A stretch of 64,000 nucleotides of DNA from positions 4,713,501 through 4,777,500 of the forward strand of contig NZ_JACHIV010000001.1 in assembly GCF_014203325.1 (NCBI RefSeq), in the 5' to 3' direction. Below are positions 1 to 64,000 of this stretch, piece by piece. Source of the DNA: Saccharopolyspora gloriosae (lineage in GTDB: Bacteria; Actinomycetota; Actinomycetes; Mycobacteriales; Pseudonocardiaceae). Both the position numbers and the translations under genes were made by a program. The notes beneath the pieces are model-generated. The model had not been told where the DNA came from. It was given only the letters and a program-made list of their open reading frames with translations, and searched no databases. The number at the start of each line of letters is the position of its first letter. Position 1 is the first letter of the stretch.

Positions 1-1050
1 GCGCGCCTTCAGGTGCCGGGTGCGCACCCCGTCGTACTTGGTCAGCCCGGTCAGCAGCACGGTGCGGATCGGCACGTTGATGCCGACGCCGAGCGTGTCC
101 GTCCCACAGATGATCTTCAGCAGGCCCGCCTGGGCGAGCTGCTCCACGAGCCGCCGGTACTTCGGCAGCATCCCCGCGTGGTGCACGCCGATGCCGTGGC
201 GCACCAGCCGCGACAAGGTCTTGCCGAACCCGGCGGTGAACCGGAAGTCCCCGATCGCCTCGGCGATCTTGTTCCGCTGCTCGCGGGAGGCGACGTTCAC
301 GCTCATCAGGCCCTGCGCCTGCTCCATCGCGGACGCCTGGTTGAAGTACACGACGTAGACGGGAGCCTGGTTGCCGCCCAGGAGCTCCTCGATCGTCTCG
401 TGCAGCGGGGTGAGCGCGTAGCGGAACGTCAGCGGGATGGGCCGTTCCGCGGAGCTCACCACGGCCGTCGACCGGCCGGTGCGCGCCACCAGGTCCTTCT
501 CGAACCGGGCGACGTCGCCCAGCGTCGCCGACATCAGCACGAACTGGGCCTGCGGCAGTTCCAGCAGCGGCACCTGCCACGCCCAGCCGCGCTCCGGCTC
601 GGCGTAGAAGTGGAACTCGTCCATCACGACCTGGCCCACGTCGGCCTGCTCGCCGTCGCGCAGCGCCAGGTTCGCCAGGATCTCGGCGGTGCAGCAGATG
701 ATCGGCGCGTCGGCGTTCACGCTGCTGTCGCCGGTCATCATGCCCACGTTCTCGGCACCGAAGACGTCGACCAGCGCGAAGAACTTCTCCGAGACCAGCG
801 CCTTGATCGGCGCGGTGTAGTAGCTGCGCTTGCCGTCGGCCAGCGCGGTGAAGTGCGCGCCGGTGGCGACGAGGCTCTTGCCGGAGCCGGTGGGGGTGCT
901 GAGGATGACGTTCGCCCCGGTCACCACCTCCATCAGCGCTTCTTCCTGCGCCGGGTAGAGCTCGATGCCCTGCCCCGTCGTCCAGGTCGTGAAGGCGTCG
1001 AGCAGGACGTCGGGGTCAGGTGCGCTGGGGAGGTGGTCCGTGAGCTTCAT
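1..1050 (-). CDS. DEAD/DEAH-box RNA helicase, N-terminal part (3' end outside window)
   Basis: Superfamily 2 RNA helicase, probably the actinobacterial type with a C-terminal DUF3516 domain, although that part lies beyond the window. Read from the ATG at 1050, the 350 visible codons show a Q-like lead (YPAQEEAL), Walker [10 protein letters not shown], motif II as DEFH, motif III MSATLGD, and in the second RecA domain [13 protein letters not shown] followed by [16 protein letters not shown]. These are all the motifs needed for ATP-dependent unwinding. No stop is met before base 1, so the gene is cut by the window edge. It is divergent from the small ORF at 1211. Family assignment is firm; the exact RNA substrate is unknown. 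Confidence 0.9.
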
Positions 1051-1210
1051 GGCCCTCGAATCGTCCCTGGCGCGCTCGTGCGCACCTCAGCCGGGGTCCG
1101 GTGCGGGCCGGGGGCCGACGAGCTGGACCGTCCGAGCCACCGGAACTCACTCCATCGAGTGAAAGGCGTCGGGCCGGGGCTGGATCGGCCCGGCGGGGAT
1201 CATCGACACT

Positions 1211-1408
1211 GTGCGCATGCCGGAACGACAGGTGCGGTTCGTCGGCGGACCGCTGGACGGGCGCGAACAGGGACTGCGCGATTCCGAGGCGGTGCACGGC
1301 CGTCTGCTCCGCCACGTCCACCTGCACGACGGCCCCAAGATCGAAACCTGCTACCGCCTCCACTACGCCCCCGACTCGGGCTGGGAATACCACTTCAACG
1401 GCCACTGA
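1211..1408 (+). CDS. Small hypothetical protein with GGPLDG motif
   Basis: A 65-residue reading frame beginning GTG at 1211, with an ATG two codons later at 1217 as an equally possible start. The product starts MPERQVRFVGGPLDGREQGL, and a short tract rich in His, Tyr and Trp follows. Small actinobacterial proteins with an early GGPxDG motif are common, but I do not know a function for them. No transmembrane segment or Cys cluster is visible. It is transcribed away from the helicase and is followed by the first intergenic palindromic repeat. Codon use has the expected GC bias at third positions, which supports real coding. Confidence 0.55.
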   Translation: MRMPERQVRFVGGPLDGREQGLRDSEAVHGRLLRHVHLHDGPKIETCYRLHYAPDSGWEYHFNGH

Positions 1409-1439
1409 GCCGCAAACCCAACCCCTCCCCCGCCTGCTT

Positions 1440-1545
1440 TGCCGCCGAATGCAGTGCCTTGCGGCGAAGCCGTGCAGTTGGGCTGCGAAGCAAGCCTGCC
1501 TGGCGACCGAAGGTCGTGCCTGTATGTGCGAAGCACATAGCCCAC
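1440..1545 (+). repeat. Array of short GAA-loop hairpins, satellite module of palindrome copy 1
   Basis: Between the small ORF and palindrome copy 1 lie several consecutive mini-hairpins closed by GAA loops: GGC-GAA-GCC near 1463-1471, GGCTGC-GAA-GCAAGCC at 1481-1496, GACC-GAA-GGTC at 1505-1515 and ATGTGC-GAA-GCACAT at 1524-1538. The same series, with different but again self-complementary stems, precedes palindrome copy 4 near 45725-45810. The conserved words between hairpins (GTGCAGT, CTGCCT, GTGCCTGTAT, TAGCCCACG) show that the two arrays are homologous. Confidence 0.75.
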
Positions 1546-1563
1546 GTCGAAAAGCCCTCACCC

Positions 1564-1662
1564 GCGGGTTCTCAGTGAGCCTCTCGCGAGGACAGCTTTT
1601 TCCCTCGTGGCGGAGCCACTCGGGAAAAAGATCCCGCAGCGAGAGGCTCACTGAGGTTCCGC
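1564..1662 (+). repeat. Intergenic palindromic repeat, copy 1
   Basis: 99-bp element bounded by GCGGGTT and GTTCCGC. The outer stem is a perfect 17-bp inverted repeat, CTCAGTGAGCCTCTCGC at 1571-1587 against 1639-1655. An inner stem pairs CTTTTTCCC (1596-1604) with GGGAAAAAG (1622-1630), and a tip pairs GTGGC with GCCAC around a GGA loop. Four more copies occur at 5903, 22267, 45834 and 61722. It lies between the small ORF 1211-1408 and mutA. Short open frames read through it are artefacts of the repeat. Confidence 0.92.
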
Positions 1663-1764
1663 TACCCGGACACCCAAGCCACACGAGCCGCCGAATCCAG
1701 TTGGGACGTGAGTCACAAGGAACCCGTCGTTTCGGGGGTGGGCGGGGTCCTACCATCGGTTCCC

Positions 1765-3656
1765 ATGGCGCCCTCCGACAGGCTCTCGACGACGAGCAGC
1801 CCCCGGCCCAGCCTCAGCCTGGGCGGCGAATTCCCCGAGCCCACGCACCGGCAGTGGCTCGATCAGGTGGAGAAGGTCCTGCGCAGGACCGGCCGCATCG
1901 CGGAAGGTGATGCTGCCCCCGACGATCCGTCGGAGCTGCTCGCGACGCGGACCTACGACGGGGTCGCGGTGCGCCCGCTGTACTCCGCCGAGGACCGCGC
2001 CGGCGCGGACGCGTCCGGTTCGGGGCTGCCGGGCTTCGCCCCGTTCGTGCGGGGCAGCCGGCCGCAGGGCTCGGTCGCGGAGGGCTGGGACGTGCGCCAG
2101 TCGCACGGGAACCCGGATGCGTCGGTGTCGAACCGGGAGGTCTTGGCCGATCTCCACGGCGGTGTCACGTCGCTGGTGCTGCGGCTCGGCGAGGGCGGGA
2201 TCGCGGTGGACGCGCTGCCGGACGTGCTCAACGGCGTGCACTTGGACATGATCGGCGTGGTGCTGGACGCGGGTGAGCAGGCCGCGAGCGCCGCCGACGC
2301 CTTCCTGGAGGTCGCCGCCGAGCAGGGCGTGGCGCCGAGCGCGCTGCGCGGCAACCTCGGTGCCGATCCGCTGGGCGTGCAGGCGCGCACGGGACGTGAG
2401 GTCGGCTCGGAGCAGGCGGTGGAGCTGGCGAAGCGCTGCGCCGCCGAGCACCCGGGTCTGCGGGCGGTCGTGGTGGACGCGCTGCCGTTCCACGACGCGG
2501 GCGGTTCGGACGGCGAGGAGCTCGGTGCTTCGCTGGCCGCGGGCGTCACCTACCTGCGCTGGCTGACCGAGGCGGGGTTGGACGTGGACACCGCGTGCGG
2601 CCTGCTGGAGTTCCGCTACGCGGCGACCGCCGATCAGTTCTCGACGATCGCGAAGCTGCGCGCCGCGCGGCGCGCGTGGGCTCAGGTGGCGCGCCGGTGC
2701 GGTGCGTCGGAATCGGCGCGGGCGCAGCAGCAGCACGCGGTGACGTCCTCGGCGATGCTGACGCGGCGCGACCCGTGGGTGAACATGCTGCGCGCGACGA
2801 TCGCGACGTTCGCCGCCGGTGTGGGCGGGGCGCAGGCGGTGACGGTGCAGCCGTTCGACGCGGCCATCGGTTCGCCGGACGAGTTCTCCCGCCGGGTCGC
2901 GCGCAACACGCAGGCGCTGCTGCTCGACGAGTCGCACTTGGCGCAGGTCATCGACCCGGCCGGGGGTTCCTGGTACGTGGAGGAGCTGACCGACGAGCTG
3001 GCGAACGCGGCGTGGGCGTGGTTCCAGGAGATCGAGCGCGCGGGCGGGCTGCCGGAGGCGTTGCGCTCCGGGCTGGTCGCCGACCGGCTCGCGTCGACTT
3101 GGCAGAAGCGCAAGGCGGCGGTCGCCGATCGCTCCGACCCGATCACGGGAGTGAGCGAGTTCCCGAACCTCGCCGAGCAGCCGTTGCGGCGCGAACCCGC
3201 GCCGGAGCCGCCGTCGGGCGGCTTGCCGAGGGTGCGCTACGCGGAGGAGTTCGAGGCGCTGCGCGACGCCGCCGACGCCCGCCCGGAGCGCCCGGAGGTC
3301 TTCCTCGCCACGCTGGGCCCGCTGGCCACCTACACGGCGCGGGCGTCGTTCGCCCGCAACCTGTTCGCCGCCGGTGGCCTGGAGGCTAGCGAGGCCGGGC
3401 CGACGGAGTCCACCGCGGACGTCCTCGCCGCCTACGCCGAGCACCCCGCTCCGGTGGTGTGCTTGTGCTCGGCGGACGGGGTCTACGCCGAGCGCGCCGC
3501 CGAGACGGCGAGCGCGCTCAAGGAGGCGGGCGCGGAAAGCGTGCTGCTGGCCGGAAAACCCGGCCATGGACTGAACAATGTGGACGGTCACGTGTTCGCC
3601 GGGTGCGACGCGATCCAGGTTCTGCGCGCGGCGCACCGCACGTTGGGAGTCGAGTG

Positions 3657-3657
<1 letters not shown>
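1765..3657 (+). CDS. mutA: Methylmalonyl-CoA mutase small (beta) subunit
   Basis: Non-catalytic partner subunit of the adenosylcobalamin-dependent mutase that interconverts methylmalonyl-CoA and succinyl-CoA. From the ATG at 1765 it is 630 residues, normal for the family. A GTG at 1708 would add 19 residues, but a purine-rich GGGGTGGGCGGGG stretch lies just before 1765. The TIM-barrel domain contains the mutase signatures [31 protein letters not shown] and [10 protein letters not shown]. The C-terminal domain resembles a cobalamin domain but lacks the DxHxxG ligand motif, as expected for MutA. Its TGA overlaps the ATG of mutB (TGATGA), so the two subunits are translationally coupled. Cytoplasmic; serves propionate, odd-chain and branched-chain catabolism and polyketide extender supply. 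Confidence 0.95.
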
Positions 3658-5864
<2,207 letters not shown>

Positions 5865-5902
5865 TGCGTCCTTTCCGAATGAGCTGCGCAGTGGGTCGGG
5901 GG

Positions 5903-5992
5903 GCGGAACCTCAGTTGCTTCCTCGCTGCGGGATCGATTTCCCGAGTACGAGGGAAATCGCTGTCCCCGCGAGGAAGCAACTGAGAACCCGC
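5903..5992 (-). repeat. Intergenic palindromic repeat, copy 2
   Basis: Inverted orientation relative to copy 1. The perfect 17-bp outer stem is CTCAGTTGCTTCCTCGC at 5910-5926 against 5969-5985. The inner stem CGATTTCCC (5935-5943) pairs with GGGAAATCG (5952-5960). The hairpin tip is shortened (loop GAGTACGA), so this copy is 90 bp instead of 99. It lies between mutB and meaB inside the presumed operon. A satellite hairpin TCAGCGGC-TCC-GCCGCTGA follows at 6023-6041, 30 bp away, just as in copies 3 and 5. Confidence 0.92.
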
Positions 5993-6078
5993 CGGTGGCC
6001 GCCCTACGCACGTGGTCGCCGCTCAGCGGCTCCGCCGCTGACAGGACAAGCACCCGGCTCACCCCGCAAGGACTCCTG

Positions 6079-7065
6079 ATGCCGCGCGAGATCGACGTCG
6101 AGGACTACGCCAAGGGCGTACTGGAGGGTTCCCGCACGAAGCTGGCGCAGGCGATCACGCTGGTCGAGTCGACCAAGCCGGCGCACCGGGCGAAGGCGCA
6201 GGAGCTGCTGATCGAGCTGCTCCCGCACAGCGGCGGGGCGCACCGGGTGGGCATCACCGGTGTGCCCGGCGTCGGCAAGTCCACGTTCATCGAGTCGCTG
6301 GGCACCTCGCTGACCGCCGCCGGGCACCGGGTGGCGGTGCTGGCGGTGGACCCGTCCTCGACCCGCACCGGCGGCAGCATCCTCGGTGACAAGACGCGGA
6401 TGGCGACGCTGTCGGCGGATCCGGCCGCGTTCGTGCGCCCGTCCCCGTCGGCGGGCACGCTCGGCGGCGTCGCGCGGGCCACCCGCGAGACGATCGTGCT
6501 GATGGAGGCCGCCGGGTTCGACGTGGTGCTGGTGGAGACCGTCGGCGTCGGCCAGTCCGAGGTGACGGTGGCCGGCATGGTCGACTGCTTCCTGCTGCTG
6601 ACGCTGGCGCGCACCGGGGATCAGCTGCAGGGCATCAAGAAGGGCGTGCTGGAGCTCGCCGACCTGGTCGCGGTCAACAAGGCCGACGGTCCACATGAGA
6701 CGGACGCGCGCAAGGCGGCCCGCGAGCTGCGCGGGGCGCTGCGGTTGCTCACCCCGGTCAGCGCCTCGTGGACTCCGCCCGTTGTGACGTGCAGCGGGCT
6801 CACCGGCGCCGGGCTGGACTCGTTGTGGGAGCAGATCGAGCAGCACCGCGCCACGCTCACCGACACCGGCGAACTCGCCGACAAGCGCAGCCGCCAGCAG
6901 GTCGAGTGGACGTGGGCGCTGGTGCGCGACCAGCTGATGGCGGAGCTCGTCGCCCACCCCGAGGTGCGCGGCATCGTCGACGACGTCGAATCCCACGTCC
7001 GCGCGGGCGAACTCACCGCGTCCCTGGCGGCGGAGAGGCTGCTGCGCGCCTTCCGCGAGCGGTGA
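6079..7065 (+). CDS. meaB: MeaB/ArgK-family GTPase, methylmalonyl-CoA mutase chaperone
   Basis: G3E-family P-loop GTPase that protects and reactivates adenosylcobalamin-dependent methylmalonyl-CoA mutase. 328 residues from the ATG at 6079, preceded by AAGGA; the open frame extends upstream into the repeat but has no ribosome site there. The P-loop GVPGVGKST is at residues 61-69, followed by the family segments VLAVDPSSTRTGGSILGDKT, VETVGVGQSE and the base-specificity motif NKAD. The C-terminal helical region matches the dimerisation arm. The location directly after mutAB supports the mutase role over arginine/ornithine transport ATPase, the old ArgK label. A 214-bp spacer containing palindrome copy 2 separates it from mutB. 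Confidence 0.95.
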   Translation: MPREIDVEDYAKGVLEGSRTKLAQAITLVESTKPAHRAKAQELLIELLPHSGGAHRVGITGVPGVGKSTFIESLGTSLTAAGHRVAVLAVDPSSTRTGGSILGDKTRMATLSADPAAFVRPSPSAGTLGGVARATRETIVLMEAAGFDVVLVETVGVGQSEVTVAGMVDCFLLLTLARTGDQLQGIKKGVLELADLVAVNKADGPHETDARKAARELRGALRLLTPVSASWTPPVVTCSGLTGAGLDSLWEQIEQHRATLTDTGELADKRSRQQVEWTWALVRDQLMAELVAHPEVRGIVDDVESHVRAGELTASLAAERLLRAFRER

Positions 7066-7099
7066 CCGCGCGCTGGATCCGCGCGGGCGTCCGAGGATC

Positions 7100-7600
7100 A
7101 TGCACCGCATGTCCGCATGGGTCATCGAAGCCGAGCCGGTCGACGACGCGGGGATCGACGCGTTGATCCGGGAGTTCACCGCCGAGGTCGGCCGCCGTCT
7201 TCTGGGACGTCCGGCGACCGGCGCGGAGCTGCGCGCGGTGCTCGACCGCGATCCGCACGGCGACCTGGCCCCGCCGCGGGGAACGTTCCTCGTCGCGCGG
7301 GACGACGACGGCGATCTCATCGGATGCGTCGGCGCGCGGCTGCTGGACGACCTCCCCGCGACGGCGGAGCTCAAGCGGATGTACGTGCGCCCCGCGCACC
7401 GCGGGGCCGGCGTGGGCCGTGCGCTGCTGGTGGCCGCCGAGCAGGCCGCCGCGGCCCTGGGCGCTACCCGGATCGTCCTCGACACCAGGACGGTGCTCGT
7501 CGAGGCGCGGACGCTCTACAGCTCCCACGGGTACCGGGAGACGGCGCCGTACAACGACCACGGCGACGCGGAGCACTGGTACGCGAAGACCCTCCGCTGA
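7100..7600 (+). CDS. GNAT-family N-acetyltransferase
   Basis: Predicted acetyl-CoA-dependent N-acyltransferase of about 166 residues. A second ATG three codons in, at 7109, is an alternative start. The acetyl-CoA binding loop reads VRPAHRGAGVGRALL, matching the R/QxxGxG/A motif A of the family, and the preceding strand ELKRMYV is the usual beta-4. A C-terminal LYSSHGYRE segment matches motif B. The substrate cannot be told from sequence. It follows meaB by 34 bases, so it could be cotranscribed, but no functional link to propionyl metabolism is evident. Confidence 0.85.
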   Translation: MHRMSAWVIEAEPVDDAGIDALIREFTAEVGRRLLGRPATGAELRAVLDRDPHGDLAPPRGTFLVARDDDGDLIGCVGARLLDDLPATAELKRMYVRPAHRGAGVGRALLVAAEQAAAALGATRIVLDTRTVLVEARTLYSSHGYRETAPYNDHGDAEHWYAKTLR

Positions 7601-7622
7601 GCGGGGCGACGGGCCGCGCGCC

Positions 7623-7657
7623 CACTACTGCCCGCAGGCCGGGCATTCGGGTAGTGC
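7623..7657 (+). terminator. Possible hairpin terminator after the GNAT gene
   Basis: CACTAC (7623-7628) pairs with GTAGTG, and inside it GCCCG pairs with CGGGC around CAGGC, giving a two-step stem. There is no U-tract, which is common in actinobacterial terminators. It lies 22 bases after the GNAT stop codon. Confidence 0.4.
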
Positions 7658-7762
7658 GGCTGCTCCGGATGGCCGTTTTTCCGGACTTTCCGGGAGGTTT
7701 CGACCCTGCCGGGGTGCCCGGAGGCGGTACACCGTCCTCGGGCACTCGCTTCGGAGGTCGGG

Positions 7763-9844
7763 ATGGCCGAGGAGATCCGCAACGTCTTCACCGGAACCGC
7801 GCGCAACGTCGTGCAGGTGGGCAAGGTCGACGGCGACGTGCACTTCCACCAGCGGACCGCTCCGGAGGTCCCGGTGCCGAAGCAGTTGCCCGCCCGCGTC
7901 GCGCACTTCACCGACCGCGAGACCAGCTTGGACGCACTGGATTCCTGGCTGGCCGACCCCGCCGCGCCGACCTGGCTGATCGTCGGTTCCGGGGGCGTCG
8001 GGAAGACGTCGCTGGCCGCCTGCTGGGCGCACCGGGTGCGGGACCGGTTCCCCGACGGGGACCTGTACGTGGACCTGCGCGGTCACCACGTCGACCGCAG
8101 GCGGGACGCGAGCGAGGCGCTGGACGAGATGCTGCGCGCGCTGGGCGTTCCCAGCGAGCGGTTGCCCGTGGACACCGATGCGAAGTCCTCGATGTACCGG
8201 ACGCTGCTGACCGGCCGCCATATGCTGATCGTGCTCGACAACGCCGCCACCGCCGAGCAAGTCCGCCCGCTGCTGCCCGGTTCCGCGCCCTGCCGGGTGC
8301 TGATCACCAGCCGCAACCGGTTGACGAGCCTGACGGCCAGGGAAGGAGCCACCCGGATGTCGCTGGACGTGCTGTCACCGGACCGCGCGATCGAACTGCT
8401 CCGCAGGGCCGCGGGCGCCGACCGGGTCGACGCGGAACCCGACGCCGCCGCCGAACTCGCCCGGTACTGCGGATTCCTGCCGCTGGCGCTGCGCATCGCC
8501 GCCGAACGGCTCGTCGCCGGAGCGCACCTGCGGGTCACCGAGCTCGTCGAGGAGCTGGCCGACGAACGCGACCGGCTGGACGCGCTGACCGTCGAGGAGG
8601 ACGAGTTCACCACGGTGCGGGCGGTCTTCTCCTGGTCCTACCGCTCGCTGCCCGCGGACGCGGCGCGCCTGTTCCGGCTGCTCGGGCTCGCCGAGACCCC
8701 CGACGTCGGTTTGGACGCCGCGACGGCGCTGAGCGGGCTCTCGCGCGGCAAGACCCGCCGGTTGCTGGACGTCCTGGTCGGAGCGCACCTGCTCGACGAG
8801 CACCGGCCGCAGCGCTACCGCTTCCACGACCTGCTGGGCCTCTACGCCGCCGAATGCGCGCGGCACGACGAGAACGAGGCGGCGCGCGACGCGGCGGCGC
8901 GCGGGATGCTGTCCTGGTACCTGCACGCGACGATCGCCGCGTCCTGGCCGGCGGCGCCGAGCTTCACCCGAATCCCGATGGACACGCCCGACTCTCCCGG
9001 CTCCATACCGGAATTCGCCGATCGTCCGGCTGCGCTGCACTTCTACGACGAAGAGCGCGAGAACCTGAAGGCCGCGGTCCGGCAGGCCTCGGCGCGCGGG
9101 GAGCACGTGTTCGGCTGGCAGCTGCCGGTGGCGATGTTCGCCTTCATGCTGTCGCGGCGGCCGGTGGCCGACTGGCTGGAGACGCACCGCATCGGGCTCG
9201 CGTCGGCCCGCGCGCTCGGCGACGAGCTCGCCGAGGCATGGCTGCTGACCAGCGACGCCATCGCGTGGGGAACGGTGCGCGAGCACCAGAAGGCGCTGGT
9301 GGAGTTGCAGCGCGCGGTCTCGCTGTGGGAGCGGACCGGCCCGGAGTGGGCGCACGCGTGGGCGCTGCGCGACCTGGGCAGCGTGTACTACGGGCTGGGC
9401 CGCGACGCGGAGGCCGACGAGACCTTGGAGCGCGCGTTCGCCATGCACGTCGCGCTGGGCGACGAGTGGGGCGAGGCCACCGCGTTGAGCGCGCTGGCCA
9501 AAGCCGAGTGCCGCCTCGGGCAGTTCGACGAGGCGATCCCGCACCTGCAGCGGGCCATCGAGATCCGCCGCTCGCACGGCGACCGCCGCAACGAGGCCAG
9601 CTGCTTGAGCGAGATCGGGCTGGTGCTGGGCGCGATGGGCAGCACCGACGAGGCCGCCGAGCACTTGGAGCAGGCGCTGGCGCTGCACCAGGAGACCGAG
9701 TACGGCTACGGCGAGGCCATGGATCGCGAGCGGCTCGCCGACCTCTACGAGCGCACCGGACGCCCCGAGCAGGCCGGCGAGCAGCGCCGGGCCGCGGCGC
9801 GGCTCTACGACGAACTCGGCGTCCCGCACGAACTCGCCGGGTGA
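7763..9844 (+). CDS. STAND NTPase: NB-ARC domain with C-terminal TPR repeats
   Basis: Signal-transduction NTPase of 693 residues, starting at an ATG preceded by GGAGG. The P-loop GSGGVGKTS lies at residues 75-83. Walker B MLIVLDN, the sensor segment RVLITSRNR and the GLPLAL-like FLPLALRIAAERL motif follow. Roughly residues 440-690 are helical TPR-like repeats (for example ALRDLGSVYYGLGRDAEADE). The first 30 residues carry a conserved-looking cap, NVVQVGKVDGDVHFHQ, that precedes NB-ARC in many actinobacterial proteins. There is no OmpR-type DNA-binding domain, so it is not a full SARP/AfsR activator. It may act as an ATP-dependent scaffold or conflict-system sensor. No obvious effector gene is adjacent. 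Confidence 0.85.
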   Translation: MAEEIRNVFTGTARNVVQVGKVDGDVHFHQRTAPEVPVPKQLPARVAHFTDRETSLDALDSWLADPAAPTWLIVGSGGVGKTSLAACWAHRVRDRFPDGDLYVDLRGHHVDRRRDASEALDEMLRALGVPSERLPVDTDAKSSMYRTLLTGRHMLIVLDNAATAEQVRPLLPGSAPCRVLITSRNRLTSLTAREGATRMSLDVLSPDRAIELLRRAAGADRVDAEPDAAAELARYCGFLPLALRIAAERLVAGAHLRVTELVEELADERDRLDALTVEEDEFTTVRAVFSWSYRSLPADAARLFRLLGLAETPDVGLDAATALSGLSRGKTRRLLDVLVGAHLLDEHRPQRYRFHDLLGLYAAECARHDENEAARDAAARGMLSWYLHATIAASWPAAPSFTRIPMDTPDSPGSIPEFADRPAALHFYDEERENLKAAVRQASARGEHVFGWQLPVAMFAFMLSRRPVADWLETHRIGLASARALGDELAEAWLLTSDAIAWGTVREHQKALVELQRAVSLWERTGPEWAHAWALRDLGSVYYGLGRDAEADETLERAFAMHVALGDEWGEATALSALAKAECRLGQFDEAIPHLQRAIEIRRSHGDRRNEASCLSEIGLVLGAMGSTDEAAEHLEQALALHQETEYGYGEAMDRERLADLYERTGRPEQAGEQRRAAARLYDELGVPHELAG

Positions 9845-9962
9845 GGCGGCTGCCTCCCGGCGCTCGTCCTGCTCGGGGCGGAGGAACCTCCGTCGCCTGC
9901 CACGACGCGTTCGAGGACGTTCGCCGCGGGCCTGGCGGCCTCCGAGCATTCAGTTCGAGCAT

Positions 9963-9986
9963 TGACAGTTAGAGCTCGAACTGTCA
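9963..9986 (+). promoter_or_regulatory. Palindromic operator upstream of the MarR gene
   Basis: TGACAGTT (9963-9970) and AACTGTCA (9979-9986) form a perfect 8-bp inverted repeat with an 8-bp spacer, ending 11 bases before the GTG start at 9998. A further GTTCGAGC/GCTCGAAC match overlaps it. The size and position suit a MarR dimer acting as an autoregulator. Confidence 0.6.
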
Positions 9987-9997
9987 GAGTTCTGACC

Positions 9998-10444
9998 GTG
10001 GACGCACCGGACGACATGCTCACCAGCACCCTCGAACTGCTGCGCTGGATCGGATGGGCGCAGCGGAAGGCCGGCGAGGACTGGATCCGGGCCCGCGACA
10101 TCACCTTCGAACAGGGTTTCGTGCTCCGGCAACTGGTCCGCAATCCCGGCTCGATCCAACGCGACCTCGCGCAGCTGACCCGCACCAGCGCGGCCAGCGT
10201 CTCCAGCCTGCTGCAGGGACTGGAGCGCCGGGGCCTCGTCGAGCGGCGCACCGAGCCCGGCAACGAGCGCAGCAAGCGCGTGTACGCGACGGAGGCGGGC
10301 GCCGAAGTCGTCTCCGGGTTCGACTCCGCGATGGCCGCCACCGAGGAGTCGGTGCTGGCCCCGCTGGACCAGGCCGAACGAGCGACCCTGCACGACCTGC
10401 TCACGAAGGTCACCGCAGAACTCCCGCGCCCGACGCGGCCGTAG
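9998..10444 (+). CDS. MarR-family transcriptional regulator
   Basis: Winged-helix regulator of 148 residues from the GTG at 9998; an ATG at 10016 is the alternative. The open frame extends further upstream, but only through the palindromic operator. The DNA-binding region reads SIQRDLAQLTRTSAASVSSLLQGLERRGLVERR, the recognition helix and wing typical of MarR, followed by a helical dimerisation tail. It lies 88 bases upstream of an FAD monooxygenase in the same direction, suggesting control of that gene and possible response to an aromatic compound or antibiotic. The ligand is not predictable from sequence. Confidence 0.88.
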   Translation: MDAPDDMLTSTLELLRWIGWAQRKAGEDWIRARDITFEQGFVLRQLVRNPGSIQRDLAQLTRTSAASVSSLLQGLERRGLVERRTEPGNERSKRVYATEAGAEVVSGFDSAMAATEESVLAPLDQAERATLHDLLTKVTAELPRPTRP

Positions 10445-10480
10445 CCGCATAACGCCCCGCTACCCGGAACATCCCGCGCC

Positions 10481-10499
10481 GCGCAGGCCACGCCTGCGC
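10481..10499 (+). terminator. Short GC-rich hairpin between MarR and monooxygenase genes
   Basis: GCGCAGGC (10481-10488) pairs with GCCTGCGC (10492-10499) around a CAC loop. It may be a weak terminator or a transcript-processing hairpin; there is no U-tract. Confidence 0.35.
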
Positions 10500-10532
10500 G
10501 CGCTAGAACCTGCTCGCACGAAGGAGCCACCC

Positions 10533-11666
10533 ATGCGCACTCCCGTCACGATCATCGGCGCGGGGCTCGGCGGACTCGCACTGGCCCGCGTCCTGCACCT
10601 GCGCGGCATCCCGGTGGAAGTCCACGAGGCGGAGCCCTCGCCGACCGCGCGGTCGCAGGGCGGACTGCTCGACATCCACGAGCACGACGGGCAGCTCGCC
10701 CTCGAAGCGGCCGGGCTGATCGACGAGTTCCGCGCCCTCGTCCTGGAGGGCCACCAGGCGACGCGGTTCCTCCACCCGGACGGAACCGTCCTGCTCGACC
10801 TGCCCGACGACGGCACGGGCGGACGCCCCGAGGTGCACCGCGGCGAGCTGCGGCGGATGCTGCTCGACTCGCTGCCGACAGGCGCCGTCCGGTGGGGCCG
10901 CAAGGTCCGCGGCGCCCGCGCGCTCGGCGAGGGGCGCCACGAGGTGACCTTCGCCGACGGCACCACGATCACCACGAGCCTCCTGGTCGGCGCGGACGGC
11001 GCCTGGTCCCGGATCCGGCCGCTGCTGTCCGCCGACGTGCCCGAGTACCCCGGCCGGTCGTTCGTCGAGACCTACCTGTTCGACAGCGACGCCCGGCACC
11101 CCGCCACCGCGAAGGCCGTCGGTGGCGGATCGATGTTCGCGCTCGCACCGGGCAGCGGGATCCAGACCCACCGGGAGCGCAACGGCACCCTGCACACCTA
11201 CGTGGCGCTCACCGAACCGCAGGAGTGGTTCGCGGACATCGACTTCACCGACACCGCAGCGGCCACCGCGCGCCTCGCGCGGGAATTCGACGGCTGGGCG
11301 CCGGAACTCACCGCGCTGATCACCGACAGCGACACCCCGCCCGTGCTTCGGCCCCTGCACCACCTGCCGGTCGAGCACCGGTGGGAACGGGTGCCGGGCG
11401 TGACCCTGCTCGGCGACGCCGCCCACCTCTGCGTCCCGAACGGCGAAGGCGCCAACCTCGCCCTGCACGACGGCGCCGAGCTCGGCAAGGCCATCGCCGC
11501 GCACCCCGACGACGTCGAAACCGCGCTCGCCGAGCACGAGCGGGCGATGTTCGCCCGCAGCGCCGAAGCCGCCGCCGACGGCGACCGGCTCCACGAGCTC
11601 ATGTTCGGCGCGGGCGCGCCCCACGACCTGGTAGCGGAATTCGCCGCCCACGCTCGGACTCCGTGA
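10533..11666 (+). CDS. FAD-dependent monooxygenase (TetX/PHBH-like)
   Basis: Class A flavoprotein monooxygenase of 377 residues, preceded by GAAGGAG. The FAD-binding motif GAGLGG is at residues 9-14, with the GxGxxG-fold acidic residue in VEVHEAE. The middle DG motif reads LLVGADGAWSRIRP. The second FAD motif LLGDAAHLCVPNGEGANLAL has Asp295 contacting the ribityl chain. The PNGEGANLAL form resembles the TetX/rifampicin-monooxygenase branch, which inactivates antibiotics by hydroxylation; this specificity is only a guess. Cytoplasmic, NAD(P)H and O2 dependent. The upstream MarR gene is its likely regulator. Confidence 0.88.
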   Translation: MRTPVTIIGAGLGGLALARVLHLRGIPVEVHEAEPSPTARSQGGLLDIHEHDGQLALEAAGLIDEFRALVLEGHQATRFLHPDGTVLLDLPDDGTGGRPEVHRGELRRMLLDSLPTGAVRWGRKVRGARALGEGRHEVTFADGTTITTSLLVGADGAWSRIRPLLSADVPEYPGRSFVETYLFDSDARHPATAKAVGGGSMFALAPGSGIQTHRERNGTLHTYVALTEPQEWFADIDFTDTAAATARLAREFDGWAPELTALITDSDTPPVLRPLHHLPVEHRWERVPGVTLLGDAAHLCVPNGEGANLALHDGAELGKAIAAHPDDVETALAEHERAMFARSAEAAADGDRLHELMFGAGAPHDLVAEFAAHARTP

Positions 11667-11701
11667 ACGCCCGCCCGGTGCGCGTGACGGACAATGCGGG
11701 G

Positions 11702-12067
11702 ATGGATCTCAGCGTGGACCCCGATTCCGGGGTGAGCCCGTTCGAACAGGTGCGGTCCGGGATCGCGGAGCGGATCAACTCCGGTGCGCTGCCGGTGGGC
11801 GCGAAGCTGCCGACCGTGCGGGGGCTGGCGGCGGAGGTGGGCATCGCCGCGAACACGGCCGCGAAGGCGTACCGCGAGCTGGAGCAGGCCGGGCTCATCG
11901 AGACCCGCGGGCGCGCGGGCACCTTCGTCAGCGCCGCCGGGGACCGCAGCGCCCAGCGCGCCGCCGACGCCGCCGCGGACTACGCCCGCACCACCCACGA
12001 CCTCGGCATCCCGCCGCAGGAAGCGCTGGCGCTGGCCCGCGCCGCGCTGGGTTTGCCGCAGAGCTGA
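11702..12067 (+). CDS. GntR-family regulator, short YtrA-like type
   Basis: 121-residue transcription factor. Its N-terminal winged helix reads PFEQVRSGIAERINSGALPVGAKLPTVRGLAAEVGIAANT, followed by AYRELEQAGLIETRGRAGTFV, the full GntR DNA-binding signature. The C-terminal part is only about 45 residues, too short for a FadR or UTRA ligand domain, which places it in the YtrA subfamily. Those usually regulate ABC transporters, but none is adjacent here. The ATG at 11702 was chosen because the upstream frame is the shadow of the monooxygenase gene. The target is unknown; autoregulation is likely. Confidence 0.85.
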   Translation: MDLSVDPDSGVSPFEQVRSGIAERINSGALPVGAKLPTVRGLAAEVGIAANTAAKAYRELEQAGLIETRGRAGTFVSAAGDRSAQRAADAAADYARTTHDLGIPPQEALALARAALGLPQS

Positions 12068-12187
12068 CTCCGCCCCGGCGGGGCCGGACCGGCACCGGCA
12101 CGAGGTGCCCCGATCGCGGCTCGGGGCGGTCGGCGTGGTGAGGCGGGACTCGTTGCCACCTCCCACCGGGCATGAGACGTTGGAATC

Positions 12188-12218
12188 GAGCCCGACGACG
12201 TGGCTCCCGGACGAGGGG
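12188..12218 (+). promoter_or_regulatory. Two ACGA-loop segments upstream of the SMR gene (possible guanidine-II-like leader)
   Basis: GAGCC-CG-ACGA-CG-T-GGCTC (12188-12206) forms a hairpin with an ACGA tetraloop and one bulged T. A second ACGA at 12211-12214 is flanked by CCC and GGG. Guanidine-II (mini-ykkC) riboswitches consist of two ACGR-loop hairpins in front of gdx-type SMR genes. The first hairpin fits, but the second has no closing GC pairs next to the loop, so the match is incomplete. Confidence 0.25.
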
Positions 12219-12261
12219 TGCCGTACCCGGTGTGCGACAAGACGGCCCGGAGGAGTCCGTG

Positions 12262-12576
12262 ATGTCGTGGATCGTTCTCGTGCTGTCCGGTGTGCTCGAA
12301 GCCGTCTGGGCGACGGCGCTGGGCAAATCCGAAGGCCTCAGCAGGCTCGGCCCGTCGGTGGTCTTCTTCGCCGCGTTGGCCGCGAGCATGGCGGGCCTCG
12401 CCTACGCCATGCGCGATCTCCCCGTCGGCACGTCCTACGCGGTGTGGGTGGGCATCGGCGCGGTGCTCACCGTCACCTACGCGATGGCCACCGGGGACGA
12501 ATCGGTCTCCGCGCTCAAGGTCCTGTTCCTCGCGGCCATCGTCGGCGGCGTCATCGGCCTCAAGCTCCTCCACTGA
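12262..12576 (+). CDS. Small multidrug resistance (SMR) protein, SugE/Gdx type
   Basis: 104-residue four-helix inner-membrane antiporter subunit working as a dual-topology dimer. The start MSWIVLVLSG at 12262 is preceded by GGAGGAG; an upstream in-frame extension is basic and non-membrane and was discarded. The conserved glutamate is Glu13 in SGVLEAVWA. The LPVGTSYAVWVGIGAV segment is the hallmark of the SugE/Gdx branch, which exports guanidinium, as opposed to EmrE-like drug pumps. The C-terminal helix ends VIGLKLLH. Export of guanidinium or small quaternary ammonium ions is inferred from subfamily resemblance. Confidence 0.9.
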   Translation: MSWIVLVLSGVLEAVWATALGKSEGLSRLGPSVVFFAALAASMAGLAYAMRDLPVGTSYAVWVGIGAVLTVTYAMATGDESVSALKVLFLAAIVGGVIGLKLLH

Positions 12577-12627
12577 GCCCCGGCACTGCCGGATGCGGCG
12601 CCGGGCAACCCGTCCTGGGAGGACTTC

Positions 12628-13476
12628 TCAGAGCCGCGCGACGAGGTCGCGCAGCGGGTCGGCGAGGTCGGGGTGGTCGCCCATGTCGACGCGGTGCAGG
12701 GCGCGGGACGCGACGTAGCGCAGCGCGGTGCGGCCCTCGCCGGTGTCGAGCACGTCGGCGAACGTCTCGCGCACCTTCGCCGCGACCGGCGGGACGAGCA
12801 GGCTGTAGCAGTACAGCGAGGCCGCGTCCGTGCCCGCCGGGCCGCGCCCCCACAGCTCCCAGTCGAGCAGGCCGAAGCGCGGGCGCACCAGGTTCGCCCA
12901 GTGCAGGTCGCCGTGCACCGTGTCCCAGTGCTCGATGTCCAGGTCGTGGCCGAGCTTGTCCCGCACGGCCCGCTGGATGTCCGGTTCGTCGTTGCGCAGC
13001 CGCAGCGTCGGCACCACCCGGATCGTGTCCAGCGCGGTGCGCAGCTCGGCCCACCAGTCGTCGGAGAGGTCCGGTTCCTCGCGCAGCACGTCGGTGTCCG
13101 AGCAGCGCTGCCCCGGTACGAAGGTCATGAGTTCGGCGCGCTGCCGCCGCGTCTCCGCGAGTTCCCACTCCACCAGGCCGAGCACCCGCGGCTTGCGCAC
13201 GCCGGTGATCGCGTTGGAGTCGGCGTTGCCGGTCCACCAGTCCCCTTCGGCCCACTGGATCTCCTCCGACACGACGCGCAGCCAGCGCGGCCCGTCGGGG
13301 CTGAGCACGGCCGCGCCGATGGAGCGCTGCCGCCACCCGAGCACCGGATCGCCGACCACGCGCACCGCGAAGTGCTCGGCCGCCCGGTCCAGGTTCTGCC
13401 GCATCCACGCGGCGAACATCTCGTCGGCTTCCTCGTTCGGAATCTCGTTCGGTGCCACCACCCGATCATGTGCCAT
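12628..13476 (-). CDS. Aminoglycoside phosphotransferase-fold (APH) kinase-like protein
   Basis: 282 residues with the APH/choline kinase fold. The catalytic loop VHGDLHWANL begins with His188 and has Asp190 as presumptive base. The metal-binding LLDWELWGRGPAGTD segment follows. The N-terminal nucleotide-binding lobe is less conserved. Such proteins phosphorylate hydroxylated small molecules or antibiotics; the substrate here is unknown. The ATG at 13476 lies inside the end of the upstream gene (11-base overlap), so the two are cotranscribed. Homologues are widespread in actinobacteria and often annotated only as phosphotransferase family members. Confidence 0.8.
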   Translation of the reverse strand: MAHDRVVAPNEIPNEEADEMFAAWMRQNLDRAAEHFAVRVVGDPVLGWRQRSIGAAVLSPDGPRWLRVVSEEIQWAEGDWWTGNADSNAITGVRKPRVLGLVEWELAETRRQRAELMTFVPGQRCSDTDVLREEPDLSDDWWAELRTALDTIRVVPTLRLRNDEPDIQRAVRDKLGHDLDIEHWDTVHGDLHWANLVRPRFGLLDWELWGRGPAGTDAASLYCYSLLVPPVAAKVRETFADVLDTGEGRTALRYVASRALHRVDMGDHPDLADPLRDLVARL

Positions 13477-13801
13477 CGGGTCGCGGCCCGCTCATCTCGG
13501 TCCCGGTTTCACCGTCCTCCGGAGTGGCCTTCGCCGGATCCACCCAGACCAGCCGGGGCCGGATGTGCGCACCGAAGCAGAAGTCCACTATGGACTTCTC
13601 GGCGGTCGCCGCGCTGCGGCGCACTCCCCGTTCGACCGAGACCACCTCGACCCGATCCGGCAGAGCCATCCCCCACGCGGCCACGCGCCCGTCCACTCGG
13701 CACCCGTACTCCTGGACGACGGCGAACAACCGGGGAGCGGAATCGGCCACGACGCCGGCCATGATCTCCACGAACTGCTCCTCGTCGCACAGCGGCGGCA
13801 T
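13466..13801 (-). CDS. Hypothetical protein, conserved in actinobacteria
   Basis: About 111 residues from the ATG at 13801. The sequence runs MPPLCDEEQFVEIMAGVVA, then RLFAVVQEYGCRVDGRVAAWGMA and a basic C-terminus with AHIRPRLVWVDPAKATPE. It looks like a small soluble alpha/beta protein. I recognise the style from Pseudonocardiaceae genomes but know no function. The frame is open upstream to 14044, but that part reads as low-complexity shadow and overlaps a DUF397 gene; no clear ribosome site decides the start. The stop overlaps the start of the phosphotransferase-like gene, implying coupled translation. Confidence 0.6.
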   Translation of the reverse strand: MPPLCDEEQFVEIMAGVVADSAPRLFAVVQEYGCRVDGRVAAWGMALPDRVEVVSVERGVRRSAATAEKSIVDFCFGAHIRPRLVWVDPAKATPEDGETGTEMSGPRPDGT

Positions 13802-13867
13802 CCCGGTGGGGTCGTTGACGAACTCGTCCAGCGGATGCCCTTCTTCGACCCGGTCGTCGCGTCGTGG

Positions 13868-13963
13868 ATGTGCACCATGCGGTTCGGAGCGCTTGCTGAA
13901 ATCGCGCTCTCCCAAGGCGACTCCAACGATGCGATCATGAAGGCGCTCAGCAATTACGGGTGA
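13868..13963 (+). pseudogene. Possible remnant of an Scr1-type regulator C-terminus
   Basis: Directly upstream of the DUF397 gene, one plus-strand frame ends in FGALAEIALSQGDSNDAIMKAL before its stop at 13963. This resembles the ALSxxES-type tail of DUF5753/Scr1 regulators such as the intact one ending at 28225. No helix-turn-helix or full DUF5753 domain precedes it. If real, it is a decayed partner of the DUF397 gene; the segment is short and the call is tentative. Confidence 0.3.
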
Positions 13964-13982
13964 TCGCACGAAGGAGCCGACC

Positions 13983-14207
13983 ATGCGGGTGGATCCGTTG
14001 GAGAACACCGAGTGGCGGAAGAGCAGCTTTTCCGGCGGTAGCAACGGCGGCGGCGGTCAGTGCGTGGAGGCTGCCGCGCTGGCCGATGGGCGGGTCGCGG
14101 TGCGCAACAGCAAGCGTCCCGAGGACGGCGCCGTGCTGTTCACCCGCGCGGAGATGCTCGCGTGGGTGCAGGGGATCAAGGCCGGGGAGTTCGACGACCT
14201 CACCTGA
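13983..14207 (+). CDS. DUF397 domain protein
   Basis: 74 residues with the DUF397 signature WRKSSFSGGSNGGGGQCVEAA near the N-terminus and VRNSKRPEDGAVLFTRAEMLAWVQGIKAGEFD at the C-terminus. A good ribosome site, GAAGGAG, precedes the ATG. DUF397 proteins usually sit immediately after an Scr1-type XRE regulator and are thought to antagonise it, as with the BldB/WhiJ-like pairs of Streptomyces. Here no intact regulator is adjacent, only a possible remnant upstream, so this copy is effectively an orphan. Confidence 0.85.
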   Translation: MRVDPLENTEWRKSSFSGGSNGGGGQCVEAAALADGRVAVRNSKRPEDGAVLFTRAEMLAWVQGIKAGEFDDLT

Positions 14208-14220
14208 GGGAGGCCGGGCC

Positions 14221-14916
14221 TCAGCCGGCGAGCCCGCGCATCGTGGCGATCTCGTCGGTCTGGGTGACCAGGACGTCCTGGGCCATCTCGTGCAGCCGCT
14301 CGTCGCGGCCGGTGGCGAGCACGTCGGTGGCCATCGCGACCGCGCCCTCGTGGTGCGCGGTCATCAGCCGGAGGAAGAGGCGGTCGAACTCCGCTCCCCC
14401 GGACGCTTCCAGCGCCGCGAGCTGCTCGGGCGTCGCCATGCCCGGCATCTCGGCTCCGTGACCTGAGTGCCCGTGCCCGGAGTGCCCCTCGTGCCCCGAG
14501 CCCTGCGCGTTCTCCGGCAGGTCGTGGGTGGCGAGCCAGCCGCGCATGGCGCCGATCTCGGCCGGTTGCGCGGCGCCGATGCGCGCCGCGAGCGAGCGCA
14601 CGCTCGGATTCGCGGCCCTGGTCTCGGCCAGGTCCGTCATCAGCACGGCCTGCTCGTGGTGCACGATCATCATCCGCACGTAGTCCGCTTCGGCCTGCAC
14701 CGGTTCAGCGCTCGCGAGGCGGTCGCGGTCCAGCGACGGCACGACCGACGGCTCGTCACCGGGCTTGCCGGGCAGGACCACGGGAGCACCGGCCGGTTCC
14801 TCCGGCGCGGCACCCGGTTCGCCCGTGCACCCAGCCGCCACCAGCAGCGCAGCGACGCAGCAGCCCACCGCGCCCCACCCGGCACGACCTGCCGCGACAC
14901 GTCCGAACACCGGCAT
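14221..14916 (-). CDS. DUF305 lipoprotein
   Basis: Exported lipoprotein of 231 residues from the ATG at 14916, which has GGGGGAGA upstream; the frame also reaches a GTG at 14946. The signal peptide ends in a lipobox LLVAAGC with Cys30 as lipid anchor. Two ferritin-like DUF305 halves follow, each with the HHE motif (MMIVHHEQAVLMTDLA and LMTAHHEGAVAMATDV), separated by a His/Gly-rich linker (GHEGHSGHGHSGHG). These features suggest copper or other metal binding outside the membrane. It is divergent from an LVIVD-repeat secreted protein, a frequent neighbour in actinobacteria. Confidence 0.9.
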   Translation of the reverse strand: MPVFGRVAAGRAGWGAVGCCVAALLVAAGCTGEPGAAPEEPAGAPVVLPGKPGDEPSVVPSLDRDRLASAEPVQAEADYVRMMIVHHEQAVLMTDLAETRAANPSVRSLAARIGAAQPAEIGAMRGWLATHDLPENAQGSGHEGHSGHGHSGHGAEMPGMATPEQLAALEASGGAEFDRLFLRLMTAHHEGAVAMATDVLATGRDERLHEMAQDVLVTQTDEIATMRGLAG

Positions 14917-15085
14917 TTCTCCCCCGAACTCTCCTCGACCCGGCACCGAGCAGGGATTTCACATGCTGAAACAACCACTCGGACTATTGGGTCAACCATC
15001 CGTGGCCAAGATACTGATCGGAAGCGGTCGGGGTAACCGCTGTTCGACGACGGTCGGTGATCGGCCGGACAAATGGGGTGATGGC

Positions 15086-16534
<1,449 letters not shown>

Positions 16535-16542
16535 GCCGAGCA

Positions 16543-16584
16543 GCGATTCGGCCCCGCTCGTCCTGACGAGCGGGGCCGAATCGC
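16543..16584 (+). terminator. Strong bidirectional terminator
   Basis: A perfect 20-bp inverted repeat (arms 16543-16562 and 16565-16584, beginning GCGATTCGGCC) with a 2-base centre. It lies between the convergent LVIVD gene and the GGDEF/EAL gene and can serve both. Confidence 0.9.
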
Positions 16585-16609
16585 GTTCACGGCAACGGGA
16601 TGGGCGAGC

Positions 16610-18760
16610 TCAGTCGGGCTCGTGGGGTGGTTGGGCGGCGCCGAACTTCCGCAGCAATGCCTGCGCGTCCCACGCGGTCACCGGATCGCCGTACAGCGGG
16701 CCCACGGCGAAGTCGCAGCCCGCCTCGGCCCAATGGCGCTGCTGCTTCTCGTCGGCCACGTCCCCGGTGCAGATCTTCACGCCGCTGTCGTGCATCAACG
16801 GCAACAGCTGCCGCACCGCGCGCACCGCCGGATCGTTCTGGTCGTCGCAGCCGTGCACCATCTCGACCAGTTCGTCGGCCAAGCGCACGCCTTCCACGGG
16901 GATGCGGCGCAGCGCCCGCAGTTCCGGCGCGGAACCGGAGAAGCTGTGCAGCAGCGTGCGCACGCCCAGCGTCCGCAGCACGCGGATGTTCTCCAGCAGC
17001 TCCTCGGAGGCATTCATGATCACGCCGGTCGGCATCGCCAGGTGCATCCAGCTCGCGTCGAGGTCGCCGTCGTCGAGGACCGACCGCACCAACGCCACCA
17101 GATCCGGGTCGCGGACCTGGTTCTCGCTCAGCTCCACCAGGAAGCACGTCCTGAAACCGGCGCGGTGCCACGTGCCGACCTGCTCCCACGCGACGCGCAA
17201 CATCCAGTCCCGCAACGACAACGTCACGCCGGAGCGTTCGGCGAGTTCCAGGCATTCGCCGTGCCCGAGCACCCCGTGCCCCGGCGGGCTCCACCGCAGC
17301 TGGGCCTCGACGCAGATGAGGTCGCCGGTGTTCAGGCCCACCGTGGGCCGGTAGCAGACCTCGAATTCGCCGAGCTCCAGCGCGCCCGGCATGATCGCCG
17401 CCAGCTGCGCCTCGGTCCGCTCGTCCGGGGCCAGGTCCGGGTCGAACAGCTCCCACTGCCGCGCCCCGGCGATCTCCGCCCGGCGCAGCGCCACGTCCGC
17501 GGCCCACATCATGTTCGTCGGGTCTCCCTCGGAGACCGGGCGGCGCACCACGCCGATGCTCGCCGAGGTCGCGATGCCGTGCCTGCCGACGTAGATCGGT
17601 TCGGACAGCTCCTCGTTGATGAGCGCGGCGAACTCCGGGATGGCGGGCGTGTGCGGGGATTCGCTGATCAGGATGGCGAATTCGGTGCCGCCGAAGCGGG
17701 CGACGAGCGCTTCCTCGTTCTCCACCAGCTGTTCCAGCCGGTGCGCGACGGCGCGGATCACCTTGTCCCCGGTTTCGTAACCCAGCCCGTCGTTGATCAG
17801 CTCGAAGCCGTCCAGGCCCAGGTGGTAGAGGGTGAGCATGCCGTCCGGCGGGAAGTTGCCCTGCGCGGCCTCCAGCCGGGTCCGGAAGTACTGCCGGTTC
17901 GCCAGGCCCGTCATCGCGTCGTGCAGCGCCTGGTACTGGATGCGTTCCTGCAGCAGGTAGAGGTCGCTGATGTCCTCGACCATCGTGACGATGTGCTTCG
18001 GTTCCCCCTCCGCACCGCGCAGGAGCGACACCGCCAGGTACGTCCAGGCCTGCTCGCCGTCGGCGCGCAGCAGCCTGCGCCGCTCCCGGAGCCGCTGCCC
18101 CGGGCCGCCTTCGGCGAGCTCGGCGTAGGCGGCGTTGAGGTACGCGGCCTCCTCCGGGTGGAACAGGTCGTGGATCGCCATCGTCAGCAGGTCGTCCTCG
18201 CGGTGCCGGAGGATCTCGGCCAACGCAGGATTGACCTCCATGAACCGGCCGTCGAGGTCGCAGATGGCGACGCCGATGGGCGTGCTGGTGAAGACTTCGC
18301 GGAACCGGGCGTCGCTGGCCTTGAGCTCGCGGTCCGCGCGCATCAGCGCCTGCGTGGTGGTGCGTTCGGCGCGTTCCCGGTCGGCGGCCGAGTAGGCCGC
18401 GGCGATCGAGGTGAGCAGTTGCAGCAGGTGCCCGACCGCGCCCACTCCGGACTCGCCGACGACGCAGTCCCGGATGAGTTCCAGCGTGCACGGCAGGCTG
18501 CGATCACCGGTGGCGTGCAGCTCGACCAGCCGCTCCCCCACGATGCGGCCGGATTCCTCCGCCCGTTCGGGGTCCTGCAGCGCCTCGGCGAGCTCGTCGA
18601 CGAGCTTCGCCAGCTCGTGCTCCAGTTCCGCGTCCGACAAGCGGATCTCCGGGGAACACTCGGTGAGGCGCTGCGCCCACCGCAGGACCAGCGTCGCGCG
18701 CCACCCGGTTCGTTCCGGCAGCGGCCCGGCCCCGTTCCCCGCGTCGAGGGGGTCACCCAT
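16610..18760 (-). CDS. PAS-GGDEF-EAL protein with degenerate catalytic motifs
   Basis: 716-residue cytosolic protein. A helical N-terminal region (about 1-140) is followed by a PAS domain (about 150-270, DARFREVFTSTPIGVAI), a GGDEF domain (about 285-440, starting DAMTGLANR) and an EAL domain (about 455-700). The cyclase signature is GGTEF, with Thr replacing the metal-binding Asp/Glu. The EAL motif is EAQ, the DDFG loop is HSFSG, and the GVE and QG positions are also altered. It therefore probably neither makes nor cleaves cyclic di-GMP and may act as a sensor or scaffold. No membrane segments are visible. Architecture is certain; loss of activity is inferred. Confidence 0.88.
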   Translation of the reverse strand: MGDPLDAGNGAGPLPERTGWRATLVLRWAQRLTECSPEIRLSDAELEHELAKLVDELAEALQDPERAEESGRIVGERLVELHATGDRSLPCTLELIRDCVVGESGVGAVGHLLQLLTSIAAAYSAADRERAERTTTQALMRADRELKASDARFREVFTSTPIGVAICDLDGRFMEVNPALAEILRHREDDLLTMAIHDLFHPEEAAYLNAAYAELAEGGPGQRLRERRRLLRADGEQAWTYLAVSLLRGAEGEPKHIVTMVEDISDLYLLQERIQYQALHDAMTGLANRQYFRTRLEAAQGNFPPDGMLTLYHLGLDGFELINDGLGYETGDKVIRAVAHRLEQLVENEEALVARFGGTEFAILISESPHTPAIPEFAALINEELSEPIYVGRHGIATSASIGVVRRPVSEGDPTNMMWAADVALRRAEIAGARQWELFDPDLAPDERTEAQLAAIMPGALELGEFEVCYRPTVGLNTGDLICVEAQLRWSPPGHGVLGHGECLELAERSGVTLSLRDWMLRVAWEQVGTWHRAGFRTCFLVELSENQVRDPDLVALVRSVLDDGDLDASWMHLAMPTGVIMNASEELLENIRVLRTLGVRTLLHSFSGSAPELRALRRIPVEGVRLADELVEMVHGCDDQNDPAVRAVRQLLPLMHDSGVKICTGDVADEKQQRHWAEAGCDFAVGPLYGDPVTAWDAQALLRKFGAAQPPHEPD

Positions 18761-19020
18761 GCTCAGTTCACCTGTCCGTCGACCACACCGGCGGACCTAG
18801 CGCCGGCCCAGGTGAGATGACCGGCCACCAGGAGGCGGACGTCGCGCCCGGAGGCTGCCCGGCCTCCGGGTTCGTCGCACCACGTTGGTCCCCGAACGTC
18901 TCCCCGTATTCGCAAGACTACTGGGTGATGTCCAGTACGCGGAGCACCGTCCACTCGTCTCATCCGACCACCACCCGTGCCACGTTCGTGATCATCATCC
19001 CTCGGACGATGGCTTTTCGA

Positions 19021-19932
19021 TCACTGGGCTTGCTCCAACGCCGTGCCCTCCGGGACGAGGTCGTCGAGTTCGGCCACGTCCGTGTCCGTCAACTCCACCC
19101 GATCGGCCGAAGAGTTCACTTCCAGGTGCTCGATCGACGAGGTTCCGGGGATCAGCAGCAGGTTCGGCGACCGGTGCAGCAGCCAGGCCAGTGACACCTG
19201 AGCGGGCGTGGCGCCGCGACGCTGCGCGATCGTGCGCACGACCTGGTCGCCGCGCACCCTGCTGTCGGCGACGAACGCCGAACCGAGCGGGAAGAACGGC
19301 ACGAACGGCACGCCCAGCTCCGCGGTCCGGTCCAGCAGCGCCGCCGCGGTTCGGTCGAAGACGTTGTAGGCGTTCTGCACCGACGCGATCGGCGTGACCG
19401 CCTGGGCCTGCTCGAACTGCTCCGGCGTCACGTTCGACAGGCCGATGCCGCGCAGCAGGCCTTCCTCGCGCAGCTCGACGAGGGCGCCGAGCTGGTCCTG
19501 CAAGGTGATCCCCGGCCGGTCGACGGTGTGGCGCAGGTACACCACGTCGAGGGTTTCCAGGTGCAGGCGGCGCAGGTTGTCGTGCACCTGGGACTTCAGG
19601 GCGTCCGGGTGCCCCAGCGGCGGGAAACCGCCGTGCTGATCGCGGTAGGCGCCGACCTTGGTGGCCAGGACGAGGCCGTCCGGATAGGGCCGCAGGGCCT
19701 TCGCGATGAGCTCGTTGACCACCCACGGGCCGTAGAAGTCGGAGGTGTCGATGTGGTCGATGCCCAGCTCCACCGCGCGGCGCAGCACCGCCTCGGCGCG
19801 CGCCGGGTCGGCGGGCGGACCGAGGACGCCGGGGCCGGCCAGCTGCATGGCGCCGAATCCGATGCGGTGCACCGGGCGGACACCGGGGAGGTCGAGAACG
19901 TTCGTCGTCGTCACCCGGTGATGCTGCGTCAC
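19021..19932 (-). CDS. Aldo/keto reductase
   Basis: 303-residue NADPH-dependent oxidoreductase with a TIM-barrel fold. The catalytic tetrad is visible: Asp62 and Tyr67 in HIDTSDFYG, Lys92 in LATKVG and His135 in VVYLRHTVDRP. The C-terminal cofactor segment IPGTSSIEHLEVN matches the NADPH phosphate-binding loop. Substrate cannot be assigned; similar proteins are often called oxidoreductases of the YajO/Tas-like group. It stands alone between the GGDEF/EAL gene and the M50 peptidase gene, both on the same strand but separated by more than 100 bases. Confidence 0.9.
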   Translation of the reverse strand: MTQHHRVTTTNVLDLPGVRPVHRIGFGAMQLAGPGVLGPPADPARAEAVLRRAVELGIDHIDTSDFYGPWVVNELIAKALRPYPDGLVLATKVGAYRDQHGGFPPLGHPDALKSQVHDNLRRLHLETLDVVYLRHTVDRPGITLQDQLGALVELREEGLLRGIGLSNVTPEQFEQAQAVTPIASVQNAYNVFDRTAAALLDRTAELGVPFVPFFPLGSAFVADSRVRGDQVVRTIAQRRGATPAQVSLAWLLHRSPNLLLIPGTSSIEHLEVNSSADRVELTDTDVAELDDLVPEGTALEQAQ

Positions 19933-20064
19933 GGGACCGGTTCAGGGCAAGGCTCTCCCGGGGAGGCCACTGTGGACTTCCGGGCGGCATCACTGCTCGT
20001 CACAGGTCTGGTCCACTGGTGCGGCATCTGCCCGCCCGGTCCCGGCCGCGAGCGGATCCGCTGG

Positions 20065-20781
20065 TCAGAGCTGCGGGATGAGCAGCAACCAGCGGCCCCC
20101 CACGACGAGCGCGGCGCCGCCGATCAGGAACCAGATGCCGAGCCAGGCCGCCGCCGGGACGCGGACGAGCCGGGCCAGCTGGTCGGCGTCGGAGCTCGGC
20201 GCGCGGCCCCTGGTGCGCTTGCCGCGCAGCTCGGCGATCGGGCGCAGGCCGCCGAACAGCAGGAACCAGCTGAACAGCACGCAGCACGCGGCCTGCCACT
20301 GCGGGCTGGCGAACCAGGACACGGCGAACAGCAGACCGCCGGTCACGACGATCGAGAGCACGCCGTAGGCGTTGCGGATGGCCAGCAGCATCAGCGCCAG
20401 CAGCGCGATCGCCGCCCACAGCGCGGGCCGCGCCTGGTCGAACGAGACCAGCGCCGCCCCGCCCAGCCCCAGCAGCGACACCGCCGGATACCCGGCGAAC
20501 AGGGTGAACACCATGCCCGGCCCGGTGGGGCGGCCGGTGGAGAGGGTGAGCCCGGAGGTGTCCGAGTGCAGCCGGATGCCGTTGAGCTTGCGACCGCTGA
20601 GCAGCGCGACGACGGCGTGCCCGCCTTCGTGCGCGATGGTCACCACGTTGCGCAGCAGCCGCCACGTGCCGCGGTTGACCACGAGGCCGAGCGCGACGAG
20701 TCCGAGCAGCAGCGTGAGCGCGGAACCGGAGTCGAGCAGCTGCGCGCTCCACGACCTGACTAATTCGTCCACAGTAGACAC
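20065..20781 (-). CDS. M50-family integral membrane metallopeptidase
   Basis: Predicted site-2-protease-like membrane zinc protease, 238 residues from the GTG at 20781; GTG 20772 is an alternative and neither has a strong ribosome site. The zinc motif HEGGH is at residues 51-55 after a first hydrophobic helix (ALTLLLGLVALGLVV). At least five further hydrophobic segments follow, with a short linker rich in Gly and Arg (ELRGKRTRGRAPSS) before the last one. The third zinc ligand (usually NPxG/D in the family) is not obvious. Substrates are unknown; such proteins may process anti-sigma factors or signal peptides. Confidence 0.8.
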   Translation of the reverse strand: MSTVDELVRSWSAQLLDSGSALTLLLGLVALGLVVNRGTWRLLRNVVTIAHEGGHAVVALLSGRKLNGIRLHSDTSGLTLSTGRPTGPGMVFTLFAGYPAVSLLGLGGAALVSFDQARPALWAAIALLALMLLAIRNAYGVLSIVVTGGLLFAVSWFASPQWQAACCVLFSWFLLFGGLRPIAELRGKRTRGRAPSSDADQLARLVRVPAAAWLGIWFLIGGAALVVGGRWLLLIPQL

Positions 20782-20906
20782 ACCAGGGGTTTCGGGGTTC
20801 TTCCATCGAACGGGTGCCGATCGTACGCAGCGCCCCGCCCCGGACGGGCAGGACCGCCGCGGCCGCCCCACCGGCGCCCGGGGGCGAACCGGCGGAGGGC
20901 TCGGCG

Positions 20907-22220
20907 TCAGTCGAAGAAGCGGGGCACGTCCAGCGGGCCGCCCGCCGCCTCGAACTCCGCGTGCACGGCGTCGCGGAGCCGCTCGTCCGCCAGGTAGTCG
21001 ACCGCCGTCAGGGCGAGTCCCGCCGCGCCGTCGAGCACCGCGCGGTCGCCCGCCTCCGATCCGGCCGCCGTCGCGAACCCGGCCGTGTGCAAGGACAAAC
21101 CGGAGTCGCCCAAGCCGATCATCGGGTGCATCGCGGGCATCCGGAAGCTGAGGTTGCCGAGGTCGGTGGAACCGGTGAGGTACTCCGGCACCACCCCGCG
21201 CGGCAGCGAGGTGCGGCCCCGGCGGGACTGGTGCTGCGCCCAGCGCGCGGCGAGCGCGTCGTTGTGCCGGATCGGCAGGTACGGGTACTGCCCGTCCCAG
21301 ACCAGCTCCACACCGCACCCGGTCATCTCGGCGGCACCGCGTGCGATCCGCTCGATGCGCTCCGCCAGGTCCCGCAACGAATCCGGGTCCGCCGAACGCA
21401 CGTAGAACTGGGCGGCGGCGCGCTCCGGCACCACGTTCGGGCGCTGACCGCCGTCGGTGATGATGCCGTGCACCCGATCGCCCGAGGGCATGTGCTGGCG
21501 CAGCGCGGACACGCCCTGGTACGTCGCCACCACCGCGTCCAGCGCGTTGCGGCCCATGAACGGCTGCGCCGACGCGTGCGCCGCGATGCCGTGGAAGACC
21601 ACGTCCACCTGGCGGCGCCCCAGGAACGGGTGCGTGGCGACGTCGTGCGAGAACGGGTGCAGCATCACCACGGCGTCCACGTCGTCGAACACGCCCGCGC
21701 GCGCCAGGATCTCCTTGCCCCCACCGCCTTCTTCCGCCGGCGTGCCGATGAGGCTCAGCCTGCCGCCGACCTCGCCCAGCGCGGCGGCGGCACCGAGGAA
21801 ACCGCCGGTGCCCGCCGAGCAGATGATGTTGTGCCCGCAGGCGTGCCCCACGCCGGGCAGCGCGTCGTACTCGGCGAGCACCGCCACGTGCGGGCCGCCC
21901 GAACCCGCGGTCGCCAGCAGCGCGGTGGGCAGCTCGCCGACCCCGACCTGCGCCTCGAACCCCTGGCCGCGCACCAAGTCCGCGACCGCCGCCACCGAGC
22001 GGTTCTCCGCGAAACCCTCCTCCGGGTGCGCGTGCAGGTCGTGGCTGAGCCCGAGCAGCGCGTCCGCCTGCTCGTCGAGCCGGGACTCCACGCGGGCGCG
22101 CACCGCCTCGGAGGCACCGTCGAACTCGGAGCGGATCGGTTCGGCGGTGGCCACGGCTCGTTCGGTCGCCGCCGCGACCGCCTTCAGGTACGAGTCATCA
22201 GGCGAGGAGGGAACAGTCAT
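20907..22220 (-). CDS. M20-family amidohydrolase/peptidase (M20D, AbgB-like)
   Basis: 437-residue binuclear metal hydrolase. The signature AEYDALPGVGHACGH occupies residues 116-130 with His126, Cys128 and His130 as likely metal-binding positions of the M20D branch. HDLHAHPEEGFAE (about 60-72), GTPAEEGGGGK and VVFHGIAAHASAQPFMGRNALDA (the dimerisation lid region) follow. Homologues hydrolyse N-acyl amino acids or p-aminobenzoyl-glutamate; the actual substrate is unknown. It has no signal peptide. Palindromic repeat copy 3 lies just upstream of its start, between it and the EI24 gene on the same strand. Confidence 0.9.
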   Translation of the reverse strand: MTVPSSPDDSYLKAVAAATERAVATAEPIRSEFDGASEAVRARVESRLDEQADALLGLSHDLHAHPEEGFAENRSVAAVADLVRGQGFEAQVGVGELPTALLATAGSGGPHVAVLAEYDALPGVGHACGHNIICSAGTGGFLGAAAALGEVGGRLSLIGTPAEEGGGGKEILARAGVFDDVDAVVMLHPFSHDVATHPFLGRRQVDVVFHGIAAHASAQPFMGRNALDAVVATYQGVSALRQHMPSGDRVHGIITDGGQRPNVVPERAAAQFYVRSADPDSLRDLAERIERIARGAAEMTGCGVELVWDGQYPYLPIRHNDALAARWAQHQSRRGRTSLPRGVVPEYLTGSTDLGNLSFRMPAMHPMIGLGDSGLSLHTAGFATAAGSEAGDRAVLDGAAGLALTAVDYLADERLRDAVHAEFEAAGGPLDVPRFFD

Positions 22221-22266
22221 TCCCGCACTGTAGGCCCCCGGAATGATCTGCGTAGCTGGTCGCTCG

Positions 22267-22365
22267 GCGGAACCTCAGCGGCCTTCTCGCTGCGGGATCG
22301 ATTTCCCAAGTGGCTCCGCCACGAGGGAAATCGCTGTCCTCGCGAGAAGGCCGCTGAGAACCCGC
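22267..22365 (-). repeat. Intergenic palindromic repeat, copy 3
   Basis: Inverted orientation, 99 bp. The perfect 17-bp outer stem CTCAGCGGCCTTCTCGC at 22274-22290 pairs with 22342-22358. The inner stem has CGATTTCCC against GGGAAATCG, and the tip TGGCTCCGCCA is retained. A satellite hairpin TCAGCGGC-TTC-GCCGCTGA lies at 22396-22414, 30 bp away. The element is immediately downstream of the EI24 gene and upstream of the amidohydrolase start. Confidence 0.92.
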
Positions 22366-22447
22366 CGGTGGTCGTTTTGCTCGGGTGGTCGCTGCTCAGC
22401 GGCTTCGCCGCTGACAGGACGACGATGAACGACCGCTCCGCGGGGTC

Positions 22448-23209
22448 TTACTGGTCGTCGACGGTGGCGTCCGGGTCGTCGAGGTAGCGGTGGGCGAGGA
22501 GGGTGCCGCCGACGACGGCGGCCGGGATCACCACGAGCTGTGCGACCGGGATGAGGCACAGCAGGTAGGCGGGGAGGCTGAAGCCGAGGGTGCGGGCCTT
22601 GTTCGCCGTCAACGAACGCTGCCGGTCGCGCATGGTCAGGCCGCGCCGCTGGAACACCAGCCCCACCATCTCCAGCGCCACCACCCAGGCGCCGAACACG
22701 GCGGCCAGCACCGGGATCACCGTCTGCCCGATGACCGGGATGAAACCGAGGAAGAACAGCACCACCGCTCCGACCAGCGCCACCAGCACCAGCTTGAGCG
22801 CGTCGCGGACGCCCCGGCCGAGCTGCCGGGCCGTCCCGGCGCCGTCGTCGCGGGTGTCGAGCCCGAGCCGCTGCTCGGCCTGCTCGGCGATGTGCTCGTA
22901 GAACGGTCCGCCGATCAGCAGCGTCACGGCGATGAACGACACCGAGGCCAGCAGCGCCGCCGCACCGACCAGCGCCGCGCCGAGCACCACCCGGAACGCC
23001 TGGCGCAGCCACTCCGTCCAGCCGTCGGCGAACGGCGTCAGCCACGACACCAGGTCACCGCTGAAGTACAGCAACGTCCCCAAGGCTCCCAGCAGCAGGA
23101 ACATGCTGATCAGCGCGGGAATCGCCCCGATCAGCAGCAGGCGCGGGGACCGCAGGATCAGGCCGAGCCCGGTGCCCAGCGTGCGGACACCGGCGACGAA
23201 GTTCTTCAT
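22448..23209 (-). CDS. EI24/CysZ-like integral membrane protein
   Basis: 253-residue multi-pass membrane protein of the EI24 domain family (the CysZ-related group). The ATG at 23209 (MKNFVAGVRTLGTGL) begins the recognisable domain; the open frame runs far upstream but antisense to YihY. Hydrophobic segments include LLLIGAIPALISMFLLLGAL, FRVVLGAALVGAAALLASV and LVALVGAVVLFFLGFIPVIG. The FIPVIGQTVIPVLAAVFGAW and LVFQRRGL segments are family hallmarks. CysZ itself takes up sulfate, but the distant similarity here does not justify that function. Divergent from the YihY-type gene, with about 190 bases between. Confidence 0.85.
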   Translation of the reverse strand: MKNFVAGVRTLGTGLGLILRSPRLLLIGAIPALISMFLLLGALGTLLYFSGDLVSWLTPFADGWTEWLRQAFRVVLGAALVGAAALLASVSFIAVTLLIGGPFYEHIAEQAEQRLGLDTRDDGAGTARQLGRGVRDALKLVLVALVGAVVLFFLGFIPVIGQTVIPVLAAVFGAWVVALEMVGLVFQRRGLTMRDRQRSLTANKARTLGFSLPAYLLCLIPVAQLVVIPAAVVGGTLLAHRYLDDPDATVDDQ

Positions 23210-23398
23210 GCTGCTCCAAGAACGGCGGATCTTCCCCAGCAAGGTATACGGCCCGATTTGACCGCCCGTGACCGGATCACTCCGCCAGCAGGCCGATTTT
23301 CGTGACATACCGCACTTCGGCGTAACACGGGACGCGGCGCGGAACTCAGAGTGGCCGCGACCGGCGTCGGTGACGACGCAGGGCCGGAGGGGAGAACC

Positions 23399-24331
23399 GT
23401 GTTGACAACGCAGCGAACGTTCGCCGAGCGGCTGTGGCACGCGCAGCCGCGGAATCGGCAGCTGCGCGGCCTGTGGCGGCTCACGAAGAAGACGATCCTC
23501 GCCAGCTCCCGGCACCGGCTGACCGGCTTGGCGGGCGAGGCGGCGTTCTTCACCCTCATCTCGATGCCCCCGGTGCTGCTGGGCCTGGTCGGCACCCTCG
23601 GCTACCTGGCCGACGTGCTCGGCGGCGGCACCATCGCGGCCGTCCGCGAAGCGCTGGTGACCGGGGCCTCGACGGTGCTGTCCCAGCAGGCGATCGACGA
23701 ACTGCTGCAGCCGGTGCTGGACGAGGTGCTGAGCTCCGGGCGGGCCGGGGTGATCTCGATCGGTTTCGTGCTGGCGCTGTGGTCCGGTTCGGCGGCGCTG
23801 AACGTCTTCATCGACACGATCTCCGTCGTCTACGGCATGGGCGGGCAGCGCAACGTGGTGCGGCAGCGGCTGATGTCGGTGGGTCTCTACACCGCGGCCC
23901 TGTTCGGCGGGATCATCCTGCTGCCGATGCTGGCCGTCGGCCCCTCGGTGATCGCCGACTGGTTCCCGCAGGTCGCGGTGATCGTGTACTCGCTGTACTG
24001 GCCGGTGATCGTGATCGGGTCGATCGCGTCGCTGTGCACCTTGTACTCGTTGTCGCTGCCGCTGCGCGCGCCGTGGCTGGAGCACCTGCCGGGTGCCGCG
24101 CTGGCACTGCTGGTGTGGGTGGGCGGCAGCTTGGCGCTGCGCGTCTACCTGGACGTGACGATCGAGCACTCCCCCGTTTACGGTGCCCTGGCGGCGCCGA
24201 TGGGCGTGCTGCTGTGGCTCTACGTCACCGCGTTCGCGGTGCTGCTGGGCGCGACGGTGAACGCGGAGCTCGACAGCGTGCAGCCGTCGCGGCGCACCGC
24301 GCTGGCCCGCCGGGAGCTCGTCGAGGAGTGA
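23399..24331 (+). CDS. YihY/virulence factor BrkB family membrane protein
   Basis: 310-residue inner-membrane protein. The GTG at 23399 is chosen because GGAGGGGAGA lies 4-13 bases ahead; the frame extends to 23351. The domain begins RHRLTGLAGEAAFFTLISMPPVLLGL. Five or six hydrophobic helices follow, ending with the signature YGALAAPMGVLLWLYVTAFAVLLGATVNAEL. BrkB was once called ribonuclease BN by mistake; members are membrane proteins of unsettled function, possibly transport or envelope integrity. Expressed divergently from the EI24 gene. Confidence 0.9.
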   Translation: MLTTQRTFAERLWHAQPRNRQLRGLWRLTKKTILASSRHRLTGLAGEAAFFTLISMPPVLLGLVGTLGYLADVLGGGTIAAVREALVTGASTVLSQQAIDELLQPVLDEVLSSGRAGVISIGFVLALWSGSAALNVFIDTISVVYGMGGQRNVVRQRLMSVGLYTAALFGGIILLPMLAVGPSVIADWFPQVAVIVYSLYWPVIVIGSIASLCTLYSLSLPLRAPWLEHLPGAALALLVWVGGSLALRVYLDVTIEHSPVYGALAAPMGVLLWLYVTAFAVLLGATVNAELDSVQPSRRTALARRELVEE

Positions 24332-24375
24332 TCGGTGCAGCCGCGCAACTCACACCACAACGACGCGCGTGTTTG

Positions 24376-24394
24376 TTAGGTTAGCCTTCGCTTG
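24376..24394 (+). promoter_or_regulatory. IdeR/DtxR-type iron box
   Basis: TTAGGTTAGCCTTCGCTTG closely follows the actinobacterial iron-box consensus TTAGGTTAGGCTAACCTAA in its left half and centre, with a weaker right half. It ends 25 bases before the ATG of the siderophore-binding lipoprotein, the expected place for iron-dependent repression. Confidence 0.75.
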
Positions 24395-24418
24395 ATTGCA
24401 CCGGATGAAGGATGCGCG

Positions 24419-25462
24419 ATGACCACTGCTGACCGAACGCACCCGCAGGACGAAGCCTCCCGAGGCGGAACCCGCCTGGGTAGGCGCGGCTTCCTGGCCG
24501 GAGCGACCGGTCTGCTCGCCGCCGGGCTGGCCGGTTGCGCGGGAGGCTCGCCCACCCCCTCCGGTCAGCCCGCGGGCCCCGGATTCCCCGTGCGGATCCC
24601 GAACAAGTTCGGCACCGCCGAGATCCCCGCCGCCCCCGGCAAGGTCGTGTCGCTGGGCATCACCGACCACGACGTGCTGCTGCCGCTGGGCGTCGTGCCC
24701 GCCGGCCTCACCCCGTGGGGGCCGTGGGAGTCCGGAGTGGGCCCGTGGGTGGAGCCGATGCTGGGCCAGGCGCACCCGAAGCAGCTCGGCACGGACGTCG
24801 ACGTCGAAGCCGTGATCACGCTGATGCCGGACCTGATCCTCGGCGTGCAGAGCGCGTTGACGCAGGACCAGTACAACCGGCTCGCCGCGTTCAAACCGGT
24901 CGTGGCGCAGCCGCCGAAGGCCATCGACTACGGCGTGAACTGGCGGGTGCAGGCCGAGACCATCGGGCAGGCCCTGGGCAAGGGGGCCGAGGTGGACGAG
25001 CTGATCGCCGCCACCCAGGCCCGCATCGACCAGACCCGCCAGGCCAACCCGCTGTTCGAGGGCCGCACGCACGTCACGGTGCGCACCGACTCGGCGGGCA
25101 CCTACGCCGCCTACACCAAGCAGGACGCCCGCACGGCGCTGCTGGAGCAGCTGGGGTTGACGCTGGCGCCGTCGATCGACGGGATGGACAGCGGCGGCAA
25201 GTTCAACGTGAAGGTCAGCAAGGAGCAGGTGTCGCTGCTCGACGCGGACGTCGTCATCGTCACCACCGCGAAGCCCACCGATGTGGCGGCGGTGAAAGCG
25301 GATCCGCTGCTGAACAACTTGCCTGCGGCCAAGCGCGGTTCGCTGCTGCTGCTCGACGACTACGACCTGACGATGGCGCTGGGCTCGGCGACGGTGTCCA
25401 GCATCCCGTTCGCGCTGGACAAGTTGACGCCGCTGCTCAACGGGGCGCTGCAGAAGCTCTGA
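24419..25462 (+). CDS. Iron-siderophore ABC transporter substrate-binding lipoprotein
   Basis: Extracytoplasmic binding protein of the FepB/FhuD type, 347 residues from the ATG at 24419, preceded by GAAGG. The leader has a twin-arginine-like RRGFL at residues 22-26 and a lipobox LAGC with Cys40, so it is probably a Tat-exported lipoprotein. The mature part has the two-lobe periplasmic binding fold: KVVSLGITDHDVLLPLGVVP, VITLMPDLILG and LGLTLAPSI. Neither permease nor ATPase genes are adjacent, so it must work with components encoded elsewhere. The iron box at 24376 predicts induction under iron limitation. Confidence 0.92.
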   Translation: MTTADRTHPQDEASRGGTRLGRRGFLAGATGLLAAGLAGCAGGSPTPSGQPAGPGFPVRIPNKFGTAEIPAAPGKVVSLGITDHDVLLPLGVVPAGLTPWGPWESGVGPWVEPMLGQAHPKQLGTDVDVEAVITLMPDLILGVQSALTQDQYNRLAAFKPVVAQPPKAIDYGVNWRVQAETIGQALGKGAEVDELIAATQARIDQTRQANPLFEGRTHVTVRTDSAGTYAAYTKQDARTALLEQLGLTLAPSIDGMDSGGKFNVKVSKEQVSLLDADVVIVTTAKPTDVAAVKADPLLNNLPAAKRGSLLLLDDYDLTMALGSATVSSIPFALDKLTPLLNGALQKL

Positions 25463-25489
25463 GACGGAACCGCCCGGCTCACGCGCCGA

Positions 25490-26431
25490 TCACCGGGGCG
25501 AGGGCAGCCGGGCCGGGTCCACTTCGAGCAGCGAGCGGTCCCAGTCGCCGTGCTGCGCGGCGGCGGCGTAGCTGGAACGCAGGAATTCCAGCAGCGCGGC
25601 GTCCGGATCGTCCGCCGTGCGCACCGCCTCGTAGGGCAGCACGAACTCCCCGAGGTCCGGGAAGTACGCGGCGTCGGCGGGCCGCACCGGGTGCTCGGCG
25701 AACCCGGCGGGTTCCGGGTAGGCGTAGGAGTAGAACAGCCCTTCGCCCTCGCCTCCCGGCCAGAACCCGCAGCTGCTGAGCTCGTGCGAGTAGCCCTCCA
25801 CCATCACGTCGTCCGGGCAGTTCGGCGCGCCGCCGGGGTGCGGTGGCGCGGGCCTGCCGGAGAACCGGGTCACCGCCAGGTCCATCGCGCCCCAGAAGTA
25901 GTGCACGGGACTGGCCTTGCCGAGGAATTCCGCGCGGAACTCCCCGAAAACGCGGTTCGCGGCCACCAGCTGCCGCCACCACAGGTGCGCGCTCGCCGCG
26001 TCGTAGGAGGCGTGCTCGGTGTCCTCGTCAAACGGGATCGCCCGCACGACCTCGTTCGGCGCGGCGTGGATCGCGGTGGTGAGGTCCAGTTCGTCGAGCG
26101 CGGCCATCGTCTCGCGGTAGAACAGCGCCACCGATTTCGGCTCCAGCACCACTTCGCGCTGCTCGCCGTCGGCGGAGCGGATGCGCAGCACGTGGTCGCA
26201 GAAGTCGAATTCGGCGTCGAAGCTCCGCTGCCCGTACGGCACCGCCGAGGTCGTCAGGCCACGCGGAGACACGTACAGCGCCGTCTGCCACCAGTGGTTC
26301 ATCATCGGCGCCAGCGCCAGCCGCACCTTGCCGACGATCTGCGTCCACAGCTGCAAGGTGTCGCGCGTGTCGGCCCACTCGTCGACCCGCAGCCTCGGCC
26401 AGCCCACGGCTTCCTGAACCCGTCCTGTCAT
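25490..26431 (-). CDS. DUF5996 family protein
   Basis: 313-residue soluble protein of the uncharacterised DUF5996 family. Recognisable stretches are WADTRDTLQLWTQIVGKVRLALAP, NHWWQTALYVSPRGLTTSAVPYG, FHFCDH-like FDFCDHVL and AASAHLWWRQLVAANRVF. The conserved Trp, His and Tyr clusters suggest a small-molecule pocket, but no function is known. ATG 26431 was preferred over the GTG one codon upstream. It is convergent with the siderophore-binding protein gene, with a 27-base gap. Confidence 0.8.
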   Translation of the reverse strand: MTGRVQEAVGWPRLRVDEWADTRDTLQLWTQIVGKVRLALAPMMNHWWQTALYVSPRGLTTSAVPYGQRSFDAEFDFCDHVLRIRSADGEQREVVLEPKSVALFYRETMAALDELDLTTAIHAAPNEVVRAIPFDEDTEHASYDAASAHLWWRQLVAANRVFGEFRAEFLGKASPVHYFWGAMDLAVTRFSGRPAPPHPGGAPNCPDDVMVEGYSHELSSCGFWPGGEGEGLFYSYAYPEPAGFAEHPVRPADAAYFPDLGEFVLPYEAVRTADDPDAALLEFLRSSYAAAAQHGDWDRSLLEVDPARLPSPR

Positions 26432-26760
26432 CACGCCCTCCCCGGTCGCGTCCGGACCCCATGTTGAGCGCCGCCACCGGTGAACGCAGCCGCCGCACGT
26501 CCCGAAAACCGCAGGTCACATCGGGGCCGAAGGACTCTTCCAGCGGCGTCCCCGCGCGATCCGGTGAGAGGACCGCGCGGGGACGCCGGCCGGGCGGCGC
26601 GGGGCACGGCGCCACCCGGGACCACCGGCGGCCACGCGGGAGAGGACGCGGGCGCCGGTGGAGGCCCCGCCGGGCGCTCGTGGTCGGGGAGGCGCGAGCG
26701 GCCCGGCGGGGCGCGGCCCGCCACCGGGGAAGGCACGGCGGCGAACCGGGTTCGGAAAGG
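26432..26760 (+). other. Gene-free, very GC-rich interval
   Basis: 329 bases between the DUF5996 start and the small Cys-containing gene. No frame in it looks coded on either strand. The open frames are long only because GC content is extreme and stops are rare. It should contain the promoter of the DUF5996 gene, but I see no clear -10 or operator. Confidence 0.5.
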
Positions 26761-26952
26761 TCACGGGGCGAGCAGGGCGACGCAGGACGCGCACTCCCGC
26801 CGGTCTTCGTCACCGCGGCGCGGCCGGTCCAGCAACCGGTGGACGCGTCCGGAGATCGGATGCCCGCAGGCACCGACGAGCACCGGGCCCGCGGCGGCGC
26901 GGTCCACCACGTGCCAGGTGGAGCACCACTCCGAACTGACCCACGCGGTCAT
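26761..26952 (-). CDS. Small Cys/His-containing hypothetical protein
   Basis: 63 residues: MTAWVSSEWCSTWHVVDRA, then GACGHPISGRVHRLL and a C-terminal RRECASCVALLAP. One CGH and one CxxC suggest a tiny zinc-binding or ribbon-like protein. The ATG overlaps the stop of the preceding gene (ATGA), so the two are coupled. This gene pair sits divergent from an Scr1-type XRE regulator and its DUF397 partner, an arrangement I recognise from other Pseudonocardiaceae, but the function is unknown. Confidence 0.65.
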   Translation of the reverse strand: MTAWVSSEWCSTWHVVDRAAAGPVLVGACGHPISGRVHRLLDRPRRGDEDRRECASCVALLAP

Positions 26953-27230
26953 CCCGCTTCGAGCTCCGGCGCGATCGCCTCGCACGCCGTAACCCTGGAC
27001 CGCAGCGCCATGACCCGAGTGCACGCCATGCACGGCATGCCGAGCAGATCGGAGATCACCTCGGCGTCGGCGGCGGTGAGGCGTTCCTCGCACAACGCCA
27101 GGTAATCGCCGTCCCGCAACGGCATCGCCACGTGCACGACCCGCTTCGTCTCCCCCACCGCCCCGGCCCGATACCGCACCCGCACGGGGAAAGCGGCGAC
27201 GATGGGCCCGCCTGACCGTTCCTGCTCCAC
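26949..27230 (-). CDS. Small hypothetical protein with CxxC motif
   Basis: 93 residues from a GTG at 27230 that is preceded by a good AAGGGGG ribosome site. The product begins VEQERSGGPIVAAFPVRVRY and contains VHVAMPLRDGDYLALCEERL and, near the end, GMPCMACTRVMA with a CxxC pair. The CxxC occurs also in the following coupled gene, so both may bind zinc or interact. Divergent from the Scr1-type regulator gene at 27377 with 146 bases between. Function unknown. Confidence 0.7.
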   Translation of the reverse strand: MEQERSGGPIVAAFPVRVRYRAGAVGETKRVVHVAMPLRDGDYLALCEERLTAADAEVISDLLGMPCMACTRVMALRSRVTACEAIAPELEAG

Positions 27231-27376
27231 GTCAAACCCCCTTGATCAGCTCCACCAGCGAAGCAATGTTCCACATAGTCATCAGTGCTGCATGCATCAA
27301 ATATCGCTGCACATCACGTGTCGCACAAGATCCACCTTCGGGTGATGACCTTGGGCGCCCTACGTGACCACCTAAG

Positions 27377-28225
27377 ATGTCGCGCATGGCGAGCAATGCA
27401 GACACACCACGAGCTCGCGCACTCGGTGCGGAGCTTCGGCAAGCCCGGAGCCACAAGGGCATCAGCACGCGGAAGCTCGCCGAGCTGATCGGGCGCAGCG
27501 GCTCACACATCTCCCGATGGGAAACAGGCAAACTCGCGCCCACGGAAGCCGACACCGCGACAGTGCTCGCAGTCCTCGGAGTTCGCGGCTCCCATCGGGA
27601 ACGCTTGCTGGAACTGGCACGCGACGCATCAGATCCGAACTGGGTCGCACCCGGCGCCGACAAGCAGCTGGCCATGCTGATGGAGTACGAGCGCACCGCG
27701 AGCACGATCACCAACGTGGAACCGCTGATGGTTCCCGGTTTGTTGCAGACCTACCAGTACGCGCGCCACATCCTCTCGGCTTTCGGCGCACCCCGTGGCC
27801 AGGCCGAAACGAACGCGCACATGCGCATCGGCAGGCAACACGTGCTCACGGACGCCCCGCCGAAGAAGCTGATCGCCTTCATCGGCGAGTCGGCATTACG
27901 GTTCCCGCCATGCTCGCACGGCGTGATGATCGAACAACTTCAACGGCTTTCGCAGTCCGCACAGCGGGACACCGTGACGTTGCACGTCCTACCGCACGGC
28001 CTCGCGCTCGCGCCACTGCTGTGCGGCTCGTGGCTGCTGATCGAGTTTCCTCAAGCAAAGCCGGTGGTCCATCTGGAGCACTTCGGTTCGTCGACCACCT
28101 TGACCGACGGCAAAGCGGTGAACCAGTATCGGGATTCCGTTGCGCTGCTTCAAAAACACGCCATGAGCCCTGCCGAATCAGCGGACTTCATCAGCAAGTT
28201 GAGCAAGCAGAAGGAGAAGTCATGA
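27377..28225 (+). CDS. Scr1-type XRE regulator with DUF5753 domain
   Basis: 282-residue transcription factor; ATG 27386 (three codons later) is an alternative start. The N-terminal Cro/CI helix-turn-helix spans about residues 14-70 (LGAELRQARSHKGISTRKLAELIGRSGSHISRWETGKLAP). Residues about 95-275 form the DUF5753/Scr1 domain: VEPLMVPGLLQTYQYARHIL, FIGESALRF, HVLPHGLA and a terminal SVALLQKHAMSPAESADFI. In Streptomyces such regulators work in pairs with DUF397 proteins in developmental or antibiotic control. Its TGA overlaps the ATG of the DUF397 gene. Confidence 0.93.
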   Translation: MSRMASNADTPRARALGAELRQARSHKGISTRKLAELIGRSGSHISRWETGKLAPTEADTATVLAVLGVRGSHRERLLELARDASDPNWVAPGADKQLAMLMEYERTASTITNVEPLMVPGLLQTYQYARHILSAFGAPRGQAETNAHMRIGRQHVLTDAPPKKLIAFIGESALRFPPCSHGVMIEQLQRLSQSAQRDTVTLHVLPHGLALAPLLCGSWLLIEFPQAKPVVHLEHFGSSTTLTDGKAVNQYRDSVALLQKHAMSPAESADFISKLSKQKEKS

Positions 28226-28422
28226 ATGCCAGCACGGGGCACAACCACTGGCGGAAGTCGAGCTACAGCGGCGGACAGACCAACTGCGTCGAGGTCGGGC
28301 GGGCGCGCAGCGGTGCCGCTGTGCGGGACACGAAAGACCGTGCCGCCGGGTACTTCACGGCCACGCCCGACCAGTGGACCTCGTTCCTCGACGCGATCAA
28401 GTCCGGCCGCTACGACGGCTGA
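28222..28422 (+). CDS. DUF397 protein, partner of the Scr1-type regulator
   Basis: 66 residues with the family motif HWRKSSYSGGQTNCVEVGRA, then VRDTKDRAAGYFTATPDQWTSFLDAIKSGRYDG. Translation is coupled to the upstream regulator by an ATGA overlap and an AAGGAGAAG site in its end. By analogy with characterised Scr1/Scr2 and WhiJ-type pairs, it probably binds the regulator and modulates its DNA binding. It is the second DUF397 gene in this window; the first, at 13983, lacks a regulator. Confidence 0.92.
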   Translation: MNASTGHNHWRKSSYSGGQTNCVEVGRARSGAAVRDTKDRAAGYFTATPDQWTSFLDAIKSGRYDG

Positions 28423-28490
28423 GCGCGCTCGCCCGAGTGTTGATCGCGACTGATAACAGCCGCATGCCACCGAGTTCCGCTCCGGCCCGA

Positions 28491-28829
28491 TCAATCCAGG
28501 TCGACGTGGACGTGGACCTTGCCGCCTTCGTCGCGGACCGCGCGGGCCTGGCCGGTGCGCCGCTCGCCGCCGACTTCGAGGGCGATCGGGCCGGATTCCA
28601 GGAAGTTGCGCCACCAGCGCTTCTGGTCGGGCAGTTCCACCTTGATCGTGGCACCGCTCTCGGTGCGGCGGATGGCGACGACCAGTGAGAACTCCCGGCC
28701 GGAGCGACGGCCCTGGTAGGTCACGATCGCCATGCTCGTACCGCCGGCGTCCGGCCATTTCCCGAACCGCGCGACGAGCGGCGCGACGGCCTTGTTGACC
28801 CAGCGCCCTACGACGGACACGACTCCCAC
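28491..28829 (-). CDS. Short deazaflavin/nitroreductase-like protein
   Basis: About 112 residues with the split-barrel look of the F420-dependent DDN/DUF385 group: KWPDAGGTSMAIVTYQGRRSGREFSLVVAIRRTES, then KVELPDQKRWWRNFLESGPIALEV and a terminal VHVHVDLD. The GRRSGR and WWRNF segments are the conserved parts. Three in-frame GTG codons (28838, 28829, 28820) could start it; none has a decisive ribosome site, so the N-terminus is uncertain by a few residues. Cofactor binding is inferred from family only. Same strand as the ArsR gene upstream. Confidence 0.7.
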   Translation of the reverse strand: MGVVSVVGRWVNKAVAPLVARFGKWPDAGGTSMAIVTYQGRRSGREFSLVVAIRRTESGATIKVELPDQKRWWRNFLESGPIALEVGGERRTGQARAVRDEGGKVHVHVDLD

Positions 28830-28885
28830 GGCGACCACCCGATTCCGTTGACGACACCCGTGATCGACTCTACGCCGCCGAATCG

Positions 28886-29200
28886 TCAGGCGGCTTCCTC
28901 CGCGATCGAGCGCAGAACTCCGTCCAGCGCGGTGGAAAAGCGGTCGAACGTGTCCGCGCGCAGCGACACGAAGCAGCGGGTCCCTTCGAAGCGGCAGCGC
29001 ACCACGCCCGCTTCCCGCAGCACCTTCATGTGGTGGCTGAGCGTCGACGGCCCCACCTCCACGGCGAAGTCGTCCCGCTGGTGCTCGCCGCGGTCCGCGA
29101 GGACCGCCAGGATGCGCAGCCGAGCCGGATCGCCCAAGGCCGCGAACACCCGCGCGAGCCGGACGTCCTGCAGGTCGGGGTGCTCCGGAGTGCGTGCCAT
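28886..29200 (-). CDS. ArsR-family transcriptional regulator
   Basis: 104-residue winged-helix repressor. The DNA-binding part reads RLARVFAALGDPARLRILAVLADRG, then FAVEVGPSTLSHHMKVLREAGVVRCRFEGTRCFVSL. There is no CxC metal motif in the recognition helix, so it is not a classic metal sensor. ATG 29200 is taken; a GTG two codons upstream is possible. It is divergent from the muconolactone-isomerase-like gene, and a perfect palindrome sits between them, so it probably represses both. The ligand is unknown. Confidence 0.9.
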   Translation of the reverse strand: MARTPEHPDLQDVRLARVFAALGDPARLRILAVLADRGEHQRDDFAVEVGPSTLSHHMKVLREAGVVRCRFEGTRCFVSLRADTFDRFSTALDGVLRSIAEEAA

Positions 29201-29219
29201 GACCACATTCTAACCATGT

Positions 29220-29240
29220 TCGAAGTTCGACGAACTTCGA
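29220..29240 (+). promoter_or_regulatory. Perfect palindromic operator between ArsR and isomerase-like genes
   Basis: TCGAAGTTCG (29220-29229) and CGAACTTCGA (29231-29240) are exact inverse complements around one central A. The 10-1-10 symmetry and the location 20 bases upstream of the ArsR start make it the obvious binding site of that repressor. Confidence 0.85.
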
Positions 29241-29294
29241 TGTACTGTCGCGGTCCCGGCTGCCGAACCAGCGGCCCGAGTTGAAGGAGCGACC

Positions 29295-29579
29295 GTGGAA
29301 TTCCTCGTCCGAGTCGACGTGTCCCACGTCTTCGAGCTGCCCGCCGCCGAACGCGACGACGTCATCCGGCGCGAGCAGGAGCGCGGACGCGACCTGCTCG
29401 CCCGCGGAGTGATCAAGCACTTCTGGACCCTGGTGGGCAAGCGGGCCAACGTCGGCGTCTGGGTCGCGGCCGACGCCGAGGAGCTGCACGACGTGCTCTC
29501 CGACCTGCCGATCTGGCCCTGGGCCGACATCGAGGTGACCCCGCTGATCACGCACTTCCTGGTCACCGAGGCGAAGTAG
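29295..29579 (+). CDS. Muconolactone delta-isomerase family protein
   Basis: 94 residues, a ferredoxin-like alpha/beta fold: MEFLVRVDVSHVFELP, then REQERGRDLLARGVIKHFWTLVGKRANVGVWVAADAEELH and a C-terminal WADIEVTPLITHF. These are the conserved blocks of muconolactone delta-isomerase (beta-ketoadipate pathway) and YciI-like relatives. No other catechol-degradation gene is adjacent, so the catalytic role is doubtful. It starts at a GTG with AAGGAG at good spacing. It is divergent from an ArsR repressor across a perfect operator, suggesting inducible expression. Confidence 0.85.
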   Translation: MEFLVRVDVSHVFELPAAERDDVIRREQERGRDLLARGVIKHFWTLVGKRANVGVWVAADAEELHDVLSDLPIWPWADIEVTPLITHFLVTEAK

Positions 29580-29714
29580 CACCGCTCAGCCTGCGGATCA
29601 AGGAAGTTCACCGCACCCGATCTTGCGGATTCTTTCACTCGGCCACGCCTCCCGTAGCGCCATTCCGTTCGGCACCCTGGAATTCGATGCACTTCCCAGC
29701 GCAGGAGGCGAACG

Positions 29715-29831
29715 ATGGGCAGACGGGACGCCGACCGGGACGGGCAGGGCACCCCGCAACCGGAGAAGTGGGAGACCTGGGGCAGCGAGGACGACGGCAA
29801 CAAGCACGAAGGCGACGAGGGCAAGGAGTAG
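29715..29831 (+). CDS. Candidate RiPP precursor peptide, 38 residues, acidic (imiditide-like)
   Basis: Starting at an ATG with an excellent GCAGGAGG site 6-13 bases upstream, this frame encodes 38 residues: a basic start MGRRDADRDG, a central PEKWETWGSEDDGN and an acidic tail ending EGDEGKE. It has 12 Asp/Glu against 6 Arg/Lys, no Cys, and Asp-Gly pairs at residues 9-10 and 27-28, where aspartimide forms most easily. The stop lies 6 bases before the methyltransferase GTG, and that gene's AAGGAG site sits inside its last codons, so the two are coupled. Size, charge and partner match precursors of imiditides, in which a PIMT homologue methylates one Asp that then cyclises. A competing frame over the same DNA has no such ribosome site. 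Confidence 0.7.
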   Translation: MGRRDADRDGQGTPQPEKWETWGSEDDGNKHEGDEGKE

Positions 29832-29837
29832 GCCGTC

Positions 29838-30938
29838 GTGACCGCGTGGCGTGCCCGGCTCCCCGTGCCCAGGGAGGCGTTCGTTCCGCCGGTGATCTGG
29901 GACGACGACCCGGAATCGGACGGATTCGCTCCGGTCTCCCGCGAGAGCGAGCCCGCGCGGTGGCGTGCCTTGGTCGACGCCGACGAACCGGTCGTGACTC
30001 AAGTCGAAGACGGGCGGGACCACGACATCGCGCGAGCACCGACCAGCTCGTGCAGCAGGCCGTCGCTCGTCGCCGACATGCTCGACGCGCTGGAAGTGCG
30101 GCCAGGCCAACGGATTCTCGAAATCGGCAGCGGCACCGGGTGGAACGCGGCGCTGCTGCGCGACCGAGTCGGCTCGGCGGGTCACGTCACCACGGTCGAG
30201 ATCGACGCGGACGTGGCCGAGCAGGCCCGGCGCGCACTCGCCACGACCGGCCACGAAGCCGTGGTCGTCACCGCCGACGGCAGCGGCGGTCACCCGGCGG
30301 GAGCGCCGTACGACCGGGTGATCGCCACCGCCTCGGTGCGAGCCGTGCCGCAGGCGTGGATCGACCAGACCCGCAGCGGCGGACTGATCCTGACTCCGTG
30401 GGGCACCGACTACGGCGAAGATGCCTTGACACGGCTGGAAGTTCGCCCGGACGGCTCCGCGAGCGGGCGGTGCGGCACCCGCTTGGCGTTCATGCGGATG
30501 CGCGGGCAACGCCGCCACCACCTCGATCCCACCGACGCGGAACTGGCCGCCGCCGACCGGACCATCACCTCGCGGCGCGGTCCGGAACTGTTCGACATGG
30601 TGGAGTTCTCCCGAGCCGCCTTCACCATCGGCCTGCGCGTACCGCACTGCTACCTCACCGTCGACGATCGCGACGACGAGCACCGCGACGTCGAACTGCA
30701 CGACCTCCGCTCTCGGTCCTGGGCGAAAGTCGCCATGGTGCGCGGCGAGCACCCGTGGACCGTGCACCAGCTCGGCCCCCGTCACCTGTGGGACGAGGCC
30801 GACGCCGCGTACTCGTGGTGGCTGAGCAACGGCGAACCGGCCGCGGACCGCTACGGGCTGACCGTCGCACCCGACGGCTCGCACGCGGTGCGGCTGGACG
30901 AACCGGACGGCGAACACCGCTGGACGCTCGACACCTGA
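29838..30938 (+). CDS. PIMT-like O-methyltransferase, RiPP-associated type
   Basis: 366-residue SAM-dependent methyltransferase homologous to protein-L-isoaspartate O-methyltransferase. The class I SAM site reads RILEIGSGTGWNAALL, with VTTVEIDADVAEQARRAL as motif post I and DRVIATASVRAVPQAWIDQ around motifs II-III. The C-terminus carries SWWLSNGEPAADRYGLTV, matching the WxxxGxPxxxRFGxTV-like motif that marks PIMT homologues tailoring lanthipeptides, lasso peptides, graspetides and imiditides; ordinary repair PIMTs are shorter and lack it. No ATP-grasp, LanKC or lasso cyclase gene is nearby, so a stand-alone imiditide pathway is the best fit. It starts at a GTG directly after the acidic peptide gene. 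The methylated residue is not known. Confidence 0.85.
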   Translation: MTAWRARLPVPREAFVPPVIWDDDPESDGFAPVSRESEPARWRALVDADEPVVTQVEDGRDHDIARAPTSSCSRPSLVADMLDALEVRPGQRILEIGSGTGWNAALLRDRVGSAGHVTTVEIDADVAEQARRALATTGHEAVVVTADGSGGHPAGAPYDRVIATASVRAVPQAWIDQTRSGGLILTPWGTDYGEDALTRLEVRPDGSASGRCGTRLAFMRMRGQRRHHLDPTDAELAAADRTITSRRGPELFDMVEFSRAAFTIGLRVPHCYLTVDDRDDEHRDVELHDLRSRSWAKVAMVRGEHPWTVHQLGPRHLWDEADAAYSWWLSNGEPAADRYGLTVAPDGSHAVRLDEPDGEHRWTLDT

Positions 30939-31110
30939 AGCGCCGCAAGCGGAAACCTCCGGCGGCCTGAGCACCCGACCGTTCCATGCCGACCGCCCGG
31001 CGACGATCCTCTCTCCCTCGCCGAACTCCGGATCCGATCTTGCCGAACCCGGCGCGGAGCGGTCCCCGTCCTCGGTAGCCTCCGCGCCACCGCGGAAAGG
31101 AGGCGTCGCA

Positions 31111-31464
31111 ATGCCGGAAGAGCCGGAGCTGGTCGTTGTCGCCGAACGCGCACGCCGGTCCGAGGCCGGATCGCGTGCCGTGTTCAAAGCGCTCGCCCGG
31201 TCCTACCTCTACGCCCGCACCAGCGAGGACGCACCGCTGCTGCACGTCGCCGACCTCGGCGAACGTGGCCGGTGGGCGTCGGTGTTCAGCACCCGCGAAC
31301 GACTGGCCGCCACCATCGGCGAGTGCGACGCGATCGGGATGCCCGGCATGGACTTCCTCGAATTCGTGCCCACCGGAGTCGGCCTCGTCCTCGACCCCCG
31401 CGACCCGCACGCCCTGCCCTGCCGCCGCACCTGCTCGACCAGGCGGCCGCAGCCCTCGGCGTGA
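31111..31464 (+). CDS. SseB-domain protein of a type VII toxin locus
   Basis: 117 residues with the SseB N-terminal-like fold: SRAVFKALARSYLYARTSEDAPLLHVADLGERGRWASVFSTRERLA, then MPGMDFLEFVPTGVGLVLDP. In actinobacteria such small proteins commonly precede type VII-secreted polymorphic toxins. A GGAAAGGAGG site precedes the ATG. It is followed 10 bases later by a WXG/EspC-like gene on the same strand, so it is the first gene of the locus. A chaperone role is guesswork. Confidence 0.75.
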   Translation: MPEEPELVVVAERARRSEAGSRAVFKALARSYLYARTSEDAPLLHVADLGERGRWASVFSTRERLAATIGECDAIGMPGMDFLEFVPTGVGLVLDPRDPHALPCRRTCSTRRPQPSA

Positions 31465-31474
31465 CCAGATCGGC

Positions 31475-31780
31475 ATGAGCGACCACGGCGAAGTCGAAGT
31501 CATCCTGACCGCACTGATCAACGCCGCGACGGGCATCGACCAGGTCGTCGAGGACATGAGCACCGTCGGCGCCGAAGACATCTCCGACCTCGGCGACGGC
31601 ACCGACTACGGCCACGAACCGCTGACACCGGCCGTCCGCGAATTCGCCGACGCCTGGGGATACGGCCTGGACAGGCTGATGCGGGACGCCACCGGGCTGA
31701 GCGAATCCCTGCACGACTCCGCGCAGACCTACGCCGAGGCGGAGAACGTCAACATCGACCGGTTCGTGCAGGGACGGTGA
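31475..31780 (+). CDS. Small helical T7SS-associated (EspC/WXG-like) protein
   Basis: 101 residues, largely helical: EVEVILTALINAATGIDQVVEDM, then TPAVREFADAWGYGLDRLMRDATGLSESLHDSAQTYAEAE. The trailing AxxYxxAE pattern matches type VII secretion partners of the EspC/DUF2580 group. It ends two bases before the GTG of the frameshifted toxin gene. It probably forms a heterodimer with the N-terminal helical domain of that toxin and guides it to a type VII secretion machine encoded elsewhere. Confidence 0.75.
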   Translation: MSDHGEVEVILTALINAATGIDQVVEDMSTVGAEDISDLGDGTDYGHEPLTPAVREFADAWGYGLDRLMRDATGLSESLHDSAQTYAEAENVNIDRFVQGR

Positions 31781-31782
31781 GC

Positions 31783-32971
31783 GTGGCCGAGCTCGGAGAT
31801 ACCACCGACCCGCGCGCGCTCATCCCCGGCGATCCGGGAACGGGTTCGCGGCGAGATCGCGCTGTGCAATCGCTACGCAGCCGGACTCGGCCGCGCCGGG
31901 GAGGCACTGCGAACCCTCGACACCGCGGATTGGCGAGGTGAAGCCGCCGACGCGTTCCACGAAGCGTTCGACGGACACCCCGTCGACTGGCTCAAGGCGT
32001 CCGACGCGTTCCGCGACGCCGCCGACTCCCTCACCGGATACGTCGAAGTCCTCGAATGGGCGCAGCGCCAAGCCGTGGAGGCCGTCGCCCTGTGGCAGGA
32101 AGCCGACGCCGCGACGCAGCAGGCCCGAGCCGACCACGACACCGCGGTCGCCCGCGAGCAGAAGCGGTCCGCCGACGCTGGAACACCCGCCGCGCCGATC
32201 CCCTTCGCTGACCCCGGCGCCGAAAAGCGGGCCGCCGCTCAAGACCTGCTGCACCGCACTCGTGCACAACTCGCCGAGACCGGTGACCGCACCCGCACGA
32301 CGATCCTCGACCTCACCGCCGCAGCACCCGCCCGGCCGGGGTTCTGGGGTCAGGCGGGCCAGCTCGGTGCCGACTTCGCCGCCGGACTCGGCGACTGGGT
32401 CAGCGACCTCGGCGACATCCTCGGCAACATCCCCGCCACGCTCTCGGCGGCGGCCACCGATCCCACCGCGTTCGCGAAGCAACTGGTCTCCTGGGACCAG
32501 TTCCACACCAACCCCGCACGCTGGGCAGGACACGTCCTCCCGGACGCGGCGCTCACCCTCGTCGGCGGAGCCGGAGCGGCCAAGAAGGGCGGCAGCCTGC
32601 TCAAAGGCGTCACCGCGACGGGCCGCGCCAACCGCATCCTCGACAAGGCCAAGCACAACGGCAAAGGCATCACCGACCACGTCGCGAACAAGGGCGCGGA
32701 CATCGGGCGCAAGCCGGACCGCAACAAGAAGATGCCCATCCGCCTCGTCGACAACGTCGACGACCTCAACACCATTTGGAAAGACCTGTCCCGCGGCGGC
32801 CGCCCAACGGAATTGCCGAACTACAACGGGACGAGCGTAGAGATGCCGGACGGCAGCGTGATCTCCTACCGGGAGAAACCAGGACGCGGCCCCACTGGGA
32901 ACACCATCGACTTGGTGTCCCCCGAAGGCCGTAGCCTCAAGATTCACATCGACACACCCAAAGGGAACTGA
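31783..32971 (+). pseudogene. Type VII-secreted polymorphic toxin, frameshifted near 31831
   Basis: The GTG at 31783 starts VAELGDTTDPRALIPGDP, a standard N-terminus of actinobacterial T7SS toxins. That frame then fails and meets a TGA near 31941. The continuation is in the next frame: IRERVRGEIALCNRY, then LDTADWRGEAADAFHEAFDG (the WXG-like turn), a long helical region, and a C-terminal toxin-like segment RLVDNVDDLNTIWKDL with MPDGSVISYREKPG and a final KIHID. The longer frame has no start before 32075. Loss of a few bases between repeated GCGATCCGG words would explain the shift. The C-terminal region may be a BECR-type nuclease, but that is uncertain. Immunity-like genes follow directly. 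Confidence 0.7.
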
Positions 32972-33300
32972 TGAACCTATCAGCCGATTTCATCGAGGGC
33001 GTCCGTGAGGCGGGCGAAGACGACTGGGTTCAGTTCATCGACCTCGGACACCTGCTGATCGAAGAGAGCGGAACGAACGAACGCCTCATCGAGCGAGGTG
33101 TCGACGCGGCCGCCGAGCTGATCGAGCGAGGCATCGTCCGCCCCGGGCAGCTGACCGAGCACGGGTTCCAGCCATGGACGTGCAGCAAAAGCGAAGCGAT
33201 CGATCAAATCCGCGAGATGGCACAGGAAATAAGCAAGACGCAGAGCATCTTCCGGCCCGGAGACATCTGCTGGTTCGACGTCATCACGGATGAATCTTGA
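32971..33300 (+). CDS. Probable immunity protein 1
   Basis: 109-residue acidic protein starting at an ATG that overlaps the toxin's TGA. It contains DLGHLLIEESGTNERLIERG, GIVRPGQLTEHGFQPWT and a terminal FRPGDICWFDV. The next gene is a clear paralogue with the same block order and the PGDICWF ending. Position directly after a polymorphic toxin gene, small size and acidity all point to an immunity protein. I do not recognise a named immunity family. Confidence 0.75.
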   Translation: MNLSADFIEGVREAGEDDWVQFIDLGHLLIEESGTNERLIERGVDAAAELIERGIVRPGQLTEHGFQPWTCSKSEAIDQIREMAQEISKTQSIFRPGDICWFDVITDES

Positions 33301-33637
33301 AGTGACACTCCGGATTTCAGAACAACTCCTCGACTGGGTGCTCGAATCCGGGGAGTATGACCAGATTCAGCTCGCGGACCTCGCCTACTTCGTCAAGGAA
33401 GACACCGGGACCGACGAAGACCTCATCGGTCGCACCGTGGAGGCGACCATCTTGTTGATGCAGGACGGTGTCCTCACCCCCGGCGACATGGTCGACCACG
33501 AGTTCCGGCCGTGGACGGTCGACCTGCAGCAGGCCGAACGACGAATCCGCGAAGGAGCGGCGCACGTACGGCAAGAGACCGGGCGGTTCCTCCCCGGCGA
33601 CATCTGCTGGTTCAGGGCGCGCAGTTACGACGCTTGA
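33290..33637 (+). CDS. Probable immunity protein 2, paralogue of the preceding gene
   Basis: 115 residues overlapping the previous gene by 11 bases. It shares DLAYFVKEDTGTDEDLIGR, GVLTPGDMVDHEFRPWT and FLPGDICWF with its neighbour, showing tandem duplication and divergence. Acidic and soluble. Duplicated immunity genes often protect against variant toxins of kin, so the two copies may have different specificities. A strong terminator separates it from the convergent dehydrogenase operon. Confidence 0.75.
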   Translation: MNLEVTLRISEQLLDWVLESGEYDQIQLADLAYFVKEDTGTDEDLIGRTVEATILLMQDGVLTPGDMVDHEFRPWTVDLQQAERRIREGAAHVRQETGRFLPGDICWFRARSYDA

Positions 33638-33667
33638 GCCCACACGAAGGTCACGCGCCGAAGAGCA

Positions 33668-33710
33668 GAACGACCCGCCCGCCCCGAATCTCGGGGTGGG
33701 CGGGTCGTTC
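33668..33710 (+). terminator. Bidirectional terminator between immunity genes and E2 gene
   Basis: GAACGACCCGCCC (33668-33680) pairs with GGGCGGGTCGTTC (33698-33710), with CCCCGA/TCGGGG nested inside. It lies between two convergent genes. Confidence 0.9.
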
Positions 33711-33722
33711 GGTGCTGCTGGG

Positions 33723-34970
33723 TCAGGCGATGATGCGCAGCGGGTCTTCCAGGAGGGCGGTGAACTGCTGGAGGAACGCCGCGCCCACGGCGCCGTCGAT
33801 GGCGCGGTGGTCGGCGGAGAGGGTGACGCGCAGGATCTTGCGGGCCACGACCTCGCCGTCGCGGAGCTGGAGCTCGTCCTTCGCCGCGCCGACGGCCAGG
33901 ATTCCGGCCTCCGGCGGGTTGATCACGGCGGAGAACTGCTCGATGCCGAACATGCCCAGGTTCGAGATGGTGAAGGTGCCGCCGGACATCTCGTCCAGCT
34001 TCAGCTTGCCCTCGCGAGCCCGCCCGGCCTTCTCGCGGCCCTCGGCGGCGATCTCCGAGACGCTCTTGCGGTCCGCGTCGGGGATGACCGGCACGATCAG
34101 GCCGTCCTCGATGGCGACCGCGACGCCCAGGTTGATGCGCTTGTGCTTGATCAGCTTGTCGCCGCCGAAGGAGACGTTCACCGCCGGGTTCGCTCGCAGC
34201 GCCGTGGCGACCGCCTTCACGACCAGGTCGTTGATGCTGACCTTCGGGCCACCCGCCGCCTGCAGCCGCTCGTTGAGCTTCGCGCGGAACTCGACGAGTT
34301 CCGTGACGTCGATGGCGCTGGTCAGGTAGAAGTGCGGGGCCTGCTGCTTGCTCTCGGTGAGCCGCTTCGCGGTGACCTTGCGGATGTTGCTCAGCGGCAC
34401 CTCCTCGGCGTCCGCCGGAGTCGCCACCTGCGGCGCCGGGGCCGGGGCGGCCGGGGCCTGCGCTGCCGGGGCGGCCGGAGCGGGAGCCGACGAGGCGGCG
34501 GCCTCGATGTCGGCGCGGATGATCCTGCCACCGGGGCCGGTGCCCTCGACCGAACCGAGATCCACCCCGAGGTCCTTGGCCACGGCCTTCGCCAGCGGCG
34601 ACGCCTTCGGCTTCGCACCCTCGGCGACCGCGTTGCCGTTGGTGGGGGCGGGAGCGGCGGCGGGCTCGGCCTCCGGGGCCGGTTCCGGCTTCGCCGCCGG
34701 CGCGGTGGCCGGAGCCGACTGCGCCGCCGAACCCGAACCGTCGCCGACCAGGGCGATCGGCGTGCCGATCGGCACCGTCTGGCCCTCCTCGACGAGCAGC
34801 TGCTCCAGCACGCCGTCGTCGAAGGCCTCCAGCTCCATGATGGCCTTGTCGGTCTCGATGTCCGCGACGACCTCGCCGCGCTCGATCGAATCGCCCACCT
34901 TCTTGCGCCAGGCGGCGATGACGCCTTCCTCCATGGTGTCGGACAGGCGGGGCATCTGGATCTCAGTCAT
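33723..34970 (-). CDS. pdhC: 2-oxoacid dehydrogenase E2 (dihydrolipoamide acyltransferase)
   Basis: 415-residue core enzyme of a pyruvate- or branched-chain-type dehydrogenase complex, transferring the acyl group to CoA. One lipoyl domain (about 1-78) has the lipoylated Lys42 in ETDKAIME. An Ala/Pro-rich linker, a peripheral subunit-binding domain (SPLAKAVAKDLGVDLGSVEGTGPGGRI) and the catalytic domain follow; the active site is SADHRAIDG with His388 and Asp392. ATG 34970 is preferred over GTG 34976 because GAGG lies upstream of it. It is the last gene of a four-gene operon (E3, E1-alpha, E1-beta, E2). Confidence 0.93.
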   Translation of the reverse strand: MTEIQMPRLSDTMEEGVIAAWRKKVGDSIERGEVVADIETDKAIMELEAFDDGVLEQLLVEEGQTVPIGTPIALVGDGSGSAAQSAPATAPAAKPEPAPEAEPAAAPAPTNGNAVAEGAKPKASPLAKAVAKDLGVDLGSVEGTGPGGRIIRADIEAAASSAPAPAAPAAQAPAAPAPAPQVATPADAEEVPLSNIRKVTAKRLTESKQQAPHFYLTSAIDVTELVEFRAKLNERLQAAGGPKVSINDLVVKAVATALRANPAVNVSFGGDKLIKHKRINLGVAVAIEDGLIVPVIPDADRKSVSEIAAEGREKAGRAREGKLKLDEMSGGTFTISNLGMFGIEQFSAVINPPEAGILAVGAAKDELQLRDGEVVARKILRVTLSADHRAIDGAVGAAFLQQFTALLEDPLRIIA

Positions 34971-35062
34971 CTGCACATTCCTCGGGAACTCTCAAAGTCT
35001 CGTGGTGAACCGGTTCGTCGTGGCTCCCGGGGTCCGGCCCGAACGCACGACTCGGGTCGGGC

Positions 35063-36058
35063 TCAGCGGCGACGGCCGACGGCGTCGAGCGTCTCACGCA
35101 CCGCGGTCGTGAGGGACTCGGCGGAGGGCAGCGCGGCCGTCTCCAGCGGCTTCGCGTACGGCAGCGGGACCTCGGCGGAGGCGACCCGGCGCACCGGGGC
35201 GTCCAAGTAGTCGAACGCGCCGTCCGAAATGGACGCGGCGATCTCCGCGCCGATGCCGTAGGTCAGCCAGTCGTCCTCGGCCACGACAGCGCAACCGGTC
35301 TTGCGGACCGAGTTCACGAACGTCTCGCGGTCCAGCGGGCGCAGGCTGCGCAGGTCCACGACCTCGGCGTTGATGCCTTCCTCGGCGGCCAGCTTCTCCG
35401 CGACCTGCGTCGCCACGCCCGCCATCCGGGAGTAGCCGATGATCGTGATGTCGGTGCCCTCGCGGGTCACCGCGGCCTTGCCGATCTCGGCGGGCTCCAC
35501 GTGATCCGGGACCTCGCCCTTGGTGTTGTAGAGCGCCAGGTTCTCCAAGAACAGCACCGGGTCGTCGTCCCGGATCGCCGCCAGCAGCAGCGCCTTCGCG
35601 TCCGCGGGCGTGCTCGGCGCGACGACCTTCAGGCCCGGCACGAACGCGTAGTACAGCTCGATGTTCTGCGAATGCGTCGCGCCCAGCTGCTGACCGCCGC
35701 CACCGGGCGTGCGCAGCACCATCGGCACGTTGGTCTGACCGCCGAACATGCCGTAGATCTTGGCCGCGTGGTTGACGATCTGGTCCAGCGCCACCAGCGA
35801 GAAGTTGATCGTCATGAGCTCGACGACGGGCCGCAGCCCCAGCATCGCGGCGCCGACCGCAGCACCGACGAAGCCCTCCTCGGCGATCGGGGTGTCGCGC
35901 ACCCGCTTCTCGCCGAACTCGTCCAGCAGCCCAGCGGTGATCTTGTACGAGCCCTCGAAGACGCCGATCTCCTCACCGATGAGGAACACGTCGTCGTCGC
36001 GGTGCATCTCGTCGCGCAGGGTGTCGTGCAGCGCCTGGCGGTAAGTGATGACGGCCAA
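35063..36058 (-). CDS. pdhB: 2-oxoacid dehydrogenase E1 component, beta subunit
   Basis: 331 residues. The TTG at 36058 is chosen because CAGGAG lies 8 bases upstream and the product then begins LAVITYRQALHDTLRDEM, the family's normal N-terminus; an ATG at 36079 has no ribosome site. Transketolase pyrimidine-binding blocks are FLIGEEIGVFEGSYKITAGL, DTPIAEEGFVGAAVGAAMLG and the RTPGGGGQQLGATHSQ loop. With the alpha subunit it forms the thiamin-diphosphate heterotetramer that decarboxylates the 2-oxoacid. Cytoplasmic. Cotranscribed with the neighbouring E1-alpha and E2 genes. Confidence 0.93.
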   Translation of the reverse strand: MAVITYRQALHDTLRDEMHRDDDVFLIGEEIGVFEGSYKITAGLLDEFGEKRVRDTPIAEEGFVGAAVGAAMLGLRPVVELMTINFSLVALDQIVNHAAKIYGMFGGQTNVPMVLRTPGGGGQQLGATHSQNIELYYAFVPGLKVVAPSTPADAKALLLAAIRDDDPVLFLENLALYNTKGEVPDHVEPAEIGKAAVTREGTDITIIGYSRMAGVATQVAEKLAAEEGINAEVVDLRSLRPLDRETFVNSVRKTGCAVVAEDDWLTYGIGAEIAASISDGAFDYLDAPVRRVASAEVPLPYAKPLETAALPSAESLTTAVRETLDAVGRRR

Positions 36059-36142
36059 GAGTCGTTCTCCTGAAGACATGCCGCGCGCGGCACCCGGCGA
36101 AGCACACCGGGCACCGCGCGACGACGAGAGATGAGAGTGCGG

Positions 36143-37237
36143 TCAGAACACCGGGTCGGCGGGCAGCCGACGCGAGTCGTTGGCGACCGGAGTGGCGTAG
36201 GTGTAGTCGAACAGCGTCGAGACCTCGGGGTGCGGGCTGTCGTCGGCGAAGGCCACCGCGGCGTCCGCGTCGGCCTGCGCCAGCCGCTCGATCTCCTTGG
36301 CACCGTCCTCGTCGAGCACGCCGGCCTCGATCAGCCGCGCACGGAAGTTCACCACCGGGTCGTGGTCGCGGGCGTCCTGCACCGACTCCTCGCTGCGGTA
36401 CTTCGCGGGGTCCACGACCGAGTGGCCCTTGAGGCGGTGGCTGACCGCCTCCAGCAGCGCCGGGCCGCCCGACTCGCGGGCGCGCTGCACCAGCCGCGTC
36501 GCGGCGTCGCGGACGGCCAGCACGTCGTTGCCGTCGACCCGCTCGCCGTGCATCCGGTACGCCGAAGCCCGCTTGTAGAGCTCCGACTCCGCGGAGGACT
36601 TCTCGACCGTGGTGCCCATGCCGAGGAAGTTGTTCACCACCACGAACACCACCGGCAGGTTCCACAGCGCCGCGATGTTCAGCGCCTCGTGGAACGCGCC
36701 GATGTTCGTGGTGCCGTCACCCATCTGGCACATCACGACCTGGTCGCCGTCGCGGTAGTCGATGGCCAGCGCGGCACCCGTGGCCAGCGGGATCTGGCCG
36801 CCGACGATGCCGTAGCCGCCGAGCAGCCCGGCCTCCACGTCGAACATGTGCATCGAACCGCCCCAGCCCTTGGAGGTGCCGGTGGTGCGGCCGTAGAGCT
36901 CCGCCATCACGCGGCCGGGCTCGATGCCCTTGGCCAGCGCGTAGCCGTGCTCGCGGTAGTTCGTGAACAGCAGGTCCGTCTTGCGCAGCGCCGACATCAG
37001 GCCGACGACGGTGGCCTCCTCGCCCAGGTTCAGGTGGCAGTAGCCACCGATCTTGGCCTGGGTGTAGCCCTGCGCCGCGCGCTCCTCGAAGCGGCGGATC
37101 AGCGTCATCTGCTGGAAGTAGCCGCGCAGCAGCTCGGCGGACTCCCCGGAGAACGGGCCGCTCTTGGCGGCGCTCGCCGTGCCGCGGCGGGACTTCGCGC
37201 GGGTGGCGGGCTTGGTGCGGGTCGCGGTCTCAGCCAT
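36143..37237 (-). CDS. pdhA: 2-oxoacid (pyruvate-type) dehydrogenase E1 component, alpha subunit
   Basis: 364 residues from the ATG at 37237; upstream frame residues come from the intergenic region. The thiamin-diphosphate motif spans GDGTTNIGAFHEAL to VVNN, residues 173-203. The phosphorylation-loop-like YRMHGERVDGND and RLKGHSVVDPAKYR match the PDHA family better than branched-chain E1. The N-terminus has a short basic Ala/Thr/Lys-rich extension (MAETATRTKPATRAKSRR). Together with E1-beta it performs the oxidative decarboxylation step feeding acetyl-CoA to the TCA cycle. Pyruvate is the likely substrate, although acetoin dehydrogenase E1 looks similar. Confidence 0.92.
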   Translation of the reverse strand: MAETATRTKPATRAKSRRGTASAAKSGPFSGESAELLRGYFQQMTLIRRFEERAAQGYTQAKIGGYCHLNLGEEATVVGLMSALRKTDLLFTNYREHGYALAKGIEPGRVMAELYGRTTGTSKGWGGSMHMFDVEAGLLGGYGIVGGQIPLATGAALAIDYRDGDQVVMCQMGDGTTNIGAFHEALNIAALWNLPVVFVVVNNFLGMGTTVEKSSAESELYKRASAYRMHGERVDGNDVLAVRDAATRLVQRARESGGPALLEAVSHRLKGHSVVDPAKYRSEESVQDARDHDPVVNFRARLIEAGVLDEDGAKEIERLAQADADAAVAFADDSPHPEVSTLFDYTYATPVANDSRRLPADPVF

Positions 37238-37275
37238 CACGGAACCCTTTCGATGCGTCGAGCGGAACGGGTGGA

Positions 37276-38748
37276 TCAACGCTTCTTCGGCGGCGCGGTG
37301 TGCACCGGCAGTCCGAGCGCGGACATCGCCGCCTCCATGCCGATCTCACCGAGCGTCGGGTGCGCGTGGATCGTCTCGGCGAGCTCGTCGAGCGTCGCCT
37401 CCAAGGTGATCGCCAACGCGCCCTCGGTGATCAGGTCGCTGGCGGACGGGCCGAACACGTGCACGCCGAGCACCTCGCCGTACTGCTTGCCCGCCACGAT
37501 CTTCATGAATCCCTCGGTGTCGCCGAAGGTCTGGGCGCGGCCCAGCGCGGCGAACGGGAACTTCGCGGCGACGACCTCGTGGCCGGCGTCGGTGGCCTGC
37601 TTCTCGGTGAGCCCGACGCTGGCGATCTCCGGGTGGGTGAACGTCGCCGCCGGGATGACGTTGTAGTCGATCGCCGCGTGGTGGCCCGCGATGGTCTCGG
37701 CCGCCACGACGCCCTGGTGCGAGGCGACGTGCGCGAGCAGCGCCTTGCCGGTGACGTCGCCGATCGCGTAGACGTGCTCGACGTTGGTGCGCAGCTTGTC
37801 GTCGACCTGCACGAAACCGCGGCCGTCGACCTCGACTCCGGCGGCGGAGAGGTCCAGCGAAGCGGTGTTGGGCTTGCGGCCCACGCCGACCAGCACCACG
37901 TCCGCGTCGACCTCGGAGACCTTCGCGCCGTCGACCGCGACCTTCAGCGCCGCGTTCTTGCCGCGACCGGAACTCTCGATCTTCGAGACGGTGGCGCCGG
38001 TGAGCACCTGCACGCCGCGCTTGCCGAAGGAACGGCCGAGCGCCTTGCCGACCTCGGCGTCCTCGGCGGGCACCAGCGTCGGCTGCATCTCGATGATGGT
38101 GACCTCGCTGCCCAGCGAGGAGAACAGGCTGGCCCACTCCGCGCCGACGGCGCTGCCGCCGATGACGGCGAGCTTGCCGGGCACCTCGGTGAGGCCGAAC
38201 GCGCCGTCGGAGGTGATCACGCCGGGCAGTTCCGCGCCGGGCAGCGGCAGCTGCACGGGGACCGAGCCGGTCGCGATGATCACGTCGGTCGCGCTGATCT
38301 TGTCGATGGGCTCCGCACCGGCCGGTTCGGCGGCGTAGCGCGGGCCGTTCGCGCCGAGCGCGGACTCGCCGACGGCGAACACGTCGACCGTGGTCGGGCC
38401 GGTGAAGCGGGCGTGACCGTTGACGACGGTGACGCCGTTGGCCTTGAGCAGGCCCGCCACCCCGTCGGTGAGGCCCTTGACCACGCTGTCCTTGCGGCGG
38501 GTCACCGTGTCGTAGTCCAGGCCGATGTTCTCGGCGCGCACACCGAAGTCCGCGGCGTGCAGCACCGTCTCGTAGACCTCGGCCGAACGCAGCATCGCCT
38601 TCGTCGGGATGCAGCCCCAGTTCAGGCACACGCCGCCGGGGCGTTCCTTCTCGACCACGGCCACGTTCAGACCGCGCTGCGCGGCCCGGATCGCCGCGAC
38701 ATATCCGCCGGGGCCGCCGCCCACTACGAGGAGGTCGTATTCCTGCAC
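37276..38748 (-). CDS. lpdA: Dihydrolipoyl dehydrogenase (E3)
   Basis: 490-residue FAD disulfide oxidoreductase that reoxidises the lipoyl group of E2 with NAD+. GTG 38748 (VQEYDLLVVGGGPGG) is chosen because AAGGAG lies 9-14 bases upstream. The redox pair is Cys41 and Cys46 in GGVCLNWGCIPTK. The NAD domain reads LAVIGGSAVGAEWASLFSSLGS, the second FAD motif VYAIGDVTGKALLAH, and the catalytic His lies in TIHAHPTLGE. It is the first gene of the operon and its promoter must lie in the roughly 300 bases upstream. Confidence 0.95.
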   Translation of the reverse strand: MQEYDLLVVGGGPGGYVAAIRAAQRGLNVAVVEKERPGGVCLNWGCIPTKAMLRSAEVYETVLHAADFGVRAENIGLDYDTVTRRKDSVVKGLTDGVAGLLKANGVTVVNGHARFTGPTTVDVFAVGESALGANGPRYAAEPAGAEPIDKISATDVIIATGSVPVQLPLPGAELPGVITSDGAFGLTEVPGKLAVIGGSAVGAEWASLFSSLGSEVTIIEMQPTLVPAEDAEVGKALGRSFGKRGVQVLTGATVSKIESSGRGKNAALKVAVDGAKVSEVDADVVLVGVGRKPNTASLDLSAAGVEVDGRGFVQVDDKLRTNVEHVYAIGDVTGKALLAHVASHQGVVAAETIAGHHAAIDYNVIPAATFTHPEIASVGLTEKQATDAGHEVVAAKFPFAALGRAQTFGDTEGFMKIVAGKQYGEVLGVHVFGPSASDLITEGALAITLEATLDELAETIHAHPTLGEIGMEAAMSALGLPVHTAPPKKR

Positions 38749-39045
38749 TTCGATGTGCTCCTTCGAGCCGCACCAGCCCTCACGAGACCGCGCCAACGGG
38801 CGGGTTCGCAGCCGGGTGAATATCGGGTGATTCTCACTGTGAGTGTCGTGAGCGCGGCCACTTCCGCGCTATGCGCGACCGCCCAGACTTCGCCGACGGT
38901 CGCTGTGCACAACGCACAATTCCGACCTTGATCAACACCTTCGGTGATCACATCTCACTTTCCGTGAGATCCTACCGTCGATGCCCCCAGGAAAACGCGG
39001 CCGCCTCACGGCGCGGAGAAAAACGGGAAAATTTCGCCGCCGGAC
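38749..39045 (-). promoter_or_regulatory. Upstream region of the dehydrogenase operon with palindromes
   Basis: No gene is visible. The region holds ATCTCAC-TTTCC-GTGAGAT (38952-38970), a 7-bp inverted repeat, CTCACTGTGAG near 38832, and TGATCA repeated at 38929 and 38945. These are candidate regulator sites for the lpdA-pdhABC operon. The PucR-family gene just upstream on the same strand is one possible binder. Confidence 0.4.
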
Positions 39046-40266
39046 TCAGTCGCGCAGTCCGTCGCGCAGGTGTAGTGCCGACAGCGCCAGCGACAGCGAC
39101 ACGTACGCCGCCCGCCCGTGCAGCGGCTGCCCGATCAACGTGCCGATCCGGTGCAGCCGGTTCAGCACCGTGTTGCGGTGGCAGTGCAACCGCACCGCCG
39201 CGTTCGCGGTGGAGCAGTTCTCCTCCAGCCACGCCGTGAGCGTGTCCAGCAGCATGTCCCGCTCCTTGACCGGCAGGTCCAGCAACGGCCCCAGCTGCGA
39301 ATCCAGCAGGCGTTGTGCCAGGTCAGGGGACTGCACCAGCAGCGCCTCCGGATAGCGCTGGTCCAGCGACACCAGCTGCGCGGAACCGTAGGAGGCGGTG
39401 CCCATCGCCGTCACCGCGAGCTGGTGCGCCAGCCCGACCTCGGCCAGGCCGCGCACCACCGGCGACGCCGCCACCCGGCCGCGGGCCAACGGGCGCAGCA
39501 CCTCCAGCGCACCCGCCGCCTTCCGCTGCTCCAGCGCGACCAGGCCCACGAGTGTGTCCGCGCGCACTTGCCACACCGATCTGATGTGCACCCCGCCCAA
39601 CGCGTCGTGCTGCCCGCTGAGCGCGAAGCTGCCGTCCGACCGCATCTCCGCCACCACGACCAGGTAACGACCGGCGGCGGGCAGGTCCAGTTCCTTCGCC
39701 GTCCGCTGCGCGAAGGCGGTGTCCCGCGCCCGGCCGCTGAGCAGGTCCTCCACCAGTGCGTGCCTGCGCTGGTCGTCGCGGCGCAACCGCTCCAGCTCGG
39801 TGTTGCGGTACGAGGTGGACAGCGTCGAGGACAGCCCGTCGATCACCGTCCACATCGACGTCGCCGCCCCCAGCACCACGTCCGGATCGGCGCGATCCGC
39901 GTGCGCCTGCTCGACGATGGCCTCCCACACGATGCGCCCGCCGAGGCGGAAGGTGCGCAGCATGACCTCCAGCGGCACGCCCTGCTCCGCGCGGCGGCGG
40001 CCGATCGCCGCGGCCACGTCGTCGCCGTCCGGGTCGCCCGCGGCGCCGCTGAGGATCTCCAGCACCCGCTGCAGGTAGCGGCGGCAGCCCTCGTAGAGGT
40101 CCTCGCGGGGCACCGGGCGGTAGTCGGTCCACTCCGGGTTGTCGGTGAAGATCGCCGCCATCAACCGCCCGGCCAGCGCCTCGGCATCACCCAGCCGAGC
40201 CGCGGCCAGCGAATGCGTGATCGCGTGCCCGGGATCGGGCACCGGACGAGCGGGATCGGCGGCCAC
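39046..40266 (-). CDS. PucR-family helix-turn-helix regulator
   Basis: 406 residues. The C-terminal PucR HTH_30-type domain reads LLDTLTAWLEENCSTANAAVRLHCHRNTVLNRLHRIGTLIG, the strong family signature. The N-terminal part is helical with RRRAEQGVPLEVMLRTFRLGGRIVWEAI, typical of the CdaR/PucR-type regulators with a RsbRD-like N-terminal domain. GTG 40266 is the start. It lies upstream of the pyruvate dehydrogenase operon on the same strand and divergent from a GntR/FadR gene, so it could regulate either; no ligand is predicted. Confidence 0.87.
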   Translation of the reverse strand: MAADPARPVPDPGHAITHSLAAARLGDAEALAGRLMAAIFTDNPEWTDYRPVPREDLYEGCRRYLQRVLEILSGAAGDPDGDDVAAAIGRRRAEQGVPLEVMLRTFRLGGRIVWEAIVEQAHADRADPDVVLGAATSMWTVIDGLSSTLSTSYRNTELERLRRDDQRRHALVEDLLSGRARDTAFAQRTAKELDLPAAGRYLVVVAEMRSDGSFALSGQHDALGGVHIRSVWQVRADTLVGLVALEQRKAAGALEVLRPLARGRVAASPVVRGLAEVGLAHQLAVTAMGTASYGSAQLVSLDQRYPEALLVQSPDLAQRLLDSQLGPLLDLPVKERDMLLDTLTAWLEENCSTANAAVRLHCHRNTVLNRLHRIGTLIGQPLHGRAAYVSLSLALSALHLRDGLRD

Positions 40267-40405
40267 GTCCTGCGACGATACCCGTGGAGGAACGATCAGC
40301 GATCGTGTCGCGCCGCACGCCTGGTATCAAGTTCGCAGCATCACCCTTCGCCGTGACCGGCGGCGCACCCCACCACGATCGACCAGGGACGATCGAAATC
40401 AGGCG

Positions 40406-41098
40406 ATGATCGAGAGAGCGATGCCCGGAGCAGGACTGCCCCAACGACGACCCCGCGCCCAGCTCTCCGACGAGGTGGCCGCCCGCATCCGCGACCGGAT
40501 AGTGACCGGACGGCTGCGCAAGGGCGAACACCTGCACCTGGAGCGCCTGGCCGAGCAGATCGGCGTCAGCGTCACCCCGGTGCGCGAAGCCCTGCTGGCG
40601 CTGCGCGGCGAGGGGTTCGTCGAACTGGAGCCCCGCCGCGGCTTCACCGTCCTGCCGCTGAACCGCCAGGACATCGAGGACACCAGCCGGGTGCAGGCGA
40701 CGCTGGCCGGTGAGCTCGCCGCGCGCACCGCCGAGCTGATCAGCGTCGCGCAGCTGGCCGGTTTGGAAGAGGTGCAGGCGGAGCTGGAGCACGCCGGCCG
40801 GTTCGGCATCGGCGACGCCGCGGAGCTCGACCTCCGGTTCCACCACGTCATCTACGACATCGCCGACTCGGCGAAGCTGGCGTGGTTCGTGCAACTGGCC
40901 TCGCGGTACGTGCCGCGGCGGCAGCTGGCCGCCGCGTCGGACTTCACCGAGTCGACCGGGCCGGAGCACCGCGCGATCCTGCGCGCCCTGCACAACCGCG
41001 ACCCGGAGGCCGCTCGGCAGGCGATGCACGAGCACCTCACGCACAGCGGGCAGGTCCTGATCAGGCAGCTTGACCAGCAGGGGTTCTGGGAGCAGTGA
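40406..41098 (+). CDS. GntR-family regulator (FadR/FCD type)
   Basis: 230 residues from the ATG at 40406. N-terminal winged helix: LSDEVAARIRDRIVTGRLRKGEHLHLERLAEQIGVSVTPVREALLALRGEGFVELEPRRGFTV. The C-terminal FCD ligand domain has the expected helical pattern and histidines (DLRFHHVIYDIA, then GPEHRAILRALHNRDPEAARQAMHEHL) that bind a metal in the family. Such proteins sense small organic acids or acyl-CoAs. Divergent from the PucR gene with 139 bases between; no adjacent enzyme gene in the same direction identifies its target. Confidence 0.9.
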   Translation: MIERAMPGAGLPQRRPRAQLSDEVAARIRDRIVTGRLRKGEHLHLERLAEQIGVSVTPVREALLALRGEGFVELEPRRGFTVLPLNRQDIEDTSRVQATLAGELAARTAELISVAQLAGLEEVQAELEHAGRFGIGDAAELDLRFHHVIYDIADSAKLAWFVQLASRYVPRRQLAAASDFTESTGPEHRAILRALHNRDPEAARQAMHEHLTHSGQVLIRQLDQQGFWEQ

Positions 41099-41420
41099 TC
41101 GCACGTTCCAGTGAACTCCGGTCTGTTCGATAGCGCTTCGCAGCCGGAGTCGGCGACCATTCCCTCACGTGGGCGAGATGGACGCCACCAGGGAATATTT
41201 CGGGTACGTAACGTATTCTTCCAGTGCGGCGACATGCTCTGTGGCACTCGAGTTCGCGGCGACGTCACCCCCTCCGAACCCTCGGATCGGCCCCGGCCGA
41301 TTCACGGGTCTCCCAGGGGTGTTCGGCGGCCCTCGGACGCACCGGAAGACCACGCCACCCGAGCTCGAACGCCACCACCAAGCAGCTTTCACCTCCTCCC
41401 AGGAATGCGGGGCACGAACC
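41099..41420 (+). other. Interval without a convincing gene
   Basis: 322 bases between the GntR gene and a small membrane peptide gene. Open frames here are not protein-like. A TATTTCGGGTACGTAACG stretch around 41195 is AT-richer than the surroundings and may be part of a promoter, but no consensus can be named. Confidence 0.4.
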
Positions 41421-41573
41421 ATGCAGATCAGCAGCCGCACTGCCGTGTCGGTTGTCGGAACGGTGATGATGGTCCTGGTGACCGTCGTACTCGCCGCATG
41501 GTCGTCACCGCAGTCCCCGGTGCAGCAACCCACCGGTGCACCCAACGGCGCCATGGTCAGCGTCCTGCGCTGA
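41421..41573 (+). CDS. Small single-pass membrane protein, 50 residues
   Basis: Begins MQISSRTAVSVVGTVMMVLV and continues with TVVLAAW, one hydrophobic helix of about 20 residues, then a short Pro/Ser/Gln-rich outside tail (SSPQSPVQQPTGAP). A weak ribosome site (GGAATGCGGGG) lies upstream. The open frame continues upstream to 41169 but that part is compositionally unlike protein. It is convergent with the DNA ligase gene 24 bases downstream. Function unknown; a real small membrane protein is plausible but not certain. Confidence 0.5.
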   Translation: MQISSRTAVSVVGTVMMVLVTVVLAAWSSPQSPVQQPTGAPNGAMVSVLR

Positions 41574-41597
41574 CCGGGGTGCGGTGGTCCGGGCCGC

Positions 41598-42593
41598 TCA
41601 GTCCTCGCGCACCACGTCGGTGGCCGGTTTGTCGTTGCGCAGCCCCAGGAACCTCGGGTGCCGCAACCTGCCGTCCCGGGTCCACTCGGTGAAGCCGACC
41701 TCCGCGACGAGCTCCGGCTCGGCCCACCGCACCTCCCGCTCCGGGATGCGGTCCGCGAACGGCGACTCCCGCCGGGACAGCTCGTCGAGCCTGCCGCCGA
41801 TGTCCCGCAACGCCGCCTCGTCGTAGCCCGTGCCGACCTTGCCCGCGTACCGCAGCGCGCCGCCGTCGAAGTAGCCGACGAGCAACGCCCCGAACCCGGA
41901 CCGGGACCCCTTCGGCTCGGTCCTGCCGCCGATGACGAACTCCTGGCCGGACAGGCACGGGAACTTCAGCCAGTCCCGGCTGCGACCGCTGCGGTAGGGG
42001 CGGTCCGCGCGCTTCGCGATCAGCCCCTCCCAGCCGCTGGCGCAGGCCTGCCGGAAGAACTCCGCGCCGTCCCCGCTGCGGTGCTCGCTCAGCAGCAGCG
42101 GGCCGGTGAACTCGAAGCACTCCGCCAGCAGCCGCTTGCGGACGCGCAGCGGCAGCCGGGTCAGGTCGACGCCGCCGAACGCCGGCAGGTCGAACACGCA
42201 GTAGTGCACCGCCACCCCGGTGCGGCGGGCGGCACGCGGATCGGTCAGGTGCATCCGGCGCTGCAGCCTGGCGAAGCTGGTGCGGTCACCGTCGAAGGCA
42301 ACCACCTCGCCGTCCAGCAGGAACCGGTCCGCCTGCCCGGCCAGCGCCTCGACGACCTCGGGATAGGCGGAGTCGACCCGGTTGTGGTTGCGCGACCACA
42401 GCACCGGCGCTCCCCCGTCGCGCCCCGCGATCACCCGCACCCCGTCGAGCTTGCGCTCGAACACCCAGTCCGGGTCGGAGAAGCGGGCGTCGGTCCGGGT
42501 CACCAGCTCCGGCTCCAGCCAGTCCCCCGACCAGCCCCGCAGCAGCGGGCGAAGATCGGCGTCGAGCAGGTCGAGCGGATCGGTTCCGGTCAC
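41598..42593 (-). CDS. ATP-dependent DNA ligase (LigC/LigD-ligase-like)
   Basis: 331-residue ligase with the adenylation domain and OB-fold only. The nucleotidyl-lysine is Lys48 in VFERKLDGVRV (motif I KxDG). Motif III-like LLDGEVVAFDG, motif IV WEGLIAKRADRPYRSGRSRDWLKFPC (with the motif V lysines) and the OB-fold FVIGGRTEPKGSRSGFGALLVGYFDGGALRYAGKVGTG follow. It lacks polymerase and phosphoesterase domains of full LigD; no ku gene is in the window. Role is probably DNA repair such as base-excision or end joining. GTG start at 42593. Confidence 0.92.
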   Translation of the reverse strand: MTGTDPLDLLDADLRPLLRGWSGDWLEPELVTRTDARFSDPDWVFERKLDGVRVIAGRDGGAPVLWSRNHNRVDSAYPEVVEALAGQADRFLLDGEVVAFDGDRTSFARLQRRMHLTDPRAARRTGVAVHYCVFDLPAFGGVDLTRLPLRVRKRLLAECFEFTGPLLLSEHRSGDGAEFFRQACASGWEGLIAKRADRPYRSGRSRDWLKFPCLSGQEFVIGGRTEPKGSRSGFGALLVGYFDGGALRYAGKVGTGYDEAALRDIGGRLDELSRRESPFADRIPEREVRWAEPELVAEVGFTEWTRDGRLRHPRFLGLRNDKPATDVVRED

Positions 42594-42675
42594 GCATGCG
42601 GTATACCCGTAGTGGGCAGGGCGACCCCCTGACCACCCGCTCTCTCACACTTTCGTGATGGTGCGGGAAACTGGA

Positions 42676-42700
42676 GTTGATCTGCCGCAGGTGCGGGTAC
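42676..42700 (+). promoter_or_regulatory. Possible SigB-type promoter of dsbA-vkor
   Basis: GTTG (42676-42679), 15 bases, GGGTAC (42695-42700), close to the GTTT-N14-16-GGGTA consensus of group 3 SigB/SigF factors. It lies 37 bases before the DsbA start. One mismatch in the -35 makes it tentative. Confidence 0.35.
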
Positions 42701-42737
42701 GCCCCGCCCGAGCCGACCGCTGAAGGTGCACCGAGCG

Positions 42738-43511
42738 ATGCCGAAGACCAAGAACCCGCTGCTGAAGAAGAGCGGCCCCTCCACCAACATGATCTTAAGC
42801 ATCGTGGTGGTCGTGGGCGCGATCCTGATCGTGGGCGGAATCCTGCTGTTCACCGCCTCCCGGAAGGGCGACGACCAGGCCGGGGGCGGCGGCCCCGCCC
42901 CGGCGCCCGGTGCCGACGTCAGCGCCGTCGTGGCGCACCCGGACAGCAACAAGCTGATCGAAGCGCCCGACGGCAAGGTCACCGTCTCGGAGTTCCTCGA
43001 CTTCCAGTGCCCGTCCTGCTGGCAGTACTACAGCGGCGTCACCCAGACGATCGAGAAGGAGTTCGCGGGCCGCATCACCTTCGTGAACCGGAACTTCCCC
43101 ATCGCCAAGGCGCACCCGCTGGCCGAAACCGCCGCGCAGGCCGCCGAAGCGGGCGCCGCCCAGGGCAAGTACAAGGAGATGTACCACGCCCTCTACGACA
43201 ACTACCGCGCCTGGGCGGTCAGCGACGACGGGCAGAGCGTCAGCGACGACACGGCCCGCGCCGACAAGCTGTTCACCCAGTACGCGCAGCAGAACGGGCT
43301 GGACGTGGACAAGTTCCGCGCGGACATGAAATCGCCCGCGGTGGCCGAGCGGATCAAGAAGGACCAGGCGGACGGCGAGAAGGCCGGGGTCGAGGGCACG
43401 CCCACGTTCTTCATCAACGGTCAGAAGTGGGAAGCCGGCCAGGACGCCAAGACCTACGGCGACGTGCTCAACCAGCTGCGGGACCGGCTGAACCAGGAGC
43501 TGGCGAAGTGA
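42738..43511 (+). CDS. Membrane-anchored DsbA-like thiol-disulfide oxidoreductase
   Basis: 257 residues with a cytoplasmic basic tail, one membrane anchor (about 18-40, ILSIVVVVGAILIVGGILLF), a Gly/Pro linker and an extracytoplasmic thioredoxin-fold domain. The active site is CPSC at residues 91-94, and the cis-Pro loop reads VEGTPTFFING. It introduces disulfides in exported proteins. Its stop overlaps the GTG of a vitamin K epoxide reductase homologue, its usual reoxidising partner in actinobacteria. ATG 42738 fits the basic N-terminus; a GTG at 42726 would add four residues. Confidence 0.92.
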   Translation: MPKTKNPLLKKSGPSTNMILSIVVVVGAILIVGGILLFTASRKGDDQAGGGGPAPAPGADVSAVVAHPDSNKLIEAPDGKVTVSEFLDFQCPSCWQYYSGVTQTIEKEFAGRITFVNRNFPIAKAHPLAETAAQAAEAGAAQGKYKEMYHALYDNYRAWAVSDDGQSVSDDTARADKLFTQYAQQNGLDVDKFRADMKSPAVAERIKKDQADGEKAGVEGTPTFFINGQKWEAGQDAKTYGDVLNQLRDRLNQELAK

Positions 43512-44137
43512 CCGCCACCCAGCAGGCCCGCGCCGCCGAGCCCGCGCCCGCGAGCTCGGCGGCGCCGCCCCGCGGGCTGGGCTGGCTGTACCTGATCGGC
43601 GGCGCGATCGGCCTCGTCGCCGCCGCCGCGCTGCTCATCGAGAAGATCAACAAGCTGGGCAATCCGGCGTACGTCCCGTCGTGCAGCTTCAACCCGATCG
43701 TGTCGTGCGGTTCCGTCATGGACAGCACGCAGGCCGCGCTGTTCGGGTTCCCGAACCCCCTGATCGGCGTCGCCGCGTTCCCCGTGCTGATCACCGTCGG
43801 CGCCGTGCTGCTGGCCGGGTTCGCCGCCCCGCGCTGGTTCTGGCTCGGCCTCCAGCTCGGCACCGCGCTCGGCGTGGTGTTCGTGCACTGGCTGATCGCG
43901 CAGAGCCTGTACGAGATCGGCGCGCTGTGCCCGTACTGCATGGTCGTGTGGGTCGTGACGATCCCGATCTTCTGGTACACGACCCTGCACACCCTGAGCT
44001 CCGGGCACCTCGGCGGCGGCGTCGCCGCGGGCACCGCGCTGAGCCGGTTCCACAGCCTCGGGCTGGTGGTGTGGTACTTGGTGATCGTGGTACTCGTGCT
44101 GCAGGCCTTCTGGAGCTACTGGACCAGTCTGATCTAG
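43508..44137 (+). CDS. Vitamin K epoxide reductase (VKOR) family protein
   Basis: 209-residue membrane protein with about five helices. The loop cysteines Cys59 and Cys67 (CSFNPIVSCGSV) and the active-site CPYC at residues 141-144 are all present, as required for quinone-linked reoxidation of DsbA. The start GTG at 43508 overlaps the dsbA stop (GTGA). Together with the upstream DsbA-like protein it forms a complete oxidative folding pathway, with menaquinone as likely electron acceptor, as shown for Mycobacterium tuberculosis homologues. Confidence 0.93.
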   Translation: MTATQQARAAEPAPASSAAPPRGLGWLYLIGGAIGLVAAAALLIEKINKLGNPAYVPSCSFNPIVSCGSVMDSTQAALFGFPNPLIGVAAFPVLITVGAVLLAGFAAPRWFWLGLQLGTALGVVFVHWLIAQSLYEIGALCPYCMVVWVVTIPIFWYTTLHTLSSGHLGGGVAAGTALSRFHSLGLVVWYLVIVVLVLQAFWSYWTSLI

Positions 44138-44164
44138 AAAGTCGCACACCGGGCTGGAACACCC

Positions 44165-44190
44165 GTTTGTTCGGCCACCACGCCGGGTAC
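44165..44190 (+). promoter_or_regulatory. SigB/SigF-type promoter upstream of rsbW-sigB
   Basis: GTTTGT (44165-44170), a 14-base spacer, and GGGTAC (44185-44190) match the group 3 stress sigma consensus GTTT-N14-16-GGGTA very well. Located about 215 bases upstream of the RsbW-like gene, it suggests that the encoded sigma factor transcribes its own operon. Confidence 0.65.
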
Positions 44191-44405
44191 CAGGTGACTG
44201 TGAGTAATGGTATTCGCATTCCCCCGGCTCCCCGGCCGACGACATTCGCGACGCGGATGCCGCGCGCGGCACCGCGGACCGGACCCGATCGAGGTGGCGC
44301 GTGATGCGGTCAGAACCCGGTGCGCGATCGGGTCCCGGAGTCCGCCCGGCGAGGCCGGGCTCCGGGCCCGGAACGAGGTTCCCCAGCGCAAAGCGAGGTG
44401 TACCA

Positions 44406-44870
44406 GTGTCAGCACCCCAGCCCGCACGCGGTGAGCAGACCGCTCCCGCTCCCCGTCCGAGCGCGGACTCCGCCTCGGGGGCGTCCGTCGTGGAGGTCCG
44501 GGTCGCCGCGGAGGCGTCCCAGTTGTCGGTCCTGCGGGCCGTGACCGGAGACCTCGCGATGCGGGCCGATTTCGACGTGGACTCGATCGCCGACGTGCGA
44601 CTGGCGGTGGACGAGGCGTGCTCCTCGCTGATCCGGCTCGCCGCGAGCGGACAGACCCTGACCTGCCGGTTCCAGGGCGACGAGCAGGGCCTGAGCGTCT
44701 CCGCCTCGGTCGTCAGCGACCATCCGCAGGAGGCCAGGCAGGACACGTTCAGCTGGCGCGTGCTCAGCGCGCTCACCGACGATGTGTCAACCTCGGTGGA
44801 ATCGGACGCGGACACCGGCAGTGGCCATGTGGTTCGCATCGACTTGACCAAGGGACGGGCACACGAGTGA
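44406..44870 (+). CDS. RsbW-like anti-sigma factor (HATPase/serine kinase fold)
   Basis: 154 residues from the GTG at 44406, preceded by GCGAGG; an ATG at 44304 with GAGGTGG upstream would give a 188-residue form with a Gly/Pro-rich extension. The domain begins VVEVRVAAEASQLSVLRAVTGDLAMRADFDVDSIADVRLAVDEACSSLIRLA, the GHKL N-box region of RsbW-like anti-sigma kinases; the glycine-rich G-boxes are weak, as in many actinobacterial members. Its stop overlaps the start of a SigB-family gene, its expected binding partner. No anti-anti-sigma gene is adjacent. Confidence 0.85.
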   Translation: MSAPQPARGEQTAPAPRPSADSASGASVVEVRVAAEASQLSVLRAVTGDLAMRADFDVDSIADVRLAVDEACSSLIRLAASGQTLTCRFQGDEQGLSVSASVVSDHPQEARQDTFSWRVLSALTDDVSTSVESDADTGSGHVVRIDLTKGRAHE

Positions 44871-45688
44871 AGCAGGCGGATTCCGATCACGCTGCGCACT
44901 CGCGACATCAACGCTACGACGAACTGGCGCCCCTGTTCGCCGAACTCGCGGGTGTGGATGAACAAGATCCCCGCCATGCGCGGCTCCGGGACCGGCTGGT
45001 CACGGCGCACCTGCCGGTGGCGGAGCACATCGCGCGGCGGTTCAGCCACCGCGGCGAAGCGCAGGAGGACCTCACCCAGGTCGCCACCCTCGGGCTGATC
45101 AACGCGGTGGACCGGTTCGACCCGGACCGCGGGGTGGACTTCCTGTCCTACGCCGTTCCCACGATCATGGGCGAGGTGCGCAGGCACTTCCGGGACACGG
45201 GCTGGGCGGTGCGGATGCCCCGCAGGCTCCAGGAGCTGCACCTGGCGGTGTCCTCGGCCATCGCCCGGCTCTCGCAGGAGCTCGGCCGCGCGCCCACTCC
45301 CAGCGAGCTGGCCGAGCACCTCGACATCAGCCGGGACGACGTCTTCCGCGGGCTGGAGGCGGGCAACGCCTACCGCAGCGCCTCGCTGGACGAACTGCTC
45401 ACCGCCACCGACGAGATCCCGCTGGGCGCGGCGATCGGTTCCGACGACGCCGAACTGCTCGAAGTGGAGAACCGGGAGACGATCCGCCCGCTGCTGGCCG
45501 AACTCGACGAGCGGGAACGGCGGATCCTCGTGATGCGGTTCTTCAGGTCCATGACGCAGACCCAGATCGCCGAGCAGATCGGCATCTCCCAGATGCACGT
45601 GTCGAGACTGCTGTCCCGGACCTTGACCTGGCTCCGCGACCGCCTCGAAACCGCCGAGTCACCAACGGAGTCGGCCACTACCGACTGA
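44867..45688 (+). CDS. SigB/SigF/SigG-family RNA polymerase sigma factor
   Basis: 273-residue group 3 sigma-70 factor. Region 2 reads LPVAEHIARRFSHRGEAQEDLTQVATLGLINAVDRFDPDRGVDFLSYAVPTIMGEVRRHFRD. Region 3 follows (ELGRAPTPSELAEHLDIS), and region 4 contains ILVMRFFRSMTQTQIAEQIGISQMHVSRLLSRTL. Start GTG 44867 overlaps the RsbW stop, so factor and antagonist are made together. In actinobacteria this class governs general stress or sporulation genes. A matching promoter lies at 44165. Palindromic repeat copy 4 follows the gene. Confidence 0.94.
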   Translation: MKQADSDHAAHSRHQRYDELAPLFAELAGVDEQDPRHARLRDRLVTAHLPVAEHIARRFSHRGEAQEDLTQVATLGLINAVDRFDPDRGVDFLSYAVPTIMGEVRRHFRDTGWAVRMPRRLQELHLAVSSAIARLSQELGRAPTPSELAEHLDISRDDVFRGLEAGNAYRSASLDELLTATDEIPLGAAIGSDDAELLEVENRETIRPLLAELDERERRILVMRFFRSMTQTQIAEQIGISQMHVSRLLSRTLTWLRDRLETAESPTESATTD

Positions 45689-45724
45689 CCGGCCACCGCA
45701 CCACACCTCCTACGGCGAGGACGT

Positions 45725-45810
45725 GCTTTGCGGCGAAGCCGTGCAGTGGACGAGCGAAGCGAGTCTGCCTTGCGGCCGAAGGCCGTGCCTGTATTCGCGC
45801 AGCGAATAGC
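45725..45810 (+). repeat. Array of short GAA/GCA-loop hairpins, satellite module of palindrome copy 4
   Basis: Homologous to the array at 1440-1545. Successive mini-hairpins include GGC-GAA-GCC, GAGC-GAA-GC, GGCC-GAA-GGCC and ATTCGC-GCA-GCGAAT (45793-45807). The last differs from its counterpart ATGTGC/GCACAT at three stem positions, all compensated on the other arm. Confidence 0.75.
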
Positions 45811-45833
45811 CCACGCAAGCAAGGCGACCACCG

Positions 45834-45932
45834 GCGGGTTCTCAGTCGGTCTCTCGCGAGGACGGCTTTTTCCCTCGTGGCGGAGCCACTCGGGAAAAAG
45901 ATCCCGCAGCGAGAGACCGACTGAGGTTCCGC
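45834..45932 (+). repeat. Intergenic palindromic repeat, copy 4
   Basis: 99 bp, same orientation as copy 1. Outer stem CTCAGTCGGTCTCTCGC at 45841-45857 pairs perfectly with 45909-45925. The inner CTTTTTCCC/GGGAAAAAG stem and GTGGC-GGA-GCCAC tip equal those of copy 1. It lies downstream of the sigma gene, before the convergent M23 gene. Confidence 0.92.
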
Positions 45933-45981
45933 TACCCGACCACACGAGCAAAACGAGCCCGGCCCCCAAAAACGTGGAAGA

Positions 45982-46023
45982 CCGCCCGAGGTTCGGTCGG
46001 GGGTGACTCCGAACCTCGGGCGG
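45982..46023 (-). terminator. Terminator of the M23 peptidase gene
   Basis: CCGCCCGAGGTTCGG (45982-45996) pairs with CCGAACCTCGGGCGG (46009-46023), a perfect 15-bp stem with a 12-base loop. It lies in the sigma/M23 convergent gap. Confidence 0.88.
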
Positions 46024-46111
46024 CCGGTCTGGGGGGGGGCGCCGAAACGCCGGTACACCCGGGAGAGCGGGCGGCGGTGCGCCGTCGCCCGGCTCACCGG
46101 GTGTCGTGGCA

Positions 46112-47023
46112 TCACTTCACGGAGATGCCGTGCTCCTGCAGCCAGGGCAGCGGGTTGGTCTTGCTGCCGCCTTCGATGACCTCGAAGTGCAGGTGCGGGC
46201 CGGTGGACTGGCCCTTGTTGCCGATGGTGGCGATCTTGTCGCCGGCGCTGACCTTGTCGCCCACGTTCACGTCGATGGTGTTGACGTGGCCGTAGACGGT
46301 GATCGTGCCGTCGTTGTGCTGCACGCGGACCCACTGGCCGAAGCCGCTGGCCGGTCCGGCGCTGATGACCTCGCCACCGCTGACGCTGACGATCGGGGTG
46401 CCGATGCTGTTGGCGATGTCGATGCCCTTGTGGGTGCTGCCCCAGCGGGAACCGAATCCGGAGGTGAAGGTGCCTTCGGCGGGCTTGACGTAGCCGTTGC
46501 TCGCCTTGGCGGGCTGGGCGGACGCGGCCTGCTTGGTCTCGGCCTGCTTGGCTTCGGCGGCCTTCTTCTCCGCGGCCTGCTTGTCGGCCGCTTCTTTGTC
46601 GGCGGCCTCCTTCGCGGCCTTCTGGTCCGCGACGGCCTTGGCCTTCTGCTGGGCGATCGCTTCGCCCTTGGCCACCTTCTGGGCTTCCTGGTGCGCGCCC
46701 TGCGCCGGCTGGGCGTCGAGCAGCTGCACCGAGGCGGGCGTCCCGTGGACGCCGTTGACCGAGGCGGCGAGCTGCTGCTGCGCGGCCACGTGCTGGTCGG
46801 CCACCGGGCGGACGGCCTGGTTCTCGGTGCTCTTGTCCGCGTTGGCGGCCAACGGCTGGCCGACGGCGGCGAACGCGCCGGCCGCGACGACGGCCGCGGC
46901 GATCTTGTTCCGGGTGGACACCCGGGAGGTCTTGCTCTCGGAACGAGGGCGGAAGGAGTTCAACAAGGACTCCCGGAGAGCGGTCTTCGGGGTGTGGCCG
47001 CTCTCCTCGCGGTGCTTGGCCAT
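46112..47023 (-). CDS. Secreted M23-family peptidoglycan metallopeptidase
   Basis: 303 residues. A long basic N-terminus precedes a hydrophobic signal segment (KIAAAVVAAGAFAAVGQPLAA). Residues about 85-170 are a highly charged Ala/Lys/Glu coiled coil. The LytM domain has the zinc motif GSTHKGIDIA (HxxxD) and the second motif HLHFEV, with GFGSRWG and VYGHVNTIDVNVGDKV between. It probably cleaves peptide cross-links during growth or division, or activates amidases. The long leader up to about 47250 may carry regulation, but no known riboswitch was identified. Confidence 0.92.
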   Translation of the reverse strand: MAKHREESGHTPKTALRESLLNSFRPRSESKTSRVSTRNKIAAAVVAAGAFAAVGQPLAANADKSTENQAVRPVADQHVAAQQQLAASVNGVHGTPASVQLLDAQPAQGAHQEAQKVAKGEAIAQQKAKAVADQKAAKEAADKEAADKQAAEKKAAEAKQAETKQAASAQPAKASNGYVKPAEGTFTSGFGSRWGSTHKGIDIANSIGTPIVSVSGGEVISAGPASGFGQWVRVQHNDGTITVYGHVNTIDVNVGDKVSAGDKIATIGNKGQSTGPHLHFEVIEGGSKTNPLPWLQEHGISVK

Positions 47024-47657
47024 GGTCGCCTTTCCGTCTTCGGGGGTGGCTCGGTCACTCCCGCCGGGGGATGCGGGCGAACTCTTCGGGGGCGAGTCCT
47101 GTTCGTGACTGAACCGTGACGTTCTCAGCGAAAAAGGTAGCTAAGGGTCATCCGGACCATCAAGTGCTCATCCTTTAGGTGCAGCTTTGCCTGTCGTTCA
47201 GCCGCCAGCCGCACACTTTCAGTGACTAAATAAGATGACCTTTCGGTAACGGTCGTGATCTAGCGAGGGCGATCTTCGGTGCCCTCCGCGAGGACGACCG
47301 GAAGATCGGCGACTCGATGCGATCAACTCCGCGCGATCAGTGATTCCCCCTGGGCACGGAGCTCGCGATCACGCGCGGCGACCGGCCGGACACGGCGCCG
47401 AACGGATCGCCGCACCGCCGCGCCCGACCGCACGATCGGCGCCGACCTGCACGATCGATCAGATTCGGGCGCACCTCGCGTGGGTCGGCGACCAAGACCC
47501 CATCCGCCGGAAAGTGGTCTTGGGCACAAACTCGACCACTCGCCCCCACCACCCGTCGGATGGCCTCAAGTGACTCGCGAGTAACCGCCTGCGATCGATC
47601 TCCCGCACTCTGAGATGCGCGTGCCACTCGAAGAGTTGATCTGATTCACTGACCGAC
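47024..47657 (-). other. Long intergenic region: leader of the M23 gene and spacer
   Basis: 634 bases between the divergent M23 gene and the sulfur-type leader peptide. The first 240 bases are probably the M23 5' leader; AT-richer TCATCTTATTTAGTCAC (reverse strand, near 47225) may hold its promoter. I looked for the ydaO/c-di-AMP riboswitch that often precedes cell-wall hydrolase genes and did not find its conserved blocks. The rest shows no coding frame or obvious structure. Confidence 0.45.
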
Positions 47658-47750
47658 ATGACGCGTGGTGACCAGTGGGGCCTGCTCGTGCGGCGCCTGC
47701 ACGTCGACCTGCTCCGCGTCAGCTCCGCCGGGTGTCGACCTTCCCGCTGA
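47658..47750 (+). CDS. Leader peptide (sulfur/cysteine-type) upstream of TauE
   Basis: 30 codons. The peptide has the core LVRRLHVDLLRVSSAGCR, the pattern of actinobacterial short leader peptides (RRxHVDLxRVSSAxCR) found before sulfate, sulfite and cysteine-related genes, where a Cys codon near the end is thought to monitor cysteine supply. Start ATG at 47658; the stop TGA lies about 200 bases before the TauE gene. The intervening DNA is extremely GC-rich and could fold into attenuator structures. Confidence 0.75.
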   Translation: MTRGDQWGLLVRRLHVDLLRVSSAGCRPSR

Positions 47751-47946
47751 CCCTCCCGGCCGCGCACCGCGCGATCCCGCCGCGGCCGGTGGCCGCCTTC
47801 GCGGGCGCGCGCGTCACCACCCCTCGCGCAGGCGCCGCGGCACGTTCCGCCGCCCGAGGCCGCCCTCCCGAACCGACCACCCGAACCGCCCCGGCACGCA
47901 CCGCGCACGACCGGAGCGCCCTCGAACGCCACCCCACGGAGAGATC

Positions 47947-48840
47947 GTGCAGACCTTCCTGATCTTCGCGCTCGGCGGTTTCATCGCCCAGCTCGTCGAT
48001 GGTTCCCTCGGCATGGCCTACGGGGTGACTTCCACGACCATCCTGCTCACCGCGGGGCTCACGCCCGCCGTGGCCTCCGCATCGGTGCACCTGGCCGAGA
48101 TCGGCACCTCCGCCGCCTCCGGCATCTCGCACTGGAAGTTCGGCAACGTCGACTGGCGCGTCGTGCTCATCCTGGGCGTGCCCGGTGCCGTCGGCGCCTT
48201 CCTCGGCGCGACCGCGCTGAGCAACCTCTCCACCGAGGCCGCCGAACCGTGGATGTCGGCGATCCTGCTGACGCTGGGCCTGTACGTGCTGCTGCGCTTC
48301 GCCCTGCGCCCGCTGCGCCGCAGGCAGCTCACCGGGGTCAGCTCGAAGCTGCTCGCCCCGCTCGGCCTGGTCGCGGGCTTCGTCGACGCGACCGGTGGCG
48401 GCGGCTGGGGCCCGGTGGCGACCCCGACGCTGCTGAGCACCGGCAAGGTGGAGCCGCGCAAGGTCGTGGGCTCGGTGGACACCAGCGAGTTCCTGATCGC
48501 GGTCGCGGCCAGCCTCGGCTTCATCATCTCGCTGGCCGACGAGCCGCTGTCCTGGGCGACGGTGGCCGCGCTGTTGATCGGCGGCGTGATCGCCGCGCCG
48601 CTGGCGGCGTACCTGGTGCGGATCGTGCCGATGCGGCTGATCGGCGTCGGTGCGGGCGGGCTCATCGTGCTCACCAACACCCGCACCCTGATCAAGGCGT
48701 TCGACCTGCCCGCTCCGGGCGTGTTCTACGCCGTCATCGTGCTCGCCTGGGTCGCCGCGCTGGCCTACACCGTCCGGCAGATCGTGCGCGACCGCCGCGA
48801 GGAGCTCCCGGAGGACGCGAGCGAGCCGGTGCGCAGCTGA
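47947..48840 (+). CDS. TauE/SafE-family sulfite/organosulfonate exporter-like protein
   Basis: 297-residue membrane protein with 8-9 helices. The two family repeats begin FLIFALGGFIAQLVDGSLGMAYGVTSTTILLTAGLTPAVASASVHLAEIG and LLAPLGLVAGFVDATGGGGWGPVATPTLLSTG. GTG 47947 is preceded by ACGGAGAG. Members move sulfite, sulfoacetate, taurine-derived or other small anions. The sulfur-type leader peptide upstream supports a sulfur substrate. It is convergent with a UDP-sulfoquinovose synthase homologue that would consume sulfite. Confidence 0.88.
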   Translation: MQTFLIFALGGFIAQLVDGSLGMAYGVTSTTILLTAGLTPAVASASVHLAEIGTSAASGISHWKFGNVDWRVVLILGVPGAVGAFLGATALSNLSTEAAEPWMSAILLTLGLYVLLRFALRPLRRRQLTGVSSKLLAPLGLVAGFVDATGGGGWGPVATPTLLSTGKVEPRKVVGSVDTSEFLIAVAASLGFIISLADEPLSWATVAALLIGGVIAAPLAAYLVRIVPMRLIGVGAGGLIVLTNTRTLIKAFDLPAPGVFYAVIVLAWVAALAYTVRQIVRDRREELPEDASEPVRS

Positions 48841-48861
48841 CCGGCCGCCCCGAAACGACGA

Positions 48862-48896
48862 AACGCCCGTCCGCGACGCTGTCGCGGGCGGGCGTT
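48862..48896 (+). terminator. Terminator of the TauE gene
   Basis: AACGCCCGTCCGCGAC (48862-48877) pairs with GTCGCGGGCGGGCGTT (48881-48896) around a GCT loop, with a small internal mismatch. It starts 22 bases after the stop codon. Confidence 0.85.
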
Positions 48897-49353
48897 GTGG
48901 TCGGCGCGGTCGAGCTCGACCGGTTGTTGCGTGGCTACAGCTAACACACGGAGCGTCAGGCATTACCCACGTGCCGTATCGCGCTAGTCATACGAAAGGG
49001 CTACGGTTCGATAGGCCGTGTGGAAGCCCCCCGACACGCGGTAGGCGCCCCGGGTGCGAACTTCGTGCTCGCGCCCGGGACGCCGCTCCCCGTACCTGCG
49101 GCCACCGACTGGCCACTTCGTTCTCCGCCCGGGACACCGGGCGAACGCCACCGGATCCCCATCGGCAGGCGACCCGCACCGTCCGTGCGGAGTCCAGCGA
49201 CGCGTGGCACTCAGTGTGCACGTCAATCGTGGAATATTCCAGGCCTCTGGGTGCACAGTTCGGGCACGGCCGGACATCGATCCGGACCGCCGCCCGTGCG
49301 CAGGGATGACGGATGCCGTCGCCGGGCATCCGTCACCGCGACGACCGCGCCGC
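48897..49353 (+). other. Intergenic interval between convergent TauE and SQD1-like genes
   Basis: About 457 bases with several open frames on both strands, none resembling a protein. The only clear structure is the terminator at 49307-49335. Around 48970-49000 the sequence is less GC-rich (CTAGTCATACGAAAGGGCTA), but nothing recognisable is encoded. Confidence 0.45.
49307..49335 (-). terminator. Terminator of the SQD1-like gene
   Basis: TGACGGATGCC (49307-49317) pairs exactly with GGCATCCGTCA (49325-49335) around GTCGCCG, just beyond the stop of the minus-strand gene. Confidence 0.85.
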
Positions 49354-51329
<1,976 letters not shown>

Positions 51330-53576
51330 TCCGCTCGGTCGCGGGCCGGTGCTGCGGCTGCGGCGCGGAACGCCGTTCCCGCAGCCAGGTGCCTAAGACG
51401 ACCTTGGCGTAGCGGTAGCCGTAGAGCACGTTGTTGCCCTTCTTGCTCTGCCCCGCGGTGCGCGCCAGCATCGTCATCGGCTGCTCCAGGACCCGGTAGC
51501 CGCGGGCGAGCAGGCCGACGAGCAGCTCCGAGGACTGGTACTGCTTCTGCTCCAGCCGCACCGAGTTCGGCACCTCGATCTTCATGGCGCGGAAGCCGAA
51601 CGAGGTGTCGGTGATCTTCTGCCTGGTCAGGGCGCTGACCAGCCACGCGAACACGTGGGTCCCGGCCCGGCGCACCAGGTCGGTGCTCTCGGTGCGGCCG
51701 AGAGTGCGGGAACCGGTGACGAAGTCGGCCTCGTCGTCGATCAACGGCTGCAGCAACCGGGGCAGCTCGGCGATGTCGTACTGGCCGTCCGCGTCGGTGG
51801 TGACGAGGTAGCGGGCGCCGCGCTCGGCGGCGAGCCGGTACCCGAGCCGCAGCGCCGCCCCCTGGCCGCGGTTCGTCGGCGCGACGCAGGTCTGCGCGCC
51901 GTGGCGCAGCGCGACCTCGGCGGTGTCGTCGGTGGCGCCGTCGACGACGACGAGCGCGTCCACGTCCAGCCCGCAGCTCTGCGCGGGAATGCCGTCGAGC
52001 ACCGCGCCCAGCGCGTCCTGCTCGTTGTAGGCCGCGATGAGCACGACCACCGAGGCGAACCCGCGGTCGCCGTAGCGTTCGGCGTAGCCGTCGAGGGCCG
52101 CCCGGTCGACCTCGTCGGGGTAGGTCGTGGACATGGTGGTCTCCTTCGGGGTGTTCGGTCGTTCGGGTAAGCGGGCCCGGCGCGGTCCGATGATCGCGGT
52201 CAGGGCGAGCCCGCCGGCCAGCGGCAGCAGCACGAGGCCGGGCAGCTGGTATCGCCAGGAGAATTCCATCGCCGCCGCGGTGGCCAGCACCGTGGTGGCC
52301 AGCCCCGCGGGCAGCAGCGTCACGGCGCGCAGCCCGCTGCGGCGGGCGCGGCCGACGCCGAGCACGGCGAGGCCGGACAGGACGAGCATGCCGCCGAGCG
52401 CGGTGCCCGGCGTGTAACCGCCGCCGAGCTGGTAGGCCCGCAGGAACCCGCCGATCTCGGGGTCGGCGCGCAGCGGCCCGTCGCCGTGCAGCTCGGCCCA
52501 TTCGGCGACGTACCAGGGGTCGGCGTACATCGGGTACTCGGTCTTGAACTGCCACCGGTCCAGCGGCACGTCGCCCGGTGTCTGGGTGCGGGTGGGCGCG
52601 AAGCCCTTCAGGAAGTCGGTGACGAACCCGCCCGCGACGTCGAGCGGCTGCTGGGCGAGGACCTTGGCCGCCATGCCGCTCTGCGCGGCGTTGAGGTCGA
52701 AGTCGTCCGGCAGCCTGTCGGTGTTGACCGAGACGTGCCAGAAGTGGATGTAGAAGTCGATGCCCTGCTTCTCCCGGGCCTCGACCGGTTCCTTCGGGCA
52801 CACCAGCTGCTCTTCTGGGGTGAGCCCTAGCCGATCGCAGTCCGCGACGACGGCGGTGCGGCCGTAGACGACGCTGCCGGTGGAGCCGCCCAGCGCGGGC
52901 GTTCCGGTCCACGCCAGGTGGTACATCGCGTAGCAGAACAGGACCCCGGCGAACGCCCCGGCGAGGGCTCCGGCGGCGCGCAACCGGGGCTTCCACCCGT
53001 CGCTCGGGCGCAGCCCGGCCGCGAGCAGCACGAACACCACCGCGGGCACCACCAGCGTCAAGCCGACGATGCGCACCAGCACCGAGACCGCCAGCAGCAG
53101 CCCGGCGATCGCCGCGGTGCGCGGGCCGGGAATGCCGCGCCAGGTCAGCACGAAGATCGCGGCCAGCAGCAGGACCTGGAACAGCAGGTCCGACATGATG
53201 TTGTGCTCGATCTGCACCTGGTAGGCGTCGAGCAGCACCGGCGCGGTGGCGAGCGCCGCGATCCAGCGCCGCGCGCCGAAGCGCAGCAGCAGCACGTAGA
53301 TCGCGACGCCGAGCGCGAGCCCGATCAGGTGCTGCACGGCCGCCACGAACGCCAGGTTCCCCACCAGCAGCAACGGGCCGAGCAGCAGGATCTCGTAGCC
53401 GATGGGGTTGATACCGCCGGGGAAGAACACCCCGAGGTCGTCGAGGTAGCGGAACGAGTCGATGTAGAGCAGCGCCGGCCGGTACGCGAGCTGCGCGAGC
53501 ACGCGCAGCACGACGCCACCGAGCAACAGCAGCGCGAGCAGCCAGTGCGCGCGGAGGTGCCGCGCCGGCGCGGCGA

Positions 53577-54575
53577 TCACGGCGTCCCGGCGGTGATCGC
53601 GCGGAAGTCCTCCCACACGGTCCGCAGGCCGTCGGTGAGCTCCACCGACGGGCTGTAGGCGAGTTCGCGCCCGGCCTTGGCGACGTCGACGATCACCGCG
53701 GGCATCTCGCCGTTCTTCGCGGGCACGTGCGTCACCGGCAGCGGCGCGCCGGTGGCGGCGCGGACCGCGTCGATGAGTTCCAGCACGGAGATGGACCGCC
53801 CGGAGCCGATGATCGCGGTGCCGGTGTACTGCTTGTCGCAGGCGGCGAGGATGCCCGTCACCACGTCGTCGACGTGCACGAAGTCGCGGCTCTGCGCGCC
53901 GTCGCCGTAGACCTCGACGCCGTCGCCCGCCAGCGCCGCGCGCATCAGCCGCGGGATGAAGCTGTCCTTGCGCCCCATGCCGGGCCCGTAGATGTTGGTG
54001 AACCGCAGCGCGGTGGTGGCGATGCCGTAGGACCCCGCGTAGCCGGACAGCAGCATCTCGCAGGCGGCCTTCGTCGCGCCGTACGGCGTGAGCGGCCGCA
54101 GCGGGAGGTCCTCGGAGATGGTGCCGTGGCCGATGTCGCCGACGACGGCGTTGGTGGACGCGAGCACGAAGCGGCCGACGCCCCGCTGCCGCGCGAGTTC
54201 CAGCAGTCCCTGGGTGACCTCGACGTTGGCGCGGTAGGTCTCGGCGGGCTGGTCCACCGAGCGCAGCACCGAGGTGATCGCGGCGAGATGCACGATGGCC
54301 GACGTGCCGGTGATGACGGCGGCTTCGCGCACGGCCGGTTCGGTGAGATCGCCGGCGACGTGGGTGACGAGCTCGCCGCGCACCGATTCCGGCGGTTCCT
54401 GGGCGTCGACGATGGTGACCGGGGTGCCGCGTTCGGTCAGCGCTCGGACGACGGCGCGGCCGACGAACCCGGAGCCGCCGGTGACGACCACGCCACCCGG
54501 CAGGCCGCCGCTACGCAGAGTTTCGGACGACTCGGTTGCCGTCGCTCGTTCGGGGGAAGTCTCACTGCTTGGCAC
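53577..54575 (-). CDS. NAD-dependent sugar epimerase/dehydratase (extended SDR)
   Basis: 332 residues. Rossmann motif VVVTGGSGFVGRAVV (about 28-42), then DLTEPA, HLAAITSV, and the catalytic YGATK with the upstream Ser/Thr in LASTNAVVGD. The RFTNIYGPG and SRDFVHVDDVV motifs place it in the nucleotide-sugar UDP-glucose epimerase-like group. Start GTG 54575. It is translationally coupled to the fused glycosyltransferase and probably supplies its activated sugar. The exact sugar is unknown. Confidence 0.9.
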   Translation of the reverse strand: MPSSETSPERATATESSETLRSGGLPGGVVVTGGSGFVGRAVVRALTERGTPVTIVDAQEPPESVRGELVTHVAGDLTEPAVREAAVITGTSAIVHLAAITSVLRSVDQPAETYRANVEVTQGLLELARQRGVGRFVLASTNAVVGDIGHGTISEDLPLRPLTPYGATKAACEMLLSGYAGSYGIATTALRFTNIYGPGMGRKDSFIPRLMRAALAGDGVEVYGDGAQSRDFVHVDDVVTGILAACDKQYTGTAIIGSGRSISVLELIDAVRAATGAPLPVTHVPAKNGEMPAVIVDVAKAGRELAYSPSVELTDGLRTVWEDFRAITAGTP

Positions 54576-54729
54576 GGCTGAACTCTAACGGGCCGCCGCC
54601 CAGAGCTGTCGCCTAACCCACACCGGTCGTCCACCGAATGGCAGCTTGCGCACCGCCCGCCGACGCACCGCGGCAGGGCCGCCGAGGGTACGGAGCCGGG
54701 CGGCCGCCGCGACCGCCCGGCGGACGCGC

Positions 54730-55167
54730 TCAACTCGCGTAGTGATCGCCCAGCGCTCGCAGGCCGGTGCCGAACACGCCGGTCGCGAACACCTCGTCCA
54801 GGTTCGGTTCGTCGCCCGCGTCGGCGTCGTAGTCGCTGTACCACTCGACGAACGCCTGCCCCGTCGCCGTGATCGGCAGGACCCGGATCGTGCTGCGGTA
54901 CGAGCGCACCGGGAACGGGCCCTCGGTGATGTCGTAGGTGTAGGCGCGGGCGGCGTCGTCGAGCGCCACCAGCCGTTCCCGCACCACACCGCCGTCGGCG
55001 AGGGTCAACCGCCGCACCGCGCCGACCTCCGCCGGGGACGCGCCGCCCTCCACTTCGCTGGTCTTGATCGCCGGGTGCCACCGCGGCAGCCCGTTGAAGT
55101 CCCGCACCAGCTCCCACACCGCGTCCGCCGTCGCCGGAACCACCGCGCTCGCATAGGACCGTGCCAT
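54730..55167 (-). CDS. SRPBCC (polyketide cyclase/START-like) family protein
   Basis: 145 residues with a helix-grip fold: YASAVVPATADAVWELVRDFNGLPRWHPAIKTSEVEGG, then VGAVRRLTLADGGVVRERLVALDDAARAYTYDI and VEWYSDYDADAGDE. The W(H)P(A)I pattern and the C-terminal helix match MxaD-like SRPBCC proteins. ATG 55167 has GAGGAG upstream. It lies 45 bases downstream of the TIM-barrel gene on the same strand, so it may belong to that operon. Ligand unknown. Confidence 0.88.
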   Translation of the reverse strand: MARSYASAVVPATADAVWELVRDFNGLPRWHPAIKTSEVEGGASPAEVGAVRRLTLADGGVVRERLVALDDAARAYTYDITEGPFPVRSYRSTIRVLPITATGQAFVEWYSDYDADAGDEPNLDEVFATGVFGTGLRALGDHYAS

Positions 55168-55212
55168 CACGTGCTCCTCACCGTCGTGTTCCACCGCACC
55201 GGGCGGTGCGGC

Positions 55213-56043
55213 TCACCGCTTGAGGTTCTTGAACTCCCTGGTCCGCTCGGTCAGCGCCTGCTCCACCGGGAGCCGTTCCATGCTGCTGGCGCCGTAGAAG
55301 CCGTGGCAGCGCTTGGTGCGGCCCAGCACGTAGGCCGCGTCCTCCGGGGTGGCGATGGGGCCGCCGTGGCAGAGGACCAGCACGTCCTCGCGCACCTCGG
55401 CCGCCGCCGCGGACCACTCGTCGATCAGCGCCACGCAGTCGTCGAGGTCCTTCGAGGTCTCCGCGCCGATGGAGCCCCCGGTGGTGAGCCCGAGGTGGCA
55501 CACGACGATGTCGGCTCCGGCGGTGGTCATGGCGCGGGCGTCGGCGGCGGAGAAGACGTAGGGCGTGGTGAACAGGTCCGCTTCCCGCGCGGCGGCGATG
55601 AGCTCGACCTCCTGCCGGTAGCTCATGCCGGTCTCCTCCAGGTTGGCCCGGAAGGTGCCGTCGATGAGCCCGACGGTCGGGAAGTTCTGGACCCCGGCGA
55701 AGCCCAGTTCCCGCAGCCGCGCCAGGAACGGCCCGGTGAGCAGGAACGGATCGGTGCCGTTGACGCCCGCGAGCACCGGCGTGCGGCGCACCACGGGCAG
55801 CACTTCGCTCGCCATCTCCACGACGATCTCGTTGGCGTTGCCGTAGGCCAGCAGCCCGGCCAGCGAACCGCGCCCGGCCATCCGGTAGCGGCCCGAGTTG
55901 TACAGCACGATCAGGTCGATGCCGCCGGATTCCTCGCACTTCGCCGACAGCCCGGTTCCTGCGCCACCGCCGATGATCGGCTCGCCCCGATCGGCCATGC
56001 CCCGGAACCGGCGCACCAGGGTCTCCCGGTCGAACCGCGTCAT
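55213..56043 (-). CDS. Phosphoenolpyruvate hydrolase-like TIM-barrel protein
   Basis: 276-residue TIM-barrel of the TIM-barrel/PEP-hydrolase-like group that is regularly paired with UPF0261. Visible conserved blocks are [70 protein letters not shown] and [14 protein letters not shown]. The reaction in bacteria is unproven. The ATG at 56043 overlaps the upstream gene's stop, and in many bacteria and fungi the two domains are fused, implying that they act together. Confidence 0.85.
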
Positions 56044-57257
56044 GCCCGTTCTCCTTCCGCGCCGGGGCGCACTTCGCTCAACGCCGCGAGCAGCGCCGCC
56101 ACGAAACCGTCGTCGTTGATGCCGTGCGGGACCCGCCGCACCTGCCGCTGCTCGGTCCGGTGCACCTCGGCTTCGAGGGTTTCGAACAGCACCTCGTCGG
56201 CGGCCGGGTCGTGGAAGGGCTGCCCGGGCGCGTCGAGCAGCGAGACGCCGCCCTCCGGCAGCAGGAACCGCACCGGGCCGGTGCAGGCGTTGAGCTTCGC
56301 GGCCAGGAACCGGGCGATCTCCCGGCATTCGTCCGGGGTGGTGCGCATCAGCGTGACCTGCGGGTTGTGCTCGTAGAACAGCCGTCCCCGGTAGCGCTCC
56401 GGCACGGTGTCCGGCGCACCGAAGTTGACCATGTCGAGGGCGCCGCAGGACCCCACGTAGGGCACGCCGCCGCGCGCGATGGCGTCGAGCCGCGTGTCAC
56501 CGGCGCTCATCACTCCCCCGGCGATCAGGTCGCACACCTCGGTGGTGGTGATGTCCAGGACGGCCTCGATCAGGCCGTCGGCGACGAGCTTCTCCATGGC
56601 CCGGCCGCCGGTGCCGGTCGCGTGGAACACCAGCGGGTCGTGCTCGGCGGCCAGCCGGTCCGCGGTCTTGGTGACGCACGGCGTGGTCACCCCGAACATC
56701 GTCAGCGCCACCGCGGGACGCTGCTCGGCGGCCGGGACGGTGTTGCGCACGGCCCCCGCGAGCGCGTGCGCGGCGTTGCCGAGCACCTGGCGGGAGATCC
56801 GGTTGAGCCCGGCGACGTCGGTCACCGCCGGGAACATCGCGACGTCGGAGGCGTCCACGTAGGACGAGACGTCACCGGAGGCGACGGTGGAGACCATCAG
56901 CTTCGGCACGCCCACCGGCAAACCCCGCAGCGCCGGAGTGACCAGCGCCGTGCCCCCGGAACCGCCGAGCCCCAGCACGCCGCCGACACCGGGTCGCGCG
57001 GTCAGCCAGCGCTCGAACGCCAGCGCCATCGCCGCCACCGCCGAACCGCGATCACCGGTGAACACCGCCTCCGCGCCCCGCGGGTGCTCCGCCGCGACCT
57101 CGGCGGCGGGCACGTCGGGGGCGTCGGCGGACTCCGCGCCGGAGGTGCTCACGTCGACGGTGGTCACCTCCACGCCCGCGTCGGCGACCAGCCCGGCGAC
57201 GTAGCGCAGCTCCGCCGCCTTCGTGTCGAACGTGCCCACGACGTAAGCCCGGCCCAT
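56040..57257 (-). CDS. Tm-1-like ATP-binding (UPF0261) protein
   Basis: 405 residues. The Tm-1-like domain reads [36 protein letters not shown], then [38 protein letters not shown] and [10 protein letters not shown]. The tomato homologue Tm-1 binds a viral replicase and ATP, but bacterial functions are unknown. Start ATG 57257. It is coupled to the TIM-barrel gene by an ATGA overlap. Together they look like a catabolic or salvage pair for an unknown phosphorylated or carboxylated compound. Confidence 0.88.
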
Positions 57258-57376
57258 CGCACCATCCCCGCAACTAGGAATCAGCCCGCGAGAACCCTAC
57301 TGCCGATCACACCGGGACACAGCTCGTTGATCACCGTGTCGCGCTCAGGAGGCGCGCGCTGATCCGGGGTGACGCG

Positions 57377-57757
57377 TCAGGAACCCAAGCGCCGCCGTGC
57401 CGCGTCGATGTCCGCGGCGACCTTGTCCATCGCTCGCTCGAACCCCTCGGTGACGCGGCCGAGTTCCGCATCGAGCCCGGGCAACGCCCCTGCGGCGGCG
57501 ACCTTCGCGGCCATGTCGTCCAACGCCGCGTTGACCGCTTCCCGCACGGCCGCCTCCGCCGCTGCGCGCGGCGTTCGCTCCCACTGGCGCGGGTCGAAGG
57601 CGACATCGCCGACCCGCCCCCGCGGATCGACCCGCGCTCGGACGAGACCGTCCGCCGAGCCACCGGAGCCCATGAGTTCGTCGTCCACCGGTGCGGGGTC
57701 GGGAACGCTCCCGCGACCACGGTGGTGATCAGCCGGATCTTCCAGGAACGAGCTCAC
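57377..57757 (-). CDS. YbaB/EbfC-like protein of a T7SS toxin locus
   Basis: 126 residues: LVRARVDPRGRVGDVAFDPRQW, then AAAEAAVREAVNAALDDMAAKVAAAG, the YbaB/EbfC DNA-binding-like fold. Such small YbaB proteins are commonly linked to WXG100/EspC and toxin genes in actinobacteria. It is divergent from that toxin set, starting 122 bases from the EspC-like gene. Nucleoid association is known for EbfC, but here a role in the secretion locus seems more likely. Confidence 0.75.
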   Translation of the reverse strand: MSSFLEDPADHHRGRGSVPDPAPVDDELMGSGGSADGLVRARVDPRGRVGDVAFDPRQWERTPRAAAEAAVREAVNAALDDMAAKVAAAGALPGLDAELGRVTEGFERAMDKVAADIDAARRRLGS

Positions 57758-57879
57758 GAAATCCCCTCACGCTGTTGTGACCCGCAGCACCCGGTCGCCT
57801 GTTGCGAACGATCCCACTCGATCCGCCGGGATCGCTGGCCTCCACGGCAAGATCACACAACGGTCGGCGGGCGGAGTGC

Positions 57880-58215
57880 ATGGCAGCGTCGTTCTTCATC
57901 CACACCGAGCAGTTGCGCCGATCAGGCAACCGGTTCGGTTCGGCCGCGGATGGGCTGGACGCCGAACGCCGCACGCTGCGGACAGCGGTGGCGGGAGACG
58001 CCGCCGCGTGGGGAGCGGACGAGCCTGGAGCGGCCTTCGGCCAAGCGCACCTGGAAGTGGCCGAGCTGGCGGAGCGAGCCTTGGAAGTCCTGGCACGCGC
58101 CACGGCCGACGTCGGTACCTCGCTGGTCGCCACGGCGGCCGACCTCGAAGACATCGACCGGACCCACGCCGACGAGTTGAACGAGCTCCTCGCCGAACTG
58201 GGGGCCAGGCCGTGA
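57880..58215 (+). CDS. EspC-like type VII secretion partner protein
   Basis: 111 residues, helical, beginning MAASFFIHTEQLRRSGNRFGSAADGL and ending with VGTSLVATAADLEDIDRTHADELNELL. The long helical hairpin and T/ADxY/L-type tail match EspC/DUF2580 proteins. ATG 57880 was chosen over 57802, whose extra residues look non-coding. The stop overlaps the GTG of the toxin gene, so both are co-translated and probably secreted as a pair. Confidence 0.8.
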   Translation: MAASFFIHTEQLRRSGNRFGSAADGLDAERRTLRTAVAGDAAAWGADEPGAAFGQAHLEVAELAERALEVLARATADVGTSLVATAADLEDIDRTHADELNELLAELGARP

Positions 58216-59156
58216 GCATCATCCTCCCGCCTGAGCTCGCGCAGTTGCTGGCGGAGTGCGGCGGGACCTTCCCCGAGGCCGACGAAGACCGGCTGCACGA
58301 ACTGGCCGCAGGCTGGCGCAGAACAGGCAGGACGCTGGAACGGCTCCGCCGAGAAGGCTCGGACACTGCCCGGTCAGTCGCTGCGACACATCACGGCGCG
58401 ACCATCGACGCGTTCGACGGCCGCTGGGCCAGGATCGACGCGCACTTCGCGCTCGGCTCCGTCGCGACCGAGCAGGCAGCAGCGGCCGTCGATGCGATGG
58501 CGCTCGCCACCATCGAGACCAAAAGCGCCATCATCTCGGTACTGGCGGCAGGACACGCACAACGGCAGGAAATGCAGAGCCAAGTCGCCGTGGCGTTCTG
58601 GGGACCGCTCATCCGGTTCCTCCTGCAACTCCTCAAAAACCACATCGGCCCCCTGCTGGCCCGACTCGGACAGCTGATCAGGAGCGGCCTGGCGGCACTG
58701 TTCCGCGGCATCAAAAAGGCTTTTCAGGCCATCGTCGACTTCGCCGAGTCGCTCTTCGAAGGCGCGAGCACACCGGAACCAGCACCACTACCACCCCCGA
58801 CGCCGCCGGTTTACCGACGCGACCAGCCACTACCGCACGCACGGGAGCTGATCGAGAACGGCACTCAGTGGACTGGAACTGGACGAGGCGGCGGCAAAGT
58901 TCCCCTGACCGCCGAGCCGAACCAAGTCTACTATCGAACAGATCCACAAACGGGCGTCACTACCAGTTACAGCGTTTACGATGAGCAGGGCTACATCATC
59001 AAGCGCGTCGACCTGGCAGGAAGGCCACACGGAGAAGTTCCCACACCGCACGTTCTGCACTACCAGCTCAACGTAGATACCCGAACAGGAACAACGAGAG
59101 TCGGACCAAGCAAAGAACAACCGGTCCGCGCCGCCACGCCCTGGGAGATACCGTGA
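58212..59156 (+). CDS. Type VII-secreted polymorphic toxin, probable type 24 (Ntox24-like)
   Basis: 314 residues. N-terminal about 180 residues are WXG/LXG-like helices (AAGWRRTGRTLERLRREGSD, then IRFLLQLLKNHIGPLLARLG). A Pro-rich linker (PEPAPLPPPTPP) joins the C-terminal toxin domain: YSVYDEQGYIIKRVDLAGRPHG, VPTPHVLHYQLN and a final ATPWEIP. The TPHV and terminal P.EIP signatures recall the polymorphic toxin type 24 family, usually predicted as a nuclease. GTG start overlaps the EspC-like stop, and the toxin stop overlaps the next gene's GTG. The last 200 bases are less GC-rich than the rest. Confidence 0.7.
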   Translation: MSIILPPELAQLLAECGGTFPEADEDRLHELAAGWRRTGRTLERLRREGSDTARSVAATHHGATIDAFDGRWARIDAHFALGSVATEQAAAAVDAMALATIETKSAIISVLAAGHAQRQEMQSQVAVAFWGPLIRFLLQLLKNHIGPLLARLGQLIRSGLAALFRGIKKAFQAIVDFAESLFEGASTPEPAPLPPPTPPVYRRDQPLPHARELIENGTQWTGTGRGGGKVPLTAEPNQVYYRTDPQTGVTTSYSVYDEQGYIIKRVDLAGRPHGEVPTPHVLHYQLNVDTRTGTTRVGPSKEQPVRAATPWEIP

Positions 59157-60133
59157 CCACCGAAGAGAACCAAAATCAACGCGAGCATCCCGGGTTCCTC
59201 GCGGACTGGCGCACCCCCGCAGGCGATCCGCTGACGCCCATCAGCTACCTCAGCACCCTCACCTCAGGAATCGAGGCGATACTCGCCATTCAGTGGCTGT
59301 TTCGGCCGAACTTCCTTGAATATCGTGGAATCGTATTTGCCACCGACGAACCCACCGAGCCCAATCCGGCACAAAAAAAGACGCTGGACGACTGGCTGTC
59401 ACACTTCAACGGCGACATAAGCAAGGTTGAGTTCAAGAGCAATCTCACAATCCTTCCAGATGTGTTCACGAATTTGACGCTGGACGAACACATCGAAGAC
59501 ATTTCCATCTTCGCGGAGAGCATCGCAGACTGCTGGCGAGGCCTCTTGAAACTTCACTTCCCGGACCGGGATTTCGTCGTGGAAGTATTCGATGACCCCG
59601 AAGAACCTTACGACCCGCAGATCACCTTCTACAGCAAGCCGGAGGAGTCGTCGAACGCTCCGGTCGTGGTCTACGGCGTAGCCGCGGGACAGTTCGCCCA
59701 GCTCGACGGGGTCCACGCCGCGCTACACCTCGATCTGCCTCCGTCCGCCCGGACCGGGTTCGCGGGACTCGCGCTCCCTCCGCAGCAGGCGTTGGAGATC
59801 AACGCTCGGGACGCCGCCGACCGGAAGACGCTGCTCGACCGAATCGCGCCCGGCTCGACCACGCTCACCGACGCACTGCGGGCCTCCGGGCGGAGCGCGG
59901 TGCTGCTGTCCGGGTTCGAACAGCTCTGGGTGAAGAACCGCGCGGTCGCCGAAGAGCTGATCAGACAAGCACCGGACGCGCTCGCCACGGCCCGAGCCGA
60001 AGGGCGAACGCTGCACCTGGCGTTCGCCGACCTCACCTCGGACACCGCCGAATCCGCGCTGGAGCTGCTGCGCGACCTCACCGCCGGACATGCCGAACCG
60101 GTGCCCGTCTTCCACTACGCCCCATCCGCATGA
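59153..60133 (+). CDS. Probable immunity protein with extra C-terminal domain
   Basis: 326 residues starting with a GTG that overlaps the toxin stop. The first about 170 residues (SYLSTLTSGIEAILAIQWLF, VEFKSNLTILPDVFTNLTLDEHIEDISIFAESIADCW) are AT-richer, for example about 45% GC at 59401-59460, in line with a recently acquired immunity gene. From about residue 175 the composition returns to typical high GC and the sequence (AALHLDLPPSARTGFAGLAL, LLSGFEQLWVKN) looks like a different, unidentified domain. The gene may be a fusion of an incoming immunity gene to a resident one. Confidence 0.65.
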   Translation: MTTEENQNQREHPGFLADWRTPAGDPLTPISYLSTLTSGIEAILAIQWLFRPNFLEYRGIVFATDEPTEPNPAQKKTLDDWLSHFNGDISKVEFKSNLTILPDVFTNLTLDEHIEDISIFAESIADCWRGLLKLHFPDRDFVVEVFDDPEEPYDPQITFYSKPEESSNAPVVVYGVAAGQFAQLDGVHAALHLDLPPSARTGFAGLALPPQQALEINARDAADRKTLLDRIAPGSTTLTDALRASGRSAVLLSGFEQLWVKNRAVAEELIRQAPDALATARAEGRTLHLAFADLTSDTAESALELLRDLTAGHAEPVPVFHYAPSA

Positions 60134-60164
60134 CGATGCCCCCGGCTGCACGCCGGGGGCATCG
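60134..60164 (+). terminator. Terminator of the toxin/immunity operon
   Basis: CGATGCCCCCGGC (60134-60146) pairs with GCCGGGGGCATCG (60152-60164) around TGCAC, right after the stop at 60133. It can also serve the convergent small gene. Confidence 0.88.
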
Positions 60165-60177
60165 TGGAAGCGGGAGG

Positions 60178-60339
60178 TCAGTGGCTGCTGTTGCCCTTGC
60201 CGCCGCCGGTGAAGCGGTTCTTCACCTGCTCGATCTTGGCCTTGTTCTTCGGGTCGCTCGCGTATCGCTTCGCCTGGTCGATCGCCTTCTTGCCCTGCGG
60301 GCTCTTGGCGAAGTCGGTCAGCTTCTTGAACAACGACAT
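60178..60339 (-). CDS. Small basic hypothetical protein, 53 residues
   Basis: Begins MSLFKKLTDFAKSPQGKKAI, continues DQAKRYASDPKNKAKIEQVKNR and ends in a Gly/Ser tail. It is Lys-rich, predicted helical and amphipathic. Similar short actinobacterial proteins (SPQGxxxIxxAKxxASDPKxxxK) are widespread and sometimes labelled antitoxin-like, but their role is not known. It stands alone between the immunity operon and the acyl-CoA dehydrogenase gene. Confidence 0.75.
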   Translation of the reverse strand: MSLFKKLTDFAKSPQGKKAIDQAKRYASDPKNKAKIEQVKNRFTGGGKGNSSH

Positions 60340-60419
60340 AGCAGCTCCCAGTCGGGCCGGTCGGTCATGCCTGCCACCAGGCTACCGGCAATTCGGACAC
60401 GGAATCGAGGGCCCACCGA

Positions 60420-61598
60420 TCATCCGAGCACACCGCTGACCGAGGCGTGGCCCTTGAGCAGGTTGCGGGCGATGGTGCGGCGCTGGATCTCGTCGGTCCC
60501 CTCGAAGATCCGCAGCAGCCGGATGTCGCGGTACCAGCGTTCGATGGGTAGCTCGCGGGTGTAGCCCATGCCACCGTGGATCTGCAGCATCCGGTCCACG
60601 ATCTCGTTGGCGCGGGTGCCGCCGTAGAGCTTCGCGATGGACTGGGCGTGCCGGGAGTCGGCACCCTGGTCGGCCTGCCACGCCGCCTGCAGCACCAGCC
60701 AGCGCAGCGCTTCGATCTCGACCGCGGAGTCCGCGATCATCCACTGGATGGCCTGGCGATCCGCGATGGGCGCACCGAACGTCTGCCGGTTGCGGGCGTA
60801 GTCCATCGACATCTCCATCATGCGCTCGCACCCGCCGAGGGCGCGGGCGGGCAGCAGGTAGCGGCCGCGGCCGATCCACTGCATGGCCAGCTTGAACCCG
60901 CCGCCGACCTCGCCGAGCACGTTCTCCTCCGGCACCCGCACGCCGTCGAAGACCAGGGAGGCGGGCTGGCGGTCCCACTCGCCCATGATCTCGATCGGCT
61001 CCGAGCGCCAGCCGGCGTCGCGGTCGGCGAGGAAGCAGGTGACGCCGCCGTCAGCGCCCTTCTCCTTGTCGGTGACGGCGAAGACCATCGTGAAGTCGGC
61101 GTCGATGCCGCCGGTGATGAACGTCTTCTCCCCGTCGATCACCCACTCCGAGCCCTCCTTGCGGGCCGTGGTGCGCAGGTTCTTCGCGTCCGAACCCGCG
61201 CCGGGCTCGGTGATCGCGAAGCAGGACTTGCGGTCGCCCTCGATGGTGGGCACCAGGTAGCGCTGCTTCTGGTCCTCGTTGGCGTGGTAGAGGATGTTGT
61301 CGGCGTAGCCGCCGAAGCTGAACGGCACGAACGTGCGGCCCAGCTCGATCTCGATGAGCGCCGTGAGCACCGCGGAGAGGTTCATCCCGCCGTACTCCTC
61401 CGGGGTCTGCACGCCCCAGAACCCGGCGTCACGGGCCTTCTGCCTGAGGTCCTTGAGCTCCTCGCGGGTCAGGCCGCGCTCGTGGTTGCGCTCGCGGCGC
61501 AGCACCTCCTGCTCCAGCGGCACGAGTTCGCGCTGCACGAAGGTGCGCACCCAATCCCGAATGTCGCGTTCGGTCTCGGTGAGGGAGAAGTCGACCAT
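60420..61598 (-). CDS. Acyl-CoA dehydrogenase
   Basis: 392-residue FAD enzyme. Conserved blocks: CFAITEPGAGSDAKNLRTTA (FAD binding), GEKTFITGGIDADF, the substrate-binding helix region RYLLPARALGGCERMMEMSMDYARNRQTFG, IHGGMGYTRELPIERWYRD and the terminal RIFEGTDEIQRRTIARNLL with the likely catalytic Glu in FEGT. The upstream gene on the same strand is an acyl-CoA ligase, so the two probably start beta-oxidation of the same unusual acid. They are separated by 234 bases containing palindrome copy 5. Confidence 0.94.
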   Translation of the reverse strand: MVDFSLTETERDIRDWVRTFVQRELVPLEQEVLRRERNHERGLTREELKDLRQKARDAGFWGVQTPEEYGGMNLSAVLTALIEIELGRTFVPFSFGGYADNILYHANEDQKQRYLVPTIEGDRKSCFAITEPGAGSDAKNLRTTARKEGSEWVIDGEKTFITGGIDADFTMVFAVTDKEKGADGGVTCFLADRDAGWRSEPIEIMGEWDRQPASLVFDGVRVPEENVLGEVGGGFKLAMQWIGRGRYLLPARALGGCERMMEMSMDYARNRQTFGAPIADRQAIQWMIADSAVEIEALRWLVLQAAWQADQGADSRHAQSIAKLYGGTRANEIVDRMLQIHGGMGYTRELPIERWYRDIRLLRIFEGTDEIQRRTIARNLLKGHASVSGVLG

Positions 61599-61721
61599 CG
61601 GTGGCGTTTCCTTTCGGCGAGGTCGAGGGAGTGAGACGTCCGTGCACGATGAGTCTTCGATCGTTGTCCTGTCAGCGGCGAAGCCGCTGAGCAGTGACCA
61701 GCTTGAGCAACAGAACCACCG

Positions 61722-61820
61722 GCGGGTTCTCAGCGGCTTCCTCGCGAGGACAGCGATTTCGTGGTGTAGGGAGCTACATGAGAAATCGATCCCGCAGCGA
61801 GGAAGCCGCTGAGGTTCCGC
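61722..61820 (+). repeat. Intergenic palindromic repeat, copy 5
   Basis: 99 bp, same orientation as copies 1 and 4. Outer stem CTCAGCGGCTTCCTCGC at 61729-61745 pairs perfectly with 61797-61813. The inner stem reads CGATTTC against GAAATCG, and the tip has diverged to GTGGTGTAGGGAGCTACAT. A satellite hairpin TCAGCGGC-GAA-GCCGCTGA lies at 61672-61690. The element ends 13 bases before the stop end of the acyl-CoA ligase gene. Confidence 0.9.
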
Positions 61821-61832
61821 TGAGCGACCACC

Positions 61833-63422
61833 TCAGCCAGCCGTTCCAATCCGGGAGCGGAGTTCGCGTTTGAGGACCTTGTGGCTGGGGCCCAGCGGCA
61901 GCTCGTCGACGAACACCACGCGCCGCGGGTACTTGTGGTGCGCGGTCTGCTCCGCCGCCCAGGCGGTGATCGCCTTGCCCAGCGCCTCGTCGGGTTCCTC
62001 GCCGCGTTCGGGCACGACCACGGCGCAGACCTCCTCGCCGCGCCCCGGGTCGGGCAGGCCGATCACGGCGCACTGGGCCACCGCGGGGTGCCGGATCAGC
62101 AGCTCCTCCACCTCGCGCGGGTAGATGTTGTAGCCGTTGCGGATGATCAGGTCCTTCTTGCGGTCGACGATGGACACGTAGCCCTCGGCGTCCTTGGTGC
62201 CCATGTCGCCGGTGCGGAACCAGCCGTCGACGACGGCCGCCGCGGTCGCCTCCGGGTCGTCCAGGTAGCCCGCGAACACGTTGTGGCCGCGCACCACGAT
62301 CTCGCCGACCTCGCCCGCGGGCAGCAGCTCGATGCGGTCCTCCACGGACGGTTCGGCGACCTCGACGTCGATGCCCCACAGCGCGTGCCCGACGGTGCCC
62401 GCGCGCGGGCCGAACGCCGGTTGGTTCACCGTCGCCGTCGGCGAGGTCTCCGACAGGCCGTAGCCCTCGTGGATCGGGGCGCCGAAGCGGCGCTGGAACC
62501 GCTCCAGCACCGCGACCGGCAGCGCGGCGCCACCGGAAACGCACATCCGCAGGCTCGGCACCTCGGCGTCGTCGCCCGCGGCCTCCAGCATCCGGATGTA
62601 CATCGTGGGCACGCCGTTGAGCTGCGTGATCCGGTGGTCGCGGATGAGCCGCAGCGCCTCCGCCGGGTCGAACTTCGGTTGCAGCACCAGCGTGGCGCCC
62701 GCGCGGAACGTGGTGTTCAGCGACACCGTCTGGCCGAACACGTGGAACAGCGGCAGGCAGCCCAGCACCAGGTCCTCGGACCGGGTGTCGTTGGCGTCGA
62801 ACGCGTTCACCGTCGCGTTCATGACCAGGTTGAGGTGGGTCAGCACCGCGCCCTTGGGGCGGCCGGTGGTGCCGCTGGTGTAGAAGATCACCGCCGGGTC
62901 CTCCGGGGAACGCGTCTCGAACGCGCGCACCGGTTCGGCGTCCGCAGCCTCCGCCGACAGCGACGGCGGCGCGTCCTGGCTCGGTCCGCCGGAACCGACC
63001 GACACCAGCGGGATGCCGGCCCGGCGCGCGGATTCGGCGGCCAGGGCGAGCTGGCTCGTGTGGCCGATGACGAGCTTCGCGCCCGAGTTGCGCAGCAGGT
63101 ACGCCGCCTCGTCGGGAACCAGCAGCAGCGGCACCGGAACGACGACGGCGCCCGCGGTGAGCACCGCGTAGTAGGCGCGCACGAAGTCGATGACGTTGGG
63201 CGCGACGATCGCCACCCGGTCGCCCGGTTCGACGCCGCGAGCGCGCAGCGCGGCGGCGTGCGCGCGGACCTGTTCCCACAGCTCGCCGTAGTCGACCTGC
63301 TCGGCGCCTTCGACGACCGCGGTCGCCCGTGGCGTGATCCTGGCCGGTTCGGCGAGCACCGACACCAGCGACAGCGTGGTCTGCGGCTTGATCGGCGCCG
63401 AGGACTCGTCGTCGTTGACCAT
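61833..63422 (-). CDS. Acyl-CoA synthetase (AMP-forming ligase)
   Basis: 529-residue ANL-family enzyme. The P-loop is YTSGTTGRPKGA, A5 is GYGLSETSPTATVN, A7 is WFRTGDMG, A8 DRKKDLIIRNGYNIYPREVEE and the catalytic A10 lysine lies in LPLGPSHKVLKREL. It activates a carboxylic acid as the acyl-adenylate and then the CoA thioester. ATG 63422 has ACGGAGG upstream; the frame extends to 63470 without support. The chain length is unknown, but the partner dehydrogenase downstream suggests a fatty acid. A divergent TetR gene is likely its repressor. Confidence 0.93.
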   Translation of the reverse strand: MVNDDESSAPIKPQTTLSLVSVLAEPARITPRATAVVEGAEQVDYGELWEQVRAHAAALRARGVEPGDRVAIVAPNVIDFVRAYYAVLTAGAVVVPVPLLLVPDEAAYLLRNSGAKLVIGHTSQLALAAESARRAGIPLVSVGSGGPSQDAPPSLSAEAADAEPVRAFETRSPEDPAVIFYTSGTTGRPKGAVLTHLNLVMNATVNAFDANDTRSEDLVLGCLPLFHVFGQTVSLNTTFRAGATLVLQPKFDPAEALRLIRDHRITQLNGVPTMYIRMLEAAGDDAEVPSLRMCVSGGAALPVAVLERFQRRFGAPIHEGYGLSETSPTATVNQPAFGPRAGTVGHALWGIDVEVAEPSVEDRIELLPAGEVGEIVVRGHNVFAGYLDDPEATAAAVVDGWFRTGDMGTKDAEGYVSIVDRKKDLIIRNGYNIYPREVEELLIRHPAVAQCAVIGLPDPGRGEEVCAVVVPERGEEPDEALGKAITAWAAEQTAHHKYPRRVVFVDELPLGPSHKVLKRELRSRIGTAG

Positions 63423-63495
63423 CGTCCACCTCCGTGAGGACGTCGCCCGACGCCGATCGGGGGCCCGCACCGCGCCCGCCGATGGACACCTGGCG

Positions 63496-63510
63496 ACTAA
63501 CGTCGTTAGT
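63496..63510 (+). promoter_or_regulatory. Perfect palindromic operator, TetR type
   Basis: ACTAACGTCGTTAGT is a perfect inverted repeat of 7 bp around one T, lying between the divergent acyl-CoA ligase and TetR genes. Its size fits a TetR-family dimer and predicts control of both genes. Confidence 0.8.
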
Positions 63511-63652
63511 TTTGGACTCTAGGACCACCCCGCGGACCGCGGCAAGACCACCGCCCCGGACACTGTGCGGAGTCGCCGCAGGGCAACCGGCCGAACACGG
63601 TGCGGCATCGGAACGCCACGGCGCAGGGCCGGATGGCAGGCAGGAGCGCGGC

Positions 63653-64000
63653 ATGGGCAGACCGAAGAGTCCCCAGCTCACACCGGAACGCATCCGCGAG
63701 CACGCGTTGGTGATCATCGACACGTCCGGGCTCGAAGCGCTGTCCATGCGCAAGCTCGCCGAAGCGCTCGGAGTCCGCGCCGCCTCGCTGTACAACCACG
63801 TCGCGACCAAGGAAGCCCTGCTGCACGACGTCGCCAACGACGTGATGGCCACCGTGGACACCACCGGCTTCGCCGCCGGCTGGACCACCGGCCTGCTGCG
63901 CTGGGCCCGCTCCTACCGGGCGGCGCTGGCCGCCCACCCGAACCTGGTGCCGTTCATGGCCTCCGGCCCGGCCCGCCGCGAAACCTCGCTGAGCCGCGCC
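63653..64000 (+). CDS. TetR-family regulator, N-terminal part (cut by window end)
   Basis: 116 residues visible from the ATG at 63653, preceded by CAGGAG. The TetR helix-turn-helix reads IREHALVIIDTSGLEALSMRKLAEALGVRAASLYNHVATKEALLHDVANDV. The ligand-binding helices begin near TTGLLRWARSYRAALAAHP, as in the TetR_C_33-like subgroup, and the frame is still open at 64000. It probably represses the divergent ligase and dehydrogenase through the palindrome at 63496, responding to an acyl-CoA. Confidence 0.92.
   Translation, partial: MGRPKSPQLTPERIREHALVIIDTSGLEALSMRKLAEALGVRAASLYNHVATKEALLHDVANDVMATVDTTGFAAGWTTGLLRWARSYRAALAAHPNLVPFMASGPARRETSLSRA

Follow-up and report, generated by a model that had tools for sequence, protein, structure and literature searches.

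Two adjacent forward-strand genes form the locus, which lies in a 64,000-nucleotide stretch of Saccharopolyspora gloriosae DNA (the window) from a genome that is a single 6.83-Mb contig (Table 1). The first encodes a Cys-free peptide in which 12 residues are Asp or Glu and Asp-Gly pairs occur twice (D9-G10 and D27-G28); after a gap of 6 bases, the second encodes a PIMT-like methyltransferase. A sequence-only reading of the same DNA had listed the 38-codon gene, its ribosome site, the acidic residues, the Asp-Gly pairs, the lack of Cys and the short gap, together with a W...GxP motif at the C-terminus of the enzyme (WWLSNGEPAADRYGLTV, in which WLSNGEP matches WXXXGXP), and each detail that we checked was correct. 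Of 23 homologous loci, 21 likewise have GGAG, GAGG or AGGA ahead of the peptide start codon, and the hairpin behind the preceding gene could set peptide and enzyme apart as their own transcription unit.

Table 1 Features of the peptide and enzyme genes, in window coordinates.
Feature	Position	Strand	Evidence
Terminator-like hairpin between the preceding gene and the peptide gene	29611..29628	+	Weak; 1 in region versus 0.5 expected by chance
AGGAGG ribosome binding site of the peptide gene	29703..29708	+	Sequence read
38-aa acidic precursor peptide MGRRDADRDGQGTPQPEKWETWGSEDDGNKHEGDEGKE, net charge -6	29715..29831 (ATG 29715, stop ends 29831)	+	ORF, homologues
366-aa PIMT-like protein L-aspartyl O-methyltransferase (PAMT type) with C-terminal extra domain	29838..30938 (GTG start)	+	Pfam PCMT, TIGR04188, tree, model
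Conserved segment APTSSCSRPSLVADMLD within the enzyme	30036..30086	+	Alignment with relatives
Glycine-rich segment LEIGSGTGWNAA within the enzyme	30117..30152	+	Alignment
Acidic loop VDDRDDEHRD within the enzyme	30660..30689	+	Alignment
WLSNGEP (WXXXGXP motif), enzyme residues 328-334	30819..30839	+	Alignment

We surveyed 200 genomes of the same family, including S. gloriosae, for both genes. The peptide (E<1e-5) was present in 23 of them, its own genome counted, at 24 places. The full-length enzyme (E<1e-100) was present in 22, a cut-off that marks no natural gap, as the next match (G029, 2.9e-98) also has an upstream, more diverged peptide. A lack of any conserved upstream peptide in close enzyme homologues had been set beforehand as the outcome that would count against the pairing; all 22 full-length orthologues have the peptide. 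In the twenty-third peptide-bearing genome (G198), the enzyme is split into two overlapping pieces, and in G097 a second peptide precedes a truncated enzyme, about 5-6 kb away. A partial relative of the enzyme lies about 4 kb away in G076. One genome (G001, locus L110) has a full-length enzyme and a peptide frameshifted after residue 24, through either sequencing error or decay. Enzyme starts, as chosen by script, fall between -20 and +18 nt from the peptide stop in all 23 extracted loci. The peptide is likewise directly upstream in four of four full-length matches from Saccharopolyspora sp. HNM0986, S. spinosa, Actinopolyspora mzabensis and A. righensis, which overlap with the 200-genome set and are not independent of its counts. 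Among six genomes of the same genus, five carry both genes and one (G137) carries neither. Across 394 genomes drawn from the class, no enzyme other than that of S. gloriosae itself scored below 1e-100 (best other match, 1.4e-83).

Conservation extends over the whole peptide. Residues M1, G2, D5, R8, D9, G10, G12, Q15, D27 and H31 are invariant in the 22 intact copies (20 distinct), and Trp19 and Trp22 are each kept in 20 of the 22. The pair D9-G10 and residue D27 thus occur in every intact copy, giving the Cys-free sequence with a conserved Asp near Gly or Pro that is expected of class members. Free variation is confined to the last few residues, and neither a variable core nor a leader/core boundary is visible in the aligned intact peptides. 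Summed over 190 pairs from 20 intact loci, pN/pS came to 0.34 in the peptide and 0.44 in the enzyme, with similar pS (0.56 and 0.55) and a pN of 0.19 versus 0.25. Of the 188 pairs that could be scored, themselves not independent of one another, 154 had the lower ratio in the peptide. These values leave out G001 (frameshifted peptide), G198 (split enzyme) and the truncated G097 copy; with G198 counted, including the out-of-frame tail of its enzyme, they become 0.34 and 0.46. The peptide is therefore under whole-length purifying selection, stronger than that on the enzyme. The pair is real and more than a product of chance, given this codon-level selection and the recurrence of the peptide across the family.

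The enzyme has a Pfam PCMT match of 109 bits (4.9e-31), and segment LEIGSGTGWNAA is presumably its SAM-binding motif. Beyond the methyltransferase fold, a structure model of middling quality gives the C-terminal extra domain as strand-helices-4 strands-helix. Of the 21 clade enzymes, 17 carry an exact WXXXGXP motif and four do not; among type I or type II relatives, the motif is exact in 35 of 38. The acidic loop holds at least three Asp or Glu residues in 20 of the 21 clade enzymes. Compared over both domains, Thermotoga maritima PIMT (1DL5), described as an isoaspartate methyltransferase, gave an rmsd of 6.8, and the non-PIMT matches of a fold search were general methyltransferases.

These data bear on a plainer reading of the locus, in which the enzyme would be a PIMT with a repair or general role and the peptide gene a small, unrelated operon partner. 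As the best PCMT match in the genome (110 bits, with the next at 41 bits), the enzyme could be the only PIMT of the cell. However, it carries the C-terminal domain with WXXXGXP, its co-occurrence with the peptide is strict, and the absence of both genes from G137 indicates that it is not an essential housekeeping protein. Four PIMT repair-enzyme models also scored it at 88-107 bits, below their respective cut-offs (TIGR00080, 94 versus 159 bits; NF001453, 104 versus 188; NF010549, 107 versus 282; NF010550, 88 versus 359). When the peptide profile was run on the loci of 76 distant PIMT-like genes, mainly from Burkholderiales (L005-L080; a few have little upstream DNA), its best match had E 0.37 and none lay directly upstream of the enzyme. 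With no curated PIMT equivalog score reached, we rejected housekeeping PIMT as an assignment, and we consider a general PIMT beside an unrelated gene very improbable.

Phylogenetic placement sets the enzyme among pamtide methyltransferases, in line with the earlier proposal. In an 85-row tree, its clade (21 rows; support 99/84, compared with 94/47 in an earlier tree with fewer rows) nests within 28 rows that also include type I relatives (100/99), whereas the 17 graspetide-type enzymes lie on a separate side (100/99); seven type II pamtide enzymes are also included. Rows were picked by similarity to the enzyme and relatives were labelled heuristically, so the position within the pamtide group of PAMTs is not a blind result. 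The graspetide-type rows come from 20 loci fetched with TIGR04188, of which L300-L302 were left out for want of a visible ATP-grasp sequence; the upstream ATP-grasp sequence was flagged by a motif script in 12 of the 17; L295, L296, L299 and L293 (out of frame) were judged by eye, and L287 was assigned by score alone.

Graspetides that use a PIMT homologue (fuscimiditide, amycolimiditide; TIGR04188) share the enzyme superfamily and the expected chemistry, and the two genes might be an orphan tailoring pair from such a system, methylating the peptide once an ATP-grasp ligase from another locus has cyclised it. TIGR04188, the ATP-grasp-system methyltransferase model, is indeed the nearest NCBIfam model (303 bits, 2.8e-90), but the score is under its cut-off of 380 and the tree separates the enzyme from the graspetide-type clade. 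The genome does hold one ATP-grasp relative, a 74-bit match to the graspetide ligase model TIGR04187; it is far under the 350-bit cut-off, which nothing genome-wide exceeded, and lies 4.3 Mb from the pair along the contig (2.5 Mb if circular). Those graspetides have a ligase and a cross-linked substrate; no such ligase was found at the S. gloriosae locus. The lack of a nearby macrocyclase gene, noted from the sequence beforehand, was borne out among the genes checked: no RiPP cyclase was found by Pfam scanning of window genes from 23.3 to 37.3 kb, which took in small ORFs in part, and ORF clustering revealed no recurrent ligase or cyclase near 21 loci. With no ATP-grasp ligase found next to the pair, graspetide tailoring was rejected, and an orphan pair served by a distant ligase is highly unlikely.

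We read 109 more distant enzyme loci, in 107 of which a script picked an upstream short ORF. A heuristic type I-like filter (Cys-poor, ribosome site, early His, close upstream) passed 65 peptides, some of them doubtful (for example, L220) because starts and frames were picked by script; the remaining loci had tetracysteine (type II) peptides, ATP-grasp sequence ends or no clear peptide. Aligned with hhalign, the clade profile scored 20.3 against all 65 type I-like peptides, compared with 7.5 ± 1.8 (maximum 12.2) for 100 column shuffles; comparison with [KR]H[ED]-selected peptides would be biased. A single-profile HMM scan gave 12 matches at E<=10 in the 109 loci, five of them just upstream and the best elsewhere, and is by itself too weak to prove homology to the peptides of relatives, whereas the profile-profile comparison is clear. 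By eye, the G396 peptide (MGKHDDPSRWDGQKDKPPPPPTPNDGGSGGGKHERDDK) matches clade peptides at its N-terminus, DGQ, DGG and KHExDDK end. Another genome of the family, G179 (87% complete, 5% contaminated), has ten PAMT matches on nine contigs (L170, L171, L258-L261, L264, L266, L268), and eight of the nine with upstream DNA read have their own short charged peptide. In a related PAMT sub-group (L182, L183, L185, L270), the gene lies just 3' of the end of a protein with YGGDEF rather than a short peptide; we take this protein to be GGDEF-like, and it is a possible substrate of the adjoining PAMT.

A further alternative is that the peptide regulates or activates the methyltransferase as a small subunit, and that the real substrate of the enzyme is another protein. 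Whole-length conservation without a visible leader/core boundary and the strict pairing would suit such a role, and some related PAMTs adjoin FHA-domain proteins that are thought to be their substrates (PMC10787088). Against it stand the three invariant Asp positions and the profile likeness to type I precursors, among which SpaA and NmaA have been tested and do act as substrates. We see only a slim chance that the peptide is a subunit.

Among known systems, the pair most resembles type I pamtides, or imiditides, exemplified by SpaA-SpaM of Streptomyces sparsogenes and NmaA-NmaM of Nonomuraea maritima. The likeness covers two genes with no cyclase; a PIMT homologue with a C-terminal domain and WXXXGXP; a precursor placed directly before the PAMT with no other RiPP-class primary enzyme; and a Cys-free peptide of about 40 residues with a conserved Asp beside Gly and conserved charged ends (SpaA and NmaA being compared by description). 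Type II pamtides (cysimiditides) have a related PAMT but a tetracysteine zinc-motif precursor, and this assignment was rejected for the Cys-free S. gloriosae peptide, which lacks CXXCXGXG...CXXCXGXG. Membership of the imiditide class, as first proposed from the sequence, is thus supported by the upstream peptide, the two-gene layout, the C-terminal WXXXGXP domain and the enzyme tree, and the pair is well supported as part of a type I pamtide/imiditide sub-clade with members in Saccharopolyspora, Actinopolyspora and further genera. Clade peptides (mean length 37) are rich in Gly (14.6%), Asp (21.2%) and Lys (12.3%), as type I precursors are described to be, but not in Pro (4.6%), whereas published type I precursors are about 45 residues long with 16.8% Pro and 10.2% Asp (PMC10787088). 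The clade further differs from published type I in Trp19 and Trp22, in whole-length purifying selection and in a net charge of -1 to -9, negative in all 22 intact peptides.

The two genes very probably constitute a type I pamtide (imiditide) cassette with Asp methylation of the peptide. SpaM and NmaM carry out methylation and aspartimidylation on linear peptides (PMC10787088; PMC13001092), and from this analogy we infer that the enzyme modifies its own neighbouring peptide. The adjacent PAMT would bind the ribosomally made linear peptide, which probably docks on the C-terminal domain, and would methylate one Asp at its side-chain carboxylate in a SAM-dependent step. The backbone amide of the next residue would then expel methanol to give an aspartimide (net -18 Da), which would slowly open to isoAsp or Asp, with re-methylation possible.

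Two residues are candidates for the modified Asp. We lean slightly towards D27 (in D27-G28-N29-K30-H31), at a little better than an even chance. The peptides of three relatives contain just one Asp, within SPDGG; in L189 and L201 it occupies the equivalent position, ahead of G-R-H, and L205 ends differently. In addition, NmaA can lose its first 20 residues, but removal of the last 10 is not tolerated (PMC13001092). Against D27, the next residue is Gln or Glu in five of 22 copies, which is less apt for ring closure. In another single-Asp relative (L213) the Asp is elsewhere. D9 is the target with a probability somewhat short of even: Gly follows it in all 22 copies, and DG is kept there in most of a sister clade that is without D27. 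Replacement of an acidic loop in NmaM greatly lowered modification (PMC13001092), and the VDDRDDEHRD loop, which may correspond to it, might face the conserved K30-H31. Because the peptide and the enzyme C-terminal domain (mean charge -8.6 in the clade) are both net acidic, overall opposite charge cannot explain recognition, and only local basic residues (R3/R4/R8 and K30-H31) could meet the loop.

Charge also bears on function. An acidic linear precursor had been taken from the outset as the imiditide norm; a 2026 review instead describes imiditides as strongly positive and infers membrane action from that charge (PMC13001092), yet negative peptides are common among the type I-like set, with 36 of the 65 net negative, nine neutral and 20 positive (heuristic filter; His counted as neutral). 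Membrane action through positive charge misfits the present clade, as its peptides are net acidic. An acidic clade that spans many genera of one family, with selection above that on its enzyme, argues for a different mode of action in at least some pamtides. As a speculative and on balance unlikely proposal, the pamtide here might be a conserved intracellular, acidic and leaderless Asp/aspartimide/isoAsp switch rather than an exported membrane-active product, preserved under strong purifying selection, maintained through the methyltransferase encoded beside it and possibly tied to XRE-DUF5753/DUF397 regulators. The same review sees the greater challenge in tying aspartimidylated RiPPs to function (PMC13001092). 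This compact two-gene system (38 + 366 aa), naturally lost in a close relative, suits knock-out and site-mapping. Among the titles listed by searches of the aspartimide and RiPP literature, none concerned the clade, and Saccharopolyspora, Pseudonocardia and Actinopolyspora are unnamed in the main text of PMC10787088 and PMC13001092; the 1,183-precursor dataset (PMC10787088) may already list it. The pair again illustrates how readily short precursors are overlooked.

The genes around the pair encode a BrkB-type membrane protein, a periplasmic binding protein, DUF5996 and XRE-DUF5753 plus DUF397 proteins (the last two at 27377-28422), an ArsR-type regulator and a muconolactone-isomerase-like protein, followed by T7SS-type genes and a 2-oxoacid dehydrogenase complex. 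The XRE-DUF5753 regulator recurs most often, lying no more than 8 kb from the pair in 10 of the 21 loci, a weak link given the 44 DUF5753 matches in the S. gloriosae genome (about 0.1 expected per 16 kb) and the synteny shared by several loci. Clustering of called ORFs gave no recurrent exporter or protease near the 21 loci, which leaves exporter absence unproven because the ORF caller missed the enzyme in five of them and non-recurring neighbours were annotated in the window only. Downstream of the pair, a T7SS-type cassette (31388-33637) encodes an EspC-like protein (PF10824) and a T7SS_signal protein (PF21725), the likely start (31777) and bulk (32075-32971) of the latter being in different frames. 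After this protein the cassette has two paralogues of about 110 residues, with GDICWF near their ends and no Pfam match, that look like duplicated immunity genes.
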